Source of the DNA: Candidatus Latescibacterota bacterium
Lineage (GTDB): Bacteria > Hydrothermota > Tepidihabitantia > Tepidihabitantales > CAIPLT01
NCBI GenBank assembly: GCA_018335915.1
Contig: JAGXRL010000121.1
Coordinates: 1 to 39,438 of the forward strand
Direction: 5' to 3'
DNA length: 39,438 bases
In this document: positions 1 through 39,438 of the stretch, piece after piece
How the letters are laid out: every line of letters starts with the position of its first letter
How positions within the stretch are numbered: position 1 is the stretch's first letter
Program-made: the position numbers and the translations under genes
Notes under the pieces: generated by a model
The model's database searches: none
What the model was told of the DNA's origin: nothing
What the model saw: only the letters and a program-made list of their open reading frames with translations

Positions 1-89
1 TCGACTCAGGGGGCGGTACCATCATTTTGAGGAATTTTGAATTAAGAATATGGAATTTAGAAGGTTAGAGAGAATTTTCGGCTGACAAA

Positions 90-111
90 AACATTAGTTT
101 AAACTAATGTT
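90..111. repeat. Perfect 22-bp palindrome
   Basis: The half-site AACATTAGTTT (90-100) is followed directly by its exact reverse complement (101-111), with no spacer. It could be an operator for a gene to the left of the window, or the stem of a terminator. No T-run follows, which favours a protein-binding site. Function is unknown. Confidence 0.75.
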
Positions 112-176
112 GATGGATGTCTTAGGGAAGAAACAAAGCAACATCCTTATTTGGGTGTTTATAATCTTAGTCTGTC

Positions 177-196
177 ATTCCTGCGAAAGCAGGAAT
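177..196. repeat. Short hairpin repeat, 'GTCATTCCTGCGAAAGCAGG' type
   Basis: Two perfect 8-bp arms, ATTCCTGC (177-184) and GCAGGAAT (189-196), flank a GAAA loop and are preceded by TGTC. Phrases like this are dispersed intergenic repeats in many bacterial genomes. A degenerate relative sits at about 21601-21630. Confidence 0.7.
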
Positions 197-208
197 CTAG
201 TAATTCTA

Positions 209-256
209 TTCTTGGAGATTGCCACGGGGATTGGCTTCGCCAACCGCGCAATGACA
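209..256 (-). repeat. Dispersed element of the 'GTCATTGCG..GCAATCTC' family
   Basis: On the minus strand this reads GTCATTGCGCGGTTGGCGAA, then GCCAATC and GGCAATCTCC. It matches the elements at 670-700, 26575-26607 and 26618-26650. The shared start GTC(A/T)TTGCG and the shared end CAATCT define the family. Confidence 0.6.
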
Positions 257-366
257 AGATTGCCAATTTTGGTTAGAAGTTTGGCGGGTCCCACCCCTGA
301 ATATCAAAAATCCGTCTAATGCGATACGCACCCGTTAACTGGGTCCGTGTAATCTGAGGTTTCCAT

Positions 367-2796
367 TTATCTTATTACCACCAATCTCTCAATGATTCTT
401 TTATCATCCGTCTGTAAATAGAGAAAATAGATACCAGAACTGAGCGTTTTGGTGTTAAGGGTTAAAGAATAATTGCCGGGTTTCTGATTTTCATTCACTA
501 AAGTTTTAACAAGTCTTCCAGATATATCATGCAGATTTAGCGTGATGCGTTGAGCGTCAGACATTAAGCCCTCGCCCTTGATGGGAGAGGGTTTGGGTGA
601 GGGTGAAGGAATTGAATAACGGACACGGACAACGGATTTAGCAGGATTTGGAAAAACCTGAAGTTGTAATGTCATTGCGAGCGGTAGCGAAGCAATCTCC
701 GAAATACCGAGACTTGATATACTAAAAATCCCATCTGACTCGTCATATTGCCAGCCAGGTCCATAAGCAATAATTTTGATTCTACAGGAATCAGAAGTGA
801 CATTGGGAACTGCCCATAAATAAGAAGTATCATCGCCTGATAGACCGTGGGTAATCATAGTATAGTTATTGCCATTATCAATTGAATAGAATAAAGACAA
901 CGAGTCGCATCTTGGTGGATAGAATTTCTGCCAGCGAATGAGTTCTTGAGCACCAACCTGAAAAACCTCACCGCCATTTGGTCTTAATAATCTGACTGCT
1001 TCTACTTCAAAGATTGATGTTTTTCCACTTCCTCCAATCACGATTTCTTTGTAACCGTTATTATTCATATCATAAACATTGACAACAGCTGACGGCAATT
1101 GTCCGCCGTGGTCGTTATTCCAATCCCAAATTCTCTGAAATTGATTATTACCTGTGGCTTTATAAACCATAACTCTACCACCAATTGACCAGACCAGTTC
1201 TTCAATACCATCACCATCAATATCACCACATTTACTTCTCTTGCCAGCCCAATCGCCGCCACTTACTTGGTCAATCAAAGTCCTTTGATAAGTATTATTA
1301 CCAGTTGCTTCCCACATATATAGGTAATTCATCCCAGACACGTAACTATAAAATGCGACAAAAAATTCTGGTTTTTCATCGCCATCCAAATCATTGCCAG
1401 AAAAGACATCAGAACCGTTGGGGAGATTTATTATATCTATTGTGGTACGGTCATATTGATTATCACCTGTATTCTCAAAAAAATAAATTTCTCCGGATGA
1501 ACCTGGGTTTGCGGTGACAAAATCTCGTAAACTATCCTGGTCAAAATCACCGAAGGTAAAATTTGCTCCATAAGTAAATCGACGCCAGACCGAAATATTT
1601 TGATTATTACCAATATTTTCAATAAGCATAAGTCGAGTTGTATCACCATAAAAACCTTCACATGTTAATATCTCTTTTGCCCCATCGCGGTCTAAGTCAG
1701 GCGTGAAATAATTTATACTACCTGGACCTCTATTCGATACTCTCTGCCACCAAGAAAAAAATGATGGATAATAAGTGTAATTTGGACTTTCTTGAGTAGC
1801 TACTATATAAAAAGTAGAATCATTAATTCTTTCATTATTTGGTCCGACTAAATCCGTCAAACTGTCTCTATCAATATCTCCGATATCATAAGGCAGGAAA
1901 TTGCCAGTTGTAATTCCCGGTGGATAAGGATAAGCACCAGTATCTGCAAAAACAAGTTCATATCGATTCATAGGACGATGTTCCCAAACTTCCCAGCGAA
2001 GTGGATTAGTAGAATGTATCGTGCCAGTCGCAAATATTATTTCATTCAGTCCATCATGGTCACTATCGCAGGTGAGAATATAACTCGGATAGTCAGCTCC
2101 TGCTTGTAGAAATGAAACGCGTTTTATCATTAATTGTCCTTGAAATGGTTCAGAACTCGGCGCTGCTTCAAATCTACCCCAGATGTCCCAGTTATTATCA
2201 GCAATCGATTCTTGCCAGACCGTAACAAAATCAGTTGACATTACAGGATAATTTGATTCATTATCTCGTGTTTCACTCATATTTCGAGGGTTTAACCATC
2301 GGTCGGGTGGCCAATTAATATTTCTTGCTCTTCGCCAGATTTCGCCAATTGGATTAACTTCGTCATACGGACCTCGCCAAGCTGCATAGACATATTCACC
2401 ATATGCTTCTGTGGAAGGATTTGAAGCTGGTTCGGTGGGATAAAGATCAAAATATGAAACATTAAATGGCTCTGACCATTCTGGTTGATAGATGTTTCTA
2501 ATGTCATCAGGATGGACTTTGTCAAGTGTTGTCTTATAGAAAATCATTCCATTATCATCATTTTCCCGTTGCCAGACGATGTGTAGTAAATCACCAGGGG
2601 TTACTGCGATGGATGGGGAGGAACAATTCTCTGAATCGAGAATTGTCGGCATTGACCAATTTTTTCCTGCCTTGTATTGAAAATATAAATTCGTATTATT
2701 GACAAATACCCGATAAGTCATATTATTTGTTCCTTTCACCTCCATTGTATCAGGTGATACTGATAATAAACTAATTATTAAGATTATTTCTGCCAT
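367..2796 (-). CDS. FG-GAP/VCBS-like repeat surface protein with C-terminal T9SS-type sorting domain
   Basis: A large exported protein of 809 residues. The middle holds many Asp-rich repeats of the FG-GAP/integrin-alpha propeller type, such as DSDHDGLNEIIF, DIDRDSLTDLVG, DLDRDGAKEILT, DLDGDEKPEFFV and DIDGDGIEELVW, each with a DxDxDG-like calcium loop. From about residue 714 the C-terminus has VFPNP, then HDISGRLVKTL, then SSGIYFLYL and a final basic strand. This is the type A sorting domain used by the type IX secretion system. The N-terminus is short and hydrophobic (residues 4-14). In frame upstream of the ATG lie AUA-UAU-AAA-AAA-GCA codons, so a non-AUG start giving a better signal peptide is possible. 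Two repeat elements are translated in frame near the C-terminus: residues about 700-709 (EIASLPLAMT) and about 728-745 (PSPSPKPSPIKGEG). The ligand is unknown. Export to the cell surface is inferred from the domain. Confidence 0.85.
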   Translation of the reverse strand: MAEIILIISLLSVSPDTMEVKGTNNMTYRVFVNNTNLYFQYKAGKNWSMPTILDSENCSSPSIAVTPGDLLHIVWQRENDDNGMIFYKTTLDKVHPDDIRNIYQPEWSEPFNVSYFDLYPTEPASNPSTEAYGEYVYAAWRGPYDEVNPIGEIWRRARNINWPPDRWLNPRNMSETRDNESNYPVMSTDFVTVWQESIADNNWDIWGRFEAAPSSEPFQGQLMIKRVSFLQAGADYPSYILTCDSDHDGLNEIIFATGTIHSTNPLRWEVWEHRPMNRYELVFADTGAYPYPPGITTGNFLPYDIGDIDRDSLTDLVGPNNERINDSTFYIVATQESPNYTYYPSFFSWWQRVSNRGPGSINYFTPDLDRDGAKEILTCEGFYGDTTRLMLIENIGNNQNISVWRRFTYGANFTFGDFDQDSLRDFVTANPGSSGEIYFFENTGDNQYDRTTIDIINLPNGSDVFSGNDLDGDEKPEFFVAFYSYVSGMNYLYMWEATGNNTYQRTLIDQVSGGDWAGKRSKCGDIDGDGIEELVWSIGGRVMVYKATGNNQFQRIWDWNNDHGGQLPSAVVNVYDMNNNGYKEIVIGGSGKTSIFEVEAVRLLRPNGGEVFQVGAQELIRWQKFYPPRCDSLSLFYSIDNGNNYTMITHGLSGDDTSYLWAVPNVTSDSCRIKIIAYGPGWQYDESDGIFSISSLGISEIASLPLAMTLQLQVFPNPAKSVVRVRYSIPSPSPKPSPIKGEGLMSDAQRITLNLHDISGRLVKTLVNENQKPGNYSLTLNTKTLSSGIYFLYLQTDDKRIIERLVVIR
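569..606. repeat. Palindromic repeat translated inside the surface-protein gene (CCCTC-type)
   Basis: Arms CCCTCGCCC (569-577) and GGGAGAGGG (583-591) pair at eight of nine positions and are followed by TTTGGGTGAGGGTG. This resembles the widespread intergenic repeat of the CCCTCTCCC..GGGAGAGGG kind. Here it lies in frame in the C-terminal sorting domain and encodes a Pro/Ser-rich insert between two predicted beta strands. Confidence 0.7.
670..700. repeat. Dispersed 'GTCATTGCG..GCAATCTC' element translated inside the surface-protein gene
   Basis: TGTCATTGCGAGCGG is followed by TAGCGAAGCAATCTCC, the same family as the intergenic copies at 209-256 and 26618-26650. On the coding (minus) strand it is read as EIASLPLAMT, in the linker just before the sorting domain. 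Confidence 0.75.
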
Positions 2797-2812
2797 TGCT
2801 TTTTTATATATG

Positions 2813-2848
2813 TATAAGATAATTGAATAATATAAGATAATTGAATAA
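2813..2848. repeat. Tandem duplication of an 18-bp unit
   Basis: TATAAGATAATTGAATAA occurs at 2813-2830 and again exactly at 2831-2848. It lies in the 5' leader of the minus-strand surface-protein gene, between its predicted promoter and start codon. Confidence 0.9.
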
Positions 2849-2883
2849 TAAAACGAAGCAATTACTAAGCACCATACACCATA

Positions 2884-2911
2884 AATATAACAAATCTTTT
2901 ACTTGTGTCAA
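2884..2911 (-). promoter_or_regulatory. Predicted promoter of the surface-protein gene
   Basis: On the minus strand, TTGACA (2906-2911), a 16-bp spacer and TATATT (2884-2889). Transcription would start near 2877, giving a leader of about 80 nt that contains the 18-bp tandem repeat. Unlike other genes here this one is not leaderless, unless a start upstream of 2796 is used. Confidence 0.5.
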
Positions 2912-2944
2912 TAGTGATATTACAGAATCGAGCAATAATTTAAT

Positions 2945-2963
2945 ATCCTGACATATTCAGGAT
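2945..2963. promoter_or_regulatory. Inverted repeat upstream of lptF promoter
   Basis: ATCCTGA (2945-2951) and TCAGGAT (2957-2963) are perfect 7-bp arms around a 5-nt centre. The site lies between two divergent promoters, 14 bp before the lptF -35 box, so it is placed like an operator. The binding protein is unknown. Confidence 0.4.
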
Positions 2964-2976
2964 AATAGTTCTGTTA

Positions 2977-3005
2977 TTGACAAGATATGGCTTTGACCAT
3001 ATATT
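2977..3005 (+). promoter_or_regulatory. Promoter of lptF, near-leaderless
   Basis: TTGACA (2977-2982), a 17-bp spacer and TATATT (3000-3005). Only 6 nt separate the -10 box from the GTG start at 3012, so the transcript should begin at or next to the start codon. This supports the GTG and explains why no Shine-Dalgarno site is present. Confidence 0.65.
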
Positions 3006-3011
3006 AACTGA

Positions 3012-4259
3012 GTGAAAGTTTTATATCGGCAGACGCTTAAGGATTTTATCGGCCCGTTTATACTTGCGGTCGTGGTCATGGCAGGTATCTTGCTAATGGA
3101 CAAAATTTTTCTTTTAATTGACCTTTTGGTTAAAAAGGGAATCGGTTTTTGGGTCGTTGCCGAACTCATGTTTTATAGTCTGCCTTTTGTAATGTCATTC
3201 AGTATTCCAATCGGTATTTTAATCGCATCTGTTATGGTATTTGGCCGGATAACGCATGATAATGAATTGATTGCCATACGCAGTTCAGGTATTAATCCAT
3301 TGTCATTGTTCAAACCGTTTCTGCCTGTAATTGTACTCATCACATTGTTTATGGTTTATTTTAACGGATTTATTTTACCCGAAGCAAGCCACCGGGCGCG
3401 AAATTTAATCACAGATATTGCCCAGAAAAAACCGTCGGTCCGCATTTATGAAGGAGTTTTTATTGAAGATTTTCCCGGTTATATTATTTATCTCGGTTCG
3501 ATTGATGACCGGACCGGCAAAGTCAATGACATTACAATCTGGGAACAGAAAAGCCGGGGCGAACCGCCGATTCTGATAAAAGCCGAGTCTGGTCAAATCT
3601 CGACCAGTGCTGACGAGTGTTATTTTATAATCGAACTGGATGAAGGCGAGATTTCAGAGCTGGTCAGCCCGGATAAATATCGTCATCTCAGTTTTGAAAG
3701 ACACCAGATAAATCTTGAGATTGATCTTGATTTTATCCGCCGGGAGCGCAAGTTTCGGTCTAACCGCGAAATGATATTGACTGAATTGTACAAACGGGTC
3801 GGCACGCTTAATACCGAACGGCAATCGATTAGACAGGAGATTGATAAGCTCAAACAATCACCCGTTAATGAAGTAACCGGTTTTCATCTGGAAGATGCCC
3901 AAAATAAACTTCGACATAAGACCAATGAATATAAGAAGTTTTTAACCGAGCTTAATAAACGATATGCCCTGGCATTTTCCGGTATTGTATTTCTTTTTTT
4001 TGGTGCTGCTCTGGGTATGTTATTAAAGCGGAGCGGACTCGGAACCGGTTTTGTAGTCGGGCTCTTGTTTTTTGCAGTTTATTACATCATATTCATTGCC
4101 GGTGAAGAGTTTGCCCAGTCAGGTCGGGCGCCGGTTTTTGTCAGTGTCTGGTTTGCCAATCTGATTCTGATACTGGTTACTTTGGAACTGTTAAGTTATG
4201 TCACAATCGAAAGATGGTATATCGGACAAGTAATACGCCGATTACGAAAGAGAAGATAA
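3012..4259 (+). CDS. lptF: LptF/LptG family permease (first copy), LPS export
   Basis: Inner-membrane permease of the LptB2FG transporter, which extracts lipopolysaccharide from the inner membrane and hands it to the periplasmic bridge. The 415-residue protein has the YjgP/YjgQ layout: two to three membrane helices at about residues 12-115, a periplasmic beta-jellyroll domain at about 120-230, a charged and possibly coiled stretch at about 235-310, then three C-terminal helices (315-405). The loop GRITHDNELIAIRSSG after the second helix is the family's coupling motif. The GTG start is set by the promoter geometry. It is followed 61 nt later by a second family member, the usual lptF-lptG tandem. 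No lptB or lptC is in the window. Confidence 0.9.
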   Translation: MKVLYRQTLKDFIGPFILAVVVMAGILLMDKIFLLIDLLVKKGIGFWVVAELMFYSLPFVMSFSIPIGILIASVMVFGRITHDNELIAIRSSGINPLSLFKPFLPVIVLITLFMVYFNGFILPEASHRARNLITDIAQKKPSVRIYEGVFIEDFPGYIIYLGSIDDRTGKVNDITIWEQKSRGEPPILIKAESGQISTSADECYFIIELDEGEISELVSPDKYRHLSFERHQINLEIDLDFIRRERKFRSNREMILTELYKRVGTLNTERQSIRQEIDKLKQSPVNEVTGFHLEDAQNKLRHKTNEYKKFLTELNKRYALAFSGIVFLFFGAALGMLLKRSGLGTGFVVGLLFFAVYYIIFIAGEEFAQSGRAPVFVSVWFANLILILVTLELLSYVTIERWYIGQVIRRLRKRR

Positions 4260-4263
4260 ACTA

Positions 4264-4300
4264 AACCACAGATGACACAAATTAACAGAGAAAATTCGTA
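4264..4300. repeat. Half of a dispersed 'aaccacagatgacaca' repeat
   Basis: The lptF-lptG gap holds AACCACAGATGACACAAATT and then AACAGAGAA, a phrase like those in dispersed palindromic repeats. No second arm is seen, so this is at best a half element. Confidence 0.35.
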
Positions 4301-4320
4301 CAAGCATGTAGATATTTAAT

Positions 4321-5424
4321 ATGACTTTTGACCGTTTTATAATCAAAGAGTTTTTCAAGTATTTAATCCTGGGCGTCGCCTGTGTCGTTACCATTTATCT
4401 GTTGATTGATTTGTTTGAAGAACTGAATTATTTTATTACACGCCGCGCTTCGGTATTCATTGTTTTAATTTATTACTTGTATAGTTTGCCATTTGCGCTC
4501 AGTCTGCTTTTTCCGGTCGGCGTGATTCTTTCCTGTTTTTTTGTATATGGTTCTTTAACGCGTGAGCGGTCTTTATATGTTTTTCAGATTGCCGGTGTAA
4601 ATCTGTACCGGTTATTTGCGCCGGTTATTGTGGTCGGCATTATCCTGATTTTTGCTCAGTTCTGGTTTATTGAACTGGTAACAATACCAGCCAACCGCAA
4701 ACTGGAAAACCTGAAAAGAAATACGATTGAAAAACGGCAGAGCCAGATGCCGAGCAAAAGGTCTAATCTATATGTACGAGGCAAGGAACGAACGGTCTAT
4801 TTTATCAAGGAATTTGAAACTCAATACCAACAATCTAAAATCAGTTCCGGGATAATGCGGAATTTTATCATTGCCCATTATACAAGGGATGGTCGGATTG
4901 AAAAACGAATAGACGCAGTTGAAGCGCATTACACAGATAATCGCTGGATTGGCTCTGATGTAACACTCCGTACTTTTGACGCAGATACGCTCGAAATTTT
5001 CACTAATTACGATACGCTGACTTTATCTATTATAGAAAAACCAGATTTTTTTGTGCAGGAGACCAGAAATATTGAAGAACTGCAAATCTGGGAATTGCAT
5101 GAATATATTGAGCAGTTGAAAATTGCCGGTATCAATACTGCCAAAGCAGAAGTCGAACTTCATTACCGGTTTGCCAATGCATTTATTGTCTTAATTCTGA
5201 TGTTGATAAGTCTACCTTTGGCAATCAGATTAAGACACGGTGGAGTTATGCTCGGTCTGGGCCTGGGATTGCTATTTGCATTTGTCTATTGGGGATTAAT
5301 TCAGGTGAACAAGGCTTTTGGTCAGGTTCTTTTATTGAACCCGTTCTTAGCTGCCTGGCTTGCCAATTTTATGTTTTTAAGTCTAGGGATTTATTTGTTA
5401 ATACAGGTCAGAAAGTATGCCTGA
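4321..5424 (+). CDS. lptG: LptF/LptG family permease (second copy), LPS export
   Basis: Partner of the preceding gene in the LPS transporter. The 367-residue protein repeats the layout of N-terminal helices (about 10-110, with GSLTRERSLYVFQIAG as the coupling-helix motif), a periplasmic domain (about 130-260) and three C-terminal helices (about 275-365). It lacks the long charged insert of the first copy. The start ATG has no clear Shine-Dalgarno site, and translation may follow from lptF. The 3' end overlaps the convergent radical SAM gene by 17 nt. Assigning F versus G rests on gene order only. Confidence 0.88.
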   Translation: MTFDRFIIKEFFKYLILGVACVVTIYLLIDLFEELNYFITRRASVFIVLIYYLYSLPFALSLLFPVGVILSCFFVYGSLTRERSLYVFQIAGVNLYRLFAPVIVVGIILIFAQFWFIELVTIPANRKLENLKRNTIEKRQSQMPSKRSNLYVRGKERTVYFIKEFETQYQQSKISSGIMRNFIIAHYTRDGRIEKRIDAVEAHYTDNRWIGSDVTLRTFDADTLEIFTNYDTLTLSIIEKPDFFVQETRNIEELQIWELHEYIEQLKIAGINTAKAEVELHYRFANAFIVLILMLISLPLAIRLRHGGVMLGLGLGLLFAFVYWGLIQVNKAFGQVLLLNPFLAAWLANFMFLSLGIYLLIQVRKYA

Positions 5425-6715
5425 GCCGGGAGTGATAAGCTTTTATTTCAATCACCTGTTGTCGGGTCGGTTCGTCTAAACCAGGGAAAATTGCATTGTT
5501 ATGTAAAAGCGGATCTGTGTTCTTATCAAATTTCAACTCTTCAAAACCTCTTGTATTGGGGATCGGCGAATATTCGGCTAAATGGCTGATAATACCCTGG
5601 TCGTGCACAAAATCAATACTTTTTCTAATCTCATCCGGAACTATCTGAGCAAGACCGATCAAAAGATAAGCGTGGATTTGATTTGAGTTAAAACCACTCC
5701 TTTTTAAAAATTTAACGGTCTGCAAAAATTCTTGAGTCGAAACTTTATTATCAATCTGTTCATGAAGACAGGGGCTGGCAGTTTCCAGACTCAGATAGAT
5801 TGTTTTAAAACCGGCTCTAAACATCTTATCACTCAGTTCTTGAGTAAAAAATCGAGGGTGCAGACCATTGGGCGAATGAAAATTAATTTTTATCTTTTGT
5901 TCAATAAGCTGGTCCAGTATCGAACTGAAATTGGGATTTGCAAGCAGGGCATCATCATAAAAAGCAATGTTTTTTATACCCATATCCTGATAATGTTTAA
6001 TCTCATTAATAACTGAATCGACGGTACGATAAGCAAAACCAGGAGTTAAGTTTGGTACGGCACAATAGATGCAATTAAAACAACAACCCCGCGAAGTCAG
6101 AATACAGGCATAATCAAGTTTATGATACAAGTCAAATGCGGGATAGGGCAGAGCAGTAAATTCGAACGGTTTCAGCTCAGGAATCAAAGTACTAAGTTTT
6201 TGCTCAGCCATGCCCTCAATAACATAATCAGCTTTACTGAATTGACGGGCATGTTCAGGACACAAAGTCGCATAAATACCACCGAGTATAACCGGCGTTT
6301 TGGGAAAATATTGTTTTAAGATTTTAATCGTATCAAAAACCCCTGGATACCAGTATGTCATTATTGAGGTGACAAATATCCAATCCGGTTTAGGAAGCGC
6401 ATCTACAATCTGCTTAAAAACGAATTCTGGAATGCCGTATCTTTTATATCGACGCGGATAATTGTGGTATATTTGCGGTTTTGGTATGACTTCGGCATAG
6501 AACTTTCCCCGTCCATACTGGTCAACTTTAGGTAGTTTTTCGACTTGTTCTAATAGAACTGGGTGATAACGGTCAAGGCAATCCAGATAATCTGTTTGCC
6601 ATGCTTGATTTCTTAAGATTGATGCCAGATATAATAAACCGAGCGGTTTGGTCCAGAAATCAAATGCCTTAAAATCATAAATCCAGGGATTAATTAATAA
6701 TGCTCGTTTAGGCAT
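5408..6715 (-). CDS. B12-binding-like radical SAM protein
   Basis: Radical SAM enzyme. The cluster motif CxxxCxxC is seen in RGCCFNCIYCAVPN at about residues 210-223, and the central half fits the radical SAM barrel. The N-terminal region (LLINPWIYDFKAFDFWTKP, then a Rossmann-like stretch to about residue 165) resembles the cobalamin-binding domain of class B radical SAM proteins, with PLGLLYLASILR as the usual second element. The substrate is unknown. An ATG at 6713-6715 is chosen. A TTG two codons upstream (6721) is also possible. It is the last gene of the ftsE-ftsX-envC-holB run, 27 nt after holB, and may be co-transcribed without being functionally related. Confidence 0.82.
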   Translation of the reverse strand: MPKRALLINPWIYDFKAFDFWTKPLGLLYLASILRNQAWQTDYLDCLDRYHPVLLEQVEKLPKVDQYGRGKFYAEVIPKPQIYHNYPRRYKRYGIPEFVFKQIVDALPKPDWIFVTSIMTYWYPGVFDTIKILKQYFPKTPVILGGIYATLCPEHARQFSKADYVIEGMAEQKLSTLIPELKPFEFTALPYPAFDLYHKLDYACILTSRGCCFNCIYCAVPNLTPGFAYRTVDSVINEIKHYQDMGIKNIAFYDDALLANPNFSSILDQLIEQKIKINFHSPNGLHPRFFTQELSDKMFRAGFKTIYLSLETASPCLHEQIDNKVSTQEFLQTVKFLKRSGFNSNQIHAYLLIGLAQIVPDEIRKSIDFVHDQGIISHLAEYSPIPNTRGFEELKFDKNTDPLLHNNAIFPGLDEPTRQQVIEIKAYHSRLRHTF

Positions 6716-6742
6716 TGGCAAGTTTGATTGTTTATTGACAGA

Positions 6743-7906
6743 TTATGATTTCTGTATTTTTACTCTGGACAAGATTGAGAAGAGAAAGAGTTTTTTATTC
6801 AAGTTATATACAGTATCGTTCAAAGCATTTAATAGAAACAGAATCCGCTCCACAATTTCCTGTTCAGAAAGTGTTTTGATAATCTTCTGAATCGTGTCTG
6901 ATTTATAAAACACCGGCAGGTTTAACTTAGTATGCAAAGCATTACGGTACACGAACAAGAGTGCATTGATTATGGTTTCAGGACGGATTTCTTGATATTC
7001 TTTTTGACTAAGTTGAATGAGCATCTCGATCGGCGGAAGCAGCTCGCGGTCAATCAATTTGAGCGTTTTCGGGTCAGGCAGAAACGAGTTTTTTTCTTCG
7101 ATAAAACGGATTGCTTTGCGGAGACTGCCTTCAGCAATCGATGCTGCGATTTGGGCTTCGGTTTGACCGACCTGTTTGTGCTGGATTAGATATTCAATTA
7201 TCAGGTCTTGGTTTAAGTTTATAAAATTTATAATCTGACAGCGGGAGCGAATCGTCAGCAGAATGTTTGAGACTCGTTCTGTGGTGAGAATAAAAAGCGT
7301 ATCTTTTTGCGGTTCTTCCAGGGTCTTGAGCAGGGCATTGGCTGCATCATGTCGCATCCGGTCCGCATCGACAATGATAATTACTTTATTAGTGGAGATG
7401 ACTGGTTTGTAAGACATCTCGGTTTTAAGCCATTTAATTATTTCAATGGCATGAAAATTTGTTGCTGGTAAATCGGGTCGGGTTTTGTCGATGTTATAAT
7501 CTGAGATGTTTTCTCCGATATAAGCGAGTGCGCTCTGCATCTTTTCCCGTTCTTTATTCTGTTCAAGTTCACTCGTTCTGGTATATGATATTTCCTGACG
7601 GTGAGCAGGATTTTCAATCTCATCAGATGATTTCAGCCCGGCGCTTGCTCGTTTCTGCGGTATTGGAAAAATTAACTTCACATCAAAATTAGTCAGATTG
7701 CCAATCTGTTGACAGCGATGACATTGATTCCGATTTAAATCGTGTTTATCCGCACAATTGATGATTTGGGCAAAATTGATTGCTGCGGTTCGCTTGCCGA
7801 CTCCTTTCGGTCCGACAAACAGGAGCGGCGGAAAATGTTTTTTCTGATACAGGGTATAAAGAATCGTTTGTGCCTGCTTTTGACCGATAATTTTTGATAA
7901 TAACAT
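6743..7906 (-). CDS. holB: DNA polymerase III delta' subunit (clamp loader)
   Basis: AAA+ subunit of the replicative clamp loader. Residues 32-40 form the P-loop GPKGVGKRT. Cys51, Cys62 and Cys65 fit the small zinc module of the family. VIIIVDADRMRHDAANALLK and TLEEP form the Walker B/sensor region, and TTERVSNILLTIRSRCQ carries the SRC motif typical of clamp-loader subunits. At 387 residues it is longer than E. coli HolB (334). Part of the extra length is a polar insert around residues 85-125. The C-terminal third fits the oligomerisation collar. It starts 5 nt after envC, so it is in the same operon. A DnaX assignment is less likely because the protein is short and has a delta'-like N-terminus. 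Confidence 0.85.
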   Translation of the reverse strand: MLLSKIIGQKQAQTILYTLYQKKHFPPLLFVGPKGVGKRTAAINFAQIINCADKHDLNRNQCHRCQQIGNLTNFDVKLIFPIPQKRASAGLKSSDEIENPAHRQEISYTRTSELEQNKEREKMQSALAYIGENISDYNIDKTRPDLPATNFHAIEIIKWLKTEMSYKPVISTNKVIIIVDADRMRHDAANALLKTLEEPQKDTLFILTTERVSNILLTIRSRCQIINFINLNQDLIIEYLIQHKQVGQTEAQIAASIAEGSLRKAIRFIEEKNSFLPDPKTLKLIDRELLPPIEMLIQLSQKEYQEIRPETIINALLFVYRNALHTKLNLPVFYKSDTIQKIIKTLSEQEIVERILFLLNALNDTVYNLNKKLFLFSILSRVKIQKS

Positions 7907-7911
7907 TTTGC

Positions 7912-9048
7912 TTAACGGCTCAGCCAGAGCAGCGGGTCAACTGACTTACCTTCACAGCGTAATTCAAAATGGAGCATATCTTTGGCTCTGCCAACAATCT
8001 CACCCTGCTGTACATTCATGCCGACTGAACTGGTAAACTCAGAGAGATTTGAATAGAGCGAATAATAACCGTCGCTGTGGTCAAGAATGAGCATATTGCC
8101 ATAACCCATAAAACGGTCGGCATAAACAACCCGGCCATTAGCAATTGCTTTGATACTGGCGTTAGCCGGCGTTTTAATATGAATGCCGGTGTTTTTGATT
8201 TTGGTCTTGTATTTAGGGTCTTCCTGACTACCGAATTTAGATACAACCGTTCCGTAATAGGGCCAGGGCAGTTTACCTTTCATAATTTCGAGATAATGGG
8301 TTCCAGGCGCGAGTTTTCGTTCTCTTCGTTTTGCTTCCAGCTCAGCAATCAGTTTTTCCAGTTTTACTGCGGCGGTTTTCAGTTCCTGTTCCAAAGATAT
8401 GTTTTGACTTTTTTCGTTCTTAACCCGGTTGAGCACCTTTTTTTCCAGGTTCTGCAAGTCAGCAAGATTTTTCTGCTCTTTTTCCCGCTCGGTGCGCAGT
8501 CTTTGCAATTCCTGTTTTGCCGAAGTTAATTGACGGCGCTGTAGTTCAAGACTACTTTTCAGGCTTCTGAACTCATTAATCCGTGATTTCCGGTCCTGAG
8601 CAATAATCCGCATATAGACTGTCTTCTGATACAAACGGGCAAAAGACTGTTCGGAAATGAGCAATTCCAAAGGTAGAATCCGGTTCGTCTTATAATAAGA
8701 AACTAATAAGTTTTCCAAATCAGACTGCCGGTTGTTAATATTTTTCTCGGTTTCTCGAATCTGCTGGCTGACTTTAGTGATTTCACTTTCTTTGGATTTA
8801 CGAGCCGATTCCAGTTCGCGGATTAATTTCTTGGTTAAACCGATTTTTTCGTCATACGCGTCAATTCGTTTAAGGACACCGGTCTCTTCTTTTTCCAGAT
8901 TATTGATTTTGGTCTGAACATTTTTCAGCTGTTGTTGAATCTTTTCTAATTCTTGACGGCTTGCATCTATATTTTCCTGGGCGGATATTTTAAGAGCGTT
9001 AAGTCCGAACAGAATAACTGCCAAAACCCATAAAAATTTCTTATACAT
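7912..9048 (-). CDS. envC: EnvC-like murein hydrolase activator (degenerate M23/LytM domain)
   Basis: Periplasmic coiled-coil protein that, with FtsEX, switches on cell-wall amidases at division. It has a signal peptide (residues 1-23, ending ISAQE), a long heptad-rich coiled coil (about 25-250) and a C-terminal LytM domain (about 260-378). The zinc ligands of active M23 peptidases are lost: HxGxD is replaced by NTGIHI, the tyrosine/histidine strand reads YYSLYSNLS, and the final HxH is MLH in DMLHFELR. This degeneracy is what defines EnvC-type activators as opposed to peptidases. It follows ftsX by 62 nt. A weak internal promoter (TTAACA, 18 bp, TATTTT) ends 9 nt before the ATG. Confidence 0.85.
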   Translation of the reverse strand: MYKKFLWVLAVILFGLNALKISAQENIDASRQELEKIQQQLKNVQTKINNLEKEETGVLKRIDAYDEKIGLTKKLIRELESARKSKESEITKVSQQIRETEKNINNRQSDLENLLVSYYKTNRILPLELLISEQSFARLYQKTVYMRIIAQDRKSRINEFRSLKSSLELQRRQLTSAKQELQRLRTEREKEQKNLADLQNLEKKVLNRVKNEKSQNISLEQELKTAAVKLEKLIAELEAKRRERKLAPGTHYLEIMKGKLPWPYYGTVVSKFGSQEDPKYKTKIKNTGIHIKTPANASIKAIANGRVVYADRFMGYGNMLILDHSDGYYSLYSNLSEFTSSVGMNVQQGEIVGRAKDMLHFELRCEGKSVDPLLWLSR

Positions 9049-9110
9049 TTTAACTATAAAATAGCAAGATATCTAAATATGTGTTAACTTGTATATTCTG
9101 TGGTTTCATT

Positions 9111-9959
9111 TTATTTCAGGATTCGGCTTAAAGCAAGATAAGAACCGCCAATCCCGAGCAGAATGCTGAAAAATAGATTAACAATTAAGAACATAAGCCA
9201 GGGAAAATACAACATGGGAAAATGTGCTTGTGCAAATATGTATATGACTACGGTCAAGATTATCGCGATGACACCGCCAAAAAGACCGTGGAGAAAACCT
9301 TCAACATAAAACGGAAACCGAACCATGGTATTGGATGCACCAACCAGTTTCATAATTTCAATTTCACGGGCTTTAGCAACAATCGTGGCTTCGACAGTGC
9401 GTGAAACGATAAAGATAATTGCAAAAAAGACAATAATCAGAACCCCGATATCAAAACCGATGACGGTGCGGATAATTTTCTGAATTCTTATCAATAAATC
9501 ATGACCAGACCAGGTCTCTTTGACGCCCTTAAGAATCCGGATTTTTTCTTCTAATTCACCAAGCCGTTCTGATAATTTATAACTCGGGTCGATTTTAATG
9601 CGTAAAGATGCGGGCAGGGGATTGCGGTCCAGAATATCGAGAATCGAAGCGTTTTCAGCCAGGTCAGTTCTCAATTCAATTAACGCTTCTTCTTTGGAAA
9701 CATAAGTAACCTGTCGAACACCGCTGATAAGATTTACTTTTTCAATCAGGGCATTGGCATCGGCATCCGGGGTTAGAAAAGCGTAGATTTCAAATTTTTC
9801 TTCAATCTGATTTTTCGCCCGCAACAGGTTAGTGGTGAGAAGTATGAATAATGACAAAAGGAGCAGACAGGCAGTGCTGACCCCGACCGAGAGAAAAAAA
9901 GCTGATTTGTTACGGGAGATATTTTTAAGACCTTCGTTCAACAAGAAATTAATCGCCAT
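9111..9959 (-). CDS. ftsX: Cell division protein FtsX
   Basis: Membrane subunit of the FtsEX complex, which passes ATP-driven conformational change to EnvC in the periplasm. The layout is the FtsX one: helix 1 at about residues 20-42, a periplasmic domain with FEIYAFLTPDADANALIEKV and GVRQVTYVSKEEAL at about 50-150, then three helices with an ABC-permease loop containing EIMKLVGASNTMVRFPFYVE. The ATG at 9957-9959 is preferred. It overlaps the end of ftsE by 11 nt and gives MAINFLLNEGLKN, the normal family start. A longer reading from 9992 would overlap ftsE by 44 nt and adds unconserved residues. Confidence 0.9.
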   Translation of the reverse strand: MAINFLLNEGLKNISRNKSAFFLSVGVSTACLLLLSLFILLTTNLLRAKNQIEEKFEIYAFLTPDADANALIEKVNLISGVRQVTYVSKEEALIELRTDLAENASILDILDRNPLPASLRIKIDPSYKLSERLGELEEKIRILKGVKETWSGHDLLIRIQKIIRTVIGFDIGVLIIVFFAIIFIVSRTVEATIVAKAREIEIMKLVGASNTMVRFPFYVEGFLHGLFGGVIAIILTVVIYIFAQAHFPMLYFPWLMFLIVNLFFSILLGIGGSYLALSRILK

Positions 9960-10614
9960 CGGATAATAACTTTCCGTTTTCAAGCCGGACAATCCGCTTA
10001 TTACTGGTTTCTGCTATAATATGGTCATGGGTTGCCATGAGCACGGTCGTCCCGTTAAAATTAATATCTTTAAGTATGCGCAGGATTTCAGTCGAACCTT
10101 TATAATCAATATTACCAGTTGGCTCGTCAGCCAGGAGAATTTCCGGGTTTTTAGCAATGGCACGGGCAATCGCAATTTTCTGCTGTTCACCGCCTGAAAG
10201 CTGATACGGATAAAAATCTTTGCGATTATACAGGCCGACTTTATTCAGAGCCGAAGTCACGATTTCCGGAATTAAAAGCGGACGGATACCAATCACGCGC
10301 AGGGTAAATTCGATATTTTCATACACTGTGCGGTCAAGCAACAGTTTAAAATCTTGAAAAACAATACCAATCTTACGGCGCAGCTGGGTAATCTGAGCAT
10401 CGCTCAAACTGTCGTGCAAAGGATAACTCATTACATTCAATTTACCGGATGAAGCAGAATCACCGCAATAAATAAGCTTGAGCAGAGTGCTTTTACCGGC
10501 GCCGGTAGGACCGACTAGAAATACAAATTCTCCCTTATTTACATTAAGATTAATATCATACAGGGCGGTCCAGTTATTCTTAAAAATTTTCGAAACATGT
10601 TCAAAGACAATCAT
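9949..10614 (-). CDS. ftsE: Cell division ATP-binding protein FtsE
   Basis: ABC ATPase of FtsEX. Motifs seen: Walker A GPTGAGKST (residues about 36-44), signature LSGGEQQKIAIARAI, Walker B ILLADEPTGNID and the switch His in MATHDH. Its 221 residues match the family. It is first gene of the division operon ftsE-ftsX-envC-holB-radical SAM. Its promoter is a perfect TTGACA-17-TATAAT whose -10 box ends 9 nt before the ATG, so the mRNA should be leaderless or nearly so. Confidence 0.93.
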   Translation of the reverse strand: MIVFEHVSKIFKNNWTALYDINLNVNKGEFVFLVGPTGAGKSTLLKLIYCGDSASSGKLNVMSYPLHDSLSDAQITQLRRKIGIVFQDFKLLLDRTVYENIEFTLRVIGIRPLLIPEIVTSALNKVGLYNRKDFYPYQLSGGEQQKIAIARAIAKNPEILLADEPTGNIDYKGSTEILRILKDINFNGTTVLMATHDHIIAETSNKRIVRLENGKLLSDGD

Positions 10615-10623
10615 AATTTAATA

Positions 10624-10652
10624 ATTATATGGTCAGTAATCTACAATGTCAA
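10624..10652 (-). promoter_or_regulatory. Consensus promoter of ftsE operon, near-leaderless
   Basis: Minus strand: TTGACA (10647-10652), exactly 17 bp, TATAAT (10624-10629). Nine nucleotides lie between the -10 box and the ftsE ATG (10614). A start site about 7 nt after the -10 box leaves a leader of 0-3 nt. Confidence 0.75.
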
Positions 10653-10707
10653 CTTAGTATTTACTGCTGCGTATATTTAACTTTGACGTTTAGTTTTTGA
10701 TATGGTT

Positions 10708-11364
10708 TCAGAATCGCCATTTAAAGATTTCTTTAATAGCAATAATGGCGTCTTTGGGACCGATTTTCTTGCCTTCGGTGCGGGCAAAATAATCGATTGG
10801 AACTTCATTAATGCGAATTTTCTTTCTGAGTAATTTACAAGTGATTTCCGGCTCGATTTCAAAACGGCAGGCGGTCAGATTTAAGCTAAGCAGAATATCC
10901 CGGCGCACCATCTTATAACAGGTTTCCATATCTGAGATATGACCAGCATACATCAGATTGGTCAAACCAGTCAGAAAATAGTTGGCAAGTTTGCTTAAGA
11001 GTAAAAATCGGCTTTTGCCTTTAAATCTTGAGCCGAAAACCGCGCCGATCTGGTCAGAAGTAAAAGCAGATAATAGTTTGGGATAATCATTCGGGTCATA
11101 TTCTAAATCTGCATCCTGAATAATAACGATATCATTCTGCGCATACTTGATACCAGAACGAATCGCCGAACCTTTACCTTTATTCTTTTCGTGCAGAACA
11201 AGTTTAATATCTGAAATAGTGGCAAGCTTATCCCGGGTGCCGTCGCCAGAAAAATCATCAACCACAATAATCTCTTTTTCGACGGGAACGGCTTTTACTA
11301 TATTGATAATCTTTTCAACTGAATCCTTCTCATTGTAAACCGGAATAATCACTGATAACTTCAT
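10708..11364 (-). CDS. Family 2 glycosyltransferase (dolichyl-/polyprenyl-phosphate sugar synthase-like)
   Basis: A 218-residue GT-A fold enzyme. It has the N-terminal SVIIPVYNEKDSVEKI, nucleotide-binding VVDDFSGDGTRD, the acceptor/metal region IQDADLEYDPNDYP and AVFGSRFKG. This pattern fits the DPM1-like branch that transfers a sugar from a nucleotide sugar to a polyprenyl phosphate carrier. No C-terminal membrane helices are present, so it belongs to the soluble or peripheral class. The sugar and acceptor cannot be told from sequence. It has its own promoter and lies divergent from the patatin gene. It ends 94 nt before ftsE, which also has its own promoter, so the two are probably separate units. 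Confidence 0.85.
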   Translation of the reverse strand: MKLSVIIPVYNEKDSVEKIINIVKAVPVEKEIIVVDDFSGDGTRDKLATISDIKLVLHEKNKGKGSAIRSGIKYAQNDIVIIQDADLEYDPNDYPKLLSAFTSDQIGAVFGSRFKGKSRFLLLSKLANYFLTGLTNLMYAGHISDMETCYKMVRRDILLSLNLTACRFEIEPEITCKLLRKKIRINEVPIDYFARTEGKKIGPKDAIIAIKEIFKWRF

Positions 11365-11375
11365 TATTGGTGGTT

Positions 11376-11404
11376 ATTATATAGGAGAGGGAGAAAATAG
11401 TCAA
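11376..11404 (-). promoter_or_regulatory. Promoter of the glycosyltransferase gene, near-leaderless
   Basis: Minus strand: TTGACT (11399-11404), 17 bp, TATAAT (11376-11381), then 11 nt to the ATG at 11364. The predicted leader is about 4 nt, too short for a Shine-Dalgarno site. Confidence 0.7.
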
Positions 11405-11467
11405 CTGGCAAGGATAATTTCAGTTTGTTGATTTTATTGATAATTGAAAAATATCAGTTTTTCTCTA

Positions 11468-11495
11468 TTTACATATTTTTAAATATCTTTATAAT
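11468..11495 (+). promoter_or_regulatory. Promoter of the patatin/cobalamin operon, near-leaderless
   Basis: TTTACA (11468-11473), 16 bp, TATAAT (11490-11495), then 7 nt to the ATG at 11503. This geometry supports 11503 as the true start over the upstream in-frame codon at 11425. Confidence 0.6.
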
Positions 11496-11502
11496 TAAAT
11501 TG

Positions 11503-13674
11503 ATGAGATATTTATCGCCGATATTGCTGTTTATTACCATAATTTCAGCACAATCTGATCATGACACTTTGCAGCCGATTCGGATTGGTCTGGCTTTGTC
11601 TGGCGGCGGGGCTCTGGGCATTGCCCATGTCGGTGTTTTAAAAGTCTTAGAACAGGAGAGTATTCCGATTAATTTTATCGTTGGTAATAGTATGGGCTCA
11701 GTAATTGCCGGTTTTTATGCAGCCGGTTATAAAGCATGCCAGATTGAAAGTATTCTTCTCAATGCAAATATGACCCAGCTTTTGAGTTCAGAAATACCTT
11801 TTGGCGCACGGTATCTGCCAGAACGGCAGCATAAACAGCGTTATACTTTTCAGTTTCGGCACGAAAAGCTGATGCCTTCATTGCCAAGCGGTCTTATGTC
11901 AATTCAGAACGCCAAGTTTCTTTTTATGCAGCTCTTATCCAAAATCGAATACAATAGTTTCTATGATTTTGATAGTCTTGTCATCCCGTTTCGAACCATT
12001 GCGATTGATTTAAAGACCGGCAGGAAAATCAGTTTTCGGCATGGTCGTCTGGCTCAGGTAATCAGGGCAAGTATGGCAGTGCCGGGTATTTTTCCGCCCG
12101 TTAAAATCGGTGATTATGAGTTGATTGACGGCGGCATTATTTCTAATCTGCCGGTTGACCAGTTATTTGAGTTTGCACCAGATTTGATAATTGCGTCTCT
12201 AACCACGCGCAAAGAAATTGAAACCGACGGTTCAGTCATTGATGTTATTTTAAGGAGTATAGATTTAATCGGCATTGATGACTGGGAAAAGCAGAAAGAG
12301 TATGCTGATATTGTGATTGAGCCAAATGTTGAGAAATTCAGGAATTCTGATTTTAATAAAGTAAAACTGCTGGTTCAAACCGGTGAGCAAGCCGCGCATC
12401 AAATCTTACCCCAAATCCGCGAACGAATCGCAAATCATAAACTTGAATATAAGCGCAGGTCAATTCAAAAACGGCAATTACCGATAATAAGTCAAATTGA
12501 GTTACAGGGTCTGAAAACAACCCGGACCCAGGTAATCAGACCGAGAATAAGTTCAAAAGAAGGTGACCCGCTCGATTTTGACCGGTTGATTAATGATTTA
12601 ATGAATGTCTATGACACAGATTTTTTTGAGCAGATTGATTATGATTTAGATTTTAATCAGACTCAAGATTCAGTTACCGTGATTTTGAAATTTAAAGAAA
12701 AGACATTCGGTTATTATGCTTTAGGTGTTCGCTATGACAATTTTGATGGCGTTAATCTGGGCTTAACAGTTGGCCAGGGTAATATTTATGGGTCGGGCGC
12801 AGATATTAGGGCGGCACTTAATTTAGGTAACCCAAATGAAATCCGACTTGGTTTGACCGGCACCAGATTATACAATTTGCCTTTGGGCTACCGGCTTGAC
12901 GGATTCTGGCGCTCGATTGAGAATTATTTTTTTGAGGATCGTATTTCGCAGTATGTGCCACGACAGATTGATATGCGGGGCGGAATTTTTGAGACCGGCT
13001 ATATATTAGGCAAAAACGCATTTTTTAATTTGGGTGTGACTGGCTATAAAGCAAAATATAATAATTATCATGAGCTAATAGCTGGACCATTTTTCCGTAT
13101 CGAATATAATAATTTTAATGATTTATATTTCCCAACTTGGGGTATTACTTATCAGATAAAGGGCTTGTATTCGAGCAAAGCATTCAAAGCGACTGAAGAT
13201 TTCTGGAAATTGTCATATTTTTCTGAGCATATTATTCCTTTGTCAAGTAAATTGTTTATGCATCCAAGATTGGAAATTGGGATTTCTGACGGAAGGGTCG
13301 CGCTGAGCGAATATTTCAGTTCAAGCGGGCTTAATTATATCGGATTTAAGAAGTTTAAGTTTATGACAGAACAGAAACTGGTGTTAAGCCACAGTTTTGA
13401 TATCAAGCTTATTGACCTGTTCAATCATCAAGATTATCCAGTATATTTTCAGGTATTTACAAGTGCGGCAAGTTTTGTAAAATATAATGATTTGATTTTT
13501 AATAGATTTAATCTTGATAACTTTCAGTGGAGTGCTGGTATTGGTATTAAAGCGAATACGCCGATTGGACCAATGCAATTAAATTTCGGTTATTCGGGTA
13601 TTAAAGCATATTATATCGATGAACTGAAAATAAGCTTTTCAATTGGTCGGGAATTCAGATATTCGGAGGATTAG
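11503..13674 (+). CDS. Patatin-like phospholipase fused to a POTRA/BamA-type outer-membrane barrel
   Basis: An outer-membrane protein of the PlpD/RssA-plus-barrel type, 723 residues from the ATG at 11503. It has a signal peptide (MRYLSPILLFITIISAQ), then a patatin lipase domain at about residues 30-300 with oxyanion-hole motif SGGGALGIAHVG, nucleophile elbow GNSMGS and the Asp of DGGIISNLP, so the Ser-Asp dyad is intact. A POTRA-like stretch (ISQIELQGLKTTRTQVIRP) follows at about 330-410, and from about 415 to the end come amphipathic beta strands of the surface-antigen/BamA family ending in Phe-rich strands. Family members hydrolyse phospholipids and may expose or secrete the lipase. It leads a long plus-strand operon with cobalamin and acyl-CoA genes. 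A functional link to them is not evident. Confidence 0.88.
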   Translation: MRYLSPILLFITIISAQSDHDTLQPIRIGLALSGGGALGIAHVGVLKVLEQESIPINFIVGNSMGSVIAGFYAAGYKACQIESILLNANMTQLLSSEIPFGARYLPERQHKQRYTFQFRHEKLMPSLPSGLMSIQNAKFLFMQLLSKIEYNSFYDFDSLVIPFRTIAIDLKTGRKISFRHGRLAQVIRASMAVPGIFPPVKIGDYELIDGGIISNLPVDQLFEFAPDLIIASLTTRKEIETDGSVIDVILRSIDLIGIDDWEKQKEYADIVIEPNVEKFRNSDFNKVKLLVQTGEQAAHQILPQIRERIANHKLEYKRRSIQKRQLPIISQIELQGLKTTRTQVIRPRISSKEGDPLDFDRLINDLMNVYDTDFFEQIDYDLDFNQTQDSVTVILKFKEKTFGYYALGVRYDNFDGVNLGLTVGQGNIYGSGADIRAALNLGNPNEIRLGLTGTRLYNLPLGYRLDGFWRSIENYFFEDRISQYVPRQIDMRGGIFETGYILGKNAFFNLGVTGYKAKYNNYHELIAGPFFRIEYNNFNDLYFPTWGITYQIKGLYSSKAFKATEDFWKLSYFSEHIIPLSSKLFMHPRLEIGISDGRVALSEYFSSSGLNYIGFKKFKFMTEQKLVLSHSFDIKLIDLFNHQDYPVYFQVFTSAASFVKYNDLIFNRFNLDNFQWSAGIGIKANTPIGPMQLNFGYSGIKAYYIDELKISFSIGREFRYSED

Positions 13675-13679
13675 TAAAT

Positions 13680-14192
13680 ATGTGCGTACTTGATTGGATA
13701 TTAATAATAATTGCTGCTGGCATCATAGTAATGCAAACTTTCCGGAGCGGTGAAGACCTTCATTATGTCTTTTTTGAGATGATTGGAATATTGGTAGCTG
13801 CTAATTTATCTCTCCGATATTATGCCAGACTTGCCGAAAAGACAGGTGTTAATCCAGCAATCACGCTATTGCTGATTTTTATCATTTTCGGCATTATCTT
13901 GTGGATTATTGCTGATTTAGTTGCTAATAAAGTGCAATTCACTTTAGCCCCAATCGATACCTGGCTCGGTTTTATTATCGGTTTTATTTCAGCCTGGGCG
14001 ATTTTATATGTTGTGCTTAAGGTTTTGTTTATTGTCTATCCTGATGGACTGAGCTTAAATCTGTTTAGCTCGAGCAAGCCAACAGTTATTTTTTCATCGC
14101 TTGACAATTCACCGGTTGCCAAAGAAATTCTCAATTTCAATTCGTTTAGGGCAGTAACTAATTTATTGAACAAGGTGAAACTGAGCGAATGA
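13680..14192 (+). CDS. CvpA-like small integral membrane protein
   Basis: A 170-residue protein with four hydrophobic segments at about residues 4-20, 28-47, 62-85 and 98-122, and a polar C-terminal tail of about 45 residues. The pattern of LDWILIIIAAG at the start, a conserved central helix and GFIIGFISAWAILYVVLK resembles the CvpA/colicin V production family, but the match is by layout rather than a signature. It starts 5 nt after the patatin gene and its stop overlaps the cobO start (ATGA), so it is in the same operon. Its role is not known. Confidence 0.55.
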   Translation: MCVLDWILIIIAAGIIVMQTFRSGEDLHYVFFEMIGILVAANLSLRYYARLAEKTGVNPAITLLLIFIIFGIILWIIADLVANKVQFTLAPIDTWLGFIIGFISAWAILYVVLKVLFIVYPDGLSLNLFSSSKPTVIFSSLDNSPVAKEILNFNSFRAVTNLLNKVKLSE

Positions 14193-14698
14193 TACATATT
14201 TATACTGGTAATGGCAAAGGTAAAACAACCTCGGCAATTGGTCAGGCAGTCCGCGCTTTGGGACACAAATATAAAGTTATAATGATACAGTTTATGAAAG
14301 GCGACCCGAATTATGGTGAAATAAAAACTTTGAAAAAGATACGAAATATCAAAGTAGTCCAGTCTGGCTTGCCGACTTTTGTCGAGAAGGGAAAACCAAG
14401 CAAAGAAGATTTGAAATTAGCCGCAAAAGGATTTGCTCTGGCTAAAAAAGCATTAAAAGAAAAAAAGTATCAGATGGTGATTTTAGACGAGATAAATGTC
14501 GCGGTTGATTATGGACTGTTACAATTAGCTGATGTCATAAAACTTGCCGAAAACTGTCCCAAAAATATTGAACTGATTTTAACCGGGCGGTATGCCTCAA
14601 AAGAATTAATTGATATCGCAGATTTAGTCAGTGAAATCAAAGAGATTAAACATCCCTATCAAAAAGGATTTGTCTCAAGAAAAGGCATAGACTATTAA
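14189..14698 (+). CDS. cobO: Cob(I)alamin adenosyltransferase, CobO/BtuR type
   Basis: Transfers the adenosyl group of ATP to cob(I)alamin, giving the adenosylcobalamin used by the mutase encoded downstream. The 169 residues carry the P-loop YTGNGKGKTTSAIGQAVRA at the very N-terminus, then IQFMKGD, the Walker B-like MVILDEINVAVDYGLL and ILTGRYA, all typical of the CobA/CobO/BtuR fold. It overlaps the CvpA-like gene by 4 nt and precedes meaB, so cofactor supply and mutase are co-transcribed. No other cobalamin biosynthesis gene is in the window, which suggests corrinoid salvage or genes elsewhere. Confidence 0.92.
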   Translation: MIHIYTGNGKGKTTSAIGQAVRALGHKYKVIMIQFMKGDPNYGEIKTLKKIRNIKVVQSGLPTFVEKGKPSKEDLKLAAKGFALAKKALKEKKYQMVILDEINVAVDYGLLQLADVIKLAENCPKNIELILTGRYASKELIDIADLVSEIKEIKHPYQKGFVSRKGIDY

Positions 14699-14732
14699 AA
14701 ACTCAAAACTCATAACTCAAAACGCAAAACTT
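14699..14732. repeat. Half repeat 'aaaactcaaaactcataactc' at the meaB start
   Basis: A run of near-direct AACTCAAAAC/AACTCATAAC units lies between the cobO stop and the conserved N-terminus of MeaB. A related minus-strand phrase is at about 21366-21400. It occupies the place where the meaB start codon and ribosome site would be expected. Confidence 0.55.
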
Positions 14733-14765
14733 CTGAATGCTTTTCTTAAAGGCGACCAGCGTGCT

Positions 14766-15671
14766 TTGAGCCAGTTGATGACTCTGATTGAGAACAATGA
14801 CCATAAGGCAAAATCGATTTTAAATACGCTCTATCCGAGAACCGGCAATGCCTGGCGTATTGGCATTACCGGACCTCCAGGCGCAGGAAAATCAACGCTA
14901 GTTGAAAAACTGGCTATGGAATGTGTGAAGCATAATCTGAGCGTGGGTATTGTCTGTATTGACCCGACTTCGCCATTCAGCGGCGGTGCAATACTTGGTG
15001 ATAGGGTGCGTATGTCGTCATTGTTTTTAGACCCGAAAGTATTTATTCGAAGCATGGCAACCCGCGGCAGTCTGGGCGGAATTGCCAAAGCAACCAAGCA
15101 GATGTGCGACCTGCTTGATGCGTTCAAAAAAGATATAATTATTATCGAGACAATTGGTGTCGGACAGGTCGAACTTGATGTCGCTGGTATTGCTTTTACC
15201 ACGATTGTCGTGTTGGTGCCTGAAGCCGGTGATTCGATTCAGACTATGAAAGCAGGCCTGATGGAGATTGCGGATATTTTTGTAGTCAATAAATCAGACC
15301 GGGACGGCGCGGACAAGATGGTTATGGAAATCCAGTCAATCTTAGAAATGAAGGATTTTGACCGAATACCAGTCGTGCTTAAGACGATTGGTACAGAAGG
15401 CAAAGGTGTGACCGATTTGTATAAGAGCATATTGGAACACAAAGATTATCTCAAAGTTACAAACAAGATTAAACAACGGATGCAGTCAACAATCCAGACT
15501 GAAATCACGGAGATTGTGCAGGAGCATATTGATAAGCAAGTCTGGCGCAATCCGAAAATTAAACTTGCATTAAACCGATTTATTGATAATATTATTAATG
15601 GCAGACAAACTCCTTATCATGCCGCGGATAAAATTTATGCAATCTGGAAAAAATTAGGGAGGAAGATTTGA
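14766..15671 (+). CDS. meaB: MeaB/ArgK-type G3E GTPase, chaperone of the B12 mutase
   Basis: GTPase that gates transfer of adenosylcobalamin to acyl-CoA mutases and protects them from inactivation. Motifs: P-loop GITGPPGAGKSTLVEKL, VGIVCIDPTSPFSGGAILGD, RGSLGGIA, the switch/Walker B region IIIETIGVGQVELDVA, and NKSDRDGADKM for guanine recognition. Length 301 from the TTG at 14766. The conserved N-terminus appears to begin further upstream: codons from 14733 read LLNAFLKGDQRAL, the usual family start, but no ATG, GTG or TTG lies there in frame. CTG at 14733, ATA at 14712 or ATT at 14694 are the only candidates, and a TAG at 14688 closes the frame. The last codons overlap the mutase gene by 4 nt. 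Confidence 0.9.
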   Translation: MSQLMTLIENNDHKAKSILNTLYPRTGNAWRIGITGPPGAGKSTLVEKLAMECVKHNLSVGIVCIDPTSPFSGGAILGDRVRMSSLFLDPKVFIRSMATRGSLGGIAKATKQMCDLLDAFKKDIIIIETIGVGQVELDVAGIAFTTIVVLVPEAGDSIQTMKAGLMEIADIFVVNKSDRDGADKMVMEIQSILEMKDFDRIPVVLKTIGTEGKGVTDLYKSILEHKDYLKVTNKIKQRMQSTIQTEITEIVQEHIDKQVWRNPKIKLALNRFIDNIINGRQTPYHAADKIYAIWKKLGRKI

Positions 15672-17284
15672 AGCAGAAAATAAACAAGGAAAATAATCGC
15701 ATTAATGACGCAACCATTTCCGGCATACCGGTCAAGATTATCTATGTGCCAGATGATATCAAGGATTTAAATTATGACCGTGACCTGGGTATGCCTGGTC
15801 AATATCCATATACCCGTGGAGTCAGACAAACCATGTATCGGGGCAGGTTATGGACTATGCGCCAGTTTTCCGGTTTTGGCACAGCAAAAGATACGAACAA
15901 GCGATACAAATTCTTGTTGGCTCATGGCGAGACCGGTTTATCAGTTGCATTTGATTTTCCAACCTTGTATGGAAGAGATTCTGACGAAGAAATCAGTGCC
16001 GGTGAAGTCGGTAAATGCGGAGTCGCAATTTCATCCTTGGCAGATATGGAGACTTTGTTTGACGGTATTCCCATGGCTGAGGTTTCGACTTCAATGACTA
16101 TTAATGGTCCGGCATCAGTAATCTGGGCGTTTTATATTGCCGCGGCAGAAAAACAAGGCGTTAAGTCAAAACAGTTACGGGGTACGATTCAGAACGATAT
16201 TTTAAAAGAATATATTGCCCAGAAATCATGGTTGTTTCCACCGAAGCCGTCCATGCGCATAATTACGGATATTATGGAATTCGCTGCCCAACACGTACCG
16301 CAATGGAATACGATTTCAATCAGCGGTTATCATATCCGGGAAGCCGGTTCAACAGCGGTACAGGAATTGGCATTTACTTTAAAAGACGGATTGACTTATG
16401 TTGAAGAGGGAATAAAAGCTGGACTGGATGTAGATGTATTTGCGCCAAGACTGTCTTATTTTTTTAATTCGCATCTCGACTTTTTCGAAGAAATTGCCAA
16501 ATACCGTGCTGCGCGCAGAATATGGGCACGGGAAATGAAAAATACTTATAAAGCAAAAAAGCCCGAATCATTATTATTAAGATTCCATACCCAGACTGCC
16601 GGCTGCACTCTAACTGCCCAGCAGCCGGAAAATAATATTGTGAGAACCGCATTTCAAGGGCTGGCTGCAGTTTTAGGAGGAACCCAGAGTTTACATACCA
16701 ATTCAATGGACGAGACATGGGCATTGCCAACTGAAAAAGCAGTCTTGATTGCCCTGCGCACCCAGCAATTAATTGCTTATGAAACTGGCGTGGCTAATGT
16801 GATTGACCCGTTGGGCGGCTCGTATTATGTCGAGTCCTTGACCAATAAGATGGAGCAGGAAGCATATAACTATTTTAAAAAGATTGATAAGATGGGCGGC
16901 ATGATTAAAGCGATTGAGAACGGCTATCCGCAAAGAGAGATTGCCAATGCTGCTTACAATTATCAGAAGCAGGTTGAACAGAAAAAACGGACTTTTGTCG
17001 GAGTCAATGATTTTATTTTAGCCGACGAAAAACTGGAAATGCCGATTTTAAAGATTGACCACCGGGTTAGCGAAGAACAGAACAAGCGAATACAGACCTT
17101 GCGCAAAAAGCGGAACAATGCCCAGGTCGCAAAAGTATTAAAAGAGCTGAAACGGGTCTGCCAGACCAAAGAGAATGTGATGTATCCGATTCTTAAAGCA
17201 GTCAAAGCTTATGCCACGCTCGGTGAAATCTGTGCGGCAATGAAAGAGATTTTCGGCGTTTATAAAGAACCGCCGATGTTTTAG
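15668..17284 (+). CDS. Coenzyme B12-dependent acyl-CoA mutase, large (TIM-barrel) subunit
   Basis: Catalytic subunit of the methylmalonyl-CoA mutase family, lacking the B12 domain, which is separately encoded downstream. 538 residues. Family motifs seen: YTRGVRQTMYRGRLWTMRQF, GLSVAFDFPT, GTIQNDILKEY, ISISGYHIREAGSTA, FHTQTAGCTLTAQQPENN, GGTQSLHTNSMDE and DPLGGSYYVE. The residues aligned with Tyr89 and Arg207 of the Propionibacterium mutase (Tyr110/Arg228 in human), which bind the substrate carboxylate, are Phe67 and Gln185 here, with identical 118-residue spacing. Phe/Gln is the reported isobutyryl-CoA mutase pair. A 2-hydroxyisobutyryl-CoA mutase is less likely because the residue expected to be Asp is Ala94. 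Annotation as methylmalonyl-CoA mutase would therefore be premature. Start is TTG with GGGAGG 5-7 nt upstream, overlapping meaB. Confidence 0.9.
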   Translation: MKQKINKENNRINDATISGIPVKIIYVPDDIKDLNYDRDLGMPGQYPYTRGVRQTMYRGRLWTMRQFSGFGTAKDTNKRYKFLLAHGETGLSVAFDFPTLYGRDSDEEISAGEVGKCGVAISSLADMETLFDGIPMAEVSTSMTINGPASVIWAFYIAAAEKQGVKSKQLRGTIQNDILKEYIAQKSWLFPPKPSMRIITDIMEFAAQHVPQWNTISISGYHIREAGSTAVQELAFTLKDGLTYVEEGIKAGLDVDVFAPRLSYFFNSHLDFFEEIAKYRAARRIWAREMKNTYKAKKPESLLLRFHTQTAGCTLTAQQPENNIVRTAFQGLAAVLGGTQSLHTNSMDETWALPTEKAVLIALRTQQLIAYETGVANVIDPLGGSYYVESLTNKMEQEAYNYFKKIDKMGGMIKAIENGYPQREIANAAYNYQKQVEQKKRTFVGVNDFILADEKLEMPILKIDHRVSEEQNKRIQTLRKKRNNAQVAKVLKELKRVCQTKENVMYPILKAVKAYATLGEICAAMKEIFGVYKEPPMF

Positions 17285-17287
17285 ATA

Positions 17288-17428
17288 TGAAAATCCGAAA
17301 TCCTAAATCCGAAATCCTAAACAAATTCAAAACTCTAATATCAAAACAGATAAACGTTTTACTAATTTGGATTTTGGTGATTAGATATTGTTTAGAATTT
17401 CGTGCTTCGAATTTAGAATTTTATTTTA
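17288..17428. repeat. Long imperfect palindromic element between the mutase subunits
   Basis: The left half (AAAATCCGAAATCCTAAATC, then CGAAATCCTAAACAAATTC) is an imperfect reverse complement of the right half (GATATTGTTTAGAATTTCG, then TGCTTCGAATTTAGAATTTT). The transcript could fold into a long hairpin between the two mutase genes. The small-subunit ribosome site GGGGGAGTAATG begins just after it. Confidence 0.7.
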
Positions 17429-17437
17429 GGGGGAGTA

Positions 17438-17833
17438 ATGGATAAGAAGTTAAGAATCTTGGTTGCTAAACCAGGCCTGGACGGACATGACCGGGGTGCC
17501 AAAGTCGTGGCACGGGCTTTGCGTGATGCCGGTTTTGAAGTGATTTATACCGGCTTGCATCAAACACCAGACATGATTGTGGCAACCGCAATTCAGGAAG
17601 ATGTCAATGCAGTCGGGTTGTCGATTCTTTCGGGTGCGCATATGACAATCTTTCCCAATGTCATGAAACTATTAAAAAAGAAGAAAGCCGTAGACATTTT
17701 ACTTTTTGGCGGCGGTATTATACCAGATGAAGACAAAAAGGCATTGTATAAACTGGGCGTTGGCAAACTGTTCGGACCAGGCACAGATACCGCTGAAATT
17801 GTTGCCTATCTGAAAAAGTATTTTAAGCTATAA
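17438..17833 (+). CDS. Coenzyme B12-dependent acyl-CoA mutase, small (cobalamin-binding) subunit
   Basis: Cobalamin-binding partner of the large mutase subunit, 131 residues. It shows the base-off/His-on signature DxHxxG in [18 protein letters not shown], the second motif as SILSGAH, and the GG motif in [16 protein letters not shown], ending [10 protein letters not shown]. The split into large and small genes is found in isobutyryl-CoA mutase, 2-hydroxyisobutyryl-CoA mutase and archaeal methylmalonyl-CoA mutase. A strong Shine-Dalgarno site (GGGGGAG) lies 5 nt before the ATG. A 140-bp repeat element separates it from the large subunit. Confidence 0.92.
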
Positions 17834-17843
17834 TGGCGGATTT

Positions 17844-19394
17844 ATGAAAATGGATGATGCGATAAAAAAACTGCACGACTTAAGAGAAAAAGCAAAACTG
17901 GGCGGGGGAGAAGAACGAATTGCAAAACAGCACGAAGCCGGCAAACTGACTGCCCGAGAGCGGATTGGGATTTTAGTTGACAAAGATACTTTTCAGGAAT
18001 TTGACGCTTTTGTTACGCACCGGATTTATGACTTTAATATGCAGGAAAAAAAGATTCTTGGCGATGGTGTTATAACCGGTGTCGGTAAAGTCAATGGCAG
18101 GGATATTGCAATTTTTTCCCAGGATTTCACCTCATTTGGCGGAACTTTGTCAGAAACTTTCGGCTCAAAAGTAATTAAAATCATGGAATTGGCAATGAAA
18201 ATGGGTATTCCAGTGATTGGACTAAATGATTCAGGTGGGGCACGGATACAAGAAGGAGTTGTCAGTTTAGCTTCATATGCAGATATATTCTGGCATAATA
18301 CCCAGGCATCAGGCGTAATTCCTCAGATATCGGCAATTATGGGACCTTGTGCCGGCGGTGCAGTCTATTCACCAGCACTTACTGATTTTGTTTTTATGGT
18401 CAAAGGCACCAGTTATATGTTTATTACCGGACCAGAAGTGGTCAAGACCGTGACCCACGAGCAGGTCAGTTTTGATGATTTGGGCGGTGCCCAGATTCAC
18501 GCTTCAAAATCAGGAGTTGCCCATTTTACCGCAGAAAATGACAAAGAATGTCTTTTAAATATCAGGAAACTTTTATCATACCTGCCCTTGAACAATCTCG
18601 AAGACCCGCCCCGCATCGAATCTGATGATGACCCGAACCGGGAAGACGAAGAACTAAATAAAATCATTCCGGATGAGGAGAACAAGGCATATGTGATGAA
18701 AGATGTGATATTGCATATTGTTGACCATGATTCGTTTTTTGAAGTGCATAAAGACTATGCCCAGAACATAATTGTCGGTTTTGCCCGACTCGACGGTCAG
18801 GTTGTTGGTATTATTGCACAGGAACCGTCAGTTATGGCTGGAGTCCTGGATATTCATTCGTCATTAAAAGGCGGACGGTTTATCCGATTTTGCGATGCGT
18901 TCAATATTCCGATCATTACTTTTGAAGATGTACCCGGCTTCTTACCCGGCACATTACAGGAACACGGCGGAATTATTAAACACGGTGCTAAATTATTATA
19001 TGCCTATTGCGAAGCGAACGTACCGAAAATCACGGTAATCACGAGAAAATCATATGGCGGCGCTTATTGTGTGCTCGGTTCAAAACAGGTACGGGCAGAT
19101 ATTAACCTGGCATGGCCCAGTGCGGAACTGGCAGTTATGGGACCCGAAGGCGCAGTTAATATTATCTATCGCAAAGAAATTAGTGAAGCGAAAGACCCAA
19201 AACAGACCCGCCAGCAATTGATTGACGAATACCGGGAAAAGTTTGCTAATCCTTATGTTGCGGCAAGCCGCGGTTATGTTGATGATATTATCGAACCGAA
19301 AAAGACCAGAAAAGAATTAATCAAATATTTAAAACTATTAGATACCAAACGGGATAAATTACCGCCCAAAAAACACGGTAATATACCGTTATAA
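17844..19394 (+). CDS. Acyl-CoA (propionyl-CoA) carboxylase carboxyltransferase subunit
   Basis: Biotin-dependent carboxyltransferase of the PccB/MmdA family, 516 residues. It moves CO2 between carboxybiotin and an acyl-CoA such as propionyl-CoA. Seen: KLTARERIGILVDKDTFQE, the two crotonase-like halves with IGLNDSGGARIQEGV and GPCAGGAVYSPALTD in the first, and ITFEDVPGFLPGTLQEHGGI, RKSYGGAYCVLGSK and AWPSAELAVMGPEGAV in the second. It starts 10 nt after the mutase small subunit. Biotin carrier, biotin carboxylase and the Na+-pump beta/gamma subunits are not in the window, so carboxylase and methylmalonyl-CoA decarboxylase roles cannot be told apart. No epimerase gene is nearby. Confidence 0.9.
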   Translation: MKMDDAIKKLHDLREKAKLGGGEERIAKQHEAGKLTARERIGILVDKDTFQEFDAFVTHRIYDFNMQEKKILGDGVITGVGKVNGRDIAIFSQDFTSFGGTLSETFGSKVIKIMELAMKMGIPVIGLNDSGGARIQEGVVSLASYADIFWHNTQASGVIPQISAIMGPCAGGAVYSPALTDFVFMVKGTSYMFITGPEVVKTVTHEQVSFDDLGGAQIHASKSGVAHFTAENDKECLLNIRKLLSYLPLNNLEDPPRIESDDDPNREDEELNKIIPDEENKAYVMKDVILHIVDHDSFFEVHKDYAQNIIVGFARLDGQVVGIIAQEPSVMAGVLDIHSSLKGGRFIRFCDAFNIPIITFEDVPGFLPGTLQEHGGIIKHGAKLLYAYCEANVPKITVITRKSYGGAYCVLGSKQVRADINLAWPSAELAVMGPEGAVNIIYRKEISEAKDPKQTRQQLIDEYREKFANPYVAASRGYVDDIIEPKKTRKELIKYLKLLDTKRDKLPPKKHGNIPL

Positions 19395-19403
19395 AATGAA
19401 AAT

Positions 19404-19541
19404 ATACTACAGAGGCACAGAGGTCACGGAGAAGAATAATAAGGAGACCAGGAAACCAAGAAAAGAGATTTTCCTGTATTCATGGCTTCCTTATAAAACC
19501 TCTTTATTTTTCCTCTATGGTCTCTGTGTCTCCGTGGCTTA
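19404..19541. repeat. Long imperfect palindromic element (cacagaggcacagagg..ctctgtgtctccgtgg)
   Basis: The left half contains CAGAGGCACAGAGGTCACGG and the right half GGTCTCTGTGTCTCCGTGG, whose reverse complement aligns with it. The arms are about 60 bp with mismatches. Such phrases are dispersed repeats in many environmental bacterial genomes. It lies between the carboxyltransferase and aldehyde dehydrogenase genes and ends just before the ribosome site GGAGG. Confidence 0.7.
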
Positions 19542-19556
19542 ACTGGAGGAAAATAA

Positions 19557-21047
19557 ATGGCAAAGATATATAAAAATCTTATCAATGGCAAGTATGTTGC
19601 GTCGAGTTCTGGCAAAACTTATAAAAATATCAACCCGGCAAATACGAGTGATGTGGTCGGAATTTTCCCATTATCCGAAGTGTCAGATGTGAATAAGGCA
19701 GTGGACGCGGCTAAAAAAGCATACCAAATCTGGAAACGGGTGCCAGCTCCCCAGCGCGGTGAGATTATCCGTAAGGCAACCGAGATATTAATTGCCCGCA
19801 AAGAAGAACTGGCGCGGATTATGACCCGTGAAATGGGCAAAGTTTTAAAAGAGACCAGGGGAGATGTGCAGGAAGCGATCGATACTGGTTTGTATGCAGC
19901 TGGCGAAGGCAGAAGAATGTTCTCATTTACAGTCCCGTCAGAACTGAAAAATAAAATGGCATTTGTGATTCGCAGACCAATGGGAGTCTGGGGCGTGATT
20001 TCACCGTGGAATTTTCCAATGGCAATACCATCCTGGAAAATCTTCCCAGCATTACTGTGCGGTAATACGATTGTGTGCAAGCCAGCCACTGACACGCCTG
20101 CCAGTGCCGGTGAATTTGTTGATGCCTTACACCAAGCCGGCGTTCCTGACGGCGTGGTCAATATTGTTTATGGTTCGGGCAGTAAAGTCGGCGAAGCATT
20201 GATAAATCATCCGGGTATTGCGGGCATTACTTTTACTGGTTCATCACAAATCGGTAAGCGGATTGCTGAAGTATGCGGTAAAACCTTAAAACGCTGTTCG
20301 CTTGAACTGGGCGGAAAAAATGCCGAGATTGTGATGGCTGATGCTGACTTAGATTTGGCATTAGACGGTGTTCTATGGGGTGCATTTGGCACAACCGGAC
20401 AGCGATGCACTGCAACTTCACGATTAATTCTGCATGAAAAAATCCACGACAAATTCGTTAATATGCTCAAAAAACGGACTGAAGCATTAAAAATAGGTGA
20501 CGGTCTGGATGAGAAGAACCAAGTCGGACCGTGTGTATCTGAAGCACAAAGACAATCTGTGCACAGTTATGTCCAAATCGGTTTACAAGAAGGTGCCAAA
20601 TTATTATGCGGCGGCAAACCATTAAAAACCGGTAAAAATGCCAAAGGATTTTTCTATGCACCGACAATATTCACTAATGTAACACCTGAAATGCGTATTG
20701 CAAAAGAAGAGATTTTCGGACCTGTGCTTTCCGTGCTTAAAGTTAAAAATCTGGCTCAGGCAATCAAAGTCCTGAATAATACTCAATACGGACTCTCTTC
20801 TTCGATTTATACCAAGAATGTCAATGATTCGTTTAGGGCAATCGAAGACATTGAAGCGGGTATTACTTATATCAATGCACCGACCATTGGTGCCGAATGC
20901 CATCTGCCATTTGGCGGTGTCAAAGAGACTGGGAATGGTCATCGTGAAGGTGGCTGGACTGTATTTGAAATATTCTCAGAACTCAAAACCGTGTATGTTG
21001 ATTATTCGGGTGCCTTACAAAAAGCGCAGATTGATACCTGGGACTGA
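19557..21047 (+). CDS. NAD(P)-dependent aldehyde dehydrogenase
   Basis: Aldehyde dehydrogenase superfamily, 496 residues, full length. Motifs: SPWNFPMAIPSWKIFPALLC, KPATDTPASAG, FTGSSQIGKRIAEVCGK, catalytic Glu in LELGGKNAEIVMADAD, catalytic Cys in GTTGQRCTATSRL, and EEIFGPVLSVLK. It oxidises an aldehyde to the acid. The substrate is not clear, and nothing marks it as a CoA-acylating type. The start ATG has a strong site (GGAGGAAAATAAATGG). It is last in the plus-strand operon, after a repeat element. Membership of the acyl-CoA pathway is inferred from position only. Confidence 0.88.
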   Translation: MAKIYKNLINGKYVASSSGKTYKNINPANTSDVVGIFPLSEVSDVNKAVDAAKKAYQIWKRVPAPQRGEIIRKATEILIARKEELARIMTREMGKVLKETRGDVQEAIDTGLYAAGEGRRMFSFTVPSELKNKMAFVIRRPMGVWGVISPWNFPMAIPSWKIFPALLCGNTIVCKPATDTPASAGEFVDALHQAGVPDGVVNIVYGSGSKVGEALINHPGIAGITFTGSSQIGKRIAEVCGKTLKRCSLELGGKNAEIVMADADLDLALDGVLWGAFGTTGQRCTATSRLILHEKIHDKFVNMLKKRTEALKIGDGLDEKNQVGPCVSEAQRQSVHSYVQIGLQEGAKLLCGGKPLKTGKNAKGFFYAPTIFTNVTPEMRIAKEEIFGPVLSVLKVKNLAQAIKVLNNTQYGLSSSIYTKNVNDSFRAIEDIEAGITYINAPTIGAECHLPFGGVKETGNGHREGGWTVFEIFSELKTVYVDYSGALQKAQIDTWD

Positions 21048-21081
21048 AGAAAAATTTAACATTGAAAACCACTGAACAGCT

Positions 21082-21143
21082 TGTCATTCTGAGGCGAAGC
21101 CGAAGAATCTCTCTTTTAACCGCGGGCTTGATGCGGAATGACA
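21082..21143. repeat. Palindromic element, 'TGTCATTCTGAG' type
   Basis: TGTCATTCTGAGGCGAAGCC at the left end pairs with GGAATGACA (21135-21143) at the right end. The centre reads GAAGAATCTCTCTT. The same end sequence is found in the element at 21705-21777. Confidence 0.6.
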
Positions 21144-21641
21144 GATTTTCGTTATAAATTACCCGATATAATTTTCAATATTCAATGCTCAATTATTAAA
21201 AATTATCGCTTTGAGCATAATTCCTTATTGCCCAAAATGTATACTTAAAAGGTTATTTTTTTGTCACTGATTTTTTTGCTTAATTCCCTTAAAATCAAGA
21301 ACTAACAACCAAAAACTGGCTTTTAGGGGGGAGTGCCCAGGGGGTCGAGTCAGACAAGAGAGTTGGAGTGTTGAAAAGTTAAGAGTTGTGAGTTGGGAAA
21401 AGAATATAGTAAAATGCGTGGCAAGAATGCTCGTAAAAAGGCGAGTCAGGTTTTTGGTAGTCACACGGTAAAGAATATAAATTTAAGGACGGAGATAAGG
21501 ACGAGACAGATGAAGAAGAGAAATCAAAAACAGGAGGCGGGAAGGAGAACGGGGTTAAATTTTAATTTGTAAGTTGAAGATTGGAAATTTTTAATGATTA
21601 TGCTGGATGCCGGTTTGAGCAGGAATGACAAAAAAATCGAG

Positions 21642-21662
21642 ATGCTGAAATAAATTCAGCAT
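21642..21662. repeat. Short hairpin, ATGCTGAA/TTCAGCAT
   Basis: Perfect 8-bp arms (21642-21649 and 21655-21662) around a 5-nt loop, followed by GACA. This is another dispersed-repeat phrase. It might act as a weak terminator for either converging operon, but no T-run follows on either side. Confidence 0.6.
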
Positions 21663-21704
21663 GACATATAATCTGTTTAATCAGTATAATCCGAGGTTTC
21701 TATT

Positions 21705-21777
21705 TGTCACCCTGAGCAAATGCGAAGGGCCCCTCTGAAGAGAGATTCTTCATTTGCTTCGCTCGCTCAGAATGACA
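21705..21777. repeat. Palindromic element with TGTCA..TGAGC ends
   Basis: The left end TGTCACCCTGAGC and the right end GCTCAGAATGACA (21765-21777) are inverted copies with two mismatches. The inside has AGAGAGATTCTTC. It is the same family as 21082-21143, placed 69 nt before the 3' end of the asparagine-synthetase-like gene. Confidence 0.65.
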
Positions 21778-21845
21778 TGTTTTTTTGTGTGGTTCCATAT
21801 TCTTTTCTATGACAAAACTTATCAGTGCGGTCCGTTCTTAAGAGA

Positions 21846-23195
21846 TTAAACAGGTGAAGTCGGTTTGGTTCTGCCCATCCAGTCCAGATTTTCGAGTTCG
21901 CCAAAATGGTCTTTGAAAATGCGGTAATACATCAATTCTTCTTTGCTGTGTAATTTCCAGGCGCAGGGCAGAACAGATTCTTTTCGAAAATCAGCATCCG
22001 ATATATGTTTATCTGCGTATTGGGAGAATAACTCGCCAATACCCGCGCCCTGCCAGAATTTTGCTTTGGTGCGGTTTAAGATTGCATCCGGTAAAAACCC
22101 ATCCAGAGCCCGTCGTAATATCCATTTTTCAATGCCGTTATATAATTTATATTCGGCTGGTATTTGCAAAGCATAATTGATTATTTCCGGGCTGGCAAAA
22201 GGGACATAAGCAGTGAGTCCGAATGCGGATGCGCAACGGTCAACCCGCTGCAGAGCCGTGTTATGCAGACGATTCATTATATCAACCAGCTCATCTGCCA
22301 AAAATAAAGGATTGAAAGTTTTTAAGTATTCATAACCGGCAAAGAGTTCATCACCGGCTTCACCAGAAAATACTTGACTAACATATTGAGAAGCTCTTTT
22401 TGCGGCTAAATAATTGGTAATGCTGGAGCGCACCAGCAGAGCGTCAAATGATTCAAGACTGTAAACAACATCAGGCAGGGTTTTGAGCATATCTTTGAAA
22501 CCGACGATTATTTCGTGGTGGTGTAGTTTTTGATCCGGCTTTGCTCTGGTTTTGATATAATCGGCAGCAATCCGGGCAAATTTAATGTCTGGCGCGTCTT
22601 TTAACCCGGCGGCAAAAGTATGCATGGTTTTGACATATTTACTTGCCAGACTGACAATCGCGCTCGAATCGAGCCCGCCCGAAAGCCAGGCACCGGTCTC
22701 ATTTTCAGAAATTTTGTTTTGGATTTCATTGCATAAAATCATTCTTAATTCTTGAGCAATGGTTTCAGGCAATTGAATAAAACCGGGTTGTTTTTGATAA
22801 GACTCTTTTTGAACAAACTGATTGTCCTGGTAAATATAACCGGGTAAGAACTCATTAATATCCTGCGCTAAATCCAGTAATGCTTTGACTTCTGAAGCAA
22901 AACAGACCGTATGGTCACGGGTTTTTCCATAATACAATGGCACAATTCCTAACAGGTCGCGCCTAAGCACTAATTTGTTTTCTTGAATCAAAGCCGGCTG
23001 CAATTTATCATTATAATCCGATGCCGTAGTTTTTAGGATATGAGACTGGAGATTGGAAAAGACAATCCCGATTGTCGCATTTCGGGTCTGAAACAGCTCT
23101 TTACCAAATTCACCGCGATGTTTAATTTTCTTTAACATCTGCTGTACAAGTTCGACCTGATTCAAACTAAAAACACCGGCAATTCCATATGACAT
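21846..23195 (-). CDS. Asparagine-synthetase-like amide synthetase lacking the N-terminal glutaminase cysteine
   Basis: Homologue of class B asparagine synthetase, 449 residues (AsnB has about 550). The C-terminal AMP-forming domain is intact in its key parts: the PP-loop WLSGGLDSSAIVSLASKY at about residues 168-185, then SGEAGDELFAGYEYL and YVPFASPEIINYALQIP. The N-terminal Ntn domain is shortened and begins MSYGIAGVF where glutamine-dependent enzymes begin MCGIAG, so the nucleophile Cys is missing and one residue is added. The usual NGEIYNY motif is not seen. It probably activates a carboxylate with ATP and uses free ammonia or another amine. The start has a GGAAG site, 2 nt after the preceding gene. 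It is third in the EIIA-opine dehydrogenase operon. The product is unknown. Confidence 0.8.
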   Translation of the reverse strand: MSYGIAGVFSLNQVELVQQMLKKIKHRGEFGKELFQTRNATIGIVFSNLQSHILKTTASDYNDKLQPALIQENKLVLRRDLLGIVPLYYGKTRDHTVCFASEVKALLDLAQDINEFLPGYIYQDNQFVQKESYQKQPGFIQLPETIAQELRMILCNEIQNKISENETGAWLSGGLDSSAIVSLASKYVKTMHTFAAGLKDAPDIKFARIAADYIKTRAKPDQKLHHHEIIVGFKDMLKTLPDVVYSLESFDALLVRSSITNYLAAKRASQYVSQVFSGEAGDELFAGYEYLKTFNPLFLADELVDIMNRLHNTALQRVDRCASAFGLTAYVPFASPEIINYALQIPAEYKLYNGIEKWILRRALDGFLPDAILNRTKAKFWQGAGIGELFSQYADKHISDADFRKESVLPCAWKLHSKEELMYYRIFKDHFGELENLDWMGRTKPTSPV

Positions 23196-23197
23196 CG

Positions 23198-24835
23198 CTA
23201 TCTTCCTTTCTTGACTAACGATTTTAAACGCTGGGCTTCGGTCATGGGTTTACCAGTTTGAGGATTAATGACCAGATACTGACCATTGACTGGCGCGGTG
23301 ATGATTTTACCCTGCGCGACATTTGAACCGACCAGGTGCGGTGCATCAAGAATACCATTTCTGACTGCCTGATATAAAACTTCAGGGTCGGTCAGCGGGT
23401 CAGTCGGTTTTCGACTTAATCTTTTAATCGCATTGATAATAAGATTGGCTTGTTTTATCAATTCGCTTTTTCGTTTTTGAATTGCCGGGTCATATGTAAT
23501 ATCTGGCAGATTTTTCAATGCTAAGCGGATTACGCCGTGGGTGATTTGGGCACTCTCAATGATTTCCTGGGCAGTAGCGTTGTAATTGGCTTCGCAATAA
23601 CCGACCACATGCATGATCTGCGGTTTGAGCATCATACTGATTAAGACTGATGCAGAGAGATGACCTTTAGCAATATCAGGGTCGGTTGGCATACTGCGCA
23701 AGCCAGTCCGGACTTCGCGGAAAGAAGTAAATTTTTGGTCGTGCAGAGATTCAATCAGCTCGATTTTGGCAAGCATTTTTGCCAAATCCATTTGCGGGCT
23801 GGTCTCAGGCGGAGTATTAAACATATACTGGGAAACATAATGCCTGACCCCAAGTTTTTTTGCATTGTAGGCAGCCAGATAAGCAGTCGCTACTGCCAAG
23901 GCATCATGACTGTCGCGCAGACTCCATTGATGAGAATCATTTACTTCAACTGGTATTTTATGTTTGGCATACCAGCGTATAGTTGCCTGATTTTCTTTTA
24001 TCGATTCAAGCAGGTCACGGGTTGAGCGTTTGTCTAATTCGTTATACCAGAACAAAGGAATCGCACCCCATGCAATATTGATAGTCTTGACCGACATTTT
24101 TGACCAGTCGAGTAAATGGTCAGTGCCCGCATAACAGCGGACTAATGGATAATTACCGCACCGGGTTGCCTGATAAATTGCTCTTAAATCCGGCGGTTTT
24201 CTTAAGGGCACACCGCCAGCGCCATGACCGGTTTTGGGCATGTGCTTTGGTTTAAAAAAGAATTCCTGCGCGTTCTGGTCTGGCGCAATACTGATAATAT
24301 CCAAGACCCGAGCCAGAGCAATTTTTCGGGCATCAATTATGGTTTGCCTAACTGTTTTCAAGCCAAGATGATGCCGTAATAGGGGATAGGGATAGTTTTG
24401 TCTAATCCGTTCCACCAATGTCTGGGCATAATGCTTTTGAGTCTGTTTGCCGGATTTTTTCTGGAGATAATTAATAATGGTTTGGATTGGTTCGGCACCA
24501 GAAAAGACCGCTTCAAACAGCTTGTTCTCTCGTGCGACTTTTGCTACTGAAGTCGTACCGCCAAACGCAAGCCGGGTTTTTTCAAGATTGTGTTTTTTCA
24601 GTTCATTTTTCAATTCATTAAAAAGAGTTTGTGCAGTTTCCGGAGTCAAACGGTAAGAGACTACTGCCAAATCTGGTTTGCTATTTTTTATGGCATTAAC
24701 AAAGTTCTTAACACTAATTGCCGAGCCGAGAAATTCGGTTTCATAGCCATAATTTTGTGCCAGGCGTAAAAAGTTGATAATACCGGCAACATGCACGCAA
24801 TTGCCAATACAGGCACCTAAGATTTTATTTGCCAT
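23198..24835 (-). CDS. Protein with cobalamin-binding-like N-domain and mutase/TIM-barrel-like C-domain
   Basis: A 545-residue protein from the preferred ATG at 24833-24835, which has an AAGG site and begins MANKILGACIGNCVHVAGI. Residues 1-125 resemble the B12-binding fold of glutamate mutase/MetH: HxxxG in CVHVAG (the canonical DxHxxG has Cys in place of Asp), SYRL in place of SxL, and FGGT as the GG motif. Residues about 190-480 look like a TIM-barrel enzyme, with RCYAGTDHLLDWSKM, EVNDSHQWSLRDSHDALAVA and VVGYCEANYNATAQEIIESA. This arrangement recalls a GlmS-GlmE style mutase fusion, but I cannot assign a substrate, and B12 binding is unproven. An upstream ATG (24856) would overlap the previous gene by 32 nt instead of 11. 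The tail (about 495-545) is a short extra domain. Confidence 0.6.
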   Translation of the reverse strand: MANKILGACIGNCVHVAGIINFLRLAQNYGYETEFLGSAISVKNFVNAIKNSKPDLAVVSYRLTPETAQTLFNELKNELKKHNLEKTRLAFGGTTSVAKVARENKLFEAVFSGAEPIQTIINYLQKKSGKQTQKHYAQTLVERIRQNYPYPLLRHHLGLKTVRQTIIDARKIALARVLDIISIAPDQNAQEFFFKPKHMPKTGHGAGGVPLRKPPDLRAIYQATRCGNYPLVRCYAGTDHLLDWSKMSVKTINIAWGAIPLFWYNELDKRSTRDLLESIKENQATIRWYAKHKIPVEVNDSHQWSLRDSHDALAVATAYLAAYNAKKLGVRHYVSQYMFNTPPETSPQMDLAKMLAKIELIESLHDQKFTSFREVRTGLRSMPTDPDIAKGHLSASVLISMMLKPQIMHVVGYCEANYNATAQEIIESAQITHGVIRLALKNLPDITYDPAIQKRKSELIKQANLIINAIKRLSRKPTDPLTDPEVLYQAVRNGILDAPHLVGSNVAQGKIITAPVNGQYLVINPQTGKPMTEAQRLKSLVKKGR

Positions 24836-26402
24836 TGCGCCTACCTTCTTCGACATAACGCCGAATCTGACGAACCGTCATACCATCCAAGCCGAGCTTG
24901 TCAACGGTTCTGCCTTCTGTCCAGTAATTGCGGTTATGTAAAACATTGGCAAGCTGAACAATCGATTTCATTGTCGTCACTTTGACGCCCAGATATTCCC
25001 CAAGTGAGGCAATGGGAACTAAGCTGGTCGGCACATCTTCAGCAATATAGCGGTGGTCAATAGTATTTGGCGCCATAATGCCATGGTATCCGTAATTTGC
25101 CTGAATCGCTTCATACAGGTTATTACCAGCAACGCCATATGCCTGATACAGCCATTCCCGGGCAGAAAGAACACGAATACCAACTGCTTCTGCAACTTTA
25201 ATCCGTTCTGCATCCAGAGCTTCTAATACTAAAGAGACTGACGGGCTGGCACCTTCGTGATAATAACTGAATTCGCCTTTTTCATTTTCAATCCAGGCGG
25301 TATTGAGCACGGTCAGAGCCGGATGAAAAATCGCGCCGATATTGCTCAAGCCGGTCTTTAGCACATTGTCACCGGCAACAAACTGGTGAAAAGTATTTCT
25401 GAGCGATGCCAGGACATCAGGCAGATGAAATGCGGGCAGAGTAGCTATAGGCACGGCATTTTTAATGCCAAAAATCCGCACCTGTCCGGGATTGGTGATG
25501 CGTGACGCATAGAGCAAAGTTTCCGCTTCAGCTAGAAAATAATATTTATTGATTTTTAACTGGCGCAGGGTTTCGGCAAAGACCAGAGCACCGCCAGTTC
25601 GACCCGGGTTTAACAAGACAATCTGTCCGTCAGATAAGTGCGGACCCATAATACGCGCTATTTCGATATGACCTAAAGCCGGCACCACGACCATGACAAT
25701 ATCAGCATCGGTTAACGCCTGCTTGATATCAGTAGTAACTAGATTCAATTTAGCAGTACCGTTAATTTCACCGGTAACTTCAATTTCATTGCTGGCTTGG
25801 ATTGTCCGAATCCGGTTTTCGGTTCGGTTGTACAGGTTGACTTTACGGCCGGTAATTGCGAGATGCGCAGCCATTGCCAGACCGCCATTGCCCGCACCAA
25901 TAATACAGACGGTCTGGGTATCTTCAGGCGGTTCGATTTCACCAAGCGGAGTTTCTTGTTCTTTGATATAATTAAGCATATCATACGAAGACTTTGCCTG
26001 CAGCAGGGTCTCGGCAAAAATCGGAGCATTTAAAAGATGGGCAAGACGGCTTAATATTTTTAACTGAAAATTGTGTCCGATTAAACGGTTTAAGACCAGA
26101 AATACTAAATTGACTGGTTTGTCGTCAACTGCATTAAAATCGATGCCGGTTTTACTGATACCAATCGCAATGATTGGCTGGTGCACGGCGCTGGTGCAGG
26201 CATGGGGAATCGCAATCGCCTGACCAATCCCAAAAGTGCCTTTGCGTTCGGTTGTCTGTAAATCTTTGACTGCTTGTTCTGGATTACTCAGGCGTCCGGC
26301 ATTTTTTAAGGCATCGGTTAATTCTTGATAAACTTCATGTTTTGTAGTATTTTTTAAATCTAAAATAATTGCTTTATCGACAATAAATTTGTGGATATAC
26401 AT
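24825..26402 (-). CDS. Fusion of PTS EIIA (fructose/Ntr type) with NAD(P) opine dehydrogenase
   Basis: A 525-residue two-domain protein. Residues 1-150 are a PTS EIIA type 2 domain with the phosphorylatable His67 in AIAIPHACTSAV, preceded by ERKGTFGIG. Residues 163-525 form an octopine/nopaline dehydrogenase: Rossmann motif CIIGAGNGGLAMAAHLA (GAGNGG at 169-174), VVVPALGHIEIA, LLNPGRTGGALVF, and the catalytic-histidine region LSNIGAIFHPALTVLN in the all-helical domain. Opine dehydrogenases join an amino acid to a 2-oxoacid by reductive amination. The EIIA domain may make activity depend on PTS phosphorylation or may be a sensor. It is first gene of a three-gene operon. Start chosen at ATG 26402, with AGGTGAT 5-6 nt upstream and a clear promoter about 100 nt upstream. 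The fusion order is unusual. Confidence 0.85.
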   Translation of the reverse strand: MYIHKFIVDKAIILDLKNTTKHEVYQELTDALKNAGRLSNPEQAVKDLQTTERKGTFGIGQAIAIPHACTSAVHQPIIAIGISKTGIDFNAVDDKPVNLVFLVLNRLIGHNFQLKILSRLAHLLNAPIFAETLLQAKSSYDMLNYIKEQETPLGEIEPPEDTQTVCIIGAGNGGLAMAAHLAITGRKVNLYNRTENRIRTIQASNEIEVTGEINGTAKLNLVTTDIKQALTDADIVMVVVPALGHIEIARIMGPHLSDGQIVLLNPGRTGGALVFAETLRQLKINKYYFLAEAETLLYASRITNPGQVRIFGIKNAVPIATLPAFHLPDVLASLRNTFHQFVAGDNVLKTGLSNIGAIFHPALTVLNTAWIENEKGEFSYYHEGASPSVSLVLEALDAERIKVAEAVGIRVLSAREWLYQAYGVAGNNLYEAIQANYGYHGIMAPNTIDHRYIAEDVPTSLVPIASLGEYLGVKVTTMKSIVQLANVLHNRNYWTEGRTVDKLGLDGMTVRQIRRYVEEGRRNGK

Positions 26403-26505
26403 TTATATCACCTCGCATTCTTATCAAATAGAATTTATTTTTATAAACTAATCGTCGCCCCAGTTAAATTCCTTCGCGCTAATCGTTTAAGAACTGATTT
26501 AGTAT

Positions 26506-26534
26506 AGTATAACCGATGTTATCGGTTCAGTCAA
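26506..26534 (-). promoter_or_regulatory. Promoter of the EIIA-opine dehydrogenase operon
   Basis: Minus strand: TTGACT (26529-26534), exactly 17 bp, TATACT (26506-26511). Transcription should start near 26499, leaving a leader of about 97 nt with a proper Shine-Dalgarno site. This differs from the near-leaderless genes nearby. The spacer is almost wholly occupied by a palindrome. Confidence 0.75.
26511..26527. promoter_or_regulatory. Operator-like palindrome in the promoter spacer
   Basis: AACCGAT (26511-26517), GTT, ATCGGTT (26521-26527): perfect 7-bp arms. It sits between the -35 and -10 boxes, where a bound dimer would block RNA polymerase. No regulator gene is adjacent, so the repressor must be encoded elsewhere. 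Confidence 0.65.
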
Positions 26535-26574
26535 TAAAAAATTACAAAAAATTGTGTGTTTGTGAAGGCTTAGA

Positions 26575-26650
26575 TGAGATTGCTTTGCTTTTGCTCGCAA
26601 AGACAATAACCAGAGCAGTCTTTGCGAGGAGCGGAGTGACGAATCAATCT
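26575..26650. repeat. Inverted pair of 'GTCTTTGCGAG..CAATCT' elements
   Basis: A minus-strand copy (26575-26607) faces a plus-strand copy (26618-26650). Their inner ends CTCGCAAAGAC (26594-26604) and GTCTTTGCGAG (26618-26628) are perfect 11-bp arms. The family is shared with 209-256 and 670-700. Confidence 0.7.
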
Positions 26651-26682
26651 GATTACCGATAGTGAAAAGATGAGATTGTTTT

Positions 26683-26799
26683 TAATTATCAATTTTCAAT
26701 TCTCAATTATCAATCAAAACACAATTCTTCAATATTCAATTTTGAAAATTATTACATTGATAATTTATTGAAACTTGGTATTTGATAATTGAAAATTTA
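26683..26799. repeat. AT-rich imperfect palindromic element
   Basis: The left half is built of AATTATCAATTTTCAATT-like words. The right half (TTGATAATTTATTGAAAC, then TTTGATAATTGAAAATTT) is an imperfect reverse complement. It lies downstream of the metallo-hydrolase gene and may help end that transcript. Confidence 0.55.
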
Positions 26800-26861
26800 G
26801 CCCAGTATTTTTAGCGGTATAAATGTTTACCTTGAACCTTTGACTTTGGATTTGCTATCGT

Positions 26862-27701
26862 CTATTCAATAACCGTCTTGATTTTAATCCGTCTGTTTTC
26901 TGAAATAAGATATGCCATTGCAATCTTCGGGTCGTGCTCAAAGAATGAGACCCAGTTTTCTTTGATTGCCTGGCTCAATAATATTTTTTTATGTTCCATA
27001 GTCTGGAGCGGAAACAGGTCATATGCCATTAAAAAGGGGAGACTTAAATGCGAAGCGGTCGGAATCAAATCACCCCAGTAAATCAGAGTCTGATTTTCAG
27101 AACTGACTTTGACTACCTGATGCCCATAAGTATGGCCGGCAGTCATGATTACTTCAACCCCGTCAGCAATTGTTGCTTTTTCATCGACAAGCTGAACCTG
27201 ATTATTTTCCTGCAAAGGCACAAAATCTTCGGTCAAATAACTGGCTTTAGAGCGCCGGTCCGGATTATTAGCGGCTTCCCATTCGATTTTCTGAATATAG
27301 TATTGAGCATTGGGAAAAGTTGGTATTACTTTGCCGTCTGCGTCAAGTTTGGTATTTCCACCGCAATGGTCAAAATGGAGATGGGTGTTAATCACAATAT
27401 TAATATCAGATGCATTAAAGCCAATTTGCTGCAAACAAGCTTCCAGGGTCATATGGTGATTGACCTGATAAATGTCATTGAACTTATCCTGACCTTTATC
27501 ACCAATACCAGTATCAATCAAAATCAGTTCTTTGCCCGTATTGACAAGACAGCATCGCAAAGCCAATAAGATACGGTTGTTCTTATCCGGCGGATTGGTT
27601 TTATCCCACATAACTTTGGGCACCACGCCAAACATGGCACCGCCGTCAAGACGGAATAATCCGTCCAAAACCGGATAGATTTCAAATTTACCAAGTTTCA
27701 T
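26862..27701 (-). CDS. Metallo-beta-lactamase-fold hydrolase (AHL-lactonase-like)
   Basis: A 279-residue single-domain MBL-fold protein. The zinc-binding motif is NTHLHFDHCGG (HxHxDH, residues about 107-117), with further ligands in TAGHTYGHQVV and IYWGDLIPTA. The start KFEIYPVLDGLFRLDGGAMFG and the order of motifs resemble N-acyl-homoserine lactonases and related lactonases, but many relatives have other small-molecule ester or lactone substrates, so the activity is open. No signal peptide is seen, so it acts in the cytoplasm. It lies 132 nt downstream of rplF, with a palindromic repeat between, and may be read from the rplF promoter. Confidence 0.82.
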   Translation of the reverse strand: MKLGKFEIYPVLDGLFRLDGGAMFGVVPKVMWDKTNPPDKNNRILLALRCCLVNTGKELILIDTGIGDKGQDKFNDIYQVNHHMTLEACLQQIGFNASDINIVINTHLHFDHCGGNTKLDADGKVIPTFPNAQYYIQKIEWEAANNPDRRSKASYLTEDFVPLQENNQVQLVDEKATIADGVEVIMTAGHTYGHQVVKVSSENQTLIYWGDLIPTASHLSLPFLMAYDLFPLQTMEHKKILLSQAIKENWVSFFEHDPKIAMAYLISENRRIKIKTVIE

Positions 27702-27721
27702 AATTTTTATTCAGTATTTTT

Positions 27722-27822
27722 TAACCACGAATCAAACGAATTTAGCGAATACCACGAATAAAAAGCATTAAATATCAATATAAATTATTCGTGAAATTCG
27801 GAGATTAGTGTTATTCGTGTTC
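27722..27822. repeat. Palindromic element 'accacgaat..attcgtg'
   Basis: The left half has AACCACGAATCAAACGAATT and ACCACGAATAA. The right half has TTATTCGTGAAATTCGGAG and TTATTCGTGTT, an imperfect inverted copy. This is another recognisable dispersed-repeat phrase. It fills the rplF to metallo-hydrolase gap. Confidence 0.7.
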
Positions 27823-27833
27823 AAATTATTGGA

Positions 27834-28403
27834 TTATGCCTGGGTTGCGACTGCCCGTTTGCCCGCCTTTTTGCGCACATATTCACCCTTATAACGGATG
27901 CCTTTGCCATGATATACATCCGGTTTTTTGGTAGAACGGATTTCTGCGGCGAGTTCACCAACCCATTGTTTATCTGCACCTTTAAGCGTAATTTCAAACA
28001 TCTGTTCTTTGTTATCGTCAGGGTTCGGAACTTGTTTTATATCGACGCTGATTTCTTTTGGGATTTTGAAGTTGACCGGATGAATAAAGCCGACTTCAAT
28101 CTGAATACCTTCTTTAGTTTTCTGCGCCCGATAACCCATACCGCGGACTTCGATAATTTTTGTAAATCCTTCGGTGACGCCTTTAATCATATTATTAAGA
28201 TGCGACTGGGCAGTGCCGACAAACATTGAAGAGTCGGGTTTTTTCTCAGCGACATTAATGATATTGTTTTCAATGCTGATTGCTACAGTCGGATGAATTT
28301 TGAGACTGAGCTGTCCCTGCGGACCATTAACTGTAATCTTATCATCCGATTTATCCACCGTCACGCCGGCAGGAATCGGAATCGGTTTATTTCGTTTTGC
28401 CAT
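27834..28403 (-). CDS. rplF: Ribosomal protein uL6, encoded outside a ribosomal operon
   Basis: Large-subunit ribosomal protein L6, 189 residues. It has the family start KPIPIPAGVTV, two L6 folds, RGMGYRAQ, GFIHPVNFKIP and the conserved end ADKQWVGELAAEIRSTKKPD, then YHGKGIRYKGEYVRKKAGK. Its second half carries an extra polar loop (KQVPNPDDNKEQM, about residues 123-135) that bacterial L6 usually lacks. In most bacteria rplF sits in the spc operon between rpsH and rplR. Here the neighbours are a hydrolase and hicAB. It has its own consensus promoter, whose -10 box ends 8 nt before the ATG, with no Shine-Dalgarno site. It may be the only copy or a second one. Confidence 0.93.
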   Translation of the reverse strand: MAKRNKPIPIPAGVTVDKSDDKITVNGPQGQLSLKIHPTVAISIENNIINVAEKKPDSSMFVGTAQSHLNNMIKGVTEGFTKIIEVRGMGYRAQKTKEGIQIEVGFIHPVNFKIPKEISVDIKQVPNPDDNKEQMFEITLKGADKQWVGELAAEIRSTKKPDVYHGKGIRYKGEYVRKKAGKRAVATQA

Positions 28404-28728
28404 AGAAAATTATTATACTGAAAAAGATGGATTTCGTCAAGATTGCGTTTTATAATGTCATTTTTACGCTATTACTATAAAACACTTAACTATGAAATAT
28501 AGCAAAAATCAGATACCCTTGCCTAATATTTGTGACGCTAAAGAATAGGAAAACAATCATAGCATCGTCACCTATTGATTTTATTGAATTTAAGAGCAAA
28601 TATTCAATCTAAGTCAGCCGATAATGCAACTTAACCGACAGCAAAGCGGACAACCGAATGATTCAGGAAAAAGGATAGGGAATTGAAATGAGTTCTTAAT
28701 TCAAAAAATAATTGTTTTGTGAATTAAA
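28404..28728. other. Gene-free stretch between rplF and hicA
   Basis: 325 nt. Apart from the rplF promoter at its left end I see no gene, no clear terminator and none of the repeat families found elsewhere in the window. Confidence 0.6.
28412..28440 (-). promoter_or_regulatory. Consensus promoter of rplF, near-leaderless
   Basis: Minus strand: TTGACG (28435-28440), 17 bp, TATAAT (28412-28417), then 8 nt to the ATG at 28403. The leader would be 0-3 nt. Confidence 0.75.
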
Positions 28729-28980
28729 CTAGAGCATTTTTAACAACTCTGCTCTGGAGAGGTTATTGTTTTTACCGACCCGGGACAAGACATCATGAAG
28801 CGTGCCTTTTGCTAAGGTTTGGTGAACCACAACGGTTATTCGATGGGTGCCGAGACGGGTTCGTTTTTTCATTTGAATATGACTGCCGCGCTGCTGAATC
28901 GTTTTATAACCGAGTCTGGTAAAGAGTCGGAAGAGACGCCTACCGCTTACTTGCGGAAGTTTTAGAGATCCTGGTTTCAT
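28729..28980 (-). CDS. hicA: HicA-type mRNA interferase toxin
   Basis: An 83-residue toxin of the HicA/YcfA double-stranded-RNA-binding fold, which cleaves translated mRNA when free of antitoxin. The family pattern is clear: VSGRRLFRLFTRLGYKTIQQ, then RGSHIQMKK with the catalytic His, ITVVVHQTLAKGTLHDVLS and a C-terminal LSRAELLKML. It starts inside the 3' end of hicB, overlapping by 41 nt, so its translation depends on that of hicB. The order is antitoxin first, the reverse of E. coli hicAB, but common in YcfA-type pairs. Confidence 0.88.
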   Translation of the reverse strand: MKPGSLKLPQVSGRRLFRLFTRLGYKTIQQRGSHIQMKKRTRLGTHRITVVVHQTLAKGTLHDVLSRVGKNNNLSRAELLKML

Positions 28981-29167
28981 CGAGGTTTTTCCGAATAATT
29001 ACTTCTAATTTTCTTTTTTTTGTTCTCCCACTAAAATGACAGCAGGTTGCTTGTTCAATACCTTGGATAAGTTTGTCTAAGCTTTTGGCACAGGTAAAAA
29101 TATCATAACCAACTCCACGAGCACACCAGGCTTCACCGTCGTAATAAACTTCAATTTTTATGGTCAT
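28940..29167 (-). CDS. hicB: HicB-like antitoxin (short form)
   Basis: A 75-residue protein with the HicB partial RNase H-like fold: IKIEVYYDGEAWCARGVGYD, then TCAKSLDKLIQGIEQATCCH. It should neutralise the HicA toxin encoded next to it. It is short and has no C-terminal helix-turn-helix or ribbon-helix-helix domain, so it may not regulate its own promoter by DNA binding. The basic tail may fulfil another role. It is first gene of the pair, with a consensus promoter whose -10 box ends 6 nt before the ATG. Confidence 0.75.
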   Translation of the reverse strand: MTIKIEVYYDGEAWCARGVGYDIFTCAKSLDKLIQGIEQATCCHFSGRTKKRKLEVIIRKNLDETRISKTSASKR

Positions 29168-29173
29168 TTTTTG

Positions 29174-29202
29174 ATTATATTTAAATATATCTAAGGAGTC
29201 AA
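29174..29202 (-). promoter_or_regulatory. Consensus promoter of hicBA, leaderless
   Basis: Minus strand: TTGACT (29197-29202), 17 bp, TATAAT (29174-29179), 6 nt, ATG (29167). Transcription is expected to start on the A of the start codon. The acs promoter points the other way just 9 bp further on. Confidence 0.75.
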
Positions 29203-29211
29203 TATTTGAAG

Positions 29212-29239
29212 TTGACTTTTTACTTTTTTTCGATATACT
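29212..29239 (+). promoter_or_regulatory. Promoter of acs
   Basis: TTGACT (29212-29217), 16 bp, TATACT (29234-29239). The start site near 29246 leaves a leader of about 57 nt with a good ribosome site (AAGGAG, 7 nt before the ATG), so this gene is not leaderless. It lies back to back with the hicBA promoter. Confidence 0.65.
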
Positions 29240-29302
29240 AAATTTAATGTTTTTTGAAAATCAAAGATTACAATTTAAAATAATAAACAAAAAGGAGTAA
29301 TA

Positions 29303-31207
29303 ATGGCAGATAATAATGAAATCTACAATCCACCAGCAGAACTGGTAAAAAATGCAAATATTACCAAGTTCATGGAAAAACATGGACTTAAAACACTCGA
29401 TGAGCTGTTAACCAAAGCACAAGACTATGAATGGTTTTGGGCAGAAATGGCAAAAGAATTAGAATGGTATAAAGCTTTTGATAAAATTTTGGAATGGAAC
29501 AATCCTTTTGCTAAATGGTATTTAGGCGGGAAGTTTAATATCGTGCATAATGCGATTGACCGGCATATGAACACGAAAACTGCGGATAAAGTCGCGTTTA
29601 TCTACGAGCCAGAACCGGAAAACGAAAAAGTCGAGCGCTGGACATATCGACAGCTTAATACCGAAATCTGTAAGTTTGCCAATGCCTTGAAAAAACTCGG
29701 TGTCAAAAAAGGTGACCGGATTACAATCTATCTGCCAATGGTTCCGCAAGTTGCAATTGCCATGCTCGCTTGCGCAAAAATCGGCGCGATTCATTCGGTA
29801 GTCTTTTCTGGTTTTAGTTCAGGTTCTTTAAAAGACCGGATTATTGATGCCGAAGCTAAAGTATTGATTACCGCGGACGGCGCTTATCGCAGGGGCAAGC
29901 TGGTTGAGTTGAAAAAAAATGCAGATGAATCAGTCAAAGACACACCGAGCATTCAACATGTGATCGTATTTAATCGTGCTGATACAAAAGTCAACATGAC
30001 TGAAGGTAGAGATTTATGGTGGCATGAAATCACTGCTCAAGAATCTGACCAGTGTCCGACTGAACAGCTTGATTCAGAAGATATGCTGTATACACTTTAT
30101 ACATCAGGTACGACCGGCAAACCAAAAGGTATTGTTCATGTCCACGCCGGTTATGCAGTTGGAACTTACGCAACACTCAAATTTATCTTTGACTTGAAAG
30201 AAAGCGATATCTGGTGGTGCGCCGCTGATGTCGGCTGGGTAACCGGTCATAGTTATATTGTATATTCGCCATTAATGCTTGGTGCGACATCGGTTTTATA
30301 TGAAGGTGCGCCAGATTTTCCAAACGCCGGTCGTTGGTGGAAAACCATTGCCCGAGAAAAAGTGACTGTGCTTTATACTTCGCCAACCGCAATTCGTATG
30401 CATATGCGTTACGGCGAAAAGTGGGCCGGTGAGCATGATTTATCAAGTTTACGGTTACTGGGTAGTGTTGGCGAGCCGATTAATCCAGAAGCCTGGCGTT
30501 GGTATTATAAATATATCGGCGGCGAGCGCTGTCCGATTATGGATACCTGGTGGCAGACTGAAACCGGTCATATTCTGATTACTCCTTTACCAATCACGCC
30601 TTTAAAACCAGGTTCGGCAACCAAACCTTTCCCGGGTGCTAAAGCCAATGTCTTTACGCAAGATGGTCATCCGATTAAACCGAATGAGAATGGTTTTGCC
30701 GTACTTTTAACGCCCTGGCCTGGTATGCTTCGAACTTTGTATAAAGACCCAGAGCGATACAAGGAAGTTTATTGGTCTCGTTTTCCGGGTATTTATCTGA
30801 CCGGAGATTCTTGTACTATTGACGAGGATGGTTATTTCTGGTTCAGAGGCCGTGCTGACGAAGTGCTTAATGTTGCCGGTCATCGTCTGGGAACTGCTGA
30901 AGTCGAGAGCGCATTGGTTGCGCATGCGGCAGTTGCTGAAGCAGCCGTGATCGGCGTACCACACGAAGTTAAAGGCGATGTGCCCAAAGCATATGTTACG
31001 CTCAAAGTCGGTTTTGAGAAATCAGAAGAATTAAAAAAAGAACTGAAAGACTGGGTCTCAAAAGAAATCGGACCGATTGCCCGTCCTGAAGAAATCGAAT
31101 TCCGTGATAAACTACCCAAAACCCGTTCCGGGAAAATTATGCGGCGGCTTTTAAAAGCCGAAGCATTGGGAAAACCGATCGGCGACATTTCAACATTAGA
31201 AGAATAA
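29303..31207 (+). CDS. acs: Acetyl-CoA synthetase (AMP-forming)
   Basis: Activates acetate with ATP and CoA to acetyl-CoA, 634 residues, near the family length of about 650. Motifs: [20 protein letters not shown] (P-loop-like AMP-binding), [33 protein letters not shown] with the Trp that sets the small acetate pocket, [20 protein letters not shown], and the acetylation-site lysine in [12 protein letters not shown]. The WWQTE motif favours acetate over propionate, but some propionyl-CoA synthetases look similar. It is first gene of acs-transporter-malic enzyme. Shine-Dalgarno AAGGAGTAATAATGG. Confidence 0.92.
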
Positions 31208-31213
31208 AACCTA

Positions 31214-31258
31214 AAGGAGAGAGTTGTGAACATCAAATTTGGTTACCGCTCTCTCCTT
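31214..31258 (+). promoter_or_regulatory. Hairpin sequestering a Shine-Dalgarno sequence before the transporter gene
   Basis: AAGGAGAGAG (31214-31223) and CTCTCTCCTT (31249-31258) are perfect 10-bp arms. The left arm contains the ribosome site of a possible 18-codon leader ORF, and the right arm is inside that ORF. It could also serve as an attenuating terminator of acs (only a weak T-run follows). Confidence 0.6.
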
Positions 31259-31282
31259 ATTGCTTTTGAAAACATGGAGTAA
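31226..31282 (+). CDS. Possible 18-residue leader peptide upstream of the OFA transporter
   Basis: GTG at 31226 preceded by AAGGAGAGAGTT opens an 18-codon frame (MNIKFGYRSLLIAFENME) that ends 2 nt before the transporter ATG. Its own start region is in the hairpin. The transporter's GGAG ribosome site lies in its last codons, so the two could be translationally coupled. It has no known homologue that I recognise, so coding is tentative. Confidence 0.35.
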   Translation: MNIKFGYRSLLIAFENME

Positions 31283-31284
31283 TT

Positions 31285-32490
31285 ATGAATAATGAAAAAG
31301 TATTCAATCGATGGTTAATTGTAGTCGGTGCGATATTAATCCAGCTCTGTCTGGGCGCAATATATGCCTGGAGCGTTTTTCGGATTCCTTTACAAGATAA
31401 ACTTGACATTACGCCAACCCAAGCTTCTCTACCATTTTCATTTGTTTTGATTTTTTTTGCCCTTTCAACTGTAATCGGTGGACGCTGGCAGGATAAATCA
31501 GGACCAAGAACGGTTGCGATTGCCGGTGGTATTATGCTTGGTATTGGGATGATTCTCGCGAGTTTTGCAAAAAGTCTGGCCGCGGTAATTTTATTTTATG
31601 GTGTGGTTTCCGGCATTGGTATTGGTCTTGCTTATGTCTGTCCGATATCAGCAGGTGTAAAATGGTTTCCGGATAAACGCGGACTTATCACAGGTCTTTC
31701 AGTTGCCGGATTTGGTGCCGGTGCTTTGATTGTCGCGCCGCTGGCAAGGTCCCTAATTGATACAATCGGAGTTTTTAATACATTCCGGATTCTTGGAATT
31801 ATCTTTTTTGTATTAGTCTTTATTGGTGCTTTGATTTTACGTAATCCACCGGCAGGATATAAACCAGTTGGCTGGAATCCACCGGCAGTAACAGCATCAA
31901 GAAAAGTTGATTTTAGTGCCAAAGAGATGCTTTCAACCGGGCAATTTTATTTAATCTGGCTCATGTATTTTATCGGCTGTGCTTCGGGATTAATGGTGAT
32001 TGGTCAAACCTCGCCAATCGGCCAGGAACTTGCTAAATACACTAAAGAAGCTGCTGCACTGGGTGTAAGTCTATTAGCAATATTCAATGCTTTGGGCAGA
32101 ATTTTCTGGGGAAAAATTTCTGATTCGTTCGGGCGCATGAAAACACTGTTTCTAATGTTTCTCATTTGCGGACTGGCAATATTATCATATAATCTAATCG
32201 CAACTGCACCGGTCTGGTTTTGGTTTGGCATTTCTTTGGTCGGATTTTGTTTTGGCGGATACCTGGCTTTATTCCCGGCGATTACGGCTGATTTATTCGG
32301 AACGAAAAGTGTCGGTGTAAATTATGGTTTTGTTTTTACTGCCTATGGTGTTGGCGGACTTTTAAGTAATATTTTTGCACCACGAGTCAAAGAATTGACT
32401 GGTGGTTATTCGGTTGCGTTTATAGTAACTGGAATCTTATGTCTCATCGGAGCAATATTGACTTTTTTAGTAAAACCACGTAAAGCTTAA
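31285..32490 (+). CDS. OFA-type major facilitator transporter (oxalate/formate antiporter family)
   Basis: A 401-residue membrane protein with 12 predicted helices. The N-terminal helix carries LGAIYAWSVFRIPLQ, the fingerprint of the oxalate:formate antiporter (OFA) family. GRWQDKSGPRTVAIAGG is the loop 2-3 MFS motif, and WGKISDSFGRMKTLFLMF its equivalent in the second half. Family members carry small carboxylates. Placement between acetyl-CoA synthetase and malic enzyme suggests a monocarboxylate or C4 acid such as acetate, pyruvate or malate, which is inference. A GGAG site lies 6 nt before the ATG, inside a possible leader peptide. Confidence 0.87.
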   Translation: MNNEKVFNRWLIVVGAILIQLCLGAIYAWSVFRIPLQDKLDITPTQASLPFSFVLIFFALSTVIGGRWQDKSGPRTVAIAGGIMLGIGMILASFAKSLAAVILFYGVVSGIGIGLAYVCPISAGVKWFPDKRGLITGLSVAGFGAGALIVAPLARSLIDTIGVFNTFRILGIIFFVLVFIGALILRNPPAGYKPVGWNPPAVTASRKVDFSAKEMLSTGQFYLIWLMYFIGCASGLMVIGQTSPIGQELAKYTKEAAALGVSLLAIFNALGRIFWGKISDSFGRMKTLFLMFLICGLAILSYNLIATAPVWFWFGISLVGFCFGGYLALFPAITADLFGTKSVGVNYGFVFTAYGVGGLLSNIFAPRVKELTGGYSVAFIVTGILCLIGAILTFLVKPRKA

Positions 32491-32521
32491 TAAATAATGA
32501 TTATAGTAGTTGGAGGATTAA

Positions 32522-33946
32522 ATGAAAAAGAAGAAAAAACCTGTTAAAAAGGTTAAAAAAATCATTCGTAAAAAACCAAAACCGGTTAAAAAAGAATTAA
32601 CCGCCGAAGAAAGAATTGCCCTGGCAAATAAACCGGGTCAGGATGCAATGAAACTGCACCCGTTTTTCAAGGGTAAAATCCAGATCGCACCCAAATGCGT
32701 GATACGGGATTTTAAGGATTTCGCGATCTGGTACACGCCAGGTGTTGCCAAACCTTGTCTTGATATTAAAGCCAATCCGGAAAAAGTCTGGGAACATACT
32801 AACCGCGCCAATACGATTGCGGTCTTAACTGACGGCACCCGCGTATTAGGTCTCGGCGATATCGGTCCAGAAGCGTCGTTGCCAGTGATGGAAGGTAAAG
32901 GACTTTTGTTTAAATACCTTGGCGGCGTTGATGTATATCCGATTGCAATCCGTACCAAAGACCCGGACGAGTTTATCAAGTTTGCAAAACTGATGGAACC
33001 GAGTTTTGGCGGTTATAATCTCGAAGATATCGAACAACCTAAATGCTTCAGAATTCTCGATACTCTGCGTAAAGAAATGAATATTCCGGTCTGGCATGAT
33101 GACCAGCAAGGCACTGCCGCAGTGACAGTTGCCGGTTTAATCAATGCATTAAAAATCGTCGGTAAAGACCCGAAAAAAGTACGGGTCGGTATGATTGGTG
33201 CTGGTGCGGCCGGAATCGCCTGTTTACGGGTTATGGTTACTTATGGCATTGACCCGGCAAAAGTCGTGATGACCGATATCTATGGCATTGTACATAAAAA
33301 CCGCCCGGATTTTGACAAGCATTTTGAATATACTAAAGAGTTAATGCTCAAGACTAATCTGGAAGACCGAAAATGCGAACGGGTTGAAGATGCAATTCCT
33401 AAGACAATGGAAGGAATGGATGTGGTGATTGGTTATTCCAAACCCGGACCGGATACAATCAAAAAGGAATGGATTCAGAGAATGGCAAAAGACCCGATTC
33501 TGTTTGTCTGTGCTAATCCGGTTCCGGAAATCTGGCCCTGGGAAGCAAAAGCTGCCGGTGCAAAAATCGTTGCGACTGGCCGCAGTGATTTCCCGAATCA
33601 GGTTAATAATTCTCTGGGATTTCCCGGGATATTCCGCGGCACACTTGATGTCAATGCCCGAACTATTACGGATGAGATGTGTATTGCCGCCGCAGTCGAA
33701 TTGGCTAAAGTTGCCGAAGACCGTGGCTTAAGAGAAGATTATCTGATTCCAACTATGGATGACTGGGAAGTATTTCCGCGCGAAGCAGTCGCAGTGGGCA
33801 TGAAAGCGATTGAGCAAGGCGTAGCTCGCATCACTATGACAAAGGAACAACTCTACAAGAAAGCGTCGTCGATAATTAAGAACGCACGAAATATGTCAAA
33901 AGCACTAATGAAACAGGGATTTATTCCCAAACCACCCAAAGACTAA
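32522..33946 (+). CDS. Malic enzyme (malate dehydrogenase, oxaloacetate-decarboxylating), with lysine-rich N-terminal tail
   Basis: Converts malate to pyruvate and CO2 with NAD(P), 474 residues. Motifs: AIWYTPGVAKPCLDI, LGDIGPEASLPVMEGK, VWHDDQQGTAAVTVAG (metal/substrate), and the Rossmann motif VGMIGAGAAGIACLRVM. It is the short bacterial type without the phosphotransacetylase domain. Residues 1-25 are strongly basic (MKKKKKPVKKVKKIIRKK and so on), an extension not usual in the family. The start is secure because GGAGG lies 6 nt upstream. It is last gene of the acs operon and is followed by a strong terminator. Confidence 0.9.
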   Translation: MKKKKKPVKKVKKIIRKKPKPVKKELTAEERIALANKPGQDAMKLHPFFKGKIQIAPKCVIRDFKDFAIWYTPGVAKPCLDIKANPEKVWEHTNRANTIAVLTDGTRVLGLGDIGPEASLPVMEGKGLLFKYLGGVDVYPIAIRTKDPDEFIKFAKLMEPSFGGYNLEDIEQPKCFRILDTLRKEMNIPVWHDDQQGTAAVTVAGLINALKIVGKDPKKVRVGMIGAGAAGIACLRVMVTYGIDPAKVVMTDIYGIVHKNRPDFDKHFEYTKELMLKTNLEDRKCERVEDAIPKTMEGMDVVIGYSKPGPDTIKKEWIQRMAKDPILFVCANPVPEIWPWEAKAAGAKIVATGRSDFPNQVNNSLGFPGIFRGTLDVNARTITDEMCIAAAVELAKVAEDRGLREDYLIPTMDDWEVFPREAVAVGMKAIEQGVARITMTKEQLYKKASSIIKNARNMSKALMKQGFIPKPPKD

Positions 33947-33966
33947 CATAATAACATATAAAAATT

Positions 33967-33993
33967 AGGGCTGGTAAATACCAGCCCTTTTTA
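33967..33993. terminator. Bidirectional intrinsic terminator
   Basis: AGGGCTGGTA (33967-33976), AA, TACCAGCCCT (33979-33988), then TTTTT on the plus strand. On the minus strand the stem is followed by AATTTT. It ends the malic enzyme transcript and probably also the tRNA-Glu/V-ATPase transcript from the other side. Confidence 0.9.
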
Positions 33994-34005
33994 TTCTAAT
34001 TAAAA

Positions 34006-34080
34006 TAGCGCCACGGGGATTCGAACCCCGGTCTTCTGGCTGAGAACCAGATGTCCTGGGCCAGACTAGACGATGGCGCC
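34006..34080 (-). tRNA. tRNA-Glu (anticodon CTC)
   Basis: A 75-nt cloverleaf on the minus strand. The acceptor stem GGCGCCA pairs with TGGCGCT (first pair G-U), discriminator A. The D arm is GTC..GAC, the anticodon stem TCTGG/CCAGA with loop TTCTCAG, giving CTC. The T arm is CGGGG-TTCGAAT-CCCCG. CCA is not encoded. It lies 43 nt downstream of the ntpE stop codon and may be cut from the same transcript. Confidence 0.95.
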
Positions 34081-34123
34081 ATATACAAATTAAAAATTAA
34101 ATATCAAATATCAAAAATTAAGA

Positions 34124-34666
34124 TTATTCAAAGAGCAATTTTGATATATCAATAACCAATTCGCTTTTCAAAGAATCAAAAATTCTATCAATCGAGAAGT
34201 TTTGGTCAATGCGTCCTTGCCGGATGATTACGCCGCCGGATAAGTTTTCGTCAATAGCATATTTTAAGTCGGGCAAGAGTTTGTGCAATTTGTCTTGATC
34301 CGATTTGGCAATAATTAATTCAGAGTTGTTATCTTTATTTTTTGATATGATATCTTTGATAAAACTGAGATAGTTTTCTGATGCAAGAAATTTCTGTTTC
34401 GCTTTAGTTAAAAGATCATCGATTATTTGCCATTTAATTTTGAGTATTGCCTGCTGGGCTTTGAGCTGGGCATTGGATATTAAGCGGGTCTGAACCAATG
34501 ATTTTTGTCGAGTAATATGTTCATCATTTTCCTGCACAAGTTTTGCGATTTCTTGATTCGCAGTATTGTTTATTGTCCGTATTTCCTGTTCGTATTTGTC
34601 AGTAATTTCTTTGGCTTTTTGCTGAGCCGATTCGATAATCGTACTGGTTAATTTCTCGATCGACAT
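34124..34666 (-). CDS. ntpE: V/A-type ATPase subunit E (peripheral stalk)
   Basis: Peripheral-stalk subunit E, 180 residues. The N-terminal half is a long charged helix (IEKLTSTIIESAQQKAKEIT and onward) and the C-terminal part a mixed domain with SGGVIIRQGRIDQNFSIDRI, as in AtpE/NtpE proteins. It pairs with the small coiled-coil subunit encoded at 37413-37742. It starts 3 nt after ntpK. In most V/A operons it would be followed by C, F, A, B and D, but here the operon ends and a tRNA follows. Confidence 0.85.
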   Translation of the reverse strand: MSIEKLTSTIIESAQQKAKEITDKYEQEIRTINNTANQEIAKLVQENDEHITRQKSLVQTRLISNAQLKAQQAILKIKWQIIDDLLTKAKQKFLASENYLSFIKDIISKNKDNNSELIIAKSDQDKLHKLLPDLKYAIDENLSGGVIIRQGRIDQNFSIDRIFDSLKSELVIDISKLLFE

Positions 34667-34669
34667 TTA

Positions 34670-37412
<2,743 letters not shown>

Positions 37413-37413
<1 letters not shown>

Positions 37414-37742
37414 TAGAGATTGCTTTTCAGTCTTGTGTTTAAGTTTTCAAGGATTAGGTCTGCTGCTTTATCGGTTTTTGATTTATCTGGAATTTGCAGC
37501 CGCTTAATTTCTTTTTCCGTATCCTGTTCGATTTGCTTAACTTGTTTTTCAGCATCAGTTTGTGCCTGAGCGATTTTTTCCTTAACCGATTGTTTGAGTT
37601 GTTCTTTAGTATTTGAAACAAGTTTTTTTGCCTGTTCAGAAACCTGTGCCAGCTTTTCTCCAGCTTGCTTTTCAGCCTGACTAACTATCTGGTCAGCTTC
37701 TTTTTCAACTTCTTTTACTTCTTTAATTAAATCAATCGCCAT
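37413..37742 (-). CDS. V/A-type ATPase small coiled-coil subunit (H/G, peripheral stalk)
   Basis: A 109-residue, nearly all-helical, Lys/Glu/Gln-rich protein (LIKEVKEVEKEADQIVSQ, then heptads throughout). It fits the A-ATPase H/V-ATPase G subunit that forms the peripheral-stalk heterodimer with subunit E. It overlaps ntpI by 1 nt (TAATG). It is probably first gene of an H-I-K-E operon, because a promoter with near-leaderless geometry precedes it. Confidence 0.75.
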
Positions 37743-37748
37743 AAATGA

Positions 37749-37776
37749 AGTCTACTTGAACTATTTTAAAAGTCAA
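37749..37776 (-). promoter_or_regulatory. Possible promoter of the V-ATPase genes, near-leaderless
   Basis: Minus strand: TTGACT (37771-37776), 16 bp, TAGACT (37749-37754; four of six consensus bases), 6 nt, ATG (37742). It lies directly after the DUF4438 stop codon. It is weaker than the others, but the spacing to the start matches. Confidence 0.45.
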
Positions 37777-37780
37777 CCGA

Positions 37781-38650
37781 TTACTTGAGCTGCAAATAGT
37801 CGGCAATATTGGCTTTTTTGTTAATAACCGGTTTTATCTTGCCTTTGACTGAAGTTGCAATCGTGGTGACTCCAGGACCATGACCGGCAATCACGCAATC
37901 AGCATGCACAACAATCCCAACCGTACCGGCACCTTTTTTATAACATCTGCCAAAAGTATTATCCGTGTTTTCGAGATAGACAATATCACCAAAACGCATC
38001 TTATCAAGACCGCACTGTTTAATCATATCCGGGTCTTGAGTCGTAATATCATAATCACCCGACGCGGCGGTTTCACTGCCTAAACCAGAACCCATAATTG
38101 TCGGTGGAATAATGCGCGTGACCGGGAATTCGATAACGCCATTTTTATTTTTGGGATTAATCTTTAAAAACAGATTAGGGTCAATATTAAAGAATTTCAC
38201 ATCAGGCAAGTCAAATACCTGTAAACCCTGTCCCTGGGCTCGAACCTGAATTTTATCGCCGATGGTCAGTTTCTCGATAACTGTTTTAGGAAACCAAACC
38301 AAGACATGCTCAATACCGCCATGTTTACCGGTCACAACACCGGTTTTATCCTGTATTTCTTTATTATCGCTTTTAACAATATAAGCAGTATTTCCAATAC
38401 AGGTATAGACATTCAAAGCACGATTTTCAATATCATCTTTGTTTTTAACTGATACGCCTGGTTCAATATGGTCGCCTGCCCAGCCAAAAACCGGGTCGCC
38501 GACTTTAACATTATATGTAATACCACCAGTACCGGGAAAAACCGTTGCTTCACCCTGATGAGTTAAGCGGACATTTTGTCTTCGAGTTGGTGATGCGACT
38601 TTTCCGATAACTGATATTTTTATGATTTTATCGATATTTGTTTTCAACAT
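37781..38650 (-). CDS. DUF4438 family protein
   Basis: A 289-residue soluble protein that matches my memory of the DUF4438 family (Thermotoga TM1086-like). It has VIGKVASPTRRQNVRLTHQG, GTGGITYNVKVGDPVFGWAG, TGKHGGIEHVLVWFP, PPTIMGSGLGSETAASGDYD and VGIVVHADCVIAGHGPGVTT. The repeated Gly/His/Asp-rich segments suggest a metal or nucleotide site, but no function is established. It starts 10 nt after korC with a GGAG site (AAAGGAGCAATAATG), so it is co-transcribed with the 2-oxoacid oxidoreductase genes. Confidence 0.75.
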   Translation of the reverse strand: MLKTNIDKIIKISVIGKVASPTRRQNVRLTHQGEATVFPGTGGITYNVKVGDPVFGWAGDHIEPGVSVKNKDDIENRALNVYTCIGNTAYIVKSDNKEIQDKTGVVTGKHGGIEHVLVWFPKTVIEKLTIGDKIQVRAQGQGLQVFDLPDVKFFNIDPNLFLKINPKNKNGVIEFPVTRIIPPTIMGSGLGSETAASGDYDITTQDPDMIKQCGLDKMRFGDIVYLENTDNTFGRCYKKGAGTVGIVVHADCVIAGHGPGVTTIATSVKGKIKPVINKKANIADYLQLK

Positions 38651-38660
38651 TATTGCTCCT

Positions 38661-39191
38661 TTATTTTTTTAATTCTAATCCTTTTGTGAATCCAATTTCG
38701 ATTCCTTTTAGGTTAATTTCAAGAAATTTCTTATTTACGGTTTTTTCAACTGCCAAAATTAATCCTTTTTTACTGACGACTTGCGTCAGCGCGGATAAGG
38801 CACCGAGCATTACCATATTGGCAATAACCGGTGATTTCAGTTCCTGGACTGCAATCGAAGTTGCCGGTAATAAATGCTGATTTTCCAGATTCTTTTCTTT
38901 TATCATACCAGAATTGACGATAATGATGCCGTTTTCGATAACAGCAGCATGATACGCATCATATCCGTCTTGCGACATGGCAATGAGAATATCGGCTTGC
39001 TCGGCAAATGGCGCGTCAATAAACTGGTCACTGATAACGACCTCAGAGCAAGTCAAACCGCCTCTTGCCGCTGAACCATAAGAACCAATGGCACTGCCTT
39101 CTTGACCGTCAAATACAGCGGCATTGGCAAGCAGTTCGCCGGCTAAAATAACACCCTGTCCGCCAAAACCCGCGATTCTAATCTTAGTCAC
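38661..39191 (-). CDS. korC: 2-oxoacid:ferredoxin oxidoreductase, gamma subunit
   Basis: Gamma subunit of a ferredoxin-dependent 2-oxoacid oxidoreductase (2-oxoglutarate type likely), 176 residues. The start IRIAGFGGQGVILAGELLAN is the family signature, followed by GSAARGGLTCSEVVISD and MVMLGALSALT. The enzyme oxidatively decarboxylates a 2-oxoacid to its acyl-CoA, reducing ferredoxin, or runs in reverse in CO2-fixing anaerobes. The start is GTG with AGGAG upstream and overlaps the beta-subunit gene by 8 nt. Confidence 0.9.
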   Translation of the reverse strand: MTKIRIAGFGGQGVILAGELLANAAVFDGQEGSAIGSYGSAARGGLTCSEVVISDQFIDAPFAEQADILIAMSQDGYDAYHAAVIENGIIIVNSGMIKEKNLENQHLLPATSIAVQELKSPVIANMVMLGALSALTQVVSKKGLILAVEKTVNKKFLEINLKGIEIGFTKGLELKK

Positions 39192-39438
39192 TGAATTCTC
39201 CTATTACAACTTTTCCGATTAATTCTTGTCTGGTCAGTTTTTTGGCAGATTCATAACGGATAGAACGGGTTTTCAAGTCATTTAACATTTCAAACAAAGT
39301 CGGTTGCTTATTACGCCGGCCGAATTGAGTCGGGCAGGGCGAGACGACATCAATAAAACCAAATCCTTTTGTGGTCAGTGCTTTTTTTATTGAATTTATC
39401 AATGGTTTGGTATGAAAAACCGTATAGCGCGCGACATA
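39184..39438 (-). CDS. korB: 2-oxoacid:ferredoxin oxidoreductase, beta subunit (C-terminal part, cut by window edge)
   Basis: The last 84 residues of a thiamine-diphosphate-binding beta subunit. The frame is open through the window edge (YVARYTVFHTKPLINSIKKA) and continues GFGFIDVVSPCPTQFGRRN, which is typical of KorB/OorB. The 5' part, with the ThDP motif, is outside the window, so the substrate cannot be decided, but the CPTQFGRRN form favours the 2-oxoglutarate branch. The stop overlaps korC by 8 nt. Confidence 0.88.
   Translation of the reverse strand, partial: YVARYTVFHTKPLINSIKKALTTKGFGFIDVVSPCPTQFGRRNKQPTLFEMLNDLKTRSIRYESAKKLTRQELIGKVVIGEFSD

Follow-up and report, generated by a model that had tools for sequence, protein, structure and literature searches.

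Three genes lie close together on the minus strand of the window, i.e. the whole stretch of 39,438 nucleotides that was analysed. The first one (24825..26402) encodes a fusion of an EIIA domain and an opine dehydrogenase (ODH), 525 aa in length (PF00359 4.5e-28, PF02317 1.4e-47). It is followed by the gene for a one-chain B12 protein of 552 aa (23198..24856; PF02310 4.7e-08), whose likely start at 24835 would leave 545 aa, and by the gene for a 449-aa protein related to asparagine synthetase B (AsnB-like; 21846..23195; PF00733 2.4e-54), which has an intact synthetase site and no N-terminal Cys. A sequence-only reading had already placed three reading frames here and described them as tightly packed. 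Both observations hold. Counted from its first ATG (24856), the B12 gene overlaps the EIIA-ODH gene by 32 nt, and from its second ATG (24835) by 11 nt. Because the second ATG has a good ribosome site (AAGAAGG) and coincides with the starts of homologues, the 11-nt overlap is the better reading. The gap between the B12 gene and the AsnB-like gene is 2 nt.

A sigma-70-like promoter candidate is found about 100 nt upstream of the operon (TTGACT-17-TATACT, 26506..26534, minus strand), as a match to the consensus only. The same reading spoke of one strong promoter. The candidate is indeed there, but promoter-like matches across the whole region (16, versus 12.2 +/- 3.2 expected by chance) are not in excess, and a single strong promoter is thus plausible but unproven. 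The spacer between the -35-like and -10-like hexamers is filled by a perfect inverted repeat, ACCGAT-AAC-ATCGGT (26512-26526), an arrangement that a repressor site might have. We do not regard it as a conserved operator, since it was not found at the loci of other carriers. A search for plasmid carriage of the operon gave no match.

Not far from the operon, at 14189-19394, the window harbors a propionate/methylmalonyl cluster composed of CobA/CobO, MeaB, the large and small subunits of methylmalonyl-CoA mutase and a carboxyl transferase. Coenzyme B12 is therefore in use. The ATP:corrinoid adenosyltransferase CobA/CobO (14189..14698, plus strand; PF02572 1.4e-62), although outside the operon, could supply adenosylcobalamin.

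Enzyme families and their catalytic residues

The EIIA domain occupies residues ~1-150 of the fusion, matches 2a0j (E 8e-11) and has its phosphorylatable His in the motif AIPHAC. The ODH part (residues ~162-518; PF01210 and PF02317) is closest to N-(1-D-carboxylethyl)-L-norvaline dehydrogenase 1bg6, which it matches over the full length (E 2.7e-77). The His-Asp pair of 1bg6 is retained as H360/D456, presumably the catalytic pair, and reductive condensation of an amino acid with a 2-oxoacid is the predicted activity. What sets this ODH apart from 1bg6 and octopine dehydrogenase is the fused fructose/Ntr-type EIIA. The fusion occurs in four aligned loci only (the window, G145, L025 and L049), and the His of the PHA motif is retained in all of them. 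HPr is encoded in the window's own genome, and 15 of the 17 carriers tested also have it. The control by the phosphotransferase system (PTS) proposed in the sequence-only reading thus has both its His and its phosphate donor, but it would be a lineage feature rather than a general one, because so few loci have the fusion.

In the B12 protein, the N-terminal B12-binding domain (PF02310) is followed by ~430 residues without a Pfam name. The sequence profile of this barrel gave no significant match against PDB, so that a fold search was needed. With an AlphaFold model derived from 13 relatives (mean pLDDT 88.7), Foldseek found glutamate mutase GlmE as the best PDB match (E 1.5e-16), followed by ornithine and lysine aminomutases and methylmalonyl-CoA mutase, and the N-terminal domain matches the fold of GlmS (TM 0.76). 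In hhalign, the protein gives a distant match at full length (489 columns, E 2.6e-8) to a classical Planctomycete GlmS-GlmE fusion, which in turn aligns full length with C. cochlearium GlmE. Judged by its predicted structure, the B12 protein is related to glutamate mutase, from which it has diverged deeply, and joins a B12 domain of the GlmS type to a TIM barrel of the GlmE type. Its earlier description as mutase-like is borne out. Unlike glutamate mutase, which consists of GlmS and GlmE and is served by the reactivase MutL/GlmL, the new mutase is a single chain with the B12 domain first, and its genomic partners are ODH and the AsnB-like gene. It stays below the Pfam cut-off of PF06368 (GlmE/MutE): the window's protein has no match to this profile, and just 2 of 13 members have one (best E 0.0019). 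No PF06368 protein was found in the window's own genome either. Classical GlmE occurs in only one of 40 trio-related genomes. A genome of Planctomycetota (L138 in G180) carries a classical one-chain GlmS-GlmE glutamate mutase as well as the new trio.

The Arg66/Arg100/Arg149 claw of GlmE and its Glu171, which we take to be the glutamate-binding residues, map to His163, Gln197, Tyr242 and Trp263 in a distant alignment via the Planctomycete fusion. All four are invariant in the new family. Because the claw and Glu171 are replaced, the substrate is probably other than glutamate, as far as so distant an alignment can tell. Arg161 and Arg240 sit two residues upstream of mapped claw positions, and a shifted claw is possible. 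Within the B12 motif, His22 and Gly25 are invariant in 13 sequences, and DxHxxG reads CxHxxG (Asp to Cys) in the subtype of the window. The mutase tree splits into two types (23 and 11 rows) with support 100/100.

Ornithine and lysine aminomutases use a conserved Lys of the B12 domain to form a Schiff base with PLP. Residues 1-130 of our alignment contain no invariant Lys, and for this reason we rejected an identity as PLP aminomutase. The sequence-only reading had noted that B12 mutases rearrange carbon skeletons or amino groups, and the enzyme can now be described more closely as one of the glutamate mutase kind.

MutL is the reactivation chaperone of glutamate mutase (PMC4682846). In Anaerolineales (L148:449-4174, minus strand), the new mutase and MutL are fused in one frame of 1241 aa, whose start is preceded and overlapped by an ODH-like frame. 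A Bathyarchaeon carries MutL immediately adjacent to the mutase. Further, the EIIA-ODH and B12 genes of G145 are followed by a cobalamin adenosyltransferase gene (CobA, L017:1839-2348) that adjoins the mutase. Such links support genuine coenzyme-B12 chemistry. We count only fusion and adjacency here, since MutL is present in 137 of 147 genomes of the window's phylum and its occurrence in the window's own genome carries little weight.

The AsnB-like protein starts with MSYGIAG and indeed lacks the glutaminase Cys, as claimed before. E. coli AsnB (1ct9) is its best match in both fold and sequence (TM 0.83), with beta-lactam synthetase and carbapenam synthetase as the next fold matches. The P-loop SGGLDSS, the motif GE.GDE and the catalytic Lys are retained, whereas the N-terminal domain is shortened and, throughout the family, hydrophobic residues (Leu-Leu, Trp-Leu or Pro-Leu) stand in place of the AsnB Thr-Thr pair. 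S172, G173, G174, D176, S177, E279, D282, E283 and K377 are invariant in 18 sequences, and the equivalents of AsnB Lys449 and Glu348 (here E279) are kept. Nearly all relatives have Ala, Ser or some other residue at the N-terminal position, with Cys found only in L070 and in a paralogue from Armatimonadetes (L120:9033-10535, minus strand). The latter, which begins with MCGIAG and belongs to the same wider family, is encoded immediately upstream of ODH and mutase, and the Cys-less copy of that genome sits on another contig (L054). This Cys-containing neighbour suggests that the step in question would be an amidation, with glutamine or free ammonia as donor.

One could also imagine that the AsnB-like enzyme catalyses lactam closure, or amide formation inside a larger natural product, in the way beta-lactam synthetase acts on N2-(2-carboxyethyl)arginine. 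The trio would then yield a bioactive compound or a metallophore. The N-carboxyalkyl amino acids made by ODH are chemically near carboxyethylarginine, the two synthetases stand next in the fold search and the N-terminal Cys is missing. However, lactam closure as in beta-lactam and carbapenam synthetases would be expected to go with replacement of the Glu of the GEGxDE motif, and here E279, the counterpart of the Glu that handles ammonia in AsnB, is invariant, which speaks against it. The glutamine-type AsnB beside ODH and mutase in L120 points to ammonia transfer rather than lactam closure. With no NRPS/PKS, exporter or siderophore genes among annotated neighbours either, we consider this explanation quite improbable. 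The AsnB-like enzyme looks like an amide synthetase that uses ammonia.

In the simplest case, it would be the plain ammonia-dependent asparagine synthetase of its hosts, linked to ODH and mutase only incidentally. AsnB is its nearest homologue with a solved structure, no other AsnB was found in the window's own genome, and in several genomes the gene occurs alone. Yet it was detected (E<=1e-40) in only 2 of 147 genomes of the phylum, both of them mutase carriers, and is absent at this threshold from the other 145. As the Thr-Thr pair is replaced family-wide and the linkage recurs in many phyla, a mere housekeeping role appears very improbable to us.

Distribution of the trio and its neighbourhoods

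Using a two-sequence alignment of the C-terminal half of the AsnB-like protein as query, the family was found in a scan of one genome per species, which gave more than 50 relatives. A single-sequence scan of genome contigs with the B12 protein gave no match. The mutase was found in 37 genomes from more than a dozen bacterial phyla and two archaeal groups, and in 3 of 147 genomes of the window's phylum. ODH lies within ~2 kb of the mutase in 30 of the 37, and an AsnB-like gene belongs to the same cluster in about 16. The full trio on one contig was recorded in Melioribacter-like bacteria, Planctomycetota, Lentisphaerae, Bacteroidales, Chloroflexi, Aminicenantes, Syntrophaceae and archaea (Hermod) (L020, L022, L024, L025, L026, L032, L036, L041, L042, L049, L052, L058 and the archaeal L035). 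In G018, which belongs to the same order as the window but to another family, ODH, a small membrane protein, the B12 protein and the AsnB-like protein stand in one row. No AsnB-like gene was detected in G145.

Among 32 genomes first reached via the AsnB-like gene, which there lies mostly apart from the other two genes of the trio or at a contig end, the mutase is present in 24, and in most of these ODH directly adjoins it. Set beside the 3 of 147 genomes of the phylum, this is a strong co-occurrence at the level of genomes. The remaining 8 metagenome-assembled genomes, incomplete as such assemblies are, show no mutase. The sequence-only reading had named separation of the three families in relatives as the observation that would speak against a common pathway. 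Separation is seen for the AsnB-like gene, which is often located elsewhere, but not for ODH and mutase, which are nearly always together. Distances between AsnB-like proteins nevertheless correlate across genomes, separate loci included, with those between mutases (Mantel r 0.45, p 0.0006) and between ODHs (Mantel r 0.52, p 0.003), a correlation that partly reflects shared ancestry. Because the trio recurs across phyla, its grouping is far beyond chance. The two mutase types have identical partners, and this speaks for a common pathway and not for one inherited accident. The trio is a conserved unit, as the gene neighbourhoods bear out.

Membrane genes of the MscS type form part of the cluster in G018, L026 and L052, and L117 and L119 have them next to it. 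They suggest a compatible-solute role, and they are limited to a minority of loci. In two unrelated phyla, the gene immediately downstream of the AsnB-like one encodes a MarC-family membrane protein (L032:8597-9229, L073:8488-9096). In L034, L039 and L045 (Bipolaricaulota/Acetothermia-type), AsnB-like genes share a common neighbourhood without detectable mutase and may have another role. In L056, L057 and L075 (Aminicenantes and a few others), AsnB-like genes adjoin those for hydantoinase/oxoprolinase B and A, which are also close by in L029, L033 and L050. TldD/PmbA neighbours occur in some loci.

The hydantoinase A/B, asparaginase, CN-hydrolase and TldD/PmbA neighbours could indicate breakdown, and together with an ATP-grasp ligase neighbour they leave room for a catabolic or other role. 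In a catabolic or fermentative scheme, ODH would oxidise imported opines or regenerate NAD+ as a redox sink in anaerobes, the mutase would open a branched-chain route analogous to methylaspartate fermentation and the AsnB-like enzyme would assimilate the released ammonia. The hosts are mostly uncultured lineages and likely anaerobic. An asparaginase is encoded near the G018 cluster and a CN-hydrolase in L118, L130/L131 have a Na/Ala symporter gene close to the mutase, and hydantoinase A/B genes accompany the AsnB-like gene in Aminicenantes. Moreover, glutamate mutase with MutL is classically catabolic (PMC4682846). On the other hand, an amide synthetase that consumes ATP suits synthesis better, and annotated neighbours include no methylaspartate ammonia-lyase, citramalate lyase or opine transporter. 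We hold this scheme to be unlikely.

The ATP-grasp gene mentioned above is D-Ala-D-Ala-ligase-like and lies upstream of ODH in Atribacteria (L122), with the same family in L126, and a TM protein resembling lysylphosphatidylglycerol synthase adjoins ODH in L116. The product might accordingly be thought of as a precursor for modification of the cell envelope or lipids. As neither association extends beyond a few loci and the archaeal carriers have no murein, we give this idea hardly any chance. The sequence-only reading had listed a solute, a metallophore and a wall precursor as possible products. The solute gains modest support from the neighbourhoods, and the other two little or none.

A possible pathway and its meaning

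Taken together, we tentatively propose, at a little short of an even chance, that the operon serves biosynthesis of an amidated N-carboxyalkylated (opine-type) amino acid via a coenzyme-B12 rearrangement, with a compatible solute as the most likely product. Firstly, the mutase with adenosylcobalamin would rearrange the carbon skeleton of an amino acid or of its N-carboxyalkyl derivative. Secondly, ODH would couple the amino group reductively to a 2-oxoacid with NAD(P)H, by means of its conserved His-Asp pair. Finally, the AsnB-like enzyme would activate one carboxylate with ATP, and free ammonia would amidate it. As an uncharged zwitterion, the resulting amidated opine would be well suited to serve as a compatible solute. 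In some lineages, the phosphorylation state of the PTS might modulate ODH through EIIA.

A precedent for an AsnB-type enzyme that finishes a solute is AsnO, which completes the osmolyte N-acetylglutaminylglutamine amide (NAGGN) and thereby amidates a small compound derived from amino acids (PMC8070244). The AsnO/Ngg pathway differs in that it contains neither ODH nor B12 mutase and that AsnO uses glutamine. No published description or name of a pathway with this trio was found in the open-access literature (subscription papers lay outside the search), in agreement with what had been supposed from the sequence. All three enzymes can be placed in known superfamilies, with the mutase as a new branch, and their combination has no name in that literature. 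The trio probably represents an unrecognised pathway for an unusual amidated amino acid.

To our knowledge, few natural carbon-skeleton mutase reactions dependent on adenosylcobalamin are known. Examples are those of methylmalonyl-, ethylmalonyl-, isobutyryl- and hydroxyisobutyryl-CoA mutases, glutamate mutase and methyleneglutarate mutase. A new family whose substrate site is altered and whose partners are constant would therefore extend this list by a reaction. A wider proposal, which we regard as rather doubtful in its entirety, is that bacteria and archaea have in common a new family of adenosylcobalamin mutases, with two deeply split types (one of them CxHxxG) and a new substrate, which, with ODH and an ammonia-dependent amide synthetase as partners, produces amidated opines of a new class that act as compatible solutes. 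The trio is small enough for expression and testing. Since many uncultured phyla as well as archaea carry it, its product may be a common, so far unseen metabolite of subsurface life.
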